From assembly GCA_021371995.1 (NCBI GenBank), contig JAJFVA010000019.1:1-57697 (forward strand): a stretch of 57,697 bases of DNA, written 5' to 3'. Source of the DNA: Methanoregulaceae archaeon. GTDB taxonomy: Archaea > Halobacteriota > Methanomicrobia > Methanomicrobiales > Methanospirillaceae. Positions 1 to 57,697 of the stretch are shown here, piece by piece; the first letter of the stretch is position 1, and each line of letters opens with the position of its first letter. The translations under genes and the position numbers were made by a program. Below the pieces are notes generated by a model. The model was not told the DNA's origin. It was given only the letters and a program-made list of their open reading frames with translations, and ran no database searches.

Positions 1-625
1 TCTTTTTCCCGTCAAGTCCGTTCAGAATTGGGACATGGATACAGACAGGGGAGGAATATCCCTTTGCCGGGAGGTACTCCCTCGCAAGCATGTGGATCTT
101 ACGCTGATCAATACCACCGACCGCTGCATCAACCCCGAGGACTGCAATATCTGCCATCTGCATGATTGGGTAGATCATCTGGGAGACCGTCGGGTTGTCC
201 ATCTGTCTGCCCACCTCATCCATGCTCCGGGTAGCCCGGTTCAGGGTGATCTGCTGGGAGAGTTCATGGACCAGAAGCTGGTACTCCCGGCTGAGCTGAA
301 TATCAGAACCAAGTACATATTTCACGTCCGTGAGTCCGAGCCCTTCGAAACACTTCCTATTATATTCAGCAAGCCTTCGAACCTCTTCCATTGTTCCTTT
401 CCGATTCAGGAAAGCATGCAGATCGGCGAGGAGGACGGTCACCTCCATCCCGGCATCACGGAGATCGATTAGTTTGTTGATTGTTACAAGGTGGCCGAGG
501 TGGATCTCACCACTCGGCTCGTAACCGGCATAGACCTTCCTGCCCGGCCTTGCGAGCAATCCACGCAGTTCTTCCTCCGTGACGATCTCTACCGTGTTAC
601 GTACCGCTAGGGAGTATGGATCCAT
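1..625 (-). CDS. tyrS: Tyrosyl-tRNA synthetase (3' end outside window)
   Basis: Cytosolic class I aminoacyl-tRNA synthetase that charges tRNA-Tyr. I translated the reverse strand directly. The frame opens with MDPYSLAV at 625 and is unbroken to base 1. Residues 36-46 carry the ATP-binding HIGH-type motif (EPSGEIHLGHL). Further on come the QMIYPIMQMADI and DAAVGGIDQRKIHML stretches of the Rossmann fold that bind tyrosine and the tRNA, typical of the short archaeal/eukaryotic type. The window edge cuts the gene at NGLDGKK, just where the KMSKS loop should begin, so about the last third is absent. The same-strand gap gene lies upstream, its stop 46 bp from this start. Family assignment is firm. 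Confidence 0.93.
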   Translation of the reverse strand, partial: MDPYSLAVRNTVEIVTEEELRGLLARPGRKVYAGYEPSGEIHLGHLVTINKLIDLRDAGMEVTVLLADLHAFLNRKGTMEEVRRLAEYNRKCFEGLGLTDVKYVLGSDIQLSREYQLLVHELSQQITLNRATRSMDEVGRQMDNPTVSQMIYPIMQMADIAVLGVDAAVGGIDQRKIHMLAREYLPAKGYSSPVCIHVPILNGLDGKK

Positions 626-671
626 TCAAGACTGGTTAGCGCTGAAAAGAGTTAATGATTGGGTGCCCCGG

Positions 672-1691
672 TCAGATTGCGACAAATCCAAGAGATTCAT
701 TCGTCATCCGGATCGAGACCTCGGGATCGGTGACTTCCCCTGCCATTGCCCGGATCGCATCTACGTTTTCAATGACGACATCAGCCTCCTGGTGGATTGC
801 CTGGAAAAAGTAGAGATTTTTTCCCACAACGGCTACCGATGCTTCAAATACTCCGTTCTCCCAAAGATCTGACCGTGGTCTGCCAAGATCCATAACATAC
901 TCCTTCAGCTCTGCAGTGCTCTTGATACCGGTAGAACTCTGGACGAGTCCGATCCGGGAGTGAGCCTTCATGACAGCGAGAGCTTCCTCGCGGGTTGTCT
1001 CTTTCTTCAGTTCCATCTGGATAGCATGCATATGCATCTGGGTGGTCGGGACGATCATGGCCATGGTAACAATGTTAATATGGGGAAGGACAGTATTGAC
1101 ATCCGGACCGTGGTGACTTGGAATGGTCGTGGGGTCAAGGACCACTGCATCAATTGGCCCCTTCTTGACTACATGGGGATCCGCCCCCCGCCGGACCATG
1201 ACTGCTGTTACCTTTGCGACCCCTATCTTGTCATCTATCGCTTTTATTACCCTGCAGAGCCCGGTCGTATTGCAGGAAACGACCCTGGCGAATTGTTTCC
1301 CGATAGCATCCTTATAGTTGCAGTCTGAGTTGAACGAGAATCCTGCCACTTCGTGCTCTTCTCCCCCCTGCCAGATGGCCTTTATCCCCAGCTTCTGGTA
1401 GATCGGCTTGTTCTTCTCCCCCACACCGCCAGGGGTCGCATCCACAACGATATCAGCCGCCTTCAGCATCTCCTCAACGTTTCCTGAGACAGGCAGACCC
1501 ACTTTTTCAAACGCAGCTTTCCTGGAAATGTCGGCAATATAGAGAGGATACCCCCTTGATTTTGCAACAAATGCTTCGTGGCTGGGCTTTGTCTTTGAGA
1601 CACCAATGACCTTCATGTCCGGCTGGGCAGCAACCGCATCGGCAACGCGCTTCCCAATCGTCCCGTACCCGTTTACAGCGACTTTGATCAT
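672..1691 (-). CDS. gap: Archaeal glyceraldehyde-3-phosphate dehydrogenase
   Basis: Phosphorylating NAD(P)-dependent GAPDH of the archaeal class, working in gluconeogenesis (and glycolysis) between 1,3-bisphosphoglycerate and glyceraldehyde-3-phosphate. The protein has 339 residues, the usual archaeal length. It begins with the Rossmann motif VNGYGTIGKRVADAV. The catalytic cysteine is C140 in SCNTTGLCR, and the archaeal pattern RRGADPHVVKKGPIDAV follows. The frame extends nine codons further upstream (to 1718), but MIKVAVNGYG at 1691 is the conserved archaeal start, so I placed the start there. The gene lies upstream of tyrS on the same strand, and upstream of it is a long AT-rich non-coding stretch that probably holds its promoter. 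Confidence 0.95.
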   Translation of the reverse strand: MIKVAVNGYGTIGKRVADAVAAQPDMKVIGVSKTKPSHEAFVAKSRGYPLYIADISRKAAFEKVGLPVSGNVEEMLKAADIVVDATPGGVGEKNKPIYQKLGIKAIWQGGEEHEVAGFSFNSDCNYKDAIGKQFARVVSCNTTGLCRVIKAIDDKIGVAKVTAVMVRRGADPHVVKKGPIDAVVLDPTTIPSHHGPDVNTVLPHINIVTMAMIVPTTQMHMHAIQMELKKETTREEALAVMKAHSRIGLVQSSTGIKSTAELKEYVMDLGRPRSDLWENGVFEASVAVVGKNLYFFQAIHQEADVVIENVDAIRAMAGEVTDPEVSIRMTNESLGFVAI

Positions 1692-2276
1692 ATGGGAGGG
1701 ATGTCGGAGGAGAAGCAATTAAATGTTGGGGTTTTGGGATTGATATGAAGATCAGATTTTTTTGAGAGAGAATTTATTTCATAAGTAAATATGCTGCACT
1801 TTTACATTTTATTGATTATTTTGGACTATTTTCAATAAAAATCAATTCATAATATTTATCGTATCTATCACTATACTCATTTTTTGTTTGGGGGAGTCCA
1901 CGAGTTCATCCGAACCATGACTGAGTAAGCCGATTACAGGATCGGGCTCATATTTGTTGGTTGTGGAGTGGAAATGAAAGGGTAGCGGGAGCTTTATTTA
2001 TTTTATAAATTCATCCCTTAACGTCTGTTCATACTCACTGCAATCAATGAGGCAATCAGCGGCAAGGATGATACTGACAAGTTCCGGATTAAAATGGGAG
2101 AAGGAAACGGAAGAAATCAGTTATGACAACCAGACGGACTCTGACAGGCCTGCAGACTAAACTACAGTATCGGCGTCAATCGATTGTTATCCACAAGGAA
2201 AAATAATCTCACATATTTTCACGACTGGATAAAAACCCTCACTTTTTAGAGAATGGGATACAGATAGCACGTATTC
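1692..2276. other. Intergenic region, AT-rich, no convincing gene
   Basis: Some 585 bp between gap (leftward) and the glycosylase (rightward). It is clearly more AT-rich than the neighbours and should contain both divergent promoters. The part at about 1770-1870 is especially AT-rich. A 37-codon frame at 2047-2160 (+), starting MRQSAARMIL and ending SDRPAD, has no ribosome binding site or recognisable domain, and I do not call it a gene. No RNA gene or long repeat was seen. Confidence 0.5.
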
Positions 2277-3182
2277 ATGAACCTCACCCTCCACCCCCGG
2301 CCTCCTTATGACTTTGCTTTAAGTACTCACATCTTTTCGAAAGGTGATGCACAAATAAGGAGAGCCGAAAATAACCGTTTCTGGCAGGTCATCAGGGTCG
2401 GTGAAAAGCTCGTGCTCGCAGAAGTGATTTCGGGTGGTTCAACAGATGAGCCGGTTGTGAAGATTATCCTACGTTCGGACAGGCAGCTTGCATCGGGCGA
2501 GACCAAAAAGGCAAGAGAATTGATTGAAGGGATCCTCAACCTGAATGATGATCTCACCCTGTTTTATCATACCGTCAAAAATGACCCTCCATTGCATGCT
2601 CTGACTGAACGCCTCTATGGGCTGAAAGTGCCAACAACATCAAGTCTCTTTGAAGCACTGGTTGCGTCAATCATCGAACAGCAGATCTCTCTTGCTGTTG
2701 CTCATACCCTGCAGACCCGGCTTGTAAAAAAATTCGGGTCTTCGCTGCTGGTGGGTAAGACGACCTATTACACCTATCCCGGCCCGGAGGAGATCGCCAG
2801 TGCAGAGCCTGCTCAAATCCGTGAATGCGGGCTATCTAACCGGAAGGCGGAATATATCAGGGATATAGCCGTCCGGATCGTGAAAGGAGATCTGGATCTT
2901 GAATCCATGGGAAAGATGAGCGATAGCGATGTGATTATCAAAACGTTGTGTGAACTTCGCGGAGTCGGGAAGTGGACCGCAGAACTCGCAATCCTGCGGG
3001 GCCTGCACCGGCTGGATGCAGTCCCTGCCGATGACCTCGGTCTCAGGAGAGCAATTTCTGCACGATATTGTCACGGGAGAAAAATCAATGGAGAGGAAGC
3101 CCGGAATATAGCAGAACGCTGGGGTGAATACAGGGGGCTTGCCTGCTTCTATCTCCTTATTGCCGACCAGATGGGGATTTGA
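2277..3182 (+). CDS. AlkA-type DNA glycosylase (HhH-GPD family)
   Basis: Base-excision repair enzyme that removes damaged purines, most likely 3-methyladenine/AlkA-type, with an OGG-type activity as the alternative. The protein has 301 residues. Residues 1-105 form an AlkA N-terminal-like beta domain. Residues 115-300 are the helix-hairpin-helix glycosylase fold, with LFEALVASIIEQQIS at 124-138, the hairpin LRGVGKWTAE at 228-237, and the catalytic aspartate in VPADDLGLRRA (D252/D253). The iron-sulfur cysteine set of the Nth/MutY families is absent, which argues for AlkA/OGG. The start at 2277 is the first ATG before the conserved N-domain. The gene stands alone. Confidence 0.85.
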   Translation: MNLTLHPRPPYDFALSTHIFSKGDAQIRRAENNRFWQVIRVGEKLVLAEVISGGSTDEPVVKIILRSDRQLASGETKKARELIEGILNLNDDLTLFYHTVKNDPPLHALTERLYGLKVPTTSSLFEALVASIIEQQISLAVAHTLQTRLVKKFGSSLLVGKTTYYTYPGPEEIASAEPAQIRECGLSNRKAEYIRDIAVRIVKGDLDLESMGKMSDSDVIIKTLCELRGVGKWTAELAILRGLHRLDAVPADDLGLRRAISARYCHGRKINGEEARNIAERWGEYRGLACFYLLIADQMGI

Positions 3183-3586
3183 ATCAACCGGTAAAAGGAA
3201 GTACATCATTCCCTGACCCTTTACGGCCCTTCCCTTAGCGGAGAGAACAGGTCATAGTTGGCTGGAACATCACTGGCAATACTATCATAATACTGAGACG
3301 AACCGGTCTTTCAGGAGCTCTCCTGCTACTTCAAGGTCAGACAATGAACAGGATAATTATTGCAGAAACTTCGTTTACGAATAGGGAATATGGGTCAGAA
3401 GAGTGACGGGAACTCTCTTATCAGGTACCCGGTAAAGGACGTTCTTCCCCTCAAAGGAGAAAATCAAAGATTATTGTCGGAATCGTTGTACGGAGCGGAA
3501 TGGTGATATCACACGTTTACGATAGAAAAAGTTCTCAAAAGAGCATCATCTCTTTTACCTCGCATTACCAACAGAAGATATCAAGC
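3183..3586. other. Intergenic region with one 14-bp palindrome
   Basis: About 400 bp between two rightward genes. The perfect palindrome CAGGAGCTCTCCTG sits at 3312-3325 and could be part of a transcript end for the glycosylase, but no clear T-tract follows. The frame of the next gene stays open back to 3500, but that part does not look like protein from this family. Nothing else was recognised. Confidence 0.4.
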
Positions 3587-4423
3587 ATGGCTGGCACACT
3601 TGGCAGGAGCATCGAGCTCCTGAAAGATACATGGGGTGTACTGATGATGGACAAGGAACTTCTCTTGTTCCCCATCCTCTCGGGGATTGCGATACTGGCA
3701 ATCCTGTTCACATTTATATTCCCGGTACTGTTTCTCGGATTCCTTGGTGATACAGGAGCGGGCCCAGTCCTGCTGGTCCTTCTCCTCTTCCTCTTCTACT
3801 TCATCAGCTATGCAGTCGCCATCTTTTTCAATACCGGGCTCATCGCATGTGCCGCTATAAGGTTCTCGGGCGGTGATCCGACGGTGAAGGACGGTCTTTC
3901 CGCCGCTGTGCAACATCTCAATAAGATTCTTGTCTGGGCGCTTATTGCAGCAACGGTCGGACTGATACTCAGCAGTCTCTCGAGAAAGTCCGGGATTATC
4001 GGGAAGATAGCGGTCTCCCTTGTCGGCATTGCATGGAGCCTTGTCACATTCCTCGTGATTCCCGTGATGATCTTTGAGGAAAGGGGAGTGGTCGATGCAA
4101 TTCAGGAGTCGGGGAGACTGCTAAAGAAAACATGGGGTGAGAACATCATCGGCAGCATCTCGCTTGGCATCATCTTCGTCCCGGTAATCGTTCTCCTTAT
4201 CCTGGCCATACTGGCAGTTTTTTCAGGAAACATTGCCCTCGTTCTCACCCTCTTTGCCCTTACCCTGCTCAGCATTGTTCTCTGCGGAGTGCTCCATGCC
4301 ACCCTTAAGGGGATTTTTATCGCGGCGCTCTACCAGTACGCGAGGACCGGCCAGACCCCGAGACAGTTCCATGGCGAGATCATTCGGGGAGCGTTTAATA
4401 CGGAAACGGCAGGTATGATCTGA
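3587..4423 (+). CDS. Polytopic membrane protein (DUF6159-like)
   Basis: Integral membrane protein of unknown function, resembling the DUF6159/DUF7847 group common in archaea. From the start chosen it has 278 residues, with about six hydrophobic segments: two long ones near residues 28-90, then paired segments around 120-175 and 200-260. The conserved opening MAGTLGRSIELLKDTWGVLMMDKEL matches how these proteins begin, so I take the ATG at 3587 over the ATG-type frame opening at 3500, whose extra 29 residues are serine-rich and not membrane-like. The motif PVMIFEERGVVDAIQESGRLLKKTWGE sits in a cytosolic loop, typical of the group. It is monocistronic and converges on the response regulator. Confidence 0.7.
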   Translation: MAGTLGRSIELLKDTWGVLMMDKELLLFPILSGIAILAILFTFIFPVLFLGFLGDTGAGPVLLVLLLFLFYFISYAVAIFFNTGLIACAAIRFSGGDPTVKDGLSAAVQHLNKILVWALIAATVGLILSSLSRKSGIIGKIAVSLVGIAWSLVTFLVIPVMIFEERGVVDAIQESGRLLKKTWGENIIGSISLGIIFVPVIVLLILAILAVFSGNIALVLTLFALTLLSIVLCGVLHATLKGIFIAALYQYARTGQTPRQFHGEIIRGAFNTETAGMI

Positions 4424-4595
4424 CCGGGATCTTTTCCCAATCCCATTCCACCGTCCCCTGAAATACCCTGAAATAGTACGAGCTGATATCCGGAAAGGTG
4501 ATCGGTATGAAGACATTGTGGTGCAGGGGATTAATGCGTGAGGATTACCAAATACCGTTACCGATTAAAACAGGGGAAGGTCTTTGCCGCTCATC

Positions 4596-5093
4596 TCAGT
4601 CCGGCTTCTTTTCCACCGGATACTGACTGTTGTTATTCTTCGATTTATTTTCAACCGGTGGCTGGTTTATCACCTGCCAGTAGAGACCGAGGTCCCTGAT
4701 CACGTTGGCGAACTGATCGAACTGGACGGGCTTGACGATATAACTGTTCACCCCAAGGGCATAGCTCTCGACAATATCCCGTTCTTCGCGGGATGAGGTG
4801 AATACCACAACAGGTATGGCATGGGTGGAAGATTCATTCTTGATTTTTCGGAGCACTTCGAGCCCGTCCACCTTGGGGAGTTTCAGGTCAAGCAGTATTA
4901 CCTTCGGCCGGCCCGCCAATTTCCCTTCGTAGGGTCCTGTACCGAAGAGATAGTCGAGTGCTTCTTCCCCGTTCCAGGCAACATGGATCTTGTCCCCGAG
5001 GTTGCACCACTGGAAGACATGAAGGATCAGTTCAACATCATTAGGATTGTCTTCAACGAGGAGGATCTCAGCACCGGTCGTGCCAGAGTTCAT
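4596..5093 (-). CDS. CheY-like response regulator (Rcp1 type)
   Basis: Single-domain phosphoreceiver of 165 residues, cytosolic, without an output domain. The acidic pocket is E14/D15 in LLVEDNPND, the phosphoacceptor is D69 in VILLDLKLPKVDG, the switch residues are T99/S100, and the conserved lysine is K121 in YIVKPVQF. The extended loop between helix 2 and strand 3 (DYLFGTGPYEGK) is typical of Rcp1-like receivers that pair with phytochrome-like kinases. A 30-residue charged tail follows. It starts 8 bp after the stop of the histidine kinase on the same strand, so the two almost certainly share a transcript and form a two-component pair. Confidence 0.92.
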   Translation of the reverse strand: MNSGTTGAEILLVEDNPNDVELILHVFQWCNLGDKIHVAWNGEEALDYLFGTGPYEGKLAGRPKVILLDLKLPKVDGLEVLRKIKNESSTHAIPVVVFTSSREERDIVESYALGVNSYIVKPVQFDQFANVIRDLGLYWQVINQPPVENKSKNNNSQYPVEKKPD

Positions 5094-5101
5094 GTTTGGT
5101 A

Positions 5102-7747
5102 CTAGCCCAGCGTAAAGAAAAAGGTTGTGCCCTCTCCCGGAACCGATTCAGCCCAGATTTCACCACCATGCCGGTGGATAATCCGCTCAACGATGGCGAG
5201 TCCGACTCCGGTCCCTTCAATTGACGGATCGTCATGAAGCCGCTGGAATACGCCGAAGAGCTTCTGGGCATACTTCATGTCAAACCCGATCCCGTTGTCC
5301 TTCACATAGTAGACCATTTTCCTGTCCTTCATCATTGAGCCGACTTCTATCCGGGCAACATCCCGCCCTCGGGTGAATTTGAGTGCATTGGAGAGAAGAT
5401 TCGTATACACCCGGTTCAGAAGGTTTGGATCAGCCGAACAGGCTGGCATCTCTTTCATGATGAAATCGACCTGCCTCCCAACGGTTTCAAGTCTGAATTC
5501 CTCATAAGCCTCCCTTGCTATCGCAGAAGGATCCACCAGAAATCTTTGGAGAGGAAGACGGCTCATGCGGGAAAAATTAAGAAGATCATCGATAAGAACA
5601 CCCATCCTCTGGGTGTTCTCCCTGATCTTCAAGAGATACGAAGTTATCTCCGTTGGAATAACTTTTGCATATTCATGAAGCAGTATCATGGAAAATCCAT
5701 CTATCGCCCTGAGAGGAGCACGAAGGTCATGGGATACCGAGTAGGAAAATGAATCAAGCTCGCGGTTTGCTGCTTCCAGATCCCGTGTCCTTTCTGCGAC
5801 GCGTACCTCCAGTTCTTCGTTGAGTTGCCGGATAGCGTCTTCAACCAGCTTGAGCTGGGTAATATCAACAAGGATACCACGGATTCCGACAACGGCATCC
5901 TCCCTGATGATCGGGGATGAATAGACCATGGTGACGAGTTTGGAACCGTCTTTTCGCATCATGTGATACTCTGCCCCTTCATTTTTCAATCCCAGGAGAG
6001 CATTTCTAAAATTCAGTAACGCCTGTTCATGTTCTTCCGGCATGATGATTTGGTAGATATTTATCCCTTTTTCCAGTTCACCAGGAGAATAGCCGAAGAT
6101 ATCGTATGCAGGCTGGTTAACGTAGGTAATTTTTCCTGTGAGATCGACCTCAAATATGACCTGGGGAAGCAGGGTAGCAAGATCACGGAACCTTTTCTCA
6201 CTGTCGGTCAGATTCTGCTCAATCTGCTTTTTTTCTGTGATGTCCCTGCCAACGGACTGGTATTCGATGATAGTCATGTCAGGACCGAATATCGCCCGGT
6301 CACTCCATTGCTGCCAACGGATCTCCCCATTGGGCATGATAATCCGGTGTTCGGAAATCATTTCAGGGTGTTCCGGGCTGAGTTGACGGAACTGCTCATT
6401 GAGCCTTTTCCGGTCATCATCCGGGATGGAGGGCATGAACTTCAGCCCGTTTATATTGCAGTCCTCAAAGCCGAAATAACGGCAATACGCCTCGTTTGCA
6501 AAAGTGATGGTTCCATCAGGACGGAATCGTGTGATGAACTCTGACTGACTTTCAACAACTCCCCTGTACCGCTCCTCAGATTCGCGCAATTTTCTCTCAC
6601 TGAGTTGCATTTGCCGGATCATCCCTTTCAGTGACTGGACCAGCGCGTTGATGCTCTGTTCGAGGACTCCAAACTCTCTGCCCATTGGGGGAGCTATCCT
6701 ATGGTCAAGATTACCGCGGGCGATGGTATCAGTGTCGTCTGCTATCTGAGCGATAGGCCTGGTGAGGTAGCGGGAGAGACCATAGGCCCCGACAACCCCG
6801 AGCATGAGGCCAAATACAGCGACGAGAAGATGAAATGCGATGAGATGCTGTTGTGACTGGATGATGAGTGCATCATCATAAACAATCTCAACGATGAGGC
6901 TCATATCGGCAGCATAGTCCTCGTCCCTGAGATCGATATAGAGGTATTTTGTTGTCAAACGAGGGTCGTTGTCAGGAATTACGAGGCTTTGTCGTGTTGA
7001 TAGTACCTGTTCGAGGATCGCGTTCAGTTCTGCATCCGGCTTGAATGACTTATTACCGACCTGTCGTTTTGCGGTAGTGAATATCCGAAGCTGGCTGATA
7101 TAATGGCTTCTTTCGCTGACAGATTCGATCATGTCCGTGTATCTGAGTGTATTCCTCTCTGAGTTGAATGCTTCAGCGGAAAGACCAAGTTCGAGGATAT
7201 ACCGGTGATCATAGGTAGGGTAGTAGGCATATTTTTTCAGGTTTCCGGTAGCACTCTCCTGAACGACGCGATCAGGATAGAATCCGTCAGTGGTTCTGAT
7301 CTCCATCAGGTAATCATAGAAATAAGGGATCTTCTCTTTGAAATTCAGGCCAAGTTCCGGGGTGTAGGTGGTATATTCGATCACCCCGGATTCATTGATG
7401 ATATAGAGATCCATCTCACCTCCCACCTCCTTTTTAAGTTCGGTAAGATTCATCAGTGAAGGATCGCCCCCTGCCTCCCGGTATCCTTGATGAAAAATAA
7501 CGAAACCCTGTTGCATCTTATTATTCAGGGTATTATCGAAGAGTTTAAGACCATTGTCGATGGTTGCAACGGATTCGATCAGATTATTCTCCGTCTCGTT
7601 CCTTAGCAGTTCGGCATTATCCTGGAAATTATTGTTCACCAGTATGAGGTCTCCAATCGTGATTCCTACGACAATGACGGTAAGAAATGTGATTATGAAT
7701 ACAAGCAGATAAAACGAGAACGACCTTTTGTTTTCCGGTATGTTCAT
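5102..7747 (-). CDS. Membrane sensor histidine kinase (Cache-HAMP-PAS-PAS-HisKA)
   Basis: Sensor kinase of 881 residues. In order: transmembrane segment 11-36, a large extracytoplasmic sensor of dCache type about 37-300, a second membrane segment about 301-325, HAMP about 326-378, PAS domains about 390-510 and 515-638, a coiled linker, then the dimerisation/phosphoacceptor domain with H673 in SYSVSHDLRAPLRAIDGFS. The ATPase domain has the N box NLLSNALKF (783-791), G1 DNGIGF (817-822) and G2 GTGVGLA (845-851). All catalytic motifs are intact, so it should be an active kinase. The likely partner is the receiver 8 bp downstream. It is transcribed away from the HTH-PAS gene at 7921. The ligand is unknown. 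Confidence 0.93.
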   Translation of the reverse strand: MNIPENKRSFSFYLLVFIITFLTVIVVGITIGDLILVNNNFQDNAELLRNETENNLIESVATIDNGLKLFDNTLNNKMQQGFVIFHQGYREAGGDPSLMNLTELKKEVGGEMDLYIINESGVIEYTTYTPELGLNFKEKIPYFYDYLMEIRTTDGFYPDRVVQESATGNLKKYAYYPTYDHRYILELGLSAEAFNSERNTLRYTDMIESVSERSHYISQLRIFTTAKRQVGNKSFKPDAELNAILEQVLSTRQSLVIPDNDPRLTTKYLYIDLRDEDYAADMSLIVEIVYDDALIIQSQQHLIAFHLLVAVFGLMLGVVGAYGLSRYLTRPIAQIADDTDTIARGNLDHRIAPPMGREFGVLEQSINALVQSLKGMIRQMQLSERKLRESEERYRGVVESQSEFITRFRPDGTITFANEAYCRYFGFEDCNINGLKFMPSIPDDDRKRLNEQFRQLSPEHPEMISEHRIIMPNGEIRWQQWSDRAIFGPDMTIIEYQSVGRDITEKKQIEQNLTDSEKRFRDLATLLPQVIFEVDLTGKITYVNQPAYDIFGYSPGELEKGINIYQIIMPEEHEQALLNFRNALLGLKNEGAEYHMMRKDGSKLVTMVYSSPIIREDAVVGIRGILVDITQLKLVEDAIRQLNEELEVRVAERTRDLEAANRELDSFSYSVSHDLRAPLRAIDGFSMILLHEYAKVIPTEITSYLLKIRENTQRMGVLIDDLLNFSRMSRLPLQRFLVDPSAIAREAYEEFRLETVGRQVDFIMKEMPACSADPNLLNRVYTNLLSNALKFTRGRDVARIEVGSMMKDRKMVYYVKDNGIGFDMKYAQKLFGVFQRLHDDPSIEGTGVGLAIVERIIHRHGGEIWAESVPGEGTTFFFTLG

Positions 7748-7920
7748 GTCTGATCCGTAATCCTCTTCATAAAACCCCGGAGTGAAAATAGTTTCACTCT
7801 ATATAATGTTGTATACCACGTTTTGAATGCTTGAAGGTTTTGATGGAAAAAATTACAGACGATGATGGAATATCTGCAGTGCAAATCTTTAATTGGCCCG
7901 AAAAGACATGATCGATTGTC
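7748..7920. promoter_or_regulatory. Divergent promoter region, kinase / HTH-PAS gene
   Basis: A 173-bp gap that must contain both promoters. On the minus strand a TATA-like ACATTATATAGAG lies at about 7796-7808, some 50 bp upstream of the kinase start. On the plus strand the best TATA-like sequence is AATCTTTAATT near 7884. Inferred from sequence only. Confidence 0.45.
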
Positions 7921-10443
7921 ATGATCCTCGACCAGGAGAAGATCACACGGATTAAAAAATTACTGAAAGCCAGACCAAAAGGCCTTACCATCTCCGATAT
8001 TTCCCATAACCTGAAAATAAACCGTAATTCGGTGGCAAAGTACCTGGAGATCCTTCTTATCACCGGCCAGGTTGAGATGCGGATGTACGGGAACGCGAAA
8101 GTATACTATCTCTCCCACAGGGTTCCCATCTCATCGATGCTGAAATTTGCAAACGAACTCATCCTGGTGCTGGACAATGATTTCAAGGTGGTCGAGATAA
8201 ATGAAAATTTTCTCTCTTATTTCAAGACGAAAAAAGAGGATATTGTTGGGAGCCCCATCGGTTCAAGCCTGGTAAACAGCATCGGAAATATAAAAATCGA
8301 GGATCTCGCACGCGATGCATTTGATTCCGGGGAGATAACGACCGAAACGGCATTTTTCCGGGACGGCCATCTGAATTATCTCAGTATCAAGGCGGTCCCG
8401 AGCGTGTTTGATGATGCGACCAAGGGATCGACACTTATATTTGAAGATATCACCGAGAAAAAACAGTTTGAAGACCGTCTCAAGATCAGTGAAGCAAAGT
8501 TCCGGGCTATTGTCGAAGACCAGATGGAACTGGTAGGCCGTTTCGATAAGGATCTCAAAATACTGTTTGCAAACCATGCAGCGATACAGTATTACGGGAT
8601 AACGGACAGGGAAGTGGAAGGAAAAAGTTTTCTTGAATTTGTCCATCCCGATGACAAGGAACGAGTAATACAATGTATCCGGGGTCTTTCAATGGAAAAG
8701 CCTGTTGATACAGTGGAAAATCGTGCATGGTCTCCGGATGGCCCCTGCAGATGGCTGCAGTGGACAAATCGTGCCATCTTCAATAACGAAGGGGAAATCG
8801 TTGAATATCAGGGTGTCGGAAGGGATATTACCGACAGGAAAAATGCAGAGGAGGCATTGATCATCAAAGACCTTGCCATGGGCGCTTCTGTCAATGGAAT
8901 CGCTATTGCTGATCTTAATAGTATCGTCACCTATGCAAATGAGGCCTATGTACGAATGTTCGGTTACGAAAACGACGCTGACATAATAGGCATGCCCATT
9001 CAGGCATTTGCCCATGAGGATTCGGTGCAGTCGGGAATTATCAGCGAAGTCATCGATACTCTCATGACAACAGGAAGCTGGTCAGGAGAGATAACCCCGC
9101 GAAGGAAGGATGGGTCCCTGTTTTGCGCGTACCTTACCACTTCTCTTGTGAAAGATCCGTCCGGAAAACCCTTCTGCATGATGGCATCCTTTGCCGATAT
9201 AACCGATATCAAGAACGCACGGGAAGAGATCCAGCTCAAGAACACGGCGATTGCGACATCGATCAATGCAATCGCAATCTTTGATGCAGCCCACCGCCTC
9301 ATTTATGCAAATGATTCTTTCATTGATGAATTCGGTTATACCCTTAGTGAAATACGGGGAAAGCATCCAAAGGATATCATCGGCCGCTTTGAGACGGTCA
9401 GTCCTCCTTTCGATGAGATTGAATCGGCTCTCGCAAGGGTGGGAAAATGGAAAGGAGAGATCGCCTTTAGGAAAAAGGATGGATCCATGCAATACATGGA
9501 GGCTTCATTCCGGACAACGTTAAACGGAGCAGGGGGACTTCTTTATATGCTATCGTCTTTTGTCGATATCACCGACCATAAGGAGGCGGAAACCGCCCTC
9601 AGGAGTTCCCTTCAGAAACTCGAGGAGACGATCGAGTTCATGCCGGACCCGACATTCATTATCGACAGGAATCACAGGGTTATTGCATGGAACCGTGCCA
9701 TTGAGACCTTGACGGGAGTAAAAAGGGAGGAGGTCCTTGGTAAGGAGGATATCCAGGATGCGTTCTCAATTTATAAAGGAGTACGGCCGGTCCTTGTCAA
9801 CCTTCTGGATCTGCCTCCTCATGAGCTGGCGAGGAACTATCCTTCTGTCAGGAGGTTTGGGGACAGTATCTATGTTGAGGCATTTATCCCTGGGATGAAC
9901 AGCGGGAAGGGAGCTTTTCTCTGGGGGAAAGCATCAGCGCTTATTGATCACGAAGGGCATCCTATTGGAGCAATTGAGTCAATTCGCGATATCTCGGCAT
10001 GGAAGCGTGCCAGGGAATTCCAGAGAAGAGCAGATGCAGAAGAAACGGCAGAAAAAATCTCTCTTATTGTTGATGAAAACAAAATTAAGGAATTATCAAG
10101 GATGAGACAGGAGCTCGAATCTGTTCTTGACATGATAGGAGAAGCAGTCCTCCTTACCGACAAATCCGGAAAAATTATCTGGGCAAACGAACGTTTTATA
10201 GAACTTGTTGACGGGGAAAGAGAGATCGTGCTCGGGGCACAGATTTCGATGTTTTTCCCTGGAGATGAGCAGCAGATCCTTAGTGACTATGCAACAGCGC
10301 CGGGAGGAGGAAAGACATTTCTGGTCAACCTTATACCCCTTACCAGCAACAGGGTTGTGCCAATTGAGGCAAGAACTGCGGGATTTCCTGAGGGAGACGA
10401 ACGGGTGATTATCATGCAGCAGCGTTCACCCTGTGTTCAGTAA
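7921..10443 (+). CDS. HTH / multi-PAS sensor protein without kinase domain
   Basis: Cytosolic protein of 840 residues. Residues 5-65 form a winged helix-turn-helix (TISDISHNLKINRNSVAKYLEIL, then a wing ending KVYYLSHR). About six PAS domains follow, roughly at 72-182, 192-312, 318-438, 442-560, 568-690 and 735-835, several ending in the typical DITD/RDIT motif. A short coiled coil precedes the last. No membrane segment, histidine kinase, ATPase or cyclase domain is present, so signals probably act directly on the DNA-binding head or through protein contacts. This layout is common in Methanomicrobiales. Its divergent placement next to the kinase/receiver pair suggests, but does not prove, shared function. 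Confidence 0.85.
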   Translation: MILDQEKITRIKKLLKARPKGLTISDISHNLKINRNSVAKYLEILLITGQVEMRMYGNAKVYYLSHRVPISSMLKFANELILVLDNDFKVVEINENFLSYFKTKKEDIVGSPIGSSLVNSIGNIKIEDLARDAFDSGEITTETAFFRDGHLNYLSIKAVPSVFDDATKGSTLIFEDITEKKQFEDRLKISEAKFRAIVEDQMELVGRFDKDLKILFANHAAIQYYGITDREVEGKSFLEFVHPDDKERVIQCIRGLSMEKPVDTVENRAWSPDGPCRWLQWTNRAIFNNEGEIVEYQGVGRDITDRKNAEEALIIKDLAMGASVNGIAIADLNSIVTYANEAYVRMFGYENDADIIGMPIQAFAHEDSVQSGIISEVIDTLMTTGSWSGEITPRRKDGSLFCAYLTTSLVKDPSGKPFCMMASFADITDIKNAREEIQLKNTAIATSINAIAIFDAAHRLIYANDSFIDEFGYTLSEIRGKHPKDIIGRFETVSPPFDEIESALARVGKWKGEIAFRKKDGSMQYMEASFRTTLNGAGGLLYMLSSFVDITDHKEAETALRSSLQKLEETIEFMPDPTFIIDRNHRVIAWNRAIETLTGVKREEVLGKEDIQDAFSIYKGVRPVLVNLLDLPPHELARNYPSVRRFGDSIYVEAFIPGMNSGKGAFLWGKASALIDHEGHPIGAIESIRDISAWKRAREFQRRADAEETAEKISLIVDENKIKELSRMRQELESVLDMIGEAVLLTDKSGKIIWANERFIELVDGEREIVLGAQISMFFPGDEQQILSDYATAPGGGKTFLVNLIPLTSNRVVPIEARTAGFPEGDERVIIMQQRSPCVQ

Positions 10444-10765
10444 GCAATTCGTGGCCGAATGCTTCATCCCCTGATGTAATCCAACAATGCTCCTACCCGG
10501 TCCCTTCACAAATGATATGCTGGTCCCGGGATTTTCAGGTCTTGCATGAGAAATCTGTCCCGATATTCTCTTTTAAATAATTAAGCCGCCCCCCCGTAAA
10601 GGGTCCGGTAATTCCCTGAATTCAGCCCTGCCTTGCACCATCGATTTTCCTGCAGCACTGGTCACCTGTTATTTAGAAAAAATAAGCGCCAGGCCCGTGC
10701 TTTTATCGGAAGATATTTTCCGGATTGAATGGGAAACATCTCCCTTCCAATCGTAAGATGGGATT
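10444..10765. other. Intergenic region between convergent genes
   Basis: About 320 bp between the HTH-PAS gene and tsr3, which converge here. An AT-rich TTTAAATAATTAA lies at 10572-10584, followed by a C-run at 10586-10592. I see no open frame with a ribosome binding site and no RNA gene. Confidence 0.4.
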
Positions 10766-11257
10766 CTACAGATACAGGCGCTGTATCTCAAGTATCCCGG
10801 TGCTGTCACAGGCGCGGGCATACAGGTTGAGTGGCTCTTCATTCAGCTCGAGAAAACGAGGGCCCCAGTTCTGGCTCTCAAGAACAACAGCAGCCTGTTC
10901 CGGTTCGCCAAGAATAAAAAGAGCCGCTCCGAATGCCTCAACAGAAGTAAGCCGCCAGGGCCTCCCAAAATTCACCGGGTTCGCTGCCACAAGGAAGGGA
11001 AGGGCGCGCCTTTTCCTCCATGAACTGACAGCCCCTGTATCGAGTACCTCCCATGAGCAGTCGAGGGCTGTGATGGACCGGACAGGTCGGTCAGCAGGCG
11101 AGAGTGCCTGGCAAGCAGTGGGATCAAGGAGGAGGGTGTTCCTTGGAATATGTGAAATTTTAGAGAGCACCTTCACCAGTCCTGAACGTTCCAGCCGTTT
11201 CACGGTGCATTTCTTCGGGTCGCAGCTGTTGTCCCGGTAGGCATAGAGAGGGATCAT
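10766..11257 (-). CDS. tsr3: rRNA aminocarboxypropyltransferase Tsr3
   Basis: SAM-dependent enzyme that transfers the 3-amino-3-carboxypropyl group to a hypermodified uridine/pseudouridine of small-subunit rRNA. The protein has 163 residues and shows the family's marks in order: RDNSCDPKKCTVKRL near the start, LLLDPTACQALSPAD, ALDCSWE, then RALPFLVAANPVNFGRPWRLTSVEAFGAALFILG, and FLELNEEPLNLYA near the end. The start at 11257 has a GGAGAG ribosome binding site about 8 bases upstream. It is divergent from the fusion gene at 11279 with only 21 bp between the starts, so both must use overlapping control sequences. The family (DUF367) is unambiguous. Confidence 0.92.
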   Translation of the reverse strand: MIPLYAYRDNSCDPKKCTVKRLERSGLVKVLSKISHIPRNTLLLDPTACQALSPADRPVRSITALDCSWEVLDTGAVSSWRKRRALPFLVAANPVNFGRPWRLTSVEAFGAALFILGEPEQAAVVLESQNWGPRFLELNEEPLNLYARACDSTGILEIQRLYL

Positions 11258-11278
11258 CTATCATCTCTCCGTCACCAC

Positions 11279-12151
11279 ATGGTATCAATGTACGTGCTGG
11301 TATCGCCATGTGTCCTTCACCCTGGTCTCCGCGCGAAGGGAATTACCAGCGAGAAGGACAGGGAGTGGTTCGCCCGTGCCATGGAAAGGTGTCACCGGTA
11401 TGGCATCGAAGTTGAGGCACTCCCCTGTCCTGAGACACTCTATCTTGGCAATGACCGTGAGCCAGGGATGTTCCTTGACCGTTTGAATACGCAGGAATTT
11501 TCAGATCTGCTTGACTCGCTGGAACATGAGGTCAGGGAGATCATTTCGAAACGGGGCCCCCCGCTCTGTATCGTGGGGGTCAATTCTTCTCCAACGTGCG
11601 GGGTGGATGCCACATGGTATGGCCCCCCGGGATCTCCCGGTGCAAAAAGGAAGGGGAGAGGAGCATTTCTTTCCAGGTTTTCCGATCTGCCGGCTATTGA
11701 TGTGTCAGTGTTTTCCCGGTACCGGTTGTATCTGGCAGCCCCTCTTTTCTCTGCGGCAGAGCGAAATTATAACCAGTATCTCGCCGTGTTCCTCAGGAAT
11801 AATTTATTCGACGTGTACCTCCCTCAGGATACCGGTGATGATTCTCATACAAGAGACCGGAACTCACATCAGATTATTTTTGAGCAGCATCGTGCGGCCC
11901 TTGAAGCGACCGATGTCATGGTGGCGGTTATCGATGGGGCAGACGCGGATTCAGGAACAGCATGGGAGATGGGGTATGCTTTTGCGAAAGGTATCCCTGT
12001 CATCTCAATCAGGACCGATTTCCGTATGGCAGGTCACCATGAACATGTCAACCTGATGCTCGAGCAGTCATCTGCCATAGTTCATTCGGAAGGGGAATTG
12101 TTGTCGCTCCTTCTCTTTCCCGGGGGATTTTGGCCGGCACATAAATGCTGA
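11279..12151 (+). CDS. TudS-like (DUF523) / nucleoside deoxyribosyltransferase-like fusion
   Basis: Two-domain protein of 290 residues. Residues 1-142 resemble DUF523, the family of the iron-sulfur thiouracil desulfidase TudS. Three cysteines sit where that family places its cluster ligands: C11 (SPCVLHPGLRAKG), C50 (LPCPETLYLG) and C107 (NSSPTCGV). Residues 148-290 are a nucleoside 2-deoxyribosyltransferase-like fold: RLYLAAPLFSAAERNYN at 149-165, then DADSGTAWEMGYAFAKGIPV with E230 as the likely catalytic glutamate. Inference: a salvage or detoxifying enzyme for thiolated or otherwise modified nucleobases and nucleosides. The start could also be the ATG at 11288. No ribosome binding site is visible and the leader must be very short. 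The individual domain assignments are from motifs only. Confidence 0.7.
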   Translation: MVSMYVLVSPCVLHPGLRAKGITSEKDREWFARAMERCHRYGIEVEALPCPETLYLGNDREPGMFLDRLNTQEFSDLLDSLEHEVREIISKRGPPLCIVGVNSSPTCGVDATWYGPPGSPGAKRKGRGAFLSRFSDLPAIDVSVFSRYRLYLAAPLFSAAERNYNQYLAVFLRNNLFDVYLPQDTGDDSHTRDRNSHQIIFEQHRAALEATDVMVAVIDGADADSGTAWEMGYAFAKGIPVISIRTDFRMAGHHEHVNLMLEQSSAIVHSEGELLSLLLFPGGFWPAHKC

Positions 12152-12179
12152 TATTGCTGGCAGTCAGATAGGTTAGGAG

Positions 12180-13142
12180 ATGTCCAACCTAACTGTTGCA
12201 GTGATAGGCCCGGAGGGATATGCCGCAGAGCTTGGAAAGAAGGGGACCAGCTCTGACATCACATTCTATAACCTGAAAAAGGGCGAAAATACCATCACGT
12301 TTCTTGAACCAACCCGGTATCCGGAACGACTCGCCGCTCTCTTTTTCTCGGTCAGCCTTGCGTCCAGGGCAATTCTTGTCGTTGACGAGGTAACCGCCTC
12401 GTTTGGAGAGTGTGTGATTATGCTGGACTGTGCAGGCATCCGGGACGGAATCCTGGTGCTCCGGAATTATATTACCCCTGAACAGATTGCGCCGCTGATT
12501 CGGGGAACCGTCGTTGAACAGTATCGCTCAGTCCCGGATGACCGGATGAAGATCAGGGAACAGCTGATTGCTGAGGTTGAAGCAATGAGGGAGCCGGAAA
12601 ATATCACGAAGCATGGCGCTGTTCCGGTAGATCATTTCTTCAATGTCAAAGGTATCGGGGTTGTGGTTCTCGGAGAGGTTGTGGGAGGACGAATTGTCCG
12701 CCACGAGAATCTTCGTATCCATCCGACAAAAAAGACAGCACTCGTAAGGTCAATCCAGAAGCATGATGATGATGCGGAATACGCGATCCCTGGTGACAGG
12801 GTCGGTCTTGCCCTCAAAGGGATCGAGGCAGAGGATCTCGACAGGGGGTATGTCCTCTCTGCAAGCCCTGAAATGACTTCATCCACCATGATCAATGGCA
12901 GGGCATCGCTGGTCAGATACTGGCCATCACCCCTGAAGGAGGGAATGGTGCTCCATGCAGGGCTCTGGATGCAGTTCATTCCGGCAAGGCTGGCATTTGT
13001 GGATAATTCCGGAGACTGGAGAAAGCCGGTCGTCACACTACGGACAGAGACAGAGCTCGTCTATCAGCCCGGTGCCCGCATCCTCCTGCACTACTTAGAC
13101 GGGGGAAAGCTCCGCGTGGCAGGGACGATGATCCTTGAATAG
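12180..13142 (+). CDS. Archaeal SelB-like factor with degenerate GTPase domain (aSelBL)
   Basis: Protein of 320 residues shaped like a translational GTPase (G domain plus EF-Tu-like beta barrels), but the GTP-binding signatures are gone. Instead of GHVDHGKT it has VIGPEGYAAELGKKGTSSD (residues 8-26), the DxPGH position reads FLEPTRYPE, and no NKxD is seen. The barrel part HFFNVKGIGVVVLGEVVGG (about 147-165) matches domain 2 of SelB/EF-Tu. This is the pattern of the described archaeal SelB-like family, whose cellular role is unsettled. It is not expected to be a selenocysteine factor. A GGAG directly precedes the ATG. It lies 28 bp after the fusion gene and is probably co-transcribed. Confidence 0.75.
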   Translation: MSNLTVAVIGPEGYAAELGKKGTSSDITFYNLKKGENTITFLEPTRYPERLAALFFSVSLASRAILVVDEVTASFGECVIMLDCAGIRDGILVLRNYITPEQIAPLIRGTVVEQYRSVPDDRMKIREQLIAEVEAMREPENITKHGAVPVDHFFNVKGIGVVVLGEVVGGRIVRHENLRIHPTKKTALVRSIQKHDDDAEYAIPGDRVGLALKGIEAEDLDRGYVLSASPEMTSSTMINGRASLVRYWPSPLKEGMVLHAGLWMQFIPARLAFVDNSGDWRKPVVTLRTETELVYQPGARILLHYLDGGKLRVAGTMILE

Positions 13143-13169
13143 TTGCGATAATCATGGCAGCCCTTTTCA

Positions 13170-13215
13170 CACAATTCTATAAACCGGGAATGCTCACCAC
13201 TATAACTGATATGGT
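13170..13215 (+). promoter_or_regulatory. Promoter of lemA-DUF2207 operon
   Basis: A TATA-like TTCTATAAACC lies at about 13173-13183, about 35 bp upstream of the lemA ATG. That places the transcript start roughly at 13208 and leaves a very short leader. Sequence inference. Confidence 0.5.
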
Positions 13216-13788
13216 ATGGCGTTAGGAAGTCTCATTCCCTGGATAATTGGAGGGCTGATCCTTTTAATCCTGGTCGGTTTTGTCCTCTACTTTATCGGGG
13301 TTTACAACAGGTTTTTCAGCCTGAAAAACTCATCAGAAGCCACGCTTGGGCAGATCCGGGTAGCGATGAAGAAGCGGCTGGACATGATCGACCAGCTGCT
13401 CGGTTCGGTAAAAAGTTATGCAAAATTCGAGCGCGAGACGTTCGAAAAGGTTACTGCGATGCGGACAAGCGTCGGAACTGCCGGGCCCGGGGACTTGAAT
13501 GAAATCGAACGCGAATCGAGATCACTCCTCGGGAGGCTCTTTGCGGTTGCTGAGAATTACCCTGATCTCAAAACCAATACCACGGTCATGAACCTGATGG
13601 ACGCGGTCAGGGGCGTGGAAGAGGAGATCGCACGACAGCGGTATACGTATAACAACATCTCCCAGCAGTTCAACACCCTCGTTGATGTGATCCCCTCAAA
13701 TATCGTGGCACGGCTGCTCGGCCTCAAGAAACTCACCTACCTCGAGTTTGAAGAAGCGATTGCGACACCGCCAAAGATAGAATTCTAA
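13216..13788 (+). CDS. lemA: LemA family membrane protein
   Basis: Protein of 190 residues with one N-terminal membrane segment (about residues 8-31, IIGGLILLILVGFVLYFIGV), followed by the four-helix LemA domain. Family marks are YNRFFSLKNSSEATLGQIRVAMKKRLDMIDQL, the FERETFEKVTAMR helix, FAVAENYPDLKTN, and the terminal QQFNTLVDVIPSNIVARLLG. The biochemical role of LemA is not known. The protein faces outward in related organisms. It is followed 17 bp later by a DUF2207 protein, a pairing found widely in bacteria and archaea, so the two probably act together at the membrane. Confidence 0.9.
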   Translation: MALGSLIPWIIGGLILLILVGFVLYFIGVYNRFFSLKNSSEATLGQIRVAMKKRLDMIDQLLGSVKSYAKFERETFEKVTAMRTSVGTAGPGDLNEIERESRSLLGRLFAVAENYPDLKTNTTVMNLMDAVRGVEEEIARQRYTYNNISQQFNTLVDVIPSNIVARLLGLKKLTYLEFEEAIATPPKIEF

Positions 13789-13805
13789 AAAAAAGAGACG
13801 ATCCC

Positions 13806-15623
13806 GTGGACGAGAAACGACAGATTGCAATCCTTATTGCAGTTGCCTTCGGTATTGCAATTGGTGCCTGTATCCTCGCACTGGCAGTCCCTGCCCTGTT
13901 TGAAGGCGACCTGGTCATTGCAGACTACCAGGCCGAACTCCGGCAAGACGGCATATTCACAGAGACCTATCTCTACGAGGTAAAAGTCCCTGGCCGGTAT
14001 CGCATGCTCTTCCGTTACTGGGATGATCCGCTCGCGCTCGAACCACTCAACCGCCCCTCCATCGAACTGAAAGACATGCAGGTGTCTCCCGGTACCACCG
14101 GTTATATCAAGGAGTATGATGGAACAGTGAGTATTTACGGCGGGGATTACCCGTCACCCCCGCCTCTTATAGAAGAACTTGCCGAACGGAACGAAGTGGG
14201 GATGTTTAACCCGTCATATTTCCCTGCCGGGATTTACCGGGTGACATATACGTACCTTCTTCACCCGCCTCTTGAGTATGATGACGCGGCAGCCCATCTC
14301 AATCTCCGGCTGGTTGATGACCGGCATATCCCGTTCCGTGAACTTGCTATCATGGTCCCAGCGGAGATGGTGGAAAAGGTGTACCCCCATCCTCCGTATC
14401 TTTCCGTGAAGGAAGGAGGAGATCGGGTGGTTATCACCGGGAGCATTCCTGCCGATGAGGTGATGGGAATCGAGATGCTCCTCTCAAAGGATGCTCTTGA
14501 GTCCATCCCCGGGTTCCCGGTCTCTACCCCGGACGTGGAAGGAAAAACAGCAGATGCAAACCCGTGGTACGATATCCTGCCATTCTACGGTGCAAATGTG
14601 TTGTATTACCTTGGGTTCGCGGCAGCGCTGGCTACCCCGCTCCTCCTTTTATTGACTTACTTCAGGTATGGGAGAGAGCAGGAGTTCACCGTCCCGGAAT
14701 ATCTGAGCACTATACCGAATCCAACGATAAAGCCATGGGCCGTGAATCTCCTCTTCAAGGGTGATGCCATGGTCTTTGACGAAGATGGCTATTATGCCAC
14801 ACTCCTTGACCTCCACCGTAAGAAGGTGATAACAATCACTGAGGAACAGGAGGGTGGAAACGTCCGGATCCGTTTGAACAGGTTCGAGTCCCCGGACCCT
14901 TATGAACAGAGGGTACTCTCATTCCTTGGTGAAATTGCATCGGATGGCATCCTAAACTCGGCTGAACTTGAGATACTGGCAACAAAAGCGAAGGCCGACC
15001 GGTCATCAGAGCAGAAGATGTTACAGTACCAACAGCAGCTTGCCATGGTATCGAGAAAATCCGATCCGGCATTGATCGCGAAGTATATCGTTGATGGCCG
15101 GGAGCATATATTCCCCCTTCTCTTTGCAGGGATTGCATTCTGTGCCATCTCATTTTTCATGATCATCATCGCAGGAACTCTTTCATCCATGCTCGTGCCT
15201 GCAGTGCTCCTTTTTGGATCAGTAATCGTGCAGTCCGGAATAGCGCTGGCATTCCCCTCAACACTATTCGGGCACTGGAAGGGGGACGCCTATAAAGAGA
15301 AGCTCGAATGGGATGCGTTTGCCAAATTTCTTTCGGATCTTGCATTGATACGGAAGTACTCCCCGGCAGATATCTCGATGTGGGGTGAATGGCTGGTGTA
15401 TGGGACGGCGCTCGGAGTGGGGGACAAGGTCGAAAAAGCAATGGCTGAGCTGAATATCAGCATTCCCGAAACGATGGTACCTGTTACCGGTGTGAGGACC
15501 GCCTTTGTGTCGGTTCTCTTCTTCGCACCCCCATCCCGGGGAGGCGGTGGCTCGGGTGGTTTTGGCGGAGGTGGCTTTGGTGGCGGAGGTGGCTTTGGCG
15601 GCGGAGGTGTCGGGGGAAGGTGA
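13806..15623 (+). CDS. DUF2207 membrane protein with Gly-rich tail
   Basis: Protein of 605 residues and unknown biochemical role, partner of LemA. It starts at a GTG (13806). Segments: N-terminal signal/anchor about 7-32, an extracytoplasmic beta-rich DUF2207 domain about 35-245, a membrane segment about 258-285, a cytosolic part (about 290-410) resembling a winged-helix-like region (DGYYATLLDLHRKKVITIT), then two more membrane segments about 433-480. The last 40 residues are almost all glycine with serine and phenylalanine, the low-complexity tail usual for this family. Operon with lemA, 17 bp gap. Confidence 0.87.
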   Translation: MDEKRQIAILIAVAFGIAIGACILALAVPALFEGDLVIADYQAELRQDGIFTETYLYEVKVPGRYRMLFRYWDDPLALEPLNRPSIELKDMQVSPGTTGYIKEYDGTVSIYGGDYPSPPPLIEELAERNEVGMFNPSYFPAGIYRVTYTYLLHPPLEYDDAAAHLNLRLVDDRHIPFRELAIMVPAEMVEKVYPHPPYLSVKEGGDRVVITGSIPADEVMGIEMLLSKDALESIPGFPVSTPDVEGKTADANPWYDILPFYGANVLYYLGFAAALATPLLLLLTYFRYGREQEFTVPEYLSTIPNPTIKPWAVNLLFKGDAMVFDEDGYYATLLDLHRKKVITITEEQEGGNVRIRLNRFESPDPYEQRVLSFLGEIASDGILNSAELEILATKAKADRSSEQKMLQYQQQLAMVSRKSDPALIAKYIVDGREHIFPLLFAGIAFCAISFFMIIIAGTLSSMLVPAVLLFGSVIVQSGIALAFPSTLFGHWKGDAYKEKLEWDAFAKFLSDLALIRKYSPADISMWGEWLVYGTALGVGDKVEKAMAELNISIPETMVPVTGVRTAFVSVLFFAPPSRGGGGSGGFGGGGFGGGGGFGGGGVGGR

Positions 15624-15743
15624 GGCGCCCCGCCCCCTCACGCTCCTGCCAGGTGTTTTGTGCCAATCAATTTGTATCATGCATGCCGGAATGACGTTTT
15701 TTATCCTGCAGAGGAACGCTCTATAGGTAAGAGAGGATCAACA

Positions 15744-16193
15744 ATGCAGTATTCAGAGGGACGGTTTGGCAGGGTATTCCAGGTACGGGTGGACCATGGC
15801 GAGGATCTCCTGGAATCTCTTGAAAAATTTGTCAGGGAAAAAGGGATTCGGTGCGGTTTTGCCCAGTTCATTGGTGCCCTGAAGGGGGGAAGGATTGTGA
15901 CCGGGCCACATGAACTGGTCCTTCCTCCCGATCCATCATTCGAATCATACGAAGGTGGCTGGGAGGTGTTCGGCTTTGCCTCGATTACCCCCGGGAAGGA
16001 TGGCCCCCATCTTCATTACCATGCATCCATCGGGAGGAAACGGGAGGTGCTGACCGGATGCCTGCGTCAGCGGGCAACAGCCTATATCATCGTGGAGGTC
16101 CTGATTGTCGAAATATCAGACAGTACGGTAACCCGGAAAAAGGATCCGGTGGCAGGGGTGGAACTTCCTTTCTTTGGAAATCAATCCGGGTGA
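15744..16193 (+). CDS. PPC-domain (DUF296) protein
   Basis: Single PPC/DUF296 domain of 149 residues, a small cytosolic fold that forms trimers; archaeal and bacterial stand-alone members are suspected DNA-binding or metal-binding proteins. Visible marks: FGRVFQVRVDHGEDLLESLEKF near the start, GFAQFIGALKGG about 43-54, and the metal-ligand run PHLHYHASIG about 99-108. The ATG at 15744 has GAGAGGAT upstream at proper spacing. The frame stays open to a GTG at 15660, which I rejected because the extra residues do not belong to the domain. The ygiQ-like gene begins 9 bp after its stop, suggesting co-transcription. Confidence 0.85.
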   Translation: MQYSEGRFGRVFQVRVDHGEDLLESLEKFVREKGIRCGFAQFIGALKGGRIVTGPHELVLPPDPSFESYEGGWEVFGFASITPGKDGPHLHYHASIGRKREVLTGCLRQRATAYIIVEVLIVEISDSTVTRKKDPVAGVELPFFGNQSG

Positions 16194-16202
16194 CGCCGGC
16201 AG

Positions 16203-18005
16203 ATGACCACTCAGCCTGAATTCATCCCCATGTCCATGTCAAGGGCTCAGGCCCTTGGTATTGACACTTTTGACATCATTTTTGTATCAGGGGATGCCTA
16301 CGTTGACCATCCCGCGTTTGCATCCGCCCTGCTCTCGCGTGCCCTCTGGGAAAAAGGGTACTTGGTGGGAATCATTGCCCAGCCCGACTGGAAAAGGCCG
16401 GGTGACTTCTTACAGCTCGGGAAACCCCGCCTTTTTTTCGCAGTTTCGGCCGGGAACGTCGATTCGATGGTCAGCCATTACACCGCACGGAAACGGCTGC
16501 GATCCACCGATGCATATTCTCCAGGAGGAATACGGAAACGTCCTGACCGGGCATTACTTGTCTATGCGGACCGGCTGCACAGTCTCTTCCCGGACACTCC
16601 CCTCGTAATCGGAGGAATTGAGGCAAGTCTCAGACGGTTTGCCCATTATGATTACTGGTCCGACCGGGTCCGCCATTCCCTGCTCGCGGATGCTCCTGCA
16701 GATCTCCTGGTCTTCGGGATGGGTGAACGTCCGCTTTTCGAGATTGCAGGACGGCTCTCTTCCGGAGAGGATATCAGTGATATATCAAGCATTCCCGGAA
16801 CCGTCATTAAAAAGGATATCCATGCAACCCATGAAGATATTTCCCGTGATGCCGTTGTCGTCCCCTCGTTTACTGAAGTCTCTTCCGACAAACATGCTTA
16901 CGCCCGGGCTTTTTCCCTCATTCATTCCGAGCAGGACCCTGTACGAGGGAGAAGGGTGGTGCAGGCACATCCAAAAACTCTCATCATCCAGAACCCGCCG
17001 TCACGCCCCCTCTCAGCCAGGGAGCTTGACTGGCTGTACGAACTCCCTTTCTCACGGAAGGCTCACCCTTCGTACAGAATGCCCATCCCGGCACTTGAGC
17101 CGGTGCAGTTTTCAATCGTGAGTCACAGGGGCTGCTTTGGGAACTGCTCGTTTTGCGCCCTATCGAACCACCAGGGCTGCATCATCCAGAGCAGGAGTAT
17201 CCAATCGATCGTTTGGGAAGTCAGGCGTATGACAAAGATGCCGGAGTTCAGGGGGATTGTCCAGGATATCGGCGGACCGACTGCGAACATGTACGGCATG
17301 TCCTGTCCGGGATGGGAGAACCGTGGCACCTGCCCTGAACGGAACTGCAGTCCTGAATGCCCGAACCTTGCCTGCTCGCACGATCCGCAGATTGAACTGC
17401 TCACAGCACTCAAACAAATTCCCGGAGTGAAACGGGTCTTTGTCAGCTCCGGAATCCGGTATGACCTGATTGGACCGGAAGAGGAGGCGTATCTAGAAGA
17501 ATTGTGTTCCCGGCATGTCTCCGGTCATCTCAAGGTTGCACCCGAGCATATCTCGCCTCACGTTACAGCAGTGATGGGAAAACCTTCAAAGGAGGCATTC
17601 GAATCCTTCCGGAAACGTTTCGAGAAACTCCAGGCCGGGAAAAAGAAAAGGCAGTACCTTCTCCCTTACTTCATGTCCGGCCATCCAGGCTGCACCGTTC
17701 AGGATATGGTAGAACTTGCAGAATATATCCGGGACACCCGCCTCTATACAGAACAGGTGCAGGATTTCACCCCAACGCCGATGACGGTCTCAACATGCAT
17801 GTACTACACAGGGATCAATCCCCTGACCATGGAACCGGTGCACGTGCCAAAAGATCGGGAGAAACGGATCCAGCGGGCGATGCTGCAATACCGCGACAAG
17901 GCCAATCGTGCGCTTGTGGAAGAGGGACTCCGTGAAGCAGGGAGGACCGACCTGATTGGAAATGGAGAAAAATGCCTTATCCGGGCGATGTCCCGGGAAC
18001 GATAA
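16203..18005 (+). CDS. ygiQ: YgiQ family radical SAM protein
   Basis: Radical SAM protein of 600 residues, cytosolic, with unknown substrate. It has the UPF0313/YgiQ N-terminal domain (EFIPMSMSRAQALGIDTFDI and GGIEASLRRFAHYDYW about 137-152), the 4Fe-4S motif CFGNCSFC (C311, C315, C318), then IVQDIGGPTANMYGMSCPGWE and a second cysteine cluster CPERNCSPECPNLACSH (about 381-397). The C-terminal part (HLKVAPEHIS, QDFTPTPMTVSTCMYYTG) is the family's conserved end. The length is somewhat below bacterial members, which carry a longer tail. It follows the PPC gene by 9 bp. Confidence 0.92.
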   Translation: MTTQPEFIPMSMSRAQALGIDTFDIIFVSGDAYVDHPAFASALLSRALWEKGYLVGIIAQPDWKRPGDFLQLGKPRLFFAVSAGNVDSMVSHYTARKRLRSTDAYSPGGIRKRPDRALLVYADRLHSLFPDTPLVIGGIEASLRRFAHYDYWSDRVRHSLLADAPADLLVFGMGERPLFEIAGRLSSGEDISDISSIPGTVIKKDIHATHEDISRDAVVVPSFTEVSSDKHAYARAFSLIHSEQDPVRGRRVVQAHPKTLIIQNPPSRPLSARELDWLYELPFSRKAHPSYRMPIPALEPVQFSIVSHRGCFGNCSFCALSNHQGCIIQSRSIQSIVWEVRRMTKMPEFRGIVQDIGGPTANMYGMSCPGWENRGTCPERNCSPECPNLACSHDPQIELLTALKQIPGVKRVFVSSGIRYDLIGPEEEAYLEELCSRHVSGHLKVAPEHISPHVTAVMGKPSKEAFESFRKRFEKLQAGKKKRQYLLPYFMSGHPGCTVQDMVELAEYIRDTRLYTEQVQDFTPTPMTVSTCMYYTGINPLTMEPVHVPKDREKRIQRAMLQYRDKANRALVEEGLREAGRTDLIGNGEKCLIRAMSRER

Positions 18006-18046
18006 AAAGTGAGAAGAAACTCAGAAAAAGGGAAGACAGGATCCCT

Positions 18047-18499
18047 TCAGTCCCGATGTTCCGGGCGTACCCCGTCACTCTCACACGGGATGCACTTCGC
18101 CATCTTCTCGTCAAAGATCCGGTATGCATTGGCAAGTACTGATGAATTAGAGATAAGCCCGGCAATAAGGATGACTTCCAGAATCTCTTCTCTGCTGGCT
18201 CCTTTCTTGGCAGCTGCCTGCATATGGTAACTCGTGCAGTGCGGGCACTTGAGTGCGGCACCTATAGCCATGCTGATAAGCTCCACGTATTTGGGTTCCA
18301 TTGCGCTTGTTCTTGTGACCGTACCTTTGTATAAAAGGTGCGAGATGAGAACCTCGGGGCGTTCAGCCATCCGCTTGAAGATAAGCGGGGCACGGCCGTA
18401 CTCGGCTTCGATATCCTCCATCCATTCCGTTGCGGTCTCAACCCCGCCCCGTTTACTGATACGCTTAAGCGTCGCTTCAAAATCAGACAGATCGGACAT
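18047..18499 (-). CDS. Carboxymuconolactone decarboxylase / AhpD-like protein
   Basis: Small cytosolic all-helical protein of 150 residues. The AhpD-type active site is present: C85 and C88 in ALKCPHCTSYH, with H92 behind and an acidic residue upstream (E73). That favours a thiol peroxidase or disulfide reductase role over decarboxylation. The family name is historical, and methanogens carry several such proteins with presumed antioxidant roles. It is single, with an unremarkable MSDLSDFEATLKRI start, and converges with ygiQ (41 bp between the stops). Confidence 0.85.
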   Translation of the reverse strand: MSDLSDFEATLKRISKRGGVETATEWMEDIEAEYGRAPLIFKRMAERPEVLISHLLYKGTVTRTSAMEPKYVELISMAIGAALKCPHCTSYHMQAAAKKGASREEILEVILIAGLISNSSVLANAYRIFDEKMAKCIPCESDGVRPEHRD

Positions 18500-18644
18500 A
18501 CGTGTACTACCTTTCGTTCCGGTTCAGCATTAAGAATAGGGATGAGATTCCCTGCTGATATTGCGAAAATATGCGCATGTCACAAGAGATATTTTGGAAA
18601 AAATGTCCGATTATCCAAAAATGCTGGTCTTGCATGGAGAGAAA

Positions 18645-18720
18645 ACAATATATAATATAGAAGGATATAGCCTTCCATCTTATGCCGGGAAATCCCGGTA
18701 TGAGTGTGGGAAGGAGGTGA
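18645..18720 (+). promoter_or_regulatory. Strong TATA promoter and 5' leader hairpin
   Basis: A near-ideal TATA sequence (AATATATAATATAG) lies at 18648-18660 in an AT-rich stretch. The transcript start should fall near 18680-18685. A perfect hairpin follows at once: CCGGG at 18685-18689, loop AAAT, CCCGG at 18694-18698. A full GGAGGTGAT ribosome binding site comes at about 18713-18721. The leader is therefore short and starts with a stem-loop, which may stabilise the message. Confidence 0.6.
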
Positions 18721-18724
18721 TAGA

Positions 18725-19078
18725 ATGCAAATGAAACAGGATAGAGGGGCGGCCTGGTTCACCGGTTTATCCTGGAAGGGGTCTTTTGAAGCGAACGCTG
18801 ATTACAGTCCTGCCGATATCATCTTTGAGGATTCGGATCACATCGGGGATTCACAGTATTATATCAGCAGCGAATACCAGGATCTTATTCTCTGGAAGAG
18901 ATCCTTTGACGGGAACGGGGTGGAATTCCATGAACGGATTGCTGCCGGGTCCTATGGTATTACGGAAGATGATCTTGTGGATGCGGTCCGGATATGCCGG
19001 TTGCCTGCCGGGCAAGCCGGGATCTGGCCGATATCCGGCCATATCGCGCAAAAATTGAGAATAATCGAAATATTTTAA
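18725..19078 (+). CDS. Small acidic hypothetical protein
   Basis: Not recognised. Protein of 117 residues, soluble, acidic and rich in aromatic residues in its first half (AAWFTGLSWKGSF, YYISSEYQDLILWKRSF). The second half has a short helix EDDLVDAVRICRLP. No cysteine pairs, membrane segment or signal peptide. The start is fixed by GGAGGTGAT four bases before ATG 18725, better than the in-frame ATG at 18704. The very strong promoter and ribosome binding site suggest high expression or tight control. A lipoprotein gene follows at 19167. Confidence 0.7.
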   Translation: MQMKQDRGAAWFTGLSWKGSFEANADYSPADIIFEDSDHIGDSQYYISSEYQDLILWKRSFDGNGVEFHERIAAGSYGITEDDLVDAVRICRLPAGQAGIWPISGHIAQKLRIIEIF

Positions 19079-19166
19079 ATAGAATAATTTCCTCTTTTGT
19101 CGTTACCTGTTGAAGGTTCTCTTCTTTCAAAGGTTACTTATCCCAAAAAAACGCTACAGGGGATTC

Positions 19167-19718
19167 ATGAGTACCTTCTTCCGGTTAATACCCCCCTACC
19201 TGATGAAATCCGGTATCTTTGTCCTGGTTCTTGTGGTATTACTTCTCTGTGCAGGGTGTGTCGGACCGTTTGAATCAGGCAGCTCTAATGAGACACCAAG
19301 TGAACCGGCCTCGATAGAACCCACCCCCCGCATGACGGTATCCCCTGAAGAGACTGCTGTTCAGCCATTACGGAACATGCCGGCAGAATTGCCCGCATCC
19401 GGTTATATCGAACGGTCTTACGGGTACGTCCCCTATTCCCCACCCCCCGAGTATCGTCTCACAATGATCGATTCGAACTCGCGGCGCGATGCATCCGGAA
19501 ACGTCATCATCTATGGCAGAGTGAAAAATGAAGGGCCGGGATCCCTATCATACCTGCAAATGACATTTAACCTGTTCGATTCCAGCGGCAACCTTGTCGG
19601 AAACGCACACGCACACGTGGAATATTTCGCTTCCGGAAAAATTTGGCGGTTTGAATCAGACCCTGCTCCCGGGGCAAACTACCAGTATTTCGAGATCGCC
19701 GGTATCGTTGCACAATAA
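19167..19718 (+). CDS. Predicted lipoprotein with FxLYD-like domain
   Basis: Secreted, lipid-anchored protein of 183 residues. The signal segment SGIFVLVLVVLLLCAGC ends in a lipobox with C31 as the acylated residue. A Ser/Thr/Pro-rich spacer follows to about residue 85. The globular end (about 95-183) contains SGNVIIYGRVKNEGPGSLSYLQMTFNLFDSSGN, which is the FxLYD-type beta-sandwich pattern of cell-surface proteins. I chose ATG 19167 with AGGGG upstream. ATG 19203 would also keep the signal, and a TTG at 19110 extends the frame without gain. Function unknown. Confidence 0.72.
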   Translation: MSTFFRLIPPYLMKSGIFVLVLVVLLLCAGCVGPFESGSSNETPSEPASIEPTPRMTVSPEETAVQPLRNMPAELPASGYIERSYGYVPYSPPPEYRLTMIDSNSRRDASGNVIIYGRVKNEGPGSLSYLQMTFNLFDSSGNLVGNAHAHVEYFASGKIWRFESDPAPGANYQYFEIAGIVAQ

Positions 19719-19868
19719 AAGAACTTCACCTTTTTAAAAATAAATCAGAAAACAGGCGTTTCACCGCTCAAAAGGAAAAAAATACGGCTGCCCCCAAAGC
19801 CAGGTCCTGGTATTTTATTGAGAGGGCTTCATTGTTCGTCGTGCCCGCCCGATTTTACAATCTTTCTG

Positions 19869-20807
19869 TCAGACCATGATATTCGTTTCGGAGAAAGGTT
19901 TCACCCGGATTAAGATATAATCCCGCATTCTTGAGGGCAGGACATCGGCAACCTCCCCGATGGTGACACCCTCTTCGATGGTGATTCCTTTCAGGACAGG
20001 GGCGAATGTATCATAAGGGAGCTTGACCCGGATCCCGGTCATCTGAACCGTGACAGGAGTTGGCGAGAGAACTTCGTGGATCTCTTCGACCTGGCTTTCG
20101 ATAATATCCATCAGCCTTGCCGGTGATACTGATGGGGGGTCCTTCGCAGTCTCGTCTCTCTTTTTGTCAAGGACCCGCGTGATCTCGGTAACGACCTGAT
20201 CGAGCATCTCAAGCTCATCGGATTCTTTTGTCCGGTGCATGAACCTTCCGACGTTACCTACGTATCCATCGACCGGCGGATCGATTATCTTTTTTAACGT
20301 TTCGGTGGAAGGTCCACCCAATACCACGATTGGAACATGGATGCCCCGCCTGAGAACCGGGAACTTGTGCTCGATGCAGGTCTCGAAATCCCCGAGGAGG
20401 TAGACAGCAAGATCGTGTTCATTGATGACATCCCTTTCCTCATCGTTCAGTTGGGCAATCCTTTTTCCAAAACCCCGTGCAAGCCCGACCATGTTGGTCT
20501 TTGCCCCAAATCGCCGGATATATTCAGCGACATCACAGGAAGCATGGGGAAGGTGGTGAATCTCAAGGCTCATCGTCACAACAGCAATCTCAGTTCCGAC
20601 GAGGGGCGAGGGGGTGATCTCACCAGTCAGTGGCTTACCAATCCGTGCGATGAGTTCAATATCTTCCCGCGGAACGAGTGCCTGGAGGACTACTTCCTGG
20701 GCAAGGACATGTTTCTGGATAATATATCCTCCCAGGTCCTCGATAAGATCCACTATCTCATCATGGCGGTAAATTCCCCCTTTGTAGGTTACCGGCACAA
20801 GGTTCAC
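19869..20807 (-). CDS. mmp7: Methanogenesis marker protein 7
   Basis: Protein of 312 residues found only in methanogens and close relatives. It is one of the proteins that co-purify with the ATP-dependent activation complex (component A3a) of methyl-coenzyme M reductase. Recognised from the conserved text VPVTYKGGIYRHDEIVDLIEDLGGYI at the start, VVLGGPSTETLKKIIDPPVDGYVGNVGR in the middle, and the end RDYILIRVKPFSETNIMV. Its biochemical step is not known. It is the last gene of the seven-gene minus-strand operon, overlapping mmp17 by 4 bp (ATGA), so it is translationally coupled. Confidence 0.92.
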   Translation of the reverse strand: MNLVPVTYKGGIYRHDEIVDLIEDLGGYIIQKHVLAQEVVLQALVPREDIELIARIGKPLTGEITPSPLVGTEIAVVTMSLEIHHLPHASCDVAEYIRRFGAKTNMVGLARGFGKRIAQLNDEERDVINEHDLAVYLLGDFETCIEHKFPVLRRGIHVPIVVLGGPSTETLKKIIDPPVDGYVGNVGRFMHRTKESDELEMLDQVVTEITRVLDKKRDETAKDPPSVSPARLMDIIESQVEEIHEVLSPTPVTVQMTGIRVKLPYDTFAPVLKGITIEEGVTIGEVADVLPSRMRDYILIRVKPFSETNIMV

Positions 20808-21385
20808 AGGCTCTCTCCCATCAGGGCAAATTTTTCCCTTACCAGATCCTCGAAATGTTCCGGGAGGGTATTCTCGCTTGCCACAAGGTAGAACTTCTCT
20901 TTCCCGTAGTATTGCCTCCGAACCTTAAAACCCTCGGGCTGGATTACCTGAAGGGCATAGATCAGATCCTTATAAAGGGATTCACTCGGATCAATTACCG
21001 GAATCTCCTCAATCCTGGCGCGATCTGCCCCTTCGATATTGAGGACAATAGTGAACCGATCGGGCTGGTTCACACGTTCCTTTCCGTACTCCTCCCAGAG
21101 TATCTTTAACAGTGGTGCAAGATAGGCCTCGTCACCGATCGAGATGGTTACTTTCTGTTCCTGGACATTGACATCGGCAAAATCCCGGATACGGACAACA
21201 TGCGGGATTTTTTTGGTCACCCCGACAGCAATAAAAATGGGCACCTGTGGATCAATGAAAATATGGAGTTTTTTAATGACCCGAAGCAGGTTATGGTCAA
21301 GGAGTACCACATCAGCGATACGGCGATAATAATTCCCGCCTGCCACTTCAGGGCATTCTACTTCAAAATACTCGATAGCATCCAT
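20804..21385 (-). CDS. mmp17: Methanogenesis marker protein 17
   Basis: Cytosolic protein of 193 residues from the methanogen marker set, part of the MCR activation complex with Mmp3, 5, 6, 7 and 15. The opening MDAIEYFEVECPEVAGGNYYRRIADVVLLDH and later VRRQYYGKEKFYLVASE are typical. No metal-binding cysteine pattern is seen. It starts immediately after the mmp15 stop with no spacer and overlaps mmp7 by 4 bp, which implies tight co-expression. Confidence 0.92.
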   Translation of the reverse strand: MDAIEYFEVECPEVAGGNYYRRIADVVLLDHNLLRVIKKLHIFIDPQVPIFIAVGVTKKIPHVVRIRDFADVNVQEQKVTISIGDEAYLAPLLKILWEEYGKERVNQPDRFTIVLNIEGADRARIEEIPVIDPSESLYKDLIYALQVIQPEGFKVRRQYYGKEKFYLVASENTLPEHFEDLVREKFALMGESL

Positions 21386-22621
21386 CTAGGATCCCTTGAT
21401 AAACCCTGACGCAAGGAGTGCAGACCCCACAGCCCCGATATACTGGGAATGGGGAGGAACAACGATCTCGACCCGGAGCAGGTCCCCCATCGCCTTCACC
21501 AGACCCTGGATAAGTGAGGTTCCGCCCACCATGATCACCGGCTCCTTGATATCCACTTCCTGGAGCTGCTGTTCGAAGACCTGTTCAGCAACGCTATGGC
21601 ATGCCGCTGCAGCTACATCTTCAGGGGAGCTTCCGGCAGCAAGGGCATTTACTAGGCTCTGGGTACCAAAAACAATGCAATAGCTGTTCATCGGAACCGT
21701 CTTCCCTATTCCCTTCATGGCAAGAGGACCGAGCTCGGTAATGTCAATCCCGAGTCGTTTTGCGGTCATCTCGAGAAACCTTCCACTCGCCCCCGCACAG
21801 ATGCCGCCCATCGTGAATGTTCCCGGTATTCCGTCCTGGACGCTGATCGCCTTGTTGTCCATCCCGCCGATATCAATCACGGTGGATGGTCCATGCTGCG
21901 TATCGGCAAGATACACCGCCCCCTTGGAATTGATGGTGAGTTCCTCCTGGATGAGATCGGCCCGGATCTTCTCACCGACAAGAAAACGGCCGTATCCTGT
22001 GGTCCCGATCGCCTGGATCTCCTCCCTGCGGATACCTGCCTCTTTCAGGGAGAGTTCAATTGCGTCCTCTGCACTCTTCAGGACCCCAGTGGTAGGAAGC
22101 CAGCCGGTACCGATAATACGGTTGTCCTGCATGATCACGGCTTTGGTTGTACTTGAACCGGAATCGACCCCAAGGGTCAGTCCTTCCTGGACCTCGCGGG
22201 CAAGCAGTGCTCTCCTTCTCGCAATCGTGGTAAGTGCCTCCATTCTGGTGAGAAGGGTCCCTGCAGTGGTCCTCTCGGTAAAAGAGTAACTGACGACCGG
22301 AAGGCGCGAGTTCTCGTGAATATACCTGCGCAGTTCATTTCTCACAATTGCTGCCTCGGCACACCGGAAGCAGGTTGCGATGAAGACTGCATCAGCCTCG
22401 ACTTTTCCCTCAACGAGCGCCCGGGCACGGGCAATCGCAAGTTTCAGATCCGGGCTCCGGACATCAAGGCCGAAAAGGTCAAAACCCTGCCTGATGTCAG
22501 CAAGTTTTATGTCAGGGAAGAAGATCTCGGCCTCGACTGACTTCGCAGCTTCTTCAATCTCTTTCTGTACCCCTGAATATTCAGGCCCGCACGAGAGTTG
22601 CGCTATCCTTACAAGGCTCAT
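21386..22621 (-). CDS. mmp15: Methanogenesis marker protein 15 (BadF/BcrAD-type activase)
   Basis: Protein of 411 residues with a methanogen-specific N-terminal part (1-145) and an ASKHA-fold ATPase of the 2-hydroxyglutaryl-CoA dehydratase activase family. The phosphate loop is [10 protein letters not shown] (151-160). [12 protein letters not shown] is the phosphate-2 region, and [13 protein letters not shown] supplies the bridging-cluster cysteine of that family. In known activases the ATPase dimer carries one 4Fe-4S cluster and gates electron transfer. Here it most likely provides low-potential electrons to reduce Ni of F430 in MCR. It overlaps mmp5 by 4 bp and abuts mmp17. Confidence 0.93.
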
Positions 22622-23067
22622 GCATCACCACCGTCAAGTTCCTGGAGGAATTTCCTGACTGCTGCCACAAATTCAATGCCCTCCTCCTCAGTTCTCGGGT
22701 ATCGGAGATCAAGAATCGGGATCCCGCTTTTTCGTAAGAGAAACTGGATCAGCTCGTTTGTCCTTGCGCATCCCATGCAACCGAACGAAAAATCGGCGTC
22801 ATGAATGATGATTGCTGCATCAGCCTGCTCTATCATGGGGCCGTACAGGGACATCCTCCCCCGCACTCCCGCAGGGACTTCGACTGCTGCCCATTTCAGG
22901 CCTCGTTTGGGATCTTCCGGGGTGATCTGGAGCGGGGGGGACTCCAGTCCCGGGGTCTGGATGTGCTCCCGTATCTGCAGGGCGGCAGAGAGAGGCGTAT
23001 GGCCAAACCGTGCCACGAGATCGGAGAGAATGAGGCTTGTTGTCGGATAAATAAACACCTTTGCCAT
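22618..23067 (-). CDS. mmp5: Methanogenesis marker protein 5
   Basis: Small cytosolic protein of 149 residues from the MCR activation set. It starts [23 protein letters not shown]. The notable feature is [20 protein letters not shown] around residues 91-110, where a CxxC pair could bind metal or serve as a redox site. The start is 2 bp after the mmp6 stop and the end overlaps mmp15 by 4 bp. The exact role in the complex is not established. Confidence 0.9.
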
Positions 23068-23069
23068 AG

Positions 23070-23528
23070 TCAGGTCTCCTCAGATTCGATGATCTTCTGG
23101 AGCTTTTTTGCATCCAGTTTTTCAGTTCCAAAAGGAATAGGTGGCTTTGGAACCGACCCGGCTTCCCGTTTTGGCAGTTCCCCGAGCCCTTTTGAGATAA
23201 ACCGGACAAGAGAGATCTCAAACTCATGACCGAAATAACCCGGGCGTGCACCTCCAAGGTTAGCCCGGCATCTCCGCGGATCTCCCGGGGGAAATCCCCG
23301 ATCCTTTACAAAGATATGGGTTGGATCGATTTCGCGGAGATGACTGATGATTGCATTGACATCATCTTCTTTTCCCGTAATCTGCAGACCAAAGCAGGTC
23401 TCCTTGATCATGACGCCCTGCGATATCTCATAGGCCCGGATTGCGATGTCAGACGGAGTCATCCCCGGCGATTCAACAAACACATATTTTGTTATGGTAT
23501 TCGCATACTGTGGATGGTATTCGGTCAT
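23070..23528 (-). CDS. mmp6: Methanogenesis marker protein 6
   Basis: Protein of 152 residues, found in all methanogens and in the MCR activation complex. Conserved text: TKYVFVESPGMTPSDIAIRAYEISQGVMIKETCFGLQITG, then DRGFPPGDPRRCRANLGGARPGYFGHEFE. Cysteines at C44 and C102 are scattered and not an obvious cluster site. It overlaps mmp3 by 4 bp (ATGA) and precedes mmp5 by 2 bp. Confidence 0.92.
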   Translation of the reverse strand: MTEYHPQYANTITKYVFVESPGMTPSDIAIRAYEISQGVMIKETCFGLQITGKEDDVNAIISHLREIDPTHIFVKDRGFPPGDPRRCRANLGGARPGYFGHEFEISLVRFISKGLGELPKREAGSVPKPPIPFGTEKLDAKKLQKIIESEET

Positions 23529-25057
23529 ATCCCTGCCTCACGAATAAAAACAACATCAGCTTCATTAAATTCTGCGAGCTTTTGAAGGTCGAGAACCTTT
23601 CCGATGAGGTTGGTCCCTTCAAATGGTTCGGATGTCGGTCCGAACTCGCTGTTGTCCGTAGTCCTTACGCCAGCGAGTCCTGCACCCCTTCGTGAATCAT
23701 TCGTAATTGCAAGAGTGCCCGCAGGCACGGTGTCTGACGGGACATTTTCAGGGACAATGTTCACATCTTTCGGCACTGAGGGCTTGAAGAGGTAAACGTC
23801 CTCAAAATGAAAGAAGAGAGGGAGCCTCCCTACATGGTGCAGGTGCAGGCCGGTCAGTTTCCTGAAGATTTCGCAGGAAGCCGGGGCACGAAAATCATCA
23901 AGGGAGATGTCGACTACTCGTGAGAGAGGAACGGTGGAGATCTGCACCTCCCCTGCTGCAAGGCACTCAAGGGTGGTTTCCGGGTTCTGGCTGACCACTA
24001 CGCGGTCTGCTCCCTTTTCATCAATGACCAGGCGAATCTTCTGCTGGCCGGCAGCCTTTTCAGCCTCGGGAAGCATCAGCCCCACAAGGTCGAAACGAGG
24101 CGGTTGAATCCTGAGGCAGAAGGTCTCCCCTTCCCGTGCAAGCCGTATAAGCTCAATACCATGGATAACCTGTCCGACGACGGTATGGGCACCCGAGGCA
24201 GGTACATCAGCGGTATAAATAAAAAGGCTCCCCCTCCCTCGTCCCCTGGTCCTGACGGTTACCATGCCCTCTCTCCGTGGGAAGCGGTTTTCTTCCGGAA
24301 CATCGGTACCGCTTTTACGGGTATCGGCGATATGGGTGCTTCCGGACCTTCCCACATAAAACAAGCCCTTCTCGAATGCAAGAAGCATGTGTTCGACGCT
24401 CTTTGCGGTCCTGGTATCGATGTTGCCAGGAGAAAACCCATTGCTGTTGATTGCGACGAATGTGACGATTTCCATCCCGTCTTCGAGGGGGAGATTGTTA
24501 TCCGTTGTGGTGAATGACCTGGTTGTGTCGGCCCAGCTGATTACCTGCTCGATTCGGGTTATCTTATCCCCGCTTGTCCAGCGATCAAGCACCCCCATCC
24601 CTGAAACAACCCTGCCAATGACACCGCCTGTTTTATCCGCCCCGAAATCTGCAGAATGATGCATCTTTGAAAAGATGAGGTAGGAGCGCTTGGGGTCGTA
24701 GCCACCACAACCGATGATGACCTCCCCCCGTTCATAGAGCATCGGGGACCGGGAGGGACTGATTGATGAGGTAAAAGGACCAAAGGCAGCAGCGTATCGG
24801 TCGTGCCAGTGAACCATGAGTGGATCCCCCGATACGAGCGTTGCCAGAATTCCGGGGCCGTCACCTGATGGGTCAATGGTGATCTCACCCTGCGTTGTGA
24901 GGACCCTGAAACTTGACATTTGAGCGGATTCCCGTGTCGCCGGCCTGATTACTGCAACACAGCATCGCTGGTCTCTATCCGGAACAAGGTCCGAAAGGCG
25001 CATTCCCTCCTTGATATCGAGCCGTTTACCATCGAGACGGATGGCAATGCCAGTCAT
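23525..25057 (-). CDS. mmp3: Methanogenesis marker protein 3
   Basis: Protein of 510 residues, UPF0288/methanogenesis marker 3 family, a core part of the MCR activation complex. It begins with a ubiquitin/ThiS-like stretch (GIAIRLDGKRLDIKEGMRLSDL). The middle contains segments reminiscent of a cyclophilin-like barrel (GGVIGRVVSGMGVLDRW; SGAHTVVGQVIHGIELI), and the end has TNDSRRGAGLAGVRTTDNSEFGPTSEPF. It is not expected to be an active prolyl isomerase. The first ATG overlaps the atwA stop by one base (TAATG), so translation is coupled to AtwA. Confidence 0.92.
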   Translation of the reverse strand: MTGIAIRLDGKRLDIKEGMRLSDLVPDRDQRCCVAVIRPATRESAQMSSFRVLTTQGEITIDPSGDGPGILATLVSGDPLMVHWHDRYAAAFGPFTSSISPSRSPMLYERGEVIIGCGGYDPKRSYLIFSKMHHSADFGADKTGGVIGRVVSGMGVLDRWTSGDKITRIEQVISWADTTRSFTTTDNNLPLEDGMEIVTFVAINSNGFSPGNIDTRTAKSVEHMLLAFEKGLFYVGRSGSTHIADTRKSGTDVPEENRFPRREGMVTVRTRGRGRGSLFIYTADVPASGAHTVVGQVIHGIELIRLAREGETFCLRIQPPRFDLVGLMLPEAEKAAGQQKIRLVIDEKGADRVVVSQNPETTLECLAAGEVQISTVPLSRVVDISLDDFRAPASCEIFRKLTGLHLHHVGRLPLFFHFEDVYLFKPSVPKDVNIVPENVPSDTVPAGTLAITNDSRRGAGLAGVRTTDNSEFGPTSEPFEGTNLIGKVLDLQKLAEFNEADVVFIREAGI

Positions 25058-26670
25058 TATTTCGCTGCTGCCTTGCCCATAATTTCGCGTTCTTCTTCGG
25101 TGAGACTTGCAAGAATCTCATCAGTTTTGCCAATCTCAATGATTTTGCCGCCGCGCATGAGAGCAAGCCGGTCGCAGATCTCCCTGACAAATTCCATATC
25201 ATGGGAAACAACGATAAAGGTCTCATCCATTTCATCCCGCGCATGCAGAATAGAATGTTTGACATCGATTTTTGTGAGCGGATCCATGGTGCCGGTTGGC
25301 TCATCAAGAATGATCAGACGCGGTTCCCGGATAAGCACCTGGGCAAGGGCTACCCGGTGTCGTTCTCCCTCGGAGAGCTGACCGGGATGGCGATCGAGAA
25401 TTTCCCTGCTTTTTCCTTCCTGGAACCCGGCCATCTTCAGGGTGAGGACCGCTTTTCGCATGGCGAGTTCCTTTGGAAACTCAAGTCCGATAGCATCGGT
25501 AAGGTTGTCAAGGACCGTACGGTGAGGATAGAGGTCGTATTCCTGGTGCAGCAGCCCGATATACCCCTTTGCCCGTCCCCGGTTTTCTATCCCGGGTTTT
25601 GTCATATCTACGAGGTCGTCCCCGATACGGATATTCATCTCACCGGAAGTCGGCTCGATAATCCCGGAGATAATCCGCGACAGGGTGGTTTTTCCCGCGC
25701 CGCTTTTTCCGATAATCCCGAAGATTTCTTTCCCGTAAACATCGAACGTGACACCGTTCACTGCTTTTACAACACCCCTGTCGACCGATATATAGCGTTT
25801 GTACACATCCCGTGCTACCAGCATCTTGTCGCCAAGTTCCGGTGTCTCATGCTCTTCTGCATTTCCGACCCCCTCCATGAATTTGTGGATTACTTCCTTA
25901 GGTTTTCCGAGATGGGCAATCGCCCCGTTCTCAAGGAGGAGTGCCCGATCGGCTACTTCTTCGATGACCTGAGAGAAATGAGAGGTAACAACCATCCCCA
26001 TATTATTATTCGTCGCGGCTTCATTGAGCATGGCATGGACAAGGTGGGCTGTCTGCGGGTCAAGTGTTCCTGTCGGCTCATCAGCAAAGAGGAGGAATGG
26101 CTCCTTGGCAAGCTGCCGGGCAAGGACCACCCTCTGCTTCTCGCCTCCTGAAAGGTCCCGGGCGATGTGCATCATACGGTGAGAGAGCCGTACCTGGTCG
26201 AGGAGGTCAGCAGCCCGGGTAATGGTCTTATCGGACGGATAATCAATATCATCAAGGGCATGAAGGACGTTTTCGATCACGCGGTCATTTCCATAAAGGG
26301 CAAAAGTCCTCTGGAACATTATCGCCGTGCTTCTCATCACCCTCCGTTTCATGGCGCTGTTATTCTCATCCCATAAATCAATATCGAGCGCTTTCATCGT
26401 GCCGCCACATTTCGGGCAGGGGCGATCTGAAACGCTGCCGACTGCTACGTACTCACAGGCATTACATGCCGAGACATGGTAGATAATCTTCCCGGAAGTC
26501 GGGGGTTGCTCGACGCCGCGGATAAGGTGCATGAGTACGGTCTTTCCTGCACCGCTCCTCCCGATAATCCCGAGGACTTCCCCTTCACCAATCGTAAATG
26601 ATATATTATTCAGGACTCGTTTTCCATCGAAGTCCATGCAGATAGAATCTACCGTGATCAGTGGCTTCAT
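25057..26670 (-). CDS. atwA: Methyl-coenzyme M reductase activation component A2
   Basis: ATP-binding protein of 537 residues made of two ABC nucleotide-binding domains with no membrane part. It supplies ATP hydrolysis to the reductive activation of methyl-coenzyme M reductase. Domain 1: Walker A GRSGAGKT (37-44), an inserted zinc-finger-like C69-x2-C72...C85-x2-C88, and signature [19 protein letters not shown]. Domain 2: Walker A GKSGAGKT, signature [15 protein letters not shown], Walker [10 protein letters not shown]. It is the first gene of the marker operon, with a clear GAGAGGAG site before the ATG. The cysteine insertion in domain 1 and tandem soluble ABC layout are diagnostic for A2. 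Confidence 0.95.
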
Positions 26671-26725
26671 TCCTCTCCTCTCATAACCTAATGTAGTATT
26701 TGTGACATATTACTCTTTATATAAG
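26671..26725 (-). promoter_or_regulatory. Promoter of the atwA-mmp operon
   Basis: On the minus strand a TATA box CTTATATAAAG lies at about 26714-26724. About 27 bp downstream falls the expected transcript start (near 26692), followed by GAGAGGAGAG just before the atwA ATG. No promoter-like gap exists between the seven genes, so this one promoter probably drives the whole set. Confidence 0.65.
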
Positions 26726-26741
26726 AACAAACGCAGGATGT

Positions 26742-27554
26742 TCAGTCGTTAACCAGCTTTTTGACGATTTCGACCACTTCACGCACATTTTTTACTACAT
26801 GATGGGCAGTCTGGTAAAGTTCACCCGGCTTATCCCCTGGCTGTTCCTCGGTGAGTATGGCAAGGTTGGCCCTCTTCATGGCGCAGAGGTCGTTGATCCC
26901 GTCTCCGACCATCACCACCTTGTCGTATTCACCCTGGAGGTCGGCCACAATCTGGGCTTTTACCGTGGGTGTGGCAACTCCGTAAACCCGGTCCCGCGGT
27001 ATCCCGAGGTAATCCGCCATCTTCTCAAGTTTTGCGACCCGGTCTCCAGAAGCGATAAACGTTGGAATGCCATTCTGATGCAGCTCCCGGATGGCCTCTT
27101 TTGCCCCTTCAAAAGGCCTGCCCCCGGTGGTCACGGTGAACTCGATGGTTTTTTTGGCCATGTTCAGAATCACTCCTGAATTCAGGGTGACCACCGCCTC
27201 CCGGTGACAGACCGACCAGACATTCCTTATGCAGTCCTGGAGATCCCCAATCGTGGCATGGGTATCATTATAGAGAACATCACCGATATCCTCTGCAGTG
27301 GTAATCTTCCTTGTGCAACTGATACCAAATCCGGCATGCTGGGAGACGAGGTAGGCTGAGAGAAAGGTGGCAGGGGTCGTGGCAATGATCTCCCGCGAAT
27401 GGACATGGATAACCACAAGGACCCGTTCAGGGGAGCTGAAGGTAAGGGTCACGGTTTCAATGCCGGGAAGAAGTTCCTGCCGTTCCACATCCTTTGCCAC
27501 CCGGTACGTATGAAGAAGTGTCCCTGCGCTGTCAAATACCACGGCAATCGACAT
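26742..27554 (-). CDS. HAD-superfamily phosphatase (soluble P-type ATPase-like)
   Basis: Cytosolic HAD protein of 270 residues, COG4087-like. The phosphatase motifs are partly altered: the N-terminal motif I reads VVFDSAGTLL (D at 7, then S-A-G-T-L), motif II is IPTFIASGDR, and motif III/IV is VVMVGDGINDLCAMKRANLAI with the conserved GDGxND. A long insert (about 30-150) lies between motif I and the rest. Substrate unknown. I set the start at MSIAVVFDSAG (27554). The frame continues 90 codons upstream into cysteine-rich text that is antisense to the next gene and is not protein-like. It is divergent from ribose-1,5-bisphosphate isomerase with a 60-bp gap. Confidence 0.78.
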   Translation of the reverse strand: MSIAVVFDSAGTLLHTYRVAKDVERQELLPGIETVTLTFSSPERVLVVIHVHSREIIATTPATFLSAYLVSQHAGFGISCTRKITTAEDIGDVLYNDTHATIGDLQDCIRNVWSVCHREAVVTLNSGVILNMAKKTIEFTVTTGGRPFEGAKEAIRELHQNGIPTFIASGDRVAKLEKMADYLGIPRDRVYGVATPTVKAQIVADLQGEYDKVVMVGDGINDLCAMKRANLAILTEEQPGDKPGELYQTAHHVVKNVREVVEIVKKLVND

Positions 27555-27614
27555 TGCTGACCGGAATCCCGCAAAGTTCTTTGGACCCTGCTGGCATGTA
27601 CTACAGTACAGCCT

Positions 27615-28568
27615 ATGCTGGTTACTGATACCGCAGAGAAAATAAAGACGATGGAGATACGGGGAGCTGGGAGGATCGCACGGGCAGCAGTCGCCGCACT
27701 CGGGGCACATTCTGCAGCGTTTCCTTCCCGTGACATTGCGGAATACCGGAAGGAGATGTCCAGGGTTGCAGCACTCCTGATCGCCACCAGGCCAACGGCA
27801 GTGTCCCTCCCGAATGCAGTCCACCTGGTAATGCGTTCACTCTCCACGGAGTTGTTATCGGTTGCATCGGCACAGGAGATTTTCTCCAGGGCGTGCCAGT
27901 CATTCATCAGTGCTTCGGAACATGCGGTACATCGTATCGGGGAGGTCGGGGCACGGCATATCAGGGACGGGGATGTGGTTCTCACCCACTGCAACTCTGA
28001 AGCAGCCCTTGAGTGTCTCCTGCAGGCTCACCGCAACGGAGTCAGTTTCTCAGTGTTTGCCACGGAAGTACGGCCGGGGAACCAGGGGCTTTTAACCATC
28101 AGGGTGCTCAACGATGCCGGGATCCCCACCAGTTACATTGTTGACTCGGCGGTTCGCTATTTCATGAAAGAGGTCGACAGGGTAATCGTCGGGGCAGATG
28201 CCGTTTCGGTGAACGGAGCAGTGGTAAACAAGATCGGGACTTCCCAGATCGCTCTTGCTGCGAACGAAGCACGAACCCGGTTCCTCGTGGCTGCAGAGAC
28301 CTATAAGTTCGCTCCGCGGACGATACTCGGCGAGTTTATCGAGATCGAGGAACGGGAAGGATCTGAGGTGCTTCCTGAATCGATCGCAAAAACCCTCCCG
28401 TTTATCACTGTGAGAAACCCCGTTTTCGATGTGACACCTCCGGAATACGTGGATCTCATTGTGACCGAGGAGGGGGCAATCCCCCCGCAGATGGCCTATA
28501 TCATCATCCGTGATTATCTGGGATGGGAGATTGGGGACTTTCATGGACAGGCTGGCAAAATCCCATGA
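27615..28568 (+). CDS. Ribose 1,5-bisphosphate isomerase
   Basis: Enzyme that turns ribose 1,5-bisphosphate into ribulose 1,5-bisphosphate, the substrate of archaeal form III RubisCO in the nucleotide (AMP) salvage pathway. The protein has 317 residues and the eIF2B-alpha/methylthioribose-1-phosphate isomerase fold. Catalytic residues are visible: C126 in VLTHCNSEA and D195 in VIVGADAVSVNG. The KIGTSQIALAANE and GAIPPQMAYIIIRDYLGW stretches are family hallmarks. The related translation factor and MtnA are less likely because of the archaeal-type C-terminus. The start may also be the ATG at 27651. Neither RubisCO nor AMP phosphorylase lies in this window. Confidence 0.9.
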   Translation: MLVTDTAEKIKTMEIRGAGRIARAAVAALGAHSAAFPSRDIAEYRKEMSRVAALLIATRPTAVSLPNAVHLVMRSLSTELLSVASAQEIFSRACQSFISASEHAVHRIGEVGARHIRDGDVVLTHCNSEAALECLLQAHRNGVSFSVFATEVRPGNQGLLTIRVLNDAGIPTSYIVDSAVRYFMKEVDRVIVGADAVSVNGAVVNKIGTSQIALAANEARTRFLVAAETYKFAPRTILGEFIEIEEREGSEVLPESIAKTLPFITVRNPVFDVTPPEYVDLIVTEEGAIPPQMAYIIIRDYLGWEIGDFHGQAGKIP

Positions 28569-28692
28569 ATACCGGGTCGCTGTCGATTGTGACCCGGCTG
28601 AAACGGGCATCATCTGGTTAAAAAAATTGCCTGTATGGGGAGAGATCTCTGAAACTGACCGGAGTGTGAGGTATAATGGAAATTACGTTTGA
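28543..28692 (+). CDS. Possible 49-residue protein between isomerase and dapF
   Basis: A 49-codon frame, MDRLAKSHEYRVAVDCDP..., overlaps the end of the isomerase gene by 26 bp and the start of dapF by 17 bp. It fills an otherwise 107-bp gap. No clear ribosome binding site or domain is seen, and the second half (ETDRSVRYNGNYV) looks ordinary. It could be chance. Kept at low confidence because overlapping starts are common in this genome. Confidence 0.2.
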   Translation: MDRLAKSHEYRVAVDCDPAETGIIWLKKLPVWGEISETDRSVRYNGNYV

Positions 28693-29494
28693 AAAAATGC
28701 ATGGCAACGGGAATGATTTCATCCTGATCGATGAGTTTGAGAAAACCGTTATCCCGGACGAGATGAAAGCCCGTTTCGCCCTTTTATACTGCGACCGCAG
28801 GTTTGGTATCGGGGCCGACGGGGTTCTCTATCTCTCCCGGTCTGGTTCTGCCGACCTCAAAATGCGCCTGTTCCAGCCTGACGAGAGCGAGGCCCCGATG
28901 TGCGGAAACGGGATCCGCTGCTTTGTGAAGCACGGGTATGATGCCGGGTATGTCGAGAAGACCTGTACGGTCGAGACTCCGGCAGGGATTATCGGGGTCG
29001 AGATGGGATATGTGGATGATACCTTCATGGCAACCATCGGGATGCCGGAGCCCCGCTTCAACCGGGCGGATATCCCTGCAAGCGGCGAAGGGGAGTATAA
29101 AGAGACGATACAGGGATACGAGGTGTTTGCGGTCAATACCGGTGTTCCCCATGCAGTGATCTTTGTTGATGACCCTGACTCTTTTCCTTTATCAGACCTT
29201 GGACCGGTGATACGGCACCATGAGACGTTTCCCGAGGGGGCGAATGTCAATATCGTGATGCGTGAAGGACAGGATCTCCTCCGGATACGTACTTTTGAGC
29301 GGGGAGTTGAAGATGAGACTTACTCCTGCGGGACCGGTGCGACCGCATCTGCTGCCGTTGCTCATCATCTGGGATATACGGGGACAAAGGTCCGGGTTGA
29401 GACACGGGGCGGGCCGCTTCTGATAACCTTAGGGGAAAAGACACTGATGGAGGGTCCTGCTGAATCGGTTTACAGGGGATCTATCACATTCTGA
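28676..29494 (+). CDS. dapF: Diaminopimelate epimerase
   Basis: Cytosolic enzyme that converts LL- to meso-diaminopimelate, the step before lysine. The protein has 272 residues in two similar halves. The two catalytic cysteines are present: C76 in APMCGNGIRCFVKHG and C218 in TYSCGTGATASA. The start MEITFEKMHGNGNDFILID is standard. The ATG at 28676 follows GAGGT. In methanogens without peptidoglycan this serves lysine synthesis. It converges with ccdA; the two stops are 36 bp apart. Confidence 0.95.
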   Translation: MEITFEKMHGNGNDFILIDEFEKTVIPDEMKARFALLYCDRRFGIGADGVLYLSRSGSADLKMRLFQPDESEAPMCGNGIRCFVKHGYDAGYVEKTCTVETPAGIIGVEMGYVDDTFMATIGMPEPRFNRADIPASGEGEYKETIQGYEVFAVNTGVPHAVIFVDDPDSFPLSDLGPVIRHHETFPEGANVNIVMREGQDLLRIRTFERGVEDETYSCGTGATASAAVAHHLGYTGTKVRVETRGGPLLITLGEKTLMEGPAESVYRGSITF

Positions 29495-29530
29495 TGAAAA
29501 CCTCCGGCAGGAGAGTGATAACCAGGGGAT

Positions 29531-30208
29531 TTACATCCACTCCTGAATTTTGAAAACAACCAGAAGATAGTAGGCTGAAACACCGATCATCAGTATCCCG
29601 GTGGCGAAGTTTATCAGACGTTTTTGTGCGGCGAGAGTCTGAGTGATCCTCGTTCCCTCGTATGAAGAGAGTGCAGAGAGGGCGATGAGGGGAATGGCCA
29701 TGCCTGCACCATACACGAGGAAGTTCTCCAGGTTCGAAGCGAAATCGGCAGCACTGGTGCTCAGGGCAAGCAGTACAGTGACCGGTCCGGCATTGCAGGG
29801 CAGGATAAGGACTCCGAAGAAAAGGCCGAAAACAAATGCACCCCAAAAAGGTGACCTCCCCTTCAGTATATCCGGGGCACGGAATGGCAGGCCCGGGCCC
29901 GCTCCAATGATAAGCAGTATCCCGATACCTCCGAGAATTGCATACGCGACCGGTGAAACCACCGAGAGGACTCCTCCTATTGGAAGGGTGAAGATTACCC
30001 CGACAACAAGGCCGAACCCGAGCATTGCTGCCAGGATCCCGGCTCCCGCCGTGATACCCAGAAGGATCCGGGCGTGGGTGGTCCGGACTTCCCCTGCCTG
30101 TGCCGCAAGGAAGGAAAGGTAGCCCGGATAGAGGGGAAGGATGCAGGCTGCCCCGAGGGGGGAGAGAAGCCCGGCAATAAATGCCACCGTCAGGTCCGAC
30201 AGGGTCAT
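29531..30208 (-). CDS. ccdA: CcdA/DsbD-type transmembrane electron carrier
   Basis: Integral membrane protein of 225 residues with about six membrane segments. It carries reducing equivalents from cytosolic thioredoxin to the outer face of the membrane. The two redox cysteines lie in GAACILPLYPGYLSFL (first segment) and LILPCNAGPVTVLLAL (fourth segment), the CcdA signature. The start overlaps the stop of the redox lipoprotein by 4 bp, so the two form a transmembrane thiol relay, and larC and radB lie upstream in the same overlapping chain. Confidence 0.9.
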   Translation of the reverse strand: MTLSDLTVAFIAGLLSPLGAACILPLYPGYLSFLAAQAGEVRTTHARILLGITAGAGILAAMLGFGLVVGVIFTLPIGGVLSVVSPVAYAILGGIGILLIIGAGPGLPFRAPDILKGRSPFWGAFVFGLFFGVLILPCNAGPVTVLLALSTSAADFASNLENFLVYGAGMAIPLIALSALSSYEGTRITQTLAAQKRLINFATGILMIGVSAYYLLVVFKIQEWM

Positions 30209-30762
30209 GCCGGACAGCCTTCGATCAGCACCATCTCCAGCTCACCCGAGCTCTTCACACCGGGGCTGAGGATCCGTGCGGTTCCGTCCGGACAGACAAG
30301 GATGAGGGGAGCCTGGGCCGGGGAGAGAACCAGCATCCCGAACTGATCGATAAGCGATCGGGTCATTTCAGGGGGTGAGCGGGCATACAGGCCGTAATAG
30401 TCATTTCGCAGCGTATACTCCCGAAGGGATCCTGTATCCCCATTTGGATCGATATCAAGTCCTATCATCACAAAAGGAACCTCTCCGGAAGCATGGAGCT
30501 TCGAGATCTCGGCCTGCTGCTGCATGCAGATCGGGCAGGTGATGGTGAAAGTCTGGATAAAGACAGGCTTGTCTGTGAAACCGGAGATACTGAATGATGT
30601 GCCCGACCGGACATCAGTCAGCACAGTCGCCTGCCATGAGTCCCCGGGTTCCTTATCCGGGTGTTCAACGGTAGTACATCCTGAACCGGCCAGGAAAAGG
30701 AGAAGAATGCTGATACACGGGGCAAACCACACCATAGACCCGGTTGATTTTCGATTCTTCAT
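30205..30762 (-). CDS. TlpA/redoxin-like thioredoxin-fold lipoprotein
   Basis: Extracytoplasmic, lipid-anchored thiol-disulfide protein of 185 residues. The N-terminus has a membrane signal ending in the lipobox AGSGC (C29). The thioredoxin fold follows, with the redox pair C76-P-I-C79 in FTITCPICMQQQAEI and a later APLILVCPDG cis-proline-type segment. CPIC in place of CGPC is unusual but keeps the CxxC spacing. It is expected to take electrons from the adjacent CcdA. Overlaps of 4 bp on both sides (radB upstream, ccdA downstream). Confidence 0.85.
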   Translation of the reverse strand: MKNRKSTGSMVWFAPCISILLLFLAGSGCTTVEHPDKEPGDSWQATVLTDVRSGTSFSISGFTDKPVFIQTFTITCPICMQQQAEISKLHASGEVPFVMIGLDIDPNGDTGSLREYTLRNDYYGLYARSPPEMTRSLIDQFGMLVLSPAQAPLILVCPDGTARILSPGVKSSGELEMVLIEGCPA

Positions 30763-31442
30763 CCGGTATCCCTGTTCCTGATAGAAATCCCTGTCTCCAC
30801 GATATCGAACTCAAAACTCCTCCCGGATGCCAGAGACCGGTGCTTCTCGAGAGTCGCCTTCCGGTGCCTGTTTACAATGTCTATCCTGACGATAGCTTTC
30901 GAGATATGCGCAAGGGCTGTACCGCCCAGGCCGACAAAGACATTTTTCTGGACATCCACGTAGACCTGGTTTGTGATAAGGACCGGGACATCGTATTTCT
31001 TTGCATACCCGAGAAGCTGCACCATCTGCCTGGAAAGATTCTGCATCGCTTCGAGCCCTCTTTCACGTGTGGTCCGGTAAAGTCCGGTCGCTGAGTCCAT
31101 CACGACAAGTCCTGTCCCGCCACGGGAGAGGACCCTGTCTATCCCTGCGATCATGATGCCCTGGTGGTCAAAGTCGTGGGGTTCATACAGGAAGAGGTTT
31201 TCAGCGAGCCGTTCGGCATCCTTTCCTGCAACCTGACGGAACCGTTCGATCGAGAAACCCTCGGTATCAATAAAGATGACACCTTTCCCCGATTTCAGGC
31301 AGGAAACAGAAGCAATAGCACAGAGCACGCTTTTCCCACTGGCAGGGCCTCCGTATAGCTGGGTGATCACCCGGGGTTCCAGCCCGCCCCCGAGAAGGTC
31401 ATCGAATGCAGGCTCCCCCGTACTCAGCTTCGCAAGGGTCAT
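30759..31442 (-). CDS. radB: DNA repair and recombination protein RadB
   Basis: Cytosolic RecA/RadA paralogue of 227 residues, a recombination mediator known from euryarchaea. Walker A is GGPASGKS (31-38), Walker B is GLVVMDSATGLY, and the RadB-specific regions are AKKYDVPVLITNQVYVDV and GLGGTALAHISKAIVRI. It lacks the N-terminal helix-hairpin-helix of RadA, as expected. The frame is open 49 codons further upstream, but MTLAKLSTGEPAFDDLLGGG is the family start and overlaps the larC stop as TAATG. Confidence 0.93.
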   Translation of the reverse strand: MTLAKLSTGEPAFDDLLGGGLEPRVITQLYGGPASGKSVLCAIASVSCLKSGKGVIFIDTEGFSIERFRQVAGKDAERLAENLFLYEPHDFDHQGIMIAGIDRVLSRGGTGLVVMDSATGLYRTTRERGLEAMQNLSRQMVQLLGYAKKYDVPVLITNQVYVDVQKNVFVGLGGTALAHISKAIVRIDIVNRHRKATLEKHRSLASGRSFEFDIVETGISIRNRDTG

Positions 31443-32626
31443 TATGCTGACTTCCCGATAGAAGTCCATGCCTGGGATTCGGTAATCCGTGCCACGGTTC
31501 GTGCAGGTATCCCAAGATCCCGGGCCCAGGCGCTGACGTCCTCGTATTCTGCTTTGAGGGATATGATTCTCCCCTGGAGCATCCCGCATTTTACCCGGAT
31601 TTTCCGCTCTTCACCCTGGATTGTTACCGGGATCTCCCTGATAGAACGCTCCGCAGTAAACCGGTGAACTGCCGGAACAGAGCGGATACCGAGGGTTCCC
31701 AGTTCTTCGGCCATCATCGCTGCAAAACGCCCGCCTTCCCCGGAAGCAGCAACCACCCGGACCAGGTGTCCGGGCCTGCCTTTCTTCATGGTGCAGGGGA
31801 TCGCACTGACATCATAAGCCCCTTCATCCATCAACCGTGAAAAGGTATAGGCAAGGATCTCGGCGCTGACATCATCGATGTTTGTCTCGAGCACGTCAAC
31901 ATCGTCAGGCTCCCTATCTTCTGTAGATTCGACAATCATAGCCCGGAGCACGTTCGGTATATGGGGAGGATTTTTTGTCCCGGCCCCATATCCTGAATGA
32001 GCAACGGAACAGGCAAGATTCCTGAGAGAATGCCCTGTTGAGAATTCAGAGAGAAGGGCAGCTCCGGTCGGAGTGCAGAGTTCCCCGTCTTCCGGTGTTC
32101 CGAACCTGACGAGAAGATCGGATTCCCTCAGGAGAGAGAGTGTCGCAGGGGCAGGAACAGGATATGTCCCGTGAGAACCGGTGATGGAACCACCACCGAG
32201 CATTACAGGGAGAATAACACACCCGTCAACCCGGAGGGAGAGGAATGCCGTGCATGCCCCCACCACTTCTGCGACCGCGTCATCCGCTCCGACTTCATGG
32301 AAATGATCGGTATGTCCATGGATCTCCTTTTCAGCCCTTTCGATCCGTTCAAAAACCCTGATCGCCATGGCGATTGCCCTGTCCGGCGCCTGTGCATTCT
32401 GCACCCTGCTGATGATTTCCGGGAATGTCCTACGGACAGGCGTTGCATGGGTTTTCACCAGTATACCCTTGATCCCGACACGGTCGACATGGGAAATTCC
32501 AGGTTCACCTACCACGGAGGCCATTGCAGCAATAGTGGCCTCCCGGTCAGCCCCCAGGTGCAGGAGGGCACCGGTAACCATGTCTCCCGCAGCACCGCGA
32601 AAGGGATCAAAGACAAGGAGCCGCAT
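31442..32626 (-). CDS. larC: LarC-like nickel insertion protein (DUF111)
   Basis: Protein of 394 residues homologous to LarC, the CTP-dependent cyclometallase that inserts nickel into the pincer nucleotide cofactor. Hallmarks: MRLLVFDPFRGAAGDMVTGALLHLGA, HTDHFHEVGADDAVAEVVGAC (about 103-124, histidine-rich), VLETNIDDVSAEILAYTFSRLMDEGAYDV. LarB and LarE are not in the window. Methanogens carry larC widely without a known lactate racemase, so the client is uncertain. It is first in the larC-radB-redox lipoprotein-ccdA chain, and divergent from CDC48 by 46 bp. Confidence 0.88.
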   Translation of the reverse strand: MRLLVFDPFRGAAGDMVTGALLHLGADREATIAAMASVVGEPGISHVDRVGIKGILVKTHATPVRRTFPEIISRVQNAQAPDRAIAMAIRVFERIERAEKEIHGHTDHFHEVGADDAVAEVVGACTAFLSLRVDGCVILPVMLGGGSITGSHGTYPVPAPATLSLLRESDLLVRFGTPEDGELCTPTGAALLSEFSTGHSLRNLACSVAHSGYGAGTKNPPHIPNVLRAMIVESTEDREPDDVDVLETNIDDVSAEILAYTFSRLMDEGAYDVSAIPCTMKKGRPGHLVRVVAASGEGGRFAAMMAEELGTLGIRSVPAVHRFTAERSIREIPVTIQGEERKIRVKCGMLQGRIISLKAEYEDVSAWARDLGIPARTVARITESQAWTSIGKSA

Positions 32627-32672
32627 AATGTACCAGTACCTATAAATCCCTGTGTATATGACTTTTAAGGTG
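32627..32672. promoter_or_regulatory. Compact divergent promoter, larC / CDC48
   Basis: Only 46 bp separate the starts. On the plus strand CCTATAAATCC at about 32638-32648 sits some 27 bp upstream of the CDC48 ATG, so that message is probably leaderless or nearly so. On the minus strand TCATATACAC at about 32651-32660 stands at the same spacing from larC. The two boxes interleave, so transcription in one direction may exclude the other. Confidence 0.5.
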
Positions 32673-35093
32673 ATGCCAGAGATTTTTCTGAAGGTTGATA
32701 GTGCGTATCCGGGAGATCAGGGTGGCGGGAAGGCACGGCTGGATCCCGAGACCATGCTGTACCTGAAAATATCTCCTGGTGATATCGTTTCGGTCGAGGG
32801 GAAACGCCGCACGGTTGCCAAGGTCTGGCGTTCCCTTGTGGAGGACTGGAACCAGAATAAGGTCAGGATCGATAATTTCACGAGGACCAATGCGGGGATG
32901 AGCATCGGGGATACCGTGAAGATTGTCGCTATCCGTGACGAGGTCGAGGCACGGAGAGTGGTGCTTGCTCCTCCGGAAGACCTGCCACGGAGCGTTCCGG
33001 TAAGCAACAACCCGAACGTGCTGAATGCACTTATTGATTTTCCTGTGGTGAAGAACGATTCTGTGCCGATCATGATAGGGCTCCCGTTCCTCCAGCCGCA
33101 GATAGTCTCGTACAAAGTAGTCGAGATCGAGCCCGAACAGGCAGTGATCATCACAAAAAATACGCAGATAGAATTCTCTGAAAAACCGGCCGCAGGTTTT
33201 GAAGGCTTAAAAAGGATCTCATACGAGGATATCGGGGGGCTGAAAGACGAGCTCCAGCGTGTCCGGGAGATGATCGAGCTTCCTATGCGCCATCCGGAGC
33301 TCTTCCAGAAGCTCGGGATTGAACCTCCAAAAGGTGTCCTCCTGTTCGGGCCTCCGGGAACCGGAAAGACATTGATAGCAAAAGCAGTGGCAAGCGAGAG
33401 TGGTGCACATTTTATCTCGATTGCAGGTCCGGAAGTCATCTCCAAGTATTACGGTGAGAGCGAGCAGAAACTGAGGGAGATCTTTGAAGAGGCTGAGACA
33501 AATGCACCCTCAATTATCTTCATCGATGAACTCGACTCGATCACGCCCCGGAGAGAAGAGGTGACGGGTGAAGTGGAGCGCCGCGTTGTTGCCCAGCTCC
33601 TCACCATGATGGACGGTCTCGAAGAGCGGGGGCAGGTTGTGGTGATCGGCGCTACCAACCGTGTGGATGCAATCGACCCTGCACTCCGGAGGCCGGGCAG
33701 GTTTGACCGGGAGATCGAGATCGGTGTGCCAAGCGAGCCGGACAGGATCGAGATACTGAAAATACACACGAGAGGAATGCCACTTGCCGGAGAAGTGGAC
33801 CTCATGGTCCTTGCGCAGCAGACCCACGGGTTTGTCGGTGCCGATCTTGCAGCACTCGCCCGTGAAGCGGCAATCCGGGCTTTACGGCGCTATCTCCCTG
33901 AAATGAATCTTGATGATGAGGAGATACCGCAGGAGATCCTTGACCGGATGGAGGTAAATGCACAGGACTTCCGGTCAGCACTCCGTGACGTCAGCCCAAG
34001 CGCAATGCGTGAGGTCATGCTCGAGGTAACCCATGTCACCTGGAACGATGTCGGCGGACTTGAGGAAGCAAAGCAGGAGATACGGGAAGCAGTCGAGTAC
34101 CCTCTCACCGAAAGGGCAAGATTTGAGGAGCTTGGTATCACACCCCCGCGGGGGGTTCTCCTGTACGGGCCACCGGGGACCGGGAAGACCCTGATTGCAA
34201 AAGCAGTGGCAAACGAGAGCGGGGCCAATTTTATCGCAATACGGGGCCCCCAACTCCTCTCCAAGTGGGTTGGTGAGAGTGAACGTGCCGTCCGGGAGAT
34301 ATTCAAGAAAGCACGGCAGGTTGCCCCCTCCATCATCTTCTTTGATGAGCTTGATGCACTTGCTCCCACCCGCGGATCTGATCTCGGATCCCACGTCATG
34401 GAGACCGTGCTGAACCAGATACTGACCGAGATCGACGGGCTGGAAGAGCTCAGGGACGTTGTTGTGATGGGGGCCACAAACCAGCCGACCCTGGTTGACC
34501 CGGCTCTCCTCCGTGCAGGCCGGTTTGACCGGCTGGTATATATCGGGGAACCGAACCTTGCAGACAGGAAAAAGATACTTGGAATCCATCTGAAGTATAT
34601 GCCACTCGAGGGATCGAAACTCGAGGAACTTGTTGAAAAGACCGGTTCCTGCGATGAGGCAGCACTCGATACCCTGGTGGAGACACTTGGAAAAGACAGG
34701 GCTTTTTCCATCGATGAAGCCCTTACTGCCGCAGGCACAGCCTGTTTTGGAAAAGACGGAAAGCTGAACCGCGGGACGCGGAGAAAACACCTTGTTGACC
34801 GCATGGCGCAGCGCGGGCTCTCCCTCATCGATGAACCCCAGGACGAGCTGATTCTGAGTGTTGCAGGAAGGACCGAAGGGTATGTCGGAGCTGACATGGA
34901 AGGACTCTGCCGTGAGGCAGGGGTTTTTGCCATGAGGGAACGGGCAGCAAGCGTCACCCTGCACCATTTTGAGATGAGCCTTGCAAAGCTCCATCCCACC
35001 ATGAATGAACGCCTCAGGGAATTTTACTCCCGCATCCGTCTCCATTTCAAAGGGGGACTTCCCCGCGAGGTCCAGCCTCCTGAATACCAGTAA
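32673..35093 (+). CDS. CDC48/VCP-like AAA+ ATPase with insertion in D2
   Basis: Hexameric unfoldase of 806 residues acting with the proteasome and on protein complexes. N-domain 1-180 (double-psi barrel opening MPEIFLKVDSAYPGDQGGGKARLD). D1: Walker A GPPGTGKT 226-233, Walker B IIFIDELD 281-288. D2: Walker A 499-506, Walker B IIFFDELD 554-561. In D2 the usual ...LEELVEKT-EGYVGAD... helix pair is split by about 74 residues (658-732, from SCDEAALDTLVETLGKD to DELILSVAGR) that contain a basic patch GTRRKHLVDRMAQR. That insert is absent from the matching D1 position and is not standard for the family. ATG 32673 matches the family start; the frame is also open from a GTG at 32652. Confidence 0.93.
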   Translation: MPEIFLKVDSAYPGDQGGGKARLDPETMLYLKISPGDIVSVEGKRRTVAKVWRSLVEDWNQNKVRIDNFTRTNAGMSIGDTVKIVAIRDEVEARRVVLAPPEDLPRSVPVSNNPNVLNALIDFPVVKNDSVPIMIGLPFLQPQIVSYKVVEIEPEQAVIITKNTQIEFSEKPAAGFEGLKRISYEDIGGLKDELQRVREMIELPMRHPELFQKLGIEPPKGVLLFGPPGTGKTLIAKAVASESGAHFISIAGPEVISKYYGESEQKLREIFEEAETNAPSIIFIDELDSITPRREEVTGEVERRVVAQLLTMMDGLEERGQVVVIGATNRVDAIDPALRRPGRFDREIEIGVPSEPDRIEILKIHTRGMPLAGEVDLMVLAQQTHGFVGADLAALAREAAIRALRRYLPEMNLDDEEIPQEILDRMEVNAQDFRSALRDVSPSAMREVMLEVTHVTWNDVGGLEEAKQEIREAVEYPLTERARFEELGITPPRGVLLYGPPGTGKTLIAKAVANESGANFIAIRGPQLLSKWVGESERAVREIFKKARQVAPSIIFFDELDALAPTRGSDLGSHVMETVLNQILTEIDGLEELRDVVVMGATNQPTLVDPALLRAGRFDRLVYIGEPNLADRKKILGIHLKYMPLEGSKLEELVEKTGSCDEAALDTLVETLGKDRAFSIDEALTAAGTACFGKDGKLNRGTRRKHLVDRMAQRGLSLIDEPQDELILSVAGRTEGYVGADMEGLCREAGVFAMRERAASVTLHHFEMSLAKLHPTMNERLREFYSRIRLHFKGGLPREVQPPEYQ

Positions 35094-35240
35094 CTACCTT
35101 TTTTGGGACTGTTTTTTGATATACTGGTCTGGTTGATAATTCCTACACTGTAGAGAAAAAAAGGACTATTCGCTGGGTCCGGTCAGCGAAGGCTTATCAT
35201 AGGGATTGAATACAATAGTGAATGAGGTGGCACTCCGCTC

Positions 35241-35825
35241 TTGCGTAAGGACGACAAGCAGCCTACAGGGGTCATTGGTCTCGATGCTGTCATCGAAGGA
35301 GGATACCCCAGCGAAGCAGTCATCATCGTCATCGGCTCACCGCTTTCCGGAATTGACCATATCGCCCGCCAGTTCTGGAAGGTGGAAGAGGAAGGGGGCA
35401 GCTACATGATGATCGACAGCGAGGTGGAGGAGGGCATGGTGGACGCCCGTGGGATGACCCCTGATACATTTCCCGTACACTATCAGGGAAAGCGAATTAT
35501 CGTGGATTCTCTCTCCTCGGTTATCCTGAATTTCGGGATCGATGAGGCGCTCCGCAGCCTCTCGATCGCAAGGAAGGAAGCTGCTCGGGAGAAGAGCACG
35601 ATCATGTTCCTCCTGTATAACAATATCCATAAACCTGAAGATGAGAACCGGATTTTCCGTCTTGCCGATGTCGTGCTCGAATTAAAAGTTGTCACCTTCG
35701 TGACCGAGGTCGAGCGGCAGCTCGCGGTTCACAAGCTCCGGCAGACCAATGTTCCGAAACGGCTGATCCCTTTCAATATCACTGATAAAGGCGTCGAGCT
35801 CTCCACCACATCCCGGGTGGTGTGA
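35241..35825 (+). CDS. RecA/KaiC-like protein lacking a P-loop
   Basis: Protein of 194 residues with the outline of the RadA/KaiC ATPase fold (PTGVIGLDAVIEGGYPSEAVIIVIGSP), but the Walker A position reads GSPLSGIDH (32-40) with no lysine-serine/threonine, so ATP binding is doubtful. A Walker B-like RIIVDSLSSV (85-94) and the KaiC-type end KLRQTNVPKRLIPFNITDKGVEL remain. Such degenerate KaiC-like proteins recur in methanogens, with unknown role. No ATG is available: a stop lies at 35223, and the first start is TTG 35241, with GAGGTGG ten bases upstream. It follows CDC48 by about 150 bp. Confidence 0.75.
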   Translation: MRKDDKQPTGVIGLDAVIEGGYPSEAVIIVIGSPLSGIDHIARQFWKVEEEGGSYMMIDSEVEEGMVDARGMTPDTFPVHYQGKRIIVDSLSSVILNFGIDEALRSLSIARKEAAREKSTIMFLLYNNIHKPEDENRIFRLADVVLELKVVTFVTEVERQLAVHKLRQTNVPKRLIPFNITDKGVELSTTSRVV

Positions 35826-35832
35826 AACTACA

Positions 35833-36735
35833 TCAGAGGTTGTTCCGTACTTCTTGTACTGCCTCAACCATCCGGGCTAATTTCAGATAAGCAACATCCC
35901 TGGGAAGCATCCTGAGGCCGCAGTCAGGGTCAACCAGGAGCTGTTCAGGTGCAAATACCGACAATGCAGTCTCGATCCTGGACCTGATGGTGTCTGCCGA
36001 TTCTGCGATCGGGGAAGAGGAATCGACGCACCCGAACCCAATCATCCTCTTCCCAAAGTCCATCTCCCTGCAGAGTGCAAGATTCCCGGGCGATTTGGCA
36101 CATTCAAAATCAAGGATCCCGACAGGCATCCGGGCAAGTTCGCTGATAACCGGGGTGAGATCGCCGCATACGTGGAGGCAGACCGGAACAGTGATTCCGC
36201 GGGCAAGTACTTCCAGTGCCTCCCTTGCACTGGTGAGGTCCGCAACACCTGTTGAAAGAATCGGCTCATCAATCTGGATGACCGCAGCCCCCGCTGCAGC
36301 AAGAAACTGAGCTTCCTGTGCCAGGGCATAGGCGAGGTCGAGGGCGAGTTCACTCCTGTCCCGATACACCGGAGTCGAGATATGAAGGGCGAAAGAGAGG
36401 GTGGTCGGCCCCGTGATGATACCTTTCACCCTTTCAGCCCTGCTGATCGCATAGCGGGTATCGCCAAGGGTGATCGGTCCTTCGGGAGGGGAGACTTTTC
36501 CGATGACATCAGCGCCTCTTACGCCAGGAAGCCGCGAGGTGAAGATCTTCACCATGTCACCCCGGACCTGGCCATCGGAGATGATGTCGATTCCTGCCGC
36601 CAGCTGGTCGCTGACTGCCGTTCTTACCGCATCCCTGAAAGGATCGAAGATTCCAAAAAATCCTTTTCCCGTTACCACAGGATAGCTCCCGACGACTGTT
36701 GTCGGCAGGATGGTCCCGGGAAAGAGAAGGCTCAT
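35833..36735 (-). CDS. MetE-like core methionine synthase
   Basis: Cobalamin-independent-type methionine synthase of 300 residues, the short archaeal core form. It corresponds to the C-terminal catalytic domain of bacterial MetE and lacks its N-terminal half. Archaeal versions take the methyl group from methylcobamide-carrying proteins. Zinc and homocysteine ligands are visible: PVCLHVCGDL (H and C), the glutamate in IQIDEPILSTG, and VDPDCGLRMLP near the end. The start [20 protein letters not shown] at 36735 overlaps the aspS stop by 4 bp. The longer frame to 36834 lies inside aspS and is rejected. Confidence 0.85.
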   Translation of the reverse strand: MSLLFPGTILPTTVVGSYPVVTGKGFFGIFDPFRDAVRTAVSDQLAAGIDIISDGQVRGDMVKIFTSRLPGVRGADVIGKVSPPEGPITLGDTRYAISRAERVKGIITGPTTLSFALHISTPVYRDRSELALDLAYALAQEAQFLAAAGAAVIQIDEPILSTGVADLTSAREALEVLARGITVPVCLHVCGDLTPVISELARMPVGILDFECAKSPGNLALCREMDFGKRMIGFGCVDSSSPIAESADTIRSRIETALSVFAPEQLLVDPDCGLRMLPRDVAYLKLARMVEAVQEVRNNL

Positions 36736-38024
36736 GGTGTCAGCCGGTGCCTGTCCCTCGGGAAGAGCACAGCCTCCCGGATGTTTGCAAGCGAAAGCAT
36801 CGTCATGACCAGGCGTTCGGCCCCAAGCCCCCACCCTGCGTGCGGTGGCATGCCGTAACGGAAAGGAGTCAGGTAGAACTCGAAGTTCTCAGGCGAAAGC
36901 CCTTTCGCCCGTATCTGATGAGCAAGAAGGTCGTGTAGGTGGACACGGGCAGCCCCCGAGGAGAGTTCCATCCTCGGGTGCATCAGATCAAATGCCTTGC
37001 AGACAGAGGGGTCATCCTCACAGGGCATTGCATAGTAGGGCTTTATCGCAGTTGGCCAGTCGGTGATAAAGTAATGGGCTCCCATGTGTTCCCCGATGGC
37101 TTTTTCAGCGACGGTCCCGATGTCGTCACCATAACTGATGGGCTCACCGGTTGCCTTTGCCGCTATATCAATGGCATCCGGATAAGGGAGCCGCTCAAAG
37201 GGGGTATCAGGTATCGCGAGCTCACCGATCTCGAGCGCTTCAAGGGGATCGGCACACTGGTCCTGCACAAAGCGGTAAATATGGACAATGAGGTCCTCGA
37301 GCAGTCTCATTACATCAAGATGGTCGGCAAAGGAGACCTCGACATCGATAGAGGTGGCCTCATTCAGGTGCTTTGTGGTATTATGTTCCTCTGCCCTGAA
37401 GATCGGTCCGATCTCAAATACTTTCTCAAATCCCGCGGCCATCATCATCTGCTTGTACAGCTGGGGGCTCTGGTTCAGAAATGCCTCTTTCTCGAAATAA
37501 GCGATGGGAAAGAGCTCGGTTCCCCCTTCGGTGGCTGCAGCGACTACTTTTGGTGTGGTGATGTTCACAAAACCACGCGGGAAAAGGTATTCATAAACGG
37601 ACCGTGTCACTGCACTCCGGATCTGGAAGATTGCGGTCACTCTTGGTCTTCGGGCATCGAGGAATCGTGCGTCAAGACGTGTGTCAAGGTCGGCAGGGAC
37701 CTTTTCGACCACATCGAGTGGAAGGGGACTCTCGCTTCTGGCAAGCAGTTCAAAGGAATCAGGTACAAGCTCCCTGCCGCCGGGAGCTTTTTCGATTGCC
37801 TTGACAGACCCTCTGACACGGACGAGAGATTCCCTTGAAACTTCCCGGATAGCCGCAAGGACTTCGTCTCCCACCTTCTTTTTCGGTATGGTCACCTGTA
37901 AAATTCCGGTCCGATCCCGGATCAGGAAAAAAGTGAGGCCCCCAAGGTCCCTTACCTCGTGGACCCACCCGATCACTTCGGCCTGTGCCGTCCCGGAAGT
38001 CACCTCCTTTATTGGAATCCGCAT
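36732..38024 (-). CDS. aspS: Aspartyl-tRNA synthetase, archaeal type
   Basis: Class IIb synthetase of 430 residues, short archaeal type without the bacterial insertion domain. N-terminal OB fold 1-100 (anticodon binding: [24 protein letters not shown]), catalytic core with motif 2 [17 protein letters not shown] (about 211-227) and motif 3 [28 protein letters not shown] at the end. Archaeal AspRS is often non-discriminating and also charges tRNA-Asn; that cannot be decided here. It overlaps the MetE-like gene by 4 bp, an operon of protein-synthesis and methionine functions. Confidence 0.94.
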
Positions 38025-38093
38025 ATAAACTCCTTTAGCTATGGGAGGGGGGAGATAATCTCTTTTTTCCTGGGGTCGGAATAGTGAACCGTT

Positions 38094-38744
38094 TCAGAGC
38101 GATGCTGCAAGTGACCGGAGCCGGGGCTCCACCGCTGGAATCTCCTCAACGAGGATGTCCCATACGAGCACCCAGTCGGGTGAGAAATACATCCCGGCAA
38201 GCCGGTCTTTCATACCGGAAAGCTCCGTCCAGGGAATCCCGGGAGAGGCCTTTTTCGTTGCTTCTGATGTCCTGGCTGCCCCGTCGCCGATAATCTCGAG
38301 CGACCGTATCGCTGCCCTTTTCATGAGATCATCATGGGAGAACTCGCGAAAGCCGAGATTCTTCTTCCGCTGGAGCAGAAATACCATCTCTTCGAGCATA
38401 CGGGAGATGTAGACCCGGTCACGGTTTTTTTCCGCATGCTCTGCCGCCACATCCGCGTGGAGGTACCCTTCAAGCACCCGGGTGGTGACAAGATCCACCC
38501 GCCTGCCTCCCAGGAGTTCCTCGAGATACAGGGCGAGGCCGAGATAATTCCGGTAGGTATCGCTCCCCTGTTCAAACTCGACCTCGATATCAATATCACT
38601 GCCCGGGTGTTCATCGCCCCGGGCGAGGGATCCGAAGATCCCTATCTTTTTTACGCCAAACAGTTTTCTCAACGCGGCATAGCGTGAATTAAGGGCGATG
38701 ATGACCTCTTCGCGAAGTTCAATAGCTGGTCCGGGCATGATCAA
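38094..38744 (-). CDS. Fused MntA-HepT-like (MNT-HEPN) protein, HEPN site altered
   Basis: One 216-residue chain joining two domains that are normally separate toxin-antitoxin partners. Residues 10-105: minimal nucleotidyltransferase with GSLARGDEHPGSDIDIEV (38-55; D50 and D52) and a third acid near D84 in RRVDLVT, so AMP transfer may be intact. Residues about 108-216: HEPN/HepT (DUF86) helices. The HepT RNase motif Rx4HxY here reads K179-DRLA-G184-M-Y186: both arginine and histidine are replaced, while the tyrosine that MntA modifies is kept. RNase activity is therefore unlikely. GGAG precedes the ATG. It may be a domesticated relic or a regulator rather than a toxin module. Confidence 0.82.
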   Translation of the reverse strand: MIMPGPAIELREEVIIALNSRYAALRKLFGVKKIGIFGSLARGDEHPGSDIDIEVEFEQGSDTYRNYLGLALYLEELLGGRRVDLVTTRVLEGYLHADVAAEHAEKNRDRVYISRMLEEMVFLLQRKKNLGFREFSHDDLMKRAAIRSLEIIGDGAARTSEATKKASPGIPWTELSGMKDRLAGMYFSPDWVLVWDILVEEIPAVEPRLRSLAASL

Positions 38745-38855
38745 TGGCTCCTTATATACCGTGCAGGATCAGGTTCCCTGCCATACTGGAGGAACATATT
38801 ATCCAGTGTCCTATTTATAGCGTGTTCTACCATCCCAAGGTTAATGTAAACCCTC

Positions 38856-39371
38856 ATGCAATCTCTCTCCGTGATAAAGACCCGTGCCCTGATGGCAGCA
38901 GTCCTTGTGGGATGGATCCTCCTTTCCGGCTGTGTGCAGGAAACAGGCGACAGCAATGTCCCGGAAAGCCCGGGCCCGGCCACCGCCCCACCCACCCCGC
39001 CGGTTCAGATGACCGTAATGCTCCCTCCATATGGTGAACCGGTAACAGGACCTGTGCAGTTCATACCTGGCGGGGTTTACCGTGTGGGGGATACGATCCT
39101 GATAACTGGTACAACCATCCTTTCACCTGGAAATCCATTGCTCATCGAGATAAGGTCCATCGCTTTCGGTCCATCGAATAAATCGGATCCGGACTATTTC
39201 TCGGGGGCAACTGCAGTGATCGAAGTTTTAAAAGGGTCATCTGAAGGGCAGAATACCTGGCGATATGTCCTCAATACATCAGGATTTTCACCGGGAGAAT
39301 ATTCTCTTGAGATTACCGGGTTGAAGGTACTGAATTTCCGGGAGTCCGCGAGCTTCAGCCTCCGCTCCTGA
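38856..39371 (+). CDS. Predicted lipoprotein (beta-sandwich type)
   Basis: Lipid-anchored surface protein of 171 residues. The signal segment VIKTRALMAAVLVGWILLSGC ends in lipobox LLSGC (C26). A proline-rich spacer (about 30-55) leads to an all-beta domain with GVYRVGDTILITGTTILSPGNPLLIEI and WRYVLNTSGFSPGEYSLEITG, the repeat style of archaeal surface domains such as DUF3821-like proteins in Methanomicrobiales. Function unknown. Starts 111 bp from the divergent MNT-HEPN gene. Confidence 0.75.
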   Translation: MQSLSVIKTRALMAAVLVGWILLSGCVQETGDSNVPESPGPATAPPTPPVQMTVMLPPYGEPVTGPVQFIPGGVYRVGDTILITGTTILSPGNPLLIEIRSIAFGPSNKSDPDYFSGATAVIEVLKGSSEGQNTWRYVLNTSGFSPGEYSLEITGLKVLNFRESASFSLRS

Positions 39372-39508
39372 ACTCTTTTTCCCGTCAGGGGTAAGAAGTC
39401 TTCCCCCACGATACCAACAGGGATCCAGGCATCTCCTGCTTGTCTTGTCTCCATGCACCTTCGTTCCTTATCGCCGGGAGGGGGGAATATCCCCTCATTA
39501 CAGGCCTT

Positions 39509-40438
39509 TTAAGAACAGGCAGTATTCCCTGCTTTACCCTTTTTCCCGGCCTCAATCAGCGCTCCAGCGAGGGCAGCGCTTTTTTCCGGATCGATCATGA
39601 GGGTGTCATACCGGAGACTGCCGGGGACAGGGACAGGGTCCCTTATATCTTGGACAAAGAGATCGCAAAAATCCCTGTAGAGTGAACAGGTCGAGGCTGA
39701 ATCAGGGGAGAGACCACGGGCTTTCATCAGTGCTGCGGCAGGGCCGCTTACCGGAGCATCGCCAATAAAAGGGCTCACCGCGATCACGAATGCATCCATC
39801 AGTGCAGGGACAACCCCGGAGCATTCAAGAATCGGGAGGATGCTCGTGATGGGATTGCTCGGCCCGATGATGACCAGGTCTGCCCTCCCGATTGCATTGA
39901 TAACCTCGGCACTTGCAAAAGGCCCTGTAGGGGCGTACCTGATGACCTCCTGTATCGGGAGAGTTCCCCTGTGCTTCACCCAGTACTCCTGGAAATGAAT
40001 CGTCCCCTCACCAGTCCTGATCAGGGTTGCCACCTCTTCATCGGTCATAGGGAGAATGCTGGCATCGATACCCATCCGCGACGAAAGAATCCGTGTGGCC
40101 TCGGTGAGCGAATAACCCTGCCGGAGCAGCTCGCCGCGGACGATATGGAGGGCACGGTCAGAATCACCGATTCCGATATACTCATCGATGCCGAGGCGTT
40201 TCACCTCTTCATGGGTATGGAATGAATCGCCCCGAATCCCCCACCAGGTATCGGTATTAAGCTTCCCGGAAAAGAGATAGAGAAGGGTATCGATATCGGG
40301 AGAGAGATGGTTTCCTGATATCCAGAGATCTTCGGCGGTATTTACAATGACTGATATCTGGTGATCGGGTATATGCCTGCGTGCCCCCCTGACCAGTTTG
40401 GGGGTTCCTGTTCCTCCGGAGAGAAAAGTGATCATCAC
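39509..40438 (-). CDS. cofD: 2-phospho-L-lactate transferase CofD
   Basis: Enzyme of coenzyme F420 synthesis: it joins the lactyl phosphate-derived (or phosphoenolpyruvate-derived) moiety from its guanylyl diphosphate to 7,8-didemethyl-8-hydroxy-5-deazariboflavin (Fo). The protein has 309 residues. Diagnostic text: [60 protein letters not shown], and [15 protein letters not shown]. The start is MMITF at 40438 (the ATG at 40435 is equally possible). It is divergent from the HD hydrolase with a 44-bp gap. Other cof genes are not in the window. Confidence 0.95.
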
Positions 40439-40482
40439 TCAATAGTTTTATCTGCTCGATCCCAAGACTGTTTAGGTGCCAG

Positions 40483-41688
40483 ATGAAGATCATCAAGGAC
40501 CCTGTGCACGGGTATATCGAGGTTGCTCCCTATGCTCTCGACCTGCTGGACTCCTCCATTCTCCAGCGCCTCCGCTATATCCGCCAGCTCGGTTTCTCCT
40601 TTCTCGTATACCCGGGAGCACACCATACCCGGTTTGAACACTCGCTCGGTACCCTCTACCTTGCCAACGTGATGGCGCGCCAGCTGAACCTGTCGCTGGA
40701 AGATCAGAAACTGGTCGCCGCAGCAGCCCTCATCCATGATATCGGGCATGGTCCGTTCTCTCATGCCATCGAGCCGGTCATGGAGGAACTCTGCGGGAGA
40801 TCCCATCACGATGCCTCATGGCTCCTTGAGGACCGGGATCTTTCCGGATGCATGGAATGCCACGGGATCAGTTTGGAAGAGACTGCAGCCATCCTTGGCG
40901 GAAATCACCCCCTATCAGGAATTATTCACGGGGAACTGGATGTGGACAGGATGGATTACCTCCTGCGCGATGCCCATTATACCGGTGCGCCGTATGGGAC
41001 CGTGGATGCGCACCGGCTCATACGGAATACCTGTCTCTCGGATGGGTATGTCGCTCTTGAAGAGGGGGGAATCAATGCCGCGGAATCCCTGCTCATCGCC
41101 CGGACACTCATGAGGCCGGCGGTGTATTTTCACCATGTGAGCCGTATCGCCGAGATGATGTTATCAGCAGCGGTCCACGCCCATCTGAAAAGAAAACACG
41201 GGGCTGACCCTGTTGCATTCATGAGACTTGATGATTCCGGCTGTATGCAGAACCTCTTGCACTCCCCGTCTGAAGTTGCCCGCATCCTTGCTGAGCAGAT
41301 CTATTACCGGAAACTGTATAAGAGGGCGCTTTATGTTGGATGGGAACAGGTCAGCGCGGCAATGATCGCACAGGAGATGCATCCGTCAAAAAGGCGGAGC
41401 TTATCGGCCTCGATTGCGGAGGCAGCAGGTGTGGAGGCTCACGAGGTCCTGGTCGACATTCCTGTATTTCCCCGTTCCATGTCGGTGCACGTCATGATCA
41501 GGAACCGGCATCGCCTGATCGGACTCGAGGAGATCTCTCCACTGGTAACGACACTGAACGAGACGCGCCGTGGCCAGTGGCGGCTCGGGGTGTATACACC
41601 CCCGGTTCATGTCCCTGCTGTTGCAGCGGCTGCCCGGGAGATCCTGCATATCCGGCCCCTCACCACGCAGGACCGGCTGCGTTTGTAA
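40483..41688 (+). CDS. HD-domain phosphohydrolase (SAMHD1/dGTPase-like)
   Basis: Cytosolic metal-dependent phosphohydrolase of 401 residues resembling dNTP triphosphohydrolases such as SAMHD1. The HD metal site is visible: H53 in HHTRFEHSLG, H85-D86 in AALIHDIGHGPFSH, and the last aspartate in GELDVDRMDYLLRD (about D155). The start KIIKDPVHGYIEVAPYALDLLDS is typical of these proteins. The C-terminal third lacks a known domain. The substrate may be dNTPs, inferred from similarity only. Divergent from cofD. Confidence 0.87.
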   Translation: MKIIKDPVHGYIEVAPYALDLLDSSILQRLRYIRQLGFSFLVYPGAHHTRFEHSLGTLYLANVMARQLNLSLEDQKLVAAAALIHDIGHGPFSHAIEPVMEELCGRSHHDASWLLEDRDLSGCMECHGISLEETAAILGGNHPLSGIIHGELDVDRMDYLLRDAHYTGAPYGTVDAHRLIRNTCLSDGYVALEEGGINAAESLLIARTLMRPAVYFHHVSRIAEMMLSAAVHAHLKRKHGADPVAFMRLDDSGCMQNLLHSPSEVARILAEQIYYRKLYKRALYVGWEQVSAAMIAQEMHPSKRRSLSASIAEAAGVEAHEVLVDIPVFPRSMSVHVMIRNRHRLIGLEEISPLVTTLNETRRGQWRLGVYTPPVHVPAVAAAAREILHIRPLTTQDRLRL

Positions 41689-41761
41689 CCAGGTTCCGGT
41701 CCCGGATCAAAAAATAAAGTTTATGTACATCGAGATGAAACTTCCAGCGAGGGGGACATAA

Positions 41762-42205
41762 ATGCTCGAATACTGGATAGTTGTCACGATTGGCGTTATT
41801 GTGGTGATATGCGCACTCTGTGTCACATACCTCTACGCCGAAAGCCGGGAACTCCGGCTGGTCCGCAGCAGGTACAGACTGAAGGTCTACGAAGAACTCT
41901 TCCATGCCGTGACAGATCTGAATGTTGCCGGACCGGATGTATATAAACTCGACATGGCCAAACGGCGCCTCGCGCATACCCTGAACCGGCTCAACCTGGT
42001 CGCTTCTGGTGAGGTTCTGAAAAATGTGAACGAGCTGCTTGATTTTCTCAACGAAACCCCGTCCGGGAATTATGATGTGCTCCGGCAGACAAATATCCTC
42101 AATACCATTGTCAGGTCGGCAAGAAAAGATCTTGACCCCGATGCTGCAAAGGAGCTTGAGGATGCGGCATTTCGTTTCCGTTTTTATGCACCTCCGAGGG
42201 CCTGA
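41762..42205 (+). CDS. Single-pass membrane protein with helical cytosolic part
   Basis: Not recognised. Protein of 147 residues. One N-terminal membrane segment (about 4-25, YWIVVTIGVIVVICALCVTYLY) is followed by a basic stretch, so the rest is probably cytosolic and mostly helical, with leucine-rich segments (AKRRLAHTLNRLNLVASGEVLKNVNELLDFL). No catalytic motif. Starts 73 bp after the HD gene and may share its transcript, though an AT-rich sequence just upstream could be its own promoter. Confidence 0.65.
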   Translation: MLEYWIVVTIGVIVVICALCVTYLYAESRELRLVRSRYRLKVYEELFHAVTDLNVAGPDVYKLDMAKRRLAHTLNRLNLVASGEVLKNVNELLDFLNETPSGNYDVLRQTNILNTIVRSARKDLDPDAAKELEDAAFRFRFYAPPRA

Positions 42206-42322
42206 AAATTTACATATTTCCGGGATTATCCGGAAACCCTTTGTTTTTTACAAAGAATCGTCCCAGATTTTTTAATATGCAGCATCACTAACCTGATGTA
42301 GGTAGGAACCGGAGGGAGGTTT

Positions 42323-43579
42323 ATGGAAATGCCTGGCGGGATGCGGGGTTTTATTGACCAGATGAGGGAATGCGGGGAGGTCATTGAGTATGAGGATCCG
42401 GTAGCCTCTGACTACGAGGCGTCCAGACTGGCGCATGGAACCGACAGGCTGCTCATGTTTCATAACCTGGAGGGTTCACGGGGGGTTATGAACGTGACCG
42501 CAACAAGGAAAGCCCTCTCCCTTGCACTCTCCATTCCCGAAAAGGAGATGGTAAGGAGGCTCTCGGCTGCGGAGTACCAGGGAAGTGTTATCCGCGAGGG
42601 AAACCTCCCGATGTCCACCCCGGACCTCCGGAAAATTCCGATCATGAAACATTTCCCGGGGGATGCGGGGAAATATATCACGGCAGGTATAGTATTTTCA
42701 CGGTATGGGGATATCGAGAATGCCTCCATTCACCGGATGCTTGTTCTCGGGGAGAAGAAGGTCGCGGCGCGGCTTGTTGAAGGACGGCATACCTACACCC
42801 TACACCGTGCAGCGCAGGAAAAAGGCGACCGGTTACCCGTTGCAGTGGCAATCGGGGTTCACCCGGCAGTCACCATCGCAAGCTGTACCCGGGTCCCGAA
42901 AGGAAAAGAGCTCTCCTACGCGGCTGAACTGCTTGGGGGGGAGATCCGGGTTTTCCAGTGTCCGAACGGGGTACTCGTCCCCGATGCAGAGATTGTATTC
43001 GAAGGTTATATCGGTGGAGAAAAAACCCCGGAGGGTCCGTTTGTCGATATTACCGGGACGTATGATATCGTGCGTGACCAGCCGGTGATCGAGTTTACCG
43101 GGATGCACCTGAAACGGGACTTCCTCTATCACGGGATACTTCCGGGAGGAAACGAGCATAAGATGCTCATGGGAGCCCCGTATGAACCTGCCATCTACCG
43201 TGCCGTGGCAGGAGTGACCGAAGTGAGGAACGTTGTTCTCACCACGGGTGGTTGCGGATACTTCCACGCGGTCATCCAGGTCCGCAAACAGACCCAGGGT
43301 GATGGTAAAAACGCCATTCTGGCAGCTTTTGCAGCCCATACCTCGCTGAAACACGTGGTTGTGGTGGATGAGGATATCAATCCGTCCGACCTTCAGGATA
43401 TCGAGTTTGCTATTGCAACGAGGGTCAGGGGGGATAAGGACCTGATCATGGTTTCCGGTGCCCGGGGGTCGTCGCTTGACCCGTGCCAGGCAGAGGATGG
43501 TACCAATGTCAAGGTGGGGATCGATGCCACGATGCCGCTCGGCAGGGAAGATGAATTCCGGAGAGCCGGGTGGGACTGA
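42323..43579 (+). CDS. UbiD-family decarboxylase (anhydromevalonate phosphate type)
   Basis: Prenylated-FMN-dependent decarboxylase of 418 residues. Paired with the aconitase-X gene just downstream, it most likely catalyses trans-anhydromevalonate 5-phosphate to isopentenyl phosphate in the archaeal mevalonate route to membrane lipids. Hallmarks: EYEDPVASDYEASRLAHG near the start, KPEGPFVDITGTYD-like text (GEKTPEGPFVDITGTYD about 233-249), VVVDEDINPSDLQDIEFAIATRV near the end. Signals: a TATA-like TTTTTTAATATGC near 42268 and a GGAGGGAGG site before ATG 42323. The downstream start overlaps or abuts the stop. Confidence 0.88.
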   Translation: MEMPGGMRGFIDQMRECGEVIEYEDPVASDYEASRLAHGTDRLLMFHNLEGSRGVMNVTATRKALSLALSIPEKEMVRRLSAAEYQGSVIREGNLPMSTPDLRKIPIMKHFPGDAGKYITAGIVFSRYGDIENASIHRMLVLGEKKVAARLVEGRHTYTLHRAAQEKGDRLPVAVAIGVHPAVTIASCTRVPKGKELSYAAELLGGEIRVFQCPNGVLVPDAEIVFEGYIGGEKTPEGPFVDITGTYDIVRDQPVIEFTGMHLKRDFLYHGILPGGNEHKMLMGAPYEPAIYRAVAGVTEVRNVVLTTGGCGYFHAVIQVRKQTQGDGKNAILAAFAAHTSLKHVVVVDEDINPSDLQDIEFAIATRVRGDKDLIMVSGARGSSLDPCQAEDGTNVKVGIDATMPLGREDEFRRAGWD

Positions 43580-43584
43580 GACTG

Positions 43585-44760
43585 ATGCAGTTGCTCCCTG
43601 CAGAAGAGGCGATCCTTGCCGGAGAATCCGGCGAGACCCGGCAGCAGATGATGGAGATCCTGGTCGCTCTTGGGAAGGTTTTCTCTGCAGAACGACTGGT
43701 TCCCATCAAGAGTGCCCAGGTGAGCGGGGCCTCCTATAAAACCATCGGCGAAGCCGGGCTCGAATGGCTTTCCCTGCTGGATGCCAGGGTTTCAGTACCA
43801 ACCGTTCTCAATCCGGTGGGGATGGACCGGGTCCTCTGGCGCGAGATGGGGATCAGCCCGGGTTTTGCCAAAAAGCAGGAAGCGGTGATAAGTGCTTATG
43901 CACGGCTCGGTGTCAAGCTGGAATGCACCTGTACCCCGTACTATATCTACCAGACACGGTTTGGGGATCATCTCGCATGGTCTGAATCATCTGCGGTGGC
44001 GTATGCAAATTCCGTGATTGGTGCACGGACCAACCGCGAGGGAGGCCCATCCGCCCTTGCGGCTGCGATTATAGGAAAGACACCCGAGTATGGTCTTCAC
44101 CGTGTTGCAGAGCGAAAACCACAGGTTGTTGTGACGGTTGAGGGTGCCGCAGACTGGGATGAGACTGCCCTGTATGGCGCAGTGGGATACCATGCAGGAA
44201 AGAGCATCGGGGATCGTATCCCGCTCCTCCGGGGGCTGCGGCCGAAGAGGGATCAGCTCAAGGCGCTCGGGGCTGCTATGGCTGCTTCAGGAGCTGTGGC
44301 GCTTTTTCATGTTGAGGGAATCACCCCGGAAGCCAGGATATTTGGATACGACCTGAGCGGGCTTGAGGCAATCACGGTCGAACCGGGAGAGATCATGTCC
44401 CTGATGCAGGAGGGCCCGGTCGATGCTGTGGCTCTCGGCTGCCCACACTGTTCATCAGAGGAACTCCGTAAGATTGCCGGGCTTCTTGAAGGCAGCAAAG
44501 TAACCGTTCCCCTTTACGTATTCGCTGCAAGGAAGGTGATCGAGGCAACTCCTGATGCGGTAGCGGCCATCGAACGGAGCGGAGGCCGCGTCTATGCCGA
44601 TACCTGCATGGTGGTGTCCCCCGCCCTTGAAAAATACGGGGTGATTATGGTGAATTCCGGGAAAGCATTTGCCTATGTCCCCAATATGTGTGGCGCCTCG
44701 GTGAGAATAGGCACGACAGAAGCGTGTATTGAGGCTGCTGCAGGCAGGCCTTCTGTCTGA
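43585..44760 (+). CDS. Phosphomevalonate dehydratase large subunit (aconitase X)
   Basis: Large subunit of the aconitase-X type enzyme that dehydrates (R)-5-phosphomevalonate in the archaeal mevalonate pathway. The protein has 391 residues. Cluster ligand cysteines lie in KLECTCTPYYIYQ, ALGCPHCSSEEL and PNMCGASVRIGTTEAC. IKSAQVSGASYKTIGEAGLEWL is family-typical. The start is taken at ATG 43585 (MQLLPAEEAILAGESGE). A GTG at 43570, inside the end of ubiD, would also work. The small subunit is not adjacent. Order ubiD-acnX on one strand supports pathway function. Confidence 0.88.
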   Translation: MQLLPAEEAILAGESGETRQQMMEILVALGKVFSAERLVPIKSAQVSGASYKTIGEAGLEWLSLLDARVSVPTVLNPVGMDRVLWREMGISPGFAKKQEAVISAYARLGVKLECTCTPYYIYQTRFGDHLAWSESSAVAYANSVIGARTNREGGPSALAAAIIGKTPEYGLHRVAERKPQVVVTVEGAADWDETALYGAVGYHAGKSIGDRIPLLRGLRPKRDQLKALGAAMAASGAVALFHVEGITPEARIFGYDLSGLEAITVEPGEIMSLMQEGPVDAVALGCPHCSSEELRKIAGLLEGSKVTVPLYVFAARKVIEATPDAVAAIERSGGRVYADTCMVVSPALEKYGVIMVNSGKAFAYVPNMCGASVRIGTTEACIEAAAGRPSV

Positions 44761-44886
44761 AGGCCTGGGCCAATAGATGAGTATGCTCGAGGGGCCATCC
44801 CTGAGATTTCTTCCCCCTGGCGCTCCAATAAAATACCGGCGCCATGGGCACCTTTAAATTTTTCATTCTACAACAATCTTTCTGGT

Positions 44887-46176
44887 ATGGCCTTTACAGA
44901 CCTTAAACTGGAACGATTCAGGGATTTGCGGATGCCTGTCCTGGTTATTCTCATCGCAGTTTCACTCTTCCTTGAAATTTTTGTGCACTGGTATCTCGGT
45001 ATATCTGTTGTTTATTCGCATTTTTTTTACATTCCGGTCGTTCTGGCAGCGGTCTGGTACGGGAAGCGTTCGGTGATCGTTGCATTGATCCTTGGGATTG
45101 CACAGCTCGCAGGGACCTGTTATTCTGTCGGGGCACTCGATATGGGATCCCTCGCCCGGGCACTGATGTTTGTCGTGATTGCACTGGTAATTGGTGCGAT
45201 TTCAGATCACATGAAAAAAGAGCAGGAGCAGCTGATCAATGAGGTAACCGATGCTGCCCTCCGGTCAGGACTCAGGAGTGGTGGCACTTCTGGGAGTGCA
45301 GCCGAGCGGAAAAGCAGGATTCTCTCTTTTGCAAGCGTCAAAAAGCTAAGAGAACGCAGCGATGTTCCCGGACTCATCAGGGCGCTTTCGAACCGTGACC
45401 CGGCAGTACAGTACGAAGCGGTGGAGGCACTGGGGAATATCGGAGACCCTGCTTCAACGGAAGCCCTGATGGACGCACTGACCGGTGACCAGTACAGCGG
45501 GATCAGGTGGAAGGCAGCAGAAGCACTCGGAAAAATCGGGGCTCCGGCAGTACCTCCCCTCATTCGTGCCCTTAAAAACCCGGATGAAGATGTCCGGTGG
45601 AAAGCGGCCGTTACACTGGGGGAGATCGGGGATGCGCGTGCAGTCGGGCCGCTGGTGGATCTTCTTGGCGATGAGGACCGGTTTGTGAGGAGCCGTGCCG
45701 CATATGCCCTTGGACTGATCGGGCCAGACGCGGTTGCCGGCCTTCGGGACGCACTCGTGAACGGGAGTGTTGAGACCAGGCGGGGTGCCGTAGCAGCTCT
45801 TGGAATGATCCCTGATCCGGATGCGGTGAAAGCATTGATCCAGGATCTTGATGATCCCTCCGATGAGGTGCGGCAGGATGTGATTGATGCGCTTTCCCGT
45901 CAGGGTAAACGAGCGTTCGATCCCCTCGTCCAGGCTCTTCGTGCTCCCGGACAGAGGATCGCAGAGGGAGCAGCCCTGGCACTTGCCGGTTCAGGAAGAC
46001 CTGAAGCAGTTGGTGCCCTTATCCTTGCCCTTGATACTGCAGATCCGGCAATGCGGCCTGTTCTGCAATCAGCCGTCAATGATCTTGTCGCACGGCAGAA
46101 CCGCCAGGTTTCAAAGAACGCGATGGAAGAAACGCCTGATTTCAACCATGGGGAAAATCAGGGTTTACGTGAATAA
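44887..46176 (+). CDS. Membrane protein with HEAT (PBS-lyase-like) repeats
   Basis: Protein of 429 residues. Residues about 15-112 contain four hydrophobic membrane segments (VLVILIAVSLFLEIFVHWYLG, YIPVVLAAVWYG, IVALILGIAQLAG, LMFVVIALVIGAIS), similar to the membrane part of some sensor kinases. From about 155 to 400, seven to eight HEAT-type repeats follow, each about 31 residues (for example VQYEAVEALGNIGDPAS, IRWKAAEALGKIGAPAV, VRWKAAVTLGEIGDARA). The repeats probably form a cytosolic binding scaffold. No enzymatic motif. It heads the cluster DUF432-mscS-HEAT. Confidence 0.82.
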   Translation: MAFTDLKLERFRDLRMPVLVILIAVSLFLEIFVHWYLGISVVYSHFFYIPVVLAAVWYGKRSVIVALILGIAQLAGTCYSVGALDMGSLARALMFVVIALVIGAISDHMKKEQEQLINEVTDAALRSGLRSGGTSGSAAERKSRILSFASVKKLRERSDVPGLIRALSNRDPAVQYEAVEALGNIGDPASTEALMDALTGDQYSGIRWKAAEALGKIGAPAVPPLIRALKNPDEDVRWKAAVTLGEIGDARAVGPLVDLLGDEDRFVRSRAAYALGLIGPDAVAGLRDALVNGSVETRRGAVAALGMIPDPDAVKALIQDLDDPSDEVRQDVIDALSRQGKRAFDPLVQALRAPGQRIAEGAALALAGSGRPEAVGALILALDTADPAMRPVLQSAVNDLVARQNRQVSKNAMEETPDFNHGENQGLRE

Positions 46177-46200
46177 TTATATCTGGTGTCAGATCGTTAG

Positions 46201-46920
46201 GTGTTTTCTGTGTTCGGGGAGTATGACTATCCGTTCCGCCTGGAATCAGGGCAGGTCAGGATCAGAATTGAAGAGGACGGCGGTTTTTTTACCTATCATC
46301 GTAGTTCGGACGGTGACGATGTACATAAAATCATAGGCGGAAAACGCGGGAAGATCGTAATCAACCCGGTCGAACCGGTAAACCTTCCCGAAGAGGTGAC
46401 AAAATATCTGGAGATCCGGTTCACCCCCATGGCAATTGAGCCGGACTCGGTGCAGGAAGTGTATCTGAAATTTCCAATAGAGATAGGTGTTTTTCTCAAG
46501 GGCAAGGGGGAGGGGGACCTTCTCGATATCTTTGGTCTCACCAGGGCAAAGTACTCCCTCTACGGTACTCCGGATGAAGGAATAATCACCCGGTATTATG
46601 AGAGCGCGGTGTATGAACGGATCCCGGAATCTGACCCTTTGAGGGAAGGGGTGCTCTCCCTCACGGTCAGGAACTCAAGCCGGGGGTGGGTGGAGGTGTC
46701 CCGTGTCGTCATTGACTGCTCCTCGCTCTATCTCTATTACAAAGACATGGTATCCCTCGCAGCACAGATGGATATCTTCTCCAGGGAGATCGCCGATGTC
46801 TGGATCGACGACCGGCCTCTGGGGGAAGAGATGACACCTGTGAGCCTTTTTTCCAGGGCACGAAAAACGATCATCCCTGATAAGATTCCGTTCACCATGG
46901 AATACGGGGCTGGTGAGTAG
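46201..46920 (+). CDS. DUF432 family protein
   Basis: Soluble protein of 239 residues, recognised as DUF432, a family seen mainly in archaeal methanogens beside mechanosensitive channels. It begins at GTG 46201 (a second GTG at 46210 is possible; a stop directly precedes the first). The body is predicted mixed alpha/beta with text such as KIVINPVEPVNLPEEVTKYLEIRF and FGLTRAKYSLYGTPDEGIITRYYES. The function is not known. The next gene (mscS) starts at the base after its stop, so the two are translated together, which ties the protein to the channel. Confidence 0.75.
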   Translation: MFSVFGEYDYPFRLESGQVRIRIEEDGGFFTYHRSSDGDDVHKIIGGKRGKIVINPVEPVNLPEEVTKYLEIRFTPMAIEPDSVQEVYLKFPIEIGVFLKGKGEGDLLDIFGLTRAKYSLYGTPDEGIITRYYESAVYERIPESDPLREGVLSLTVRNSSRGWVEVSRVVIDCSSLYLYYKDMVSLAAQMDIFSREIADVWIDDRPLGEEMTPVSLFSRARKTIIPDKIPFTMEYGAGE

Positions 46921-47742
46921 ATGATCCCTCTTGATACTCCGATTTATGGCACGGTAACTCTCGGGGATCTGATCCTCTTTGTCATAGCGGTAATTGTCTC
47001 TGTCATCATTGCAAAGATTGTTGCCATTTACCTGAAGAGGGCATTGTCTGACAGGATCGACCGGGGTGAACTCGATAAACTTATCAAGGTTATCCAGGTT
47101 GTTATCATCTTTTTTGGGATCTGGTTCGCGCTGCCAAGTTTTGACCTTGATGTCGGCCAGCTGCTGGTGATTGGCGGGACTGCCGGATTGATCATTGCTT
47201 TTGCCTCCCAGAAAATCGTCTCGAACCTCGGTTCAGGGATTTTCCTCCTGATCGAGCGTCCTGTAAAGATTGGGGATACCATCCGTATTGGTAATATCTC
47301 CGGCACAGTGTACCAGATACGGGTGCTCTCCACCATCCTCAAGACCAATGAGGGGATTTATGTACGGGTTCCGAATGAGCAGGTCTTCACCTCTGATATT
47401 ACCAATTATGTGGCAAGTCCGGCCAGGAGGTTTGAATACCGGATAATGGTCGGGCACCGTGAAAATGTTGAAGCGGTAAACAGCGCCATCCTGGCCCTCA
47501 TATCGGATCATCCCTTCGTACTGAAAAACCCTCCGCCATCCGTCTATATGGCAGGGCTTTCCGAATCGGGGATTGAGATCGTGATCAGGATGTGGATTCC
47601 CTCCATGGTCTGGGATTCTTTACAGACAGAGATGCCCTGGAAGATCAAACAGCTTCTCGACCGGATGGGTGTTGAAATCCCGGTACCGCAGCGGGTTATC
47701 AGGTATGCGGAGGTTCAACCGCCAGAAAAACGGCAGGATTGA
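46921..47742 (+). CDS. mscS: MscS-family mechanosensitive channel
   Basis: Small-conductance mechanosensitive channel of 273 residues, opening under membrane tension to release solutes on osmotic downshock. Membrane segments about 10-36, 58-78 and 82-110. The pore-lining helix is glycine/alanine-rich (LLVIGGTAGLIIAFASQKIVSNLGSGIFLL), and the beta domain starts with RPVKIGDTIRIGNISGTVYQI. The C-terminal domain ends RMGVEIPVPQRVI. Starts with no spacer after DUF432 and is followed 10 bp later by a HEAT protein. Confidence 0.93.
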   Translation: MIPLDTPIYGTVTLGDLILFVIAVIVSVIIAKIVAIYLKRALSDRIDRGELDKLIKVIQVVIIFFGIWFALPSFDLDVGQLLVIGGTAGLIIAFASQKIVSNLGSGIFLLIERPVKIGDTIRIGNISGTVYQIRVLSTILKTNEGIYVRVPNEQVFTSDITNYVASPARRFEYRIMVGHRENVEAVNSAILALISDHPFVLKNPPPSVYMAGLSESGIEIVIRMWIPSMVWDSLQTEMPWKIKQLLDRMGVEIPVPQRVIRYAEVQPPEKRQD

Positions 47743-47752
47743 GGATAACGTC

Positions 47753-48268
47753 ATGCAGCAGGGAATCGGGAAGGATCTTGAAGCGCTTGCTGATCAGGAC
47801 CGGAACGTCCGACTGGACGCAGTGAAACGCCTGGCAGGCGCCGGGACTCCTGCAGTAAACCCGCTGATACAGGCAATGGAGGGGGCAAAGAGCAACGATT
47901 TCCGGTGGTATGCTGCCCTTGCGCTTGCCCGTATCGGCCAGCCGGCCATTGAGCCGCTGATCACTGCCCTCCGGAGAAACAGGGACCCTGATTTTCGCCG
48001 CTATGTGTCAGCCGCGCTTGGACATATGGGGGAGGCTGCTGTTGATCCCCTTATCTCGGCTATGAAGGGGGCAGACCCTGCCATGAGGGGTTTTCTCTCG
48101 GCAGCCCTCTGCCGGATCGGTGCCCCTGCAATCGATCGGCTCAAAGAGGTGTATTCCGGCACGGATGAGGAACTCAGGCAATGTGCCTCCCTTACGCTCT
48201 GGGGGATGGGAGAGGCCGGGATCATCGAGATGATGCAGGCTCTCGATGAGGATGAGCACGAGTCCTGA
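47753..48268 (+). CDS. Soluble HEAT-repeat protein
   Basis: Protein of 171 residues made almost wholly of five HEAT/PBS-lyase-type repeats ([60 protein letters not shown] and so on). The repeats resemble those of the membrane HEAT protein at 44887. No phycobilin-lyase activity is expected in this organism. It is most likely a protein-binding scaffold. ATG 47753 has GAGGAT upstream; the frame open to 47669 lies inside mscS and is rejected. Starts 10 bp after the mscS stop. Confidence 0.82.
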
Positions 48269-48324
48269 ACCGGATCGATCGACTTTTTGCGGTTCGGAAC
48301 CGAACAGATAGTCAGGAGCGGGTT

Positions 48325-51300
48325 ATGGCAGTGCAGCGGTCCGTGGCGATGGAGTCGTATGAAAAGGCTCTCCAGGATGAGCTGTTCTCTGCACTCGAGG
48401 TCGCTTCCCGTGCACGTGCGGTTGGGATCGATCCGCGGACTATGGTAGAGATTCCCGTGGCAAGCGACCTTGCCGACCGGGTGGAGGCACTTCTCTCTAT
48501 TCGCGGAATTGCAGCCCGGATACGCGAGCTTGAGGCCGGGATGAGCCGCGAGGAGGCTGCTCTCCGGATCGGTGATGACTTCGTGGAACGCCGGTTTGGT
48601 GAGCAGTCGCGGGAGGAGGTGCTCGACCATGCAATCCGGACTGCAATGGCGATGCTCACGGAAGGCGTTGTGGCAGCCCCGACCGAGGGGATTGCAAAGA
48701 TAGGGATCGGCAAAAACGATGACGGAACTGAGTATCTCCGTATCTACTATGCCGGCCCTATCCGGAGTGCTGGAGGAACAGCGCAGGCGCTTTCTGTGCT
48801 CGTCGGCGATTATGTGCGGCGTTCGCTCGGGATCAGCAGGTACATTCCCCGTGAGGAGGAGGTAGAACGTTACATCGAGGAGATCAGGCAGTATAACTCC
48901 ATCATGAATCTCCAGTATCTCCCGGGAGAGAAGGAGATTCGCCTCATCGTCCGGAACTGCCCGGTCTGTATCGATGGGGAAGGCACGGAACAGGAAGAGG
49001 TGGGCGGGTACCGGAACCTTGAACGGATCGAGACAAATGCCGTGCGGGGGGGAATGGCTCTCGTGCTTGCTGAGGGACTTGCCCTCAAAGCCCCGAAAGT
49101 CCAGAAGTATGTCCGTGCCATGAAGATGGACGGGTGGGAGTGGCTGGAGGAGCTGACATCCGGTGCAGGGAAGACCACGGATACGGATACCGATACCATC
49201 CTCCCGAAAGACAAGTATCTCCGTGATCTTATCGGGGGTCGCCCGGTTTTTTCGTACCCGATGAGGAAGGGCGGGTTCCGGCTCCGCTACGGGAGGTCGA
49301 GGAACACGGGGTTTGCCGCGGCCGGGATCAACCCGGCAACGATGCATATCCTTGGTGATTTCCTGGCGGTAGGCACCCAGATGAAGATAGAGCGGCCGGG
49401 GAAGGCTGCCGGGATCGTCCCGGTTGACACCATCGAGGGACCGACAGTCAGGCTGAAGAACGGGGATGTGCTCCGTATCGATGACGCGGAGACAGCCCGG
49501 GCTGTCGTCCCGGATATAGAGAGGATCCTCGATATCGGCGAAATCCTGATCAGTTACGGGGAATTCATTGAGAACAATCACCTGCTCATCCCGTCTGCAT
49601 ACTGCGAGGAGTGGTGGCAGCTCGAGGGAGGGTTCTGCAGACCTGGAACCGAGCTTGAGGCGGTTGCCCTCTGTTTTGAAGGGGCGTTCCTTCACCCGGA
49701 TTATACCTGGTTCTGGGACGACATCAGTACCGACCAGGTAAGGGAACTTGCCGGTTTTGTCGAAGAGCATGGAGAGATCAGGCATGGGATCCTGCTCATT
49801 CAGAACGAACCAGGGATCAAGGCCATCCTCGAAGAGATACTCGTCCCCCACATGGTTCGGGAAGGAATGATCTGCATCAGCACCTACAAGGTTTTTATTG
49901 CATGCCTCGGGCTTGACCTGAACCTGAAGAAGAGGAAGGAGTGGGAGAGTGCTCCCATGGATGATTCACTCGGGCTGGTGATGCACCTCTCCGGGTTTAG
50001 GATCCGCTCAAAGGCGGGCACCAGGATCGGTGGGAGGATGGGGCGGCCGGGGAAATCGAAACCGCGGAAGATGAATCCTCCTCCTCATTCCCTTTTTCCG
50101 CTTGGTGAAGCCGGGGGATCCCGCAGGTCGTTCCAGGAGGCATCCAACCACAGCCCTGAAGCGAACAGGGACGGGGGGGTGATCAGGATCGAGACCGGCA
50201 GGAGGCGCTGTCCCGCGTGCGGGACCGACACGTACCATAACCGGTGTGACTGCGGCGCCCATACCATAGCGGTGTATACCTGCCAGAGGTGCAAGCGGGA
50301 GAGCGGGGAACCGGAATGCCCGGTATGCAAGGTACCTTCCTCCTGTTCCCAGACCCTCCTACTCAATGTCAAGCAGGAGTATGTCCTCGCGATGGAGCGG
50401 CTCGGGAGGCGTGAAAACCCTGTCGGGCTGGTGAAAGGGGTGAAGGGGCTCATCTCGCGGGAACGGGCTGTCGAAGAGATCGAGAAAGGTATCCTCCGGG
50501 CAGAGAACGAGCTCTTTGTCTTCAAGGACGGGACCATCCGGTTTGACATGATCGATCTCCCTCTGACCCACTTCCGCCCGGACGAGGTGGGTGTGAGCCC
50601 GGGGCGGCTGAAGGAGCTTGGGTACCCGTGCGATATCCATGGAACGCCCCTCTCCCGGGCCGACCAGGTGCTGGAGCTCAAACCGCAGGACATCCTCGTC
50701 TCCGAGTCCTGCGCAGACTACATGGTCAGGGTCGCCCGGTTCATCGATGAGCTGCTCACCCGCTGCTACCATCTCCCTCCCTACTACTCGATCACTTCGA
50801 GAGAGGAGCTGATCGGGCACCTGGTGATCGGCCTTGCCCCGCATACCAGTGCAGGGGTCCTTGCCCGGATTATCGGGGTTTCAAGGGCGAATGTCGGCTA
50901 TGCCCACCCGTTTTTCCATGCAGCCAAGCGGCGGAACTGCTTTTACGGCGACACGGAACTTGAGTTCTCTGACGGGAGGAACTGGAAGACGATGCCGCTC
51001 CGGCAGTTCGTAGTCGAGAATTTTGATCTCTCCCGGCCCGGCATCGACCGGCTGGGCACCTATTACTCTGACCCGCTGCAGAGGTACTTGACACGGACGA
51101 TCGACAGCGAGGGAAAACCGCACCTCCGGAAGGTCACCTCGGTCTCCATCCATAAAGCCCCTCCCCAGCTGATCCGTTTTGAGACCGCCCAGGGACGGGT
51201 GATCGCGGTCACGCCGGATCACGCAATGCTGGTATGGGATCTCTGCTATCTGCGAAAGATCAGGGCGGTCGAGCTGAAGGAAGGCGACCCGGTCCCGGTG

Positions 51301-52185
51301 ATGGTAGGGATGAACGTGATCACCGACCATATCCTGCACCGGGATATTGTCCCTGCCCCTGAAGACCGGGTCTACTGCCTGACCGTTGAGGAGGAGCATA
51401 CGGTCTGCGCAAACGGGATATTCACCGGACAGTGTGATGGAGACGAGGACTGCATCATGCTCCTCCTCGACGGTCTGATCAACTTCTCCCGGGCGTTCCT
51501 GCCCGAGTCCCGCGGCGGGACCATGGATGCCCCCCTTGTGCTGACCACAACTATCGATCCCGCTGAAATTGACAAGGAGAGCCACAACCTGGATGTCATG
51601 GCCTCGTATCCGCTCGAACTCTACCTTTCCGGGCTCAAATACGCCCACCCCCGGGAGATTGTGCCGCTGATCGACCGGGTTGAAAACCGGCTGGGCACCC
51701 CTGCGGCGCTCGAGGGGTTCTTCTACACCCATGACACCTCGGATATCTCTGCCGGGCCGCTTGAATCCACCTACACCCAGTTAAAGACCATGATTGAGAA
51801 ACTCGAGGCAGAGCTGACACTGGCAGAAAAGATCCGCGCGGTGGACCAGGACGATGTGGCGGAACGGGTCCTGACCACTCATTTCATCAGGGACCTGATG
51901 GGGAACCTCTCTGCGTTTTCAAAGCAGAAGTTGCGATGCGTCAAATGCAACCACAGTTACCGGAGAATGCCGCTTGCAGGCAAGTGCACGCGGTGCGGCG
52001 GAAATATCATTCCGACCGTCCATGAAGGGTCGGTGAAGAAGTATCTCGAGGTCTCCCGGGCTATCTGCGCCCGGTACAAGGTCTCAGAGTACACGAAGCA
52101 GCGGGTGATGGTGCTCGAACGGGCGATCGATTCCACATTCGGCCAGGAGAAGGACACACAGCTCGGCCTCGCGGACTTCATGTGA
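48325..52185 (+). CDS. polC: DNA polymerase II large subunit DP2, intein-containing
   Basis: Catalytic subunit of the euryarchaeal D-family replicative polymerase. The reading frame encodes 1286 residues, of which 872-1036 are an intein, so the mature protein should have 1121. Marks: start [46 protein letters not shown] (140-165 region); a zinc module [16 protein letters not shown]...CQRC...CPVC (about 628-665); the catalytic motif [17 protein letters not shown] reformed at the splice site; and a C-terminal zinc module CVKCNHSY...CTRCGGN (about 1205-1235). The small subunit (DP1) is not in the window. The gene lies downstream of the mscS cluster, 56 bp away. No other fault in the frame. Confidence 0.96.
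50938..51432 (+). other. Mini-intein in polC (Pol-II insertion site)
   Basis: In-frame intervening protein of 165 residues, translated with DP2 and expected to splice itself out. Block [13 protein letters not shown] (C872 as the nucleophile). Block [16 protein letters not shown] with the TxxH motif. Blocks [23 protein letters not shown], where the last residue is glutamine (Q1036) in place of the usual asparagine and the residue before it is glycine, not histidine. The downstream extein residue is C1037. No LAGLIDADG or HNH homing endonuclease fits in this length. It sits inside the polymerase active-site motif, so splicing is needed for activity. Insertion at this position is known from Pyrococcus and other methanogen polymerases. 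Confidence 0.9.
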
Positions 52186-52283
52186 GGAAATCTTCTTGTA
52201 AGGATCAATGTATCCTGACAATATCGGTATTCCCCTGAATGACTCACGTTTTTGTTACCGATTTTGGCCTAATACTAGTAAGA

Positions 52284-52324
52284 GCGAGGGTAGCCAAGCT
52301 GGCCAACGGCGGCAGACTCAAGAT
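52284..52324 (+). pseudogene. 5' half of a tRNA-Leu (CAA anticodon loop), 3' half missing
   Basis: GCGAGGG acceptor half, D-arm with pairing GCC/GGC, a CAGA-type anticodon stem strand and the CTCAAGA loop are present, but then the sequence turns to TTTTTCAACC with no matching 3' stem, variable arm or T-arm. The break lies at about tRNA position 38, near the usual archaeal intron position. It differs from the intact gene at 52402 in compensating stem bases, so it is not a recent copy. Relic of a tRNA gene or, less likely, a split or intron-containing gene whose other part I cannot find. Confidence 0.6.
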
Positions 52325-52401
52325 TTTTCAACCAAATTTGACATCAGACCCCCTTTAGAAATCTCAAAGGCTTTTACTATCCCCAACCTATGTATTTGCA
52401 A

Positions 52402-52484
52402 GCGAGGGTAACCAAGTGGTCAACGGTGATCGACTCAAGATCGATTCGCGCAGGCGTTCGCGGGTTCAAATCCCTCCCCTCGCA
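52402..52484 (+). tRNA. tRNA-Leu (anticodon CAA)
   Basis: Class II tRNA of 83 bases, without encoded CCA. Acceptor stem GCGAGGG pairs with CCCTCGC, discriminator A. D-stem ACC/GGT, anticodon stem ATCGA/TCGAT with loop CTCAAGA (anticodon CAA, reads UUG). A long variable arm lies about 52446-52459. The T-arm GCGGG/TTCAAAT/CCCTC has one C-U mismatch. Upstream, CTTTTACTATCC near 52370 may be its promoter. The A-T pair at the first D-stem position is unusual but pairs correctly. Isolated between polC and the FkbM gene. Confidence 0.88.
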
Positions 52485-52620
52485 TTGGTTTTAAAACGCT
52501 CACACCGCCGTAAAGAAATTTCTTCACCGAAATTTCCAGAGCGAACAAAATCTGTTACACTTAGTCGTCTCATTGCCCCCGTCTCTCTGCAATTTTGAAT
52601 GTAAGCAGGGTTGTTATCCC

Positions 52621-53232
52621 TTAATCTGCTGACAATCGCCATGCATGGAGAATCCCCATCTGGCCGAGCGGACCGTAAGCCGGGATACGGTCGATGGAAA
52701 AAGAGTATTCCCGGGCAATGAAATGAAGGAGTTCCGGATTGGGTGGTCCACCGATAGGAGGCTGGTGGAGCTCCATCTCGATCCTTCGGATGCCCCTGAA
52801 ATCCTGGGGGTGTATCGTCCATTCAGCCCCTTCGCAGTCACACTTGAGAAAATCACAGCCCCCTGCCGCTTCAATCAGGTCCCGCAGCCTGAACGTGGGG
52901 GTCAGGGAACGGGCACCATCCCATTCAGTTTCAGAAGGGAATCCGTCTCCCAGCGCTGCACGAAAGACCCGGACGTTCACCCCATTCAGCGCAATATTCT
53001 TATCGAGGAGTCCTGTTGTCACCGGTTCAACGGCTGAGACAAGGCGGCTTTTTTTCGCGGCGCGTATACAGAACGCCCCGATATTGGCGCCGATATCAAG
53101 CACCCGATCTTCCCTCCGGATATCCTCCATCCAGTATTCCGGGACCTCAGTGATTTGACGGAACGGTGTAAAAACCGGTAAAAACCTGATCCCGTCCCGG
53201 GTGATGCGGCATTGTTTCTGAGCCGGGAGCAT
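52621..53232 (-). CDS. FkbM-type SAM methyltransferase
   Basis: Methyltransferase of 203 residues. The SAM-binding loop is VLDIGANIGAF (44-54), followed by the acidic strand-2 residue in VSAVEP. The FkbM-typical CDFLKCDCEGAEWTIHPQDF stands at about 126-145, and the end HAWRLSAD is short. These enzymes methylate hydroxyl groups of sugars or small secondary metabolites; the substrate is unknown. Gene stands alone beside the tRNA-Leu, and may be a recent arrival, but base composition gives no clear sign. Confidence 0.82.
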   Translation of the reverse strand: MLPAQKQCRITRDGIRFLPVFTPFRQITEVPEYWMEDIRREDRVLDIGANIGAFCIRAAKKSRLVSAVEPVTTGLLDKNIALNGVNVRVFRAALGDGFPSETEWDGARSLTPTFRLRDLIEAAGGCDFLKCDCEGAEWTIHPQDFRGIRRIEMELHQPPIGGPPNPELLHFIAREYSFSIDRIPAYGPLGQMGILHAWRLSAD

Positions 53233-53403
53233 CTTTTCTGGTTACCCCCCAGGTATTCCCTGATTTCGTCAGTGCTGTTCATATGAGATAAACCGGCCCG
53301 ATCGTTTAAACGTGGTGATGCAGCTTCCGGAAAATGGGGGTAGCTTTGGGGATGTGGGCGTATTCAGGAACTTTCATAGTATCGGCGTGTTTACCCTTCA
53401 GCA

Positions 53404-53904
53404 ATGAAACCGGATATACGGGCAGGGATTGCCCTTCTCGCTGCGGCATTGCTGATGGCGGGAGTATTGCTTGCATCAGGACCGTATCTGTTCTCTCCTC
53501 CTCTTCCCGGCACTCCTCCTGAAAGCAATGCCTCGTCTCCCCTCCCTGCTTCCCCTTTGACGGTGACTTCTCCCGCCGTTTCAGGACCTCCTTCCTTCAT
53601 CCTGATAGTGACTCCGGTCGAAGCACGGGCCCGTCCCGGTGATACAATTCTCTATGCCCTGAGCATTGAACCAAACGGCGGATTCAACCAGACGGTATCT
53701 CTCCGTCTTGATGTGAGTGCACTTCTCCTGTACAGGAATTCCTTTGACCTTGGATCCGTCTCGCCGCCCTACCCGCGGACATTTACGTACCTCTTCAGGG
53801 TGCCGGATGAAGTGCCGGGAGGTGTCACGGTGAAAGGCGTTCTCGTTGCCGAAGGAGGGGGCCATAAGGAAGAGAGGGATCTTATCCTCCTGGTGGGGAA
53901 GTGA
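53404..53904 (+). CDS. Membrane-anchored surface protein
   Basis: Protein of 166 residues. N-terminal hydrophobic anchor about 7-26 (AGIALLAAALLMAGVLLASG), without a lipobox cysteine. A Pro/Ser/Thr-rich linker follows (about 32-65), then a beta-sandwich domain with IVTPVEARARPGDTILYALSIEPNGGFNQTVSLRLD, typical of archaeal secreted Ig-like domains. Function unknown; expected outside the cell. Confidence 0.7.
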   Translation: MKPDIRAGIALLAAALLMAGVLLASGPYLFSPPLPGTPPESNASSPLPASPLTVTSPAVSGPPSFILIVTPVEARARPGDTILYALSIEPNGGFNQTVSLRLDVSALLLYRNSFDLGSVSPPYPRTFTYLFRVPDEVPGGVTVKGVLVAEGGGHKEERDLILLVGK

Positions 53905-53939
53905 AATCTTCACTTTGGCGGAATACCAGGATTTGAGAG

Positions 53940-54479
53940 CTATCCCTCTGTTTCAGGCACAATCTGCAGCAGTCTGTAGCCTATACGCTTCTCCAAAACG
54001 CAGTCCCTGATTTCACGCTCACGCCGGGAAAGAGAAGGATTTTTTGCAGTCTTTATCTCGACAAACACGATCTTTCGGATGGCATCGTCCGCGAGGCCGT
54101 CAAAGACCACCAGATCGACAGGGCTCCCGAGAAACCGTGCGTCTTTCGGGTTGTAGGGAAAATCAGGAAAATACGGGATGAGGTGCTCGGTAATTTTTCC
54201 CTTCGTAACAGACTGGCTCCTCCTGACCGCATCTGACCGGATGATCTCTTCCTCATTGGCCCTCCACCCGGCAAAAAGGATCCTTGCCTTCTCTTCAGAG
54301 AGCCGTTCGAGTTCTCCGGCCTTCCACCCGGCGAGATCCTGTCGCTCCTGTTCCCTCCAGGCTTCAAAGACCGCACGGGCACGGGATTCGATGCTCCTTC
54401 CCTGGAGAATATACAGCAGGAGGAGAATCCCGAGAACAATAAAGAGAATCAGTATAATGATCCATTCGATCCCTGCCAT
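53940..54479 (-). CDS. Membrane-anchored Holliday-junction-resolvase-like nuclease
   Basis: Protein of 179 residues with an N-terminal membrane segment (about 5-26), a coiled-coil-like charged region (30-85), and an endonuclease domain about 88-179 related to the Endonuc_Holl family. PD-(D/E)xK residues are visible: E98 in GKITEHLIPYF, D122 in GSPVDLVVFDG, and E141-x-K143 in VFVEIKTAKN, so the site looks complete. The family is known from predicted resolvases, but a membrane anchor suggests a different job, perhaps on foreign or exported DNA. Converges with the surface protein gene. Confidence 0.78.
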   Translation of the reverse strand: MAGIEWIIILILFIVLGILLLLYILQGRSIESRARAVFEAWREQERQDLAGWKAGELERLSEEKARILFAGWRANEEEIIRSDAVRRSQSVTKGKITEHLIPYFPDFPYNPKDARFLGSPVDLVVFDGLADDAIRKIVFVEIKTAKNPSLSRREREIRDCVLEKRIGYRLLQIVPETEG

Positions 54480-54542
54480 AAGTCGTATATGTTCTCCGGG
54501 AAACCTCTTTACCCTGCCACATCCAACAAGCCGTGACAGCGC

Positions 54543-55136
54543 ATGAGTGACACTCTCACCCCTTCGGCACAGGATGCCTCAATCCGGAACGTTCCGGGCT
54601 GGATTCGTGCAATCGAGATTATTGCAGGTATCATCCTTGTGGTCCTCTCGTTCAATATCTGGGGATACCCGCTCGTTGCGGGTATCTCGGTCATCTATAT
54701 GTTCGGCCTGGCACTGATCATCCTCGGGACCGTGAGGATGGGAACAGGGATATTCGAAACATCGCTCGGAAGCGGTGCACGGGCACTGGTGGTGATTCTC
54801 GGGATACTCCTCCTGCTTATCGGCTTTTATGCAATCGCGTATCCTGCTGGCGGGGCCGTGACGCTGATCTACTTCTTTGCATTCGGGCTGATGCTTGCCG
54901 GAATCGACCTGATCGTGCGTGCCGGTGCCGGGCTGCCCGGACCTGATGCCCCTGACTGGGTACGGTATCTCTCGATTGCCGCCGGTATTTTCGCACTGCT
55001 GATCGGTTTTATCGCGCTGCTGTATCCCGGCTTTGGGGCTGCTCTTCTCTTTATCCTGATCTCGCTTGGTCTCCTTGTACTCGGCATCGATCTGATAGCA
55101 ACCGGGATTATCGGGAGAAGACTGGCAGTTCCCTGA
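54543..55136 (+). CDS. HdeD/DUF308 family membrane protein
   Basis: Integral membrane protein of 197 residues with six membrane segments arranged as three pairs, the DUF308 (HdeD-like) layout: WIRAIEIIAGIILVVLSFNIWG, a second block near 75-120 with LVVILGILLLLIGFYAIAYP, and a third near 145-190. Role unknown; in bacteria HdeD aids acid resistance. It ends with the arginine pair GRRLAVP. A good terminator follows. Divergent from the nuclease gene by 63 bp. Confidence 0.83.
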   Translation: MSDTLTPSAQDASIRNVPGWIRAIEIIAGIILVVLSFNIWGYPLVAGISVIYMFGLALIILGTVRMGTGIFETSLGSGARALVVILGILLLLIGFYAIAYPAGGAVTLIYFFAFGLMLAGIDLIVRAGAGLPGPDAPDWVRYLSIAAGIFALLIGFIALLYPGFGAALLFILISLGLLVLGIDLIATGIIGRRLAVP

Positions 55137-55149
55137 ATCCTTTTTTTGA

Positions 55150-55190
55150 AGAACCCCCCGGGCTTATTTTCTGGGGGACTCTTTTTTTTA
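55150..55190 (+). terminator. Terminator after the DUF308 gene
   Basis: A G/C stem, C-run at 55154-55159 pairing with G-run at 55173-55177 over a 13-base loop, is followed by a T-run at 55182-55189. The position directly after the DUF308 stop fits a transcription end. Confidence 0.6.
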
Positions 55191-55341
55191 AGCCCGATGA
55201 TATTATCCGGGTTCCCGGACAGGCCGGATACAATCGCCCGCCATCCGGATAACCCCGGCATGTTCCAGTGAACCCCGGACGAATTGAAAATAGAGTTCTA
55301 TCTACCGGGATCGTTTCGGCATTTTTCGAGGGGCCCGGTAT

Positions 55342-55746
55342 CTACAGGCCGCATTCATGGATCAGTTCGAGTGAGGTCCGGGCGGTCTTCCTCACCCGGG
55401 AATCAGGATCTTCAACCGCTTGTTTGAGGAGATCTTCTGCTTCCTTGCATCTCATAATCCCAAGCGCCCGGGCACACGCATTTCGTGTGCAGTCATCCCC
55501 TGTGGTGAGTCCTTGCTTGAGGGGATCTGAGAGGTCCGGATTATTGATCGAGCGGATCCCTGCAGCCACCATCTCCCTGATGTACCATTTTTCTTCAGGG
55601 AGCCGGTGGATCAGGTCGGCAAGAACCGAGGGATCTTTGAGGCGGCCGATCCTGCCCACCGCCTCCTGGCGGATGATCCAGTCCTCGCATTTCAGGTCCC
55701 GGAAGATGAGGGTGACCTCATCCAGCTCCACTCTCTTTTTCCTCAC
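55342..55746 (-). CDS. Short HEAT-repeat protein
   Basis: Soluble protein of 134 residues with three to four HEAT/PBS-lyase-type repeats (DWIIRQEAVGRIGRLKDPSVL, KWYIREMVAAGIRSINNPDL, TRNACARALGIMRCKEAE). Likely a protein-binding scaffold. The start is GTG at 55746 with a full GGAGGTGG ribosome binding site eight bases upstream. A TATA-like AAATATTTATC near 55783-55793 is the probable promoter. Its repeats resemble those at 44887 and 47753, but the gene is separate from that cluster. Confidence 0.78.
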   Translation of the reverse strand: MRKKRVELDEVTLIFRDLKCEDWIIRQEAVGRIGRLKDPSVLADLIHRLPEEKWYIREMVAAGIRSINNPDLSDPLKQGLTTGDDCTRNACARALGIMRCKEAEDLLKQAVEDPDSRVRKTARTSLELIHECGL

Positions 55747-55887
55747 AGTACCACCTCCACGATATTAGTACTATAGACGCGATAAATATTTATGTTATTG
55801 GATGGAAGGTTCTTTCTCTTCACGAGGAACAAGCGTGTCCCCGTAACAGGGCAGGGATATTCGGATATTCAGGAGAGAGCAGGATAA

Positions 55888-55963
55888 TTCTATAAACTCG
55901 CAGATCACACTTTTTTTACTTGAAGCCGGACGTCCAGGAACGGGGCAGAATGGAGTTGATGTA
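55888..55963 (+). promoter_or_regulatory. Promoter and leader of eIF1A, with mini-frame
   Basis: TATA-like TTCTATAAACTC at about 55888-55899 places the transcript start near 55918-55925. Within the leader an ATG at 55950 opens a five-codon frame (MELMY) ending in TGA at 55965-55967, which overlaps the start region of the eIF1A frame. GGAG at 55952-55955 stands eight bases before a CTG. Confidence 0.4.
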
Positions 55964-56272
55964 CTGACTGATAAAAAGCCGGGCCAGGGTATCCCTGAGG
56001 AGATAGTCAGGGTCCGCATTCCGAACAAGAGGAACCGCGAGATCTTTGCATGCGCCGAACTGATGATGGGCGCAAACCATATCCGGGTGAGGTGCTTTGA
56101 CGGGGTCACCCGGATGGGCAGGATCAAGGGAAAGATCAAGAAGAAGGTCTGGATTCGCGAAGGAGACATTCTCATCGTGGTTCCCTGGAGTTTTCAGGAC
56201 GACAAGTGCGACATCATCTACCGGTACACCGGTCCCCAGGTCGAATGGCTGAGACGGAACGGGTACCTGTAA
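55964..56272 (+). CDS. Translation initiation factor eIF1A, start codon unclear
   Basis: Cytosolic factor of the OB-fold (IF1-like) class that helps scan and place initiator tRNA. The conserved body is unambiguous: EEIVRVRIPNKRNREIFACAELM, then MMGANHIRVRCFDGVTRMGRIKGKIKKKVWIREGD, and CDIIYRYTGPQVEWLRRNGYL at the end. The usual N-terminus (TDKKPGQGIPEE) is in frame from 55967, but no ATG, GTG or TTG lies in this frame downstream of the promoter and upstream of the fold. The first ATG (56063) would delete about a third of the fold. I place the start at CTG 55964, eight bases after GGAG. A one-base sequence error in the mini-frame MELMY is the alternative. Confidence 0.8.
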   Translation: MTDKKPGQGIPEEIVRVRIPNKRNREIFACAELMMGANHIRVRCFDGVTRMGRIKGKIKKKVWIREGDILIVVPWSFQDDKCDIIYRYTGPQVEWLRRNGYL

Positions 56273-56370
56273 TCCCTATTTTTCCATTCATATTCTAATG
56301 GTATGTGGTGAACATGGAAAGCCGGGACTCTCCCGGAATTATGAGCATTCCTTGTTTGAGAATCGGATAG

Positions 56371-56403
56371 TAAAAAAAAACTGGCATCTCCGATACATCC
56401 GGA
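56371..56403 (-). terminator. Terminator-like element after microprotein A
   Basis: On the minus strand a small stem (TCCG...CGGA, 56389-56403) is followed by a run of nine T (56372-56380). It ends the microprotein A transcript, and a second perfect hairpin CCGGGA-CTC-TCCCGG at 56322-56336 lies between this and eIF1A. Confidence 0.5.
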
Positions 56404-56428
56404 ATGACCGGTATCTCAGGGGCGGATC

Positions 56429-56542
56429 TTACATGAAGAAGATCATTCCAAAATAGGAAACAAACCCCAGAATCCCTAGTAAAAGTATCAACATAACAAG
56501 GCTGTACGTTGGATTCTTCCTTTTTTGGGCGTAGACAACCAT
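56429..56542 (-). CDS. Microprotein A: 37-residue single-pass membrane protein
   Basis: Frame of 37 codons with ATG at 56542 and a GGGGGAG ribosome binding site about four bases upstream. A basic N-terminus (VVYAQKRKN) is followed by one long hydrophobic segment to the last residue (LVMLILLLGILGFVSYFG), ending FGMIFFM. The positive charges ahead of the segment predict the N-terminus inside. Too short for ordinary gene calling, but the binding site, promoter with palindrome and terminator all agree. Resembles microproteins B and C in length, layout and the terminal GM[IL] motif. Function unknown. Confidence 0.72.
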   Translation of the reverse strand: MVVYAQKRKNPTYSLVMLILLLGILGFVSYFGMIFFM

Positions 56543-56611
56543 AGCTCCCCCTTCTCCGGGGTCAGCTCCGACCGTCCCGTCGCCCGTGGTCGTTAATCTG
56601 ACCGGTTAATT

Positions 56612-56628
56612 TTCATCAGTTTGATGAA
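56612..56628 (-). promoter_or_regulatory. Operator palindrome A
   Basis: TTCATCAGTTTGATGAA, a perfect 7-base inverted repeat with a 3-base centre, located about 70-86 bp upstream of microprotein A. A TATA-like AAAATTTTATTT lies about 25-35 bp further upstream on the minus strand (about 56655-56666), so the palindrome covers the predicted transcript start. Same sequence plan as operators B and C. Confidence 0.65.
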
Positions 56629-56851
56629 CAAATACTACCATGTCCGCTGAAGAAATAAAATTTTCTCTCCCGACGTTCATTTGGCACTCAGGCATCCCGA
56701 AAATCGGACATATCCAGGGCACTTATAAGTTCGAGAATTATTGATCTTAGGGTGGACGATGAAACAATGCAAAGATCAGATAATTGGATCAACAAATCGA
56801 ATGAACAGAAAATGAGGCTGGAATATTTTTAATCAGGGTAGTTACAGCCAC

Positions 56852-56888
56852 CAGAGGGGAGAATTGGGGGGTAATGTGCTCCCCTCTG
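56852..56888 (-). terminator. Terminator-like hairpin after microprotein B
   Basis: Perfect 10-bp inverted repeat CAGAGGGGAG (56852-56861) and CTCCCCTCTG (56879-56888) with a 17-base loop, about 28 bp after the microprotein B stop on the minus strand. A T-rich stretch (ATTAAAAATATT on that strand, about 56825-56836) comes afterward. A transcription end is likely; a regulatory stem is possible. Confidence 0.55.
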
Positions 56889-56916
56889 CTGGGGTGGCGC
56901 TTGTGGTGTTACAGGA

Positions 56917-57018
56917 TCAGGCCAGTGATATCATTCCAAGGCCGGTAATTCCCAGGAGAATTATGAGCAGTATCGAGAATATACCGAACAGGTAATTGAT
57001 CTCAGTTGATTTCGCCAT
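56917..57018 (-). CDS. Microprotein B: 33-residue single-pass membrane protein
   Basis: Frame of 33 codons with ATG at 57018 and a strong AGGAGGGAGAG just upstream. A short polar head (MAKSTEIN) precedes one hydrophobic segment (YLFGIFSILLIILLGITG), ending GLGMISLA. It shares with microprotein C the pattern of a polar head, FG[IM]F within the first turn of the segment, and the terminal GM[IL]SL. Own palindrome upstream and hairpin downstream, so it is a separate transcript. Function unknown. Confidence 0.75.
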   Translation of the reverse strand: MAKSTEINYLFGIFSILLIILLGITGLGMISLA

Positions 57019-57071
57019 CTCTCCCTCCTGAATTCATCTCTACTTGTTCACCTGCATTTTGTGTTTTACTA

Positions 57072-57088
57072 TTCATCATAATGATGAA
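57072..57088 (-). promoter_or_regulatory. Operator palindrome B
   Basis: TTCATCATAATGATGAA, extended by one pair on each side to ATTCATCAT-A-ATGATGAAT, perfect. It lies 54-70 bp upstream of microprotein B. On the minus strand TTTTTTATATTAAAT at about 57106-57120 is the TATA box, 25 bp away, so the palindrome again overlaps the predicted transcript start. Confidence 0.7.
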
Positions 57089-57404
57089 TATATGGTATGA
57101 TGATTATTTAATATAAAAAATTATCTATTATTTTACGCAAAAAATTGGAATATTAGAGTTGAATTATGGTTTGATCCGTGTTTGGTGGCGAAATAATTGT
57201 AATAAAAAAAATCTCTACATATAAATCTACTTAATTTTTTACTTGATAAATATTGAGGTAGCTGGCGTCCCGGGTTAAGGAAAAAGAGAAATTGCGATAT
57301 GATAGGTTCCGGGTACTGTATAGGGTGAGACAATTCCCTCTGGAAACATTGGCTGTACCGCAGAAGGTAATAGAGTCCAGGAACTCTCATGTATTGAACA
57401 ACCG

Positions 57405-57445
57405 GGAAAAATGATCTGGCTACAGGTCAGGGGGCATAAACCCCG
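57405..57445 (-). terminator. Terminator-like element after microprotein C
   Basis: On the minus strand a small stem GGGG-TTTATG-CCCC (57431-57444) is followed about 20 bases later by a run of five T (57406-57410). It lies about 50 bp after the microprotein C stop. Weak but in the expected place. Confidence 0.4.
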
Positions 57446-57490
57446 TCCATATAGCCTCCTTTCTATATTACTATGCCTGAAATTGTTCCT

Positions 57491-57598
57491 TCACGTCAGG
57501 GAGAGCATTCCCCATGCCGCTACAATGAACAAAACAATGAACATGATTGCGAACATACCAAATACAAATCTTGAGTTGCTTCCATAGGTGGTGGCCAT
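57491..57598 (-). CDS. Microprotein C: 35-residue single-pass membrane protein
   Basis: Frame of 35 codons with ATG at 57598 and AAGGAGAGAAAC upstream. A polar head (MATTYGSNSR) leads into one hydrophobic segment (FVFGMFAIMFIVLFIVAAWG), ending AWGMLSLT. Close in plan to microprotein B (FGxF near the segment start and GM[IL]SL at the end). Its palindrome and nearby promoter text also match those of microprotein A. Function unknown; a small subunit or regulator of a membrane complex is one guess. Confidence 0.75.
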   Translation of the reverse strand: MATTYGSNSRFVFGMFAIMFIVLFIVAAWGMLSLT

Positions 57599-57645
57599 CT
57601 GTTTCTCTCCTTCATTAACCGGGTAATTAATCGCACCGATTAACT

Positions 57646-57662
57646 TTCATCATTGAGATGAA
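57646..57662 (-). promoter_or_regulatory. Operator palindrome C
   Basis: TTCATCATTGAGATGAA, with 6-base arms and a 5-base centre, 48-64 bp upstream of microprotein C. On the minus strand AAATTTATATCC near 57683-57694 is a TATA box about 27 bp away. The flanking sequence on the gene side (ACCG-x-TTAA-x-TTTCATCA on the plus strand) also matches that of operator A, for about 40 bp. Confidence 0.65.
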
Positions 57663-57697
57663 CTATGATCGTGAGAAGCGATGGGATATAAATTTTA

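Follow-up and report, generated by a model that had tools for sequence, protein, structure and literature searches.

The 57,697-nt stretch of DNA analysed here (the window) carries three short genes, A, B and C, which are genuine constrained genes of a single paralogous family and share one dyad operator upstream. Strong, albeit indirect, evidence points to a FilR1_middle-type regulator, encoded on contig C1 of the same genome, as the protein that would bind this operator. Our preferred reading, to which we give a probability of about 0.55, is that A, B and C are single-helix accessory microproteins under FilR1-type control, forming a genus-specific paralogous family that tunes a membrane complex. 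The features are collected in Table 1.

Table 1. Features of the microprotein region (window coordinates unless a locus is named).
Feature	Sequence	Position	Strand	Remark
Microprotein A, 37 aa	MVVYAQKRKNPTYSLVMLILLLGILGFVSYFGMIFFM	56429..56542	-	E 1.3e-3 with the profile of non-window homologues
Microprotein B, 33 aa	MAKSTEINYLFGIFSILLIILLGITGLGMISLA	56917..57018	-	E 2.3e-11 with the same profile
Microprotein C, 35 aa	MATTYGSNSRFVFGMFAIMFIVLFIVAAWGMLSLT	57491..57598	-	E 1.7e-6 with the same profile
Positional counterparts of A		L015 9505-9612; L016 8802-8912; L018 3917-4027		
Second aIF1A (PF01176) paralogue		55952..56272	+	convergent neighbour of the microproteins, kept in five species
Operator 1 of A	TTCATCAAACTGATGAA	56612..56628	-	one of 11 perfect TTMATC-N5-GATKAA sites of the genome
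Operator 2 of A	TTAACCGGTCAGATTAA	56593..56609	-	one mismatch; 19-bp period to operator 1
Operator of B	TTCATCATTATGATGAA	57072..57088	-	conserved in G006 and G001; decayed in G010
Operator 1 of C	TTCATCTCAATGATGAA	57646..57662	-	
Operator 2 of C	TTAATCGGTGCGATTAA	57627..57643	-	19-bp period to operator 1
TATA-like element of A	TTTTATT	56654..56660	-	25 bp before operator 1; from sequence and alignment
TATA-like element of B	TTTTTTATA	57112..57120	-	23 bp before the operator; B promoters of four species and the G010 relic aligned
TATA-like element of C	TTTATAT	57686..57692	-	23 bp before operator 1
Strong hairpin just downstream of B, possible terminator		56820..56919	-	-26.9 kcal/mol, z -2.83

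An earlier note had described three small minus-strand ORFs, each with a purine-rich ribosome binding site, a single hydrophobic segment and a C-terminal G-M-[IL], and had read them as one family. All these elements are present as claimed, as is the FG[IM]F common to B and C. When the six frames of the window were filtered for ORFs of 25–60 aa with a strongly hydrophobic stretch and GM 2–6 residues from the end, only A, B and C passed. AlphaFold2 models microprotein B as one helix (residues 3–32, pLDDT 86.6). The window spans one whole contig of the genome (G000; 1.85 Mb in 43 contigs) and ends just past the TATA box of C; since the contig stops at 57697, more copies may lie beyond C.

A profile was built from seven homologues of other species only, the window proteins being left out, and used to rank the window's 1594 reading segments. 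B, C and A came out on top, A being the most divergent member, and the next segment had an E-value of 0.99. With C alone as query against 101 genomes, similar small frames were found in four genomes of the same genus: two each in G006, G001 and G003, and one, at a contig end, in G007. All of them adjoin the same convergent second aIF1A paralogue. Orthologues of B have a pN of 0.18–0.40 against a pS of 0.58–0.87 per site, and their second codon positions changed least. Thus the frame is kept in four other species and the substitutions show codon bias, two points on which the earlier note had made its family depend. The leave-out profile, the synteny and the codon-level constraint together establish that A, B and C are constrained proteins of one family. 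Its members follow one plan: a short polar N-terminus leads into one helix, and a conserved G-M-[ILV], as a rule preceded by an aromatic residue, lies close to the C-terminal edge of the membrane.

All members stay below the Pfam and NCBIfam cut-offs, and only insignificant matches came out of Pfam, NCBIfam and PDB, whether the query was a single member or the alignment. A match of one member to PIG-Y (E 0.009) was taken as hydrophobic noise. MetS/MaAIMP_sms (PF16951, NF033494) resemble A–C in their similar size class and their one membrane helix, but were matched by one of ten members only, with E-values of 0.49 and 0.14 (10.6 bits against a cut-off of 26.2, and 12 bits against a cut-off of 70). 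A neighbouring NSS transporter was looked for in the relatives, and no transporter lies directly adjacent to the microproteins there. On both counts, the insignificant matches and the missing transporter neighbour, A–C differ from MetS/MaAIMP_sms. The short list of methanogen small proteins gains a microprotein family that neither Pfam nor NCBIfam contains.

The search for conserved neighbours proposed by the earlier note led to the second aIF1A paralogue, and the neighbours beyond it differ between species. The genus has two aIF1A paralogues per genome, in G000 the one in the window and another at C34:53118-53435; between species that have this locus the extra aIF1A shares 87–98% identity, and it shares about 75% with the other copy. 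The gene of a 134-aa HEAT-repeat protein (window 55342-55746) stays beside the extra aIF1A in several species.

The profile search of Methanomicrobiales, also foreseen by the earlier note, did find homologues, but in one genus and not order-wide: among the 232 genomes of the order searched, the family is present in 5 of the 12 genomes of one Methanoregulaceae genus and has no match in the other 227. No further homologues were found in 80 aIF1A loci, nor any match in phage records. In G008, G010 and G011 the aIF1A paralogue is kept and no microproteins lie beside it; G010 retains a decayed relic of the B promoter (L119:743-830) with no matching ORF behind it, which likely marks a loss. Given these three genomes and this relic, microprotein presence changes within the genus by patchy gain and loss, and species that have microproteins can be compared with natural counterparts that lack them.

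The earlier note had seen a palindrome before each ORF. These palindromes are real and form one motif, TT[AC]ATC-N5-GAT[GT]AA, present in tandem before A and C. The longer form TTCATCA-N3-TGATGAA has just two perfect copies genome-wide, one ahead of A and one ahead of B; the copy ahead of C has one mismatch. Counts and background were taken from a pattern search of the whole genome. Perfect matches to TTMATC-N5-GATKAA number 11 in 1.85 Mb, and this 1.1 kb holds four of them (binomial P ~1e-11, a value that overstates independence because the clustered sites are partly related by descent). In the matching promoters of G006 and G001, and in that of an unrelated gene for a 417-aa protein on contig C14, nothing but the tandem is strongly conserved.

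A TATA-like box does accompany each ORF: in the three window promoters and in their G006 and G001 counterparts the operator starts 23–25 bp after it. From the TATA position, the operator would overlap the expected archaeal start site, and an operator placed there is typical of repression. The possession by each ORF of its own TATA-plus-operator promoter also supports the view, already held in the earlier note, that A, B and C are probably separate small transcription units. Upstream of the B TATA box another palindrome, TTTTGCG[CT]AAAA (about 57131-57142), is common to the B promoters of several species and is possibly a second control site.

The identity of the regulator is suggested by the distribution of the operator. 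In 108 Methanoregulaceae genomes a scan for tandem operators returned 36 distinct sites, and the reversed control pattern none. For twelve of the 36, a FilR1_middle (PF08350) gene is no more than 2.5 kb away, where chance would give about 0.05 such cases; the relatedness of the genomes makes the nominal P too small, but several genera are represented among the sites. Perfect single sites number 4 in 94 kb of PF08350 loci versus 0 in 747 kb of aIF1A loci of the order. In G011, G004 and G010 the tandem operator stands before the regulator gene itself. Many genera have operators next to PF08350 genes, as autoregulation predicts. The FilR1_middle-type regulator of G000 is the strong candidate for binding the operator. 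This protein (contig C1, minus strand, about 19,250-20,059) has 269 aa, with an N-terminal winged-helix/HTH-like region and a FilR1_middle domain (E 8e-28); no receiver domain match was found in it. It is the one intact FilR1_middle regulator of its genome. A second FilR1_middle gene (C1:21408-21791, L084) runs in the opposite direction and is interrupted by an in-frame TAG stop codon.

FilR1 of Methanosaeta (Methanothrix) harundinacea, described as the response regulator of the kinase FilI, targets methanogenesis genes and binds its own promoter in vivo (PMC3991700); text searches of this paper met no operator sequence. The tandem operators before the regulator gene in three sister species recall this autoregulation (PMC3991700). 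Unlike FilR1 and its methanogenesis targets, the densest cluster of sites here serves unannotated microproteins.

The operator could instead be read by some other transcription factor that controls FilR1 genes, whence the association; we consider this rather unlikely. It would fit with G000, where the nearest site, with one mismatch, lies between the intact regulator and a UbiA gene and no good operator occurs in the regulator's own promoter. It would also fit with the microprotein-bearing genomes G003 and G007 (79% and 82% complete), in which no FilR1_middle gene was found; G000, G001 and G006, which also bear microproteins, have one. The recurrence of operators beside PF08350 genes in many genera argues against it, as does the binding of FilR1 to its own promoter reported in PMC3991700. 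The tie of the palindromes to FilR1-type regulators was not foreseen by the earlier note, whose interpretation is borne out in part: the paralogous family is supported, and its proposal of regulators or small subunits of membrane complexes is plausible. The operator gives FilR1-type regulators, for which no DNA site was found described in the literature searched, a concrete sequence for binding tests, and it offers a handle on their targets across Methanoregulaceae.

We propose that the regulator, bound to the operator at the start site, would prevent transcription until a signal arrives; upon its release from DNA the microproteins would be made. They would then insert in the membrane, probably N-in, given that their N-terminus is the more charged and that, by the positive-inside rule, it should stay inside. 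The helix and the G-M motif might dock on a larger membrane protein or complex and tune it, in the way of other single-helix accessory proteins; binding to a partner complex is suggested, weakly, by this analogy. Two small proteins of Methanosarcina mazei offer comparisons. MtrI (68 aa), which binds the Mtr complex, is likewise a lineage-restricted small methanogen protein with a stand-alone gene outside its partner's operon (PMC12774963); compared by description, it differs in being nearly twice as long, helical, bridging MtrA and MtrCDE and restricted to Methanosarcinales. sP36 (61 aa), which inhibits AmtB1, is also a small archaeal protein acting at the membrane, on a transporter (PMC10714827), but it shuttles between cytoplasm and membrane, whereas A–C look permanently membrane-inserted. 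A bolder version, which we hold to be improbable, would make of this locus a dedicated and as yet undescribed signalling module of one methanogen genus: the FilR1-type regulator would sense a signal and release the paralogous microproteins as variant subunits re-tuning one membrane complex, e.g. Mtr or a hydrogenase. The number and identity of the microproteins would then set energy conservation or cell form.

With similarly low likelihood, A, B and C could be membrane-active peptides, either toxic (type I toxin-like) or signalling (peptide-pheromone-like), silenced by a repressor. They are indeed very small and hydrophobic tandem paralogues, patchily present and lost in the genus and under tight operator control. 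The charged C-terminal tail usual in type I toxins is nevertheless missing, and the conserved G-M-[IL] together with purifying selection suggests that they fit a specific site and do not simply insert in any membrane. Neither an antisense RNA nor an antitoxin was seen, the only Rfam match in the window being one tRNA, a search that would miss undescribed archaeal antisense RNAs.

Somewhat less probable still is a role as minor structural parts of the envelope, the sheath or pili, under common control with surface proteins. An operator does lie about 87 bp before the gene of a NosD-like secreted protein in G000, others precede genes of signal-peptide proteins in other genera, and in G006 and G001 the microprotein genes adjoin pilin-like DUF7289/DUF7266 genes. 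Against this, G003 has no pilin neighbourhood, a DUF7289 query from G006 found no such protein in G000, and neither a signal peptide nor a pilin cleavage motif is evident in the microproteins.

A role of the palindromes as RNA hairpins of the 5' leader, in place of one as operators, is very unlikely. At the 5' end of the transcript each of them is able to form a stem of about 6–9 bp. However, the half-sites vary independently, 13 of 40 distinct sites being unable to pair as RNA at the variable position, and on this ground a DNA-bound dimer is favoured. The 19-bp tandem period points the same way, sequence and not pairing is what is conserved, and the leaders of B and C fold no better than shuffles. 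As for spurious ORFs, their short length speaks in favour, but we regard this explanation as refuted by the constraint on codons, the synteny and the fact that an independent profile recovers all three.

The terminator-like hairpin that the earlier note had attributed to each ORF is clear for B and modest for C (z -1.6); A has none and shows a T9 run in its place.

Beyond the microproteins, the tandem operator is found upstream of a 378–417 aa protein without Pfam match in G000 (L038:6705-7958, contig C14) and G002 (L068). As the tandem is upstream in both genomes, membership of this protein in the same regulon is probably conserved. Microproteins downstream of operators were sought outside the genus and not found. 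One genome of another genus, G105, has eight tandem-operator matches per strand, up to three in a row and many more than the rest, which suggests a much larger regulon.
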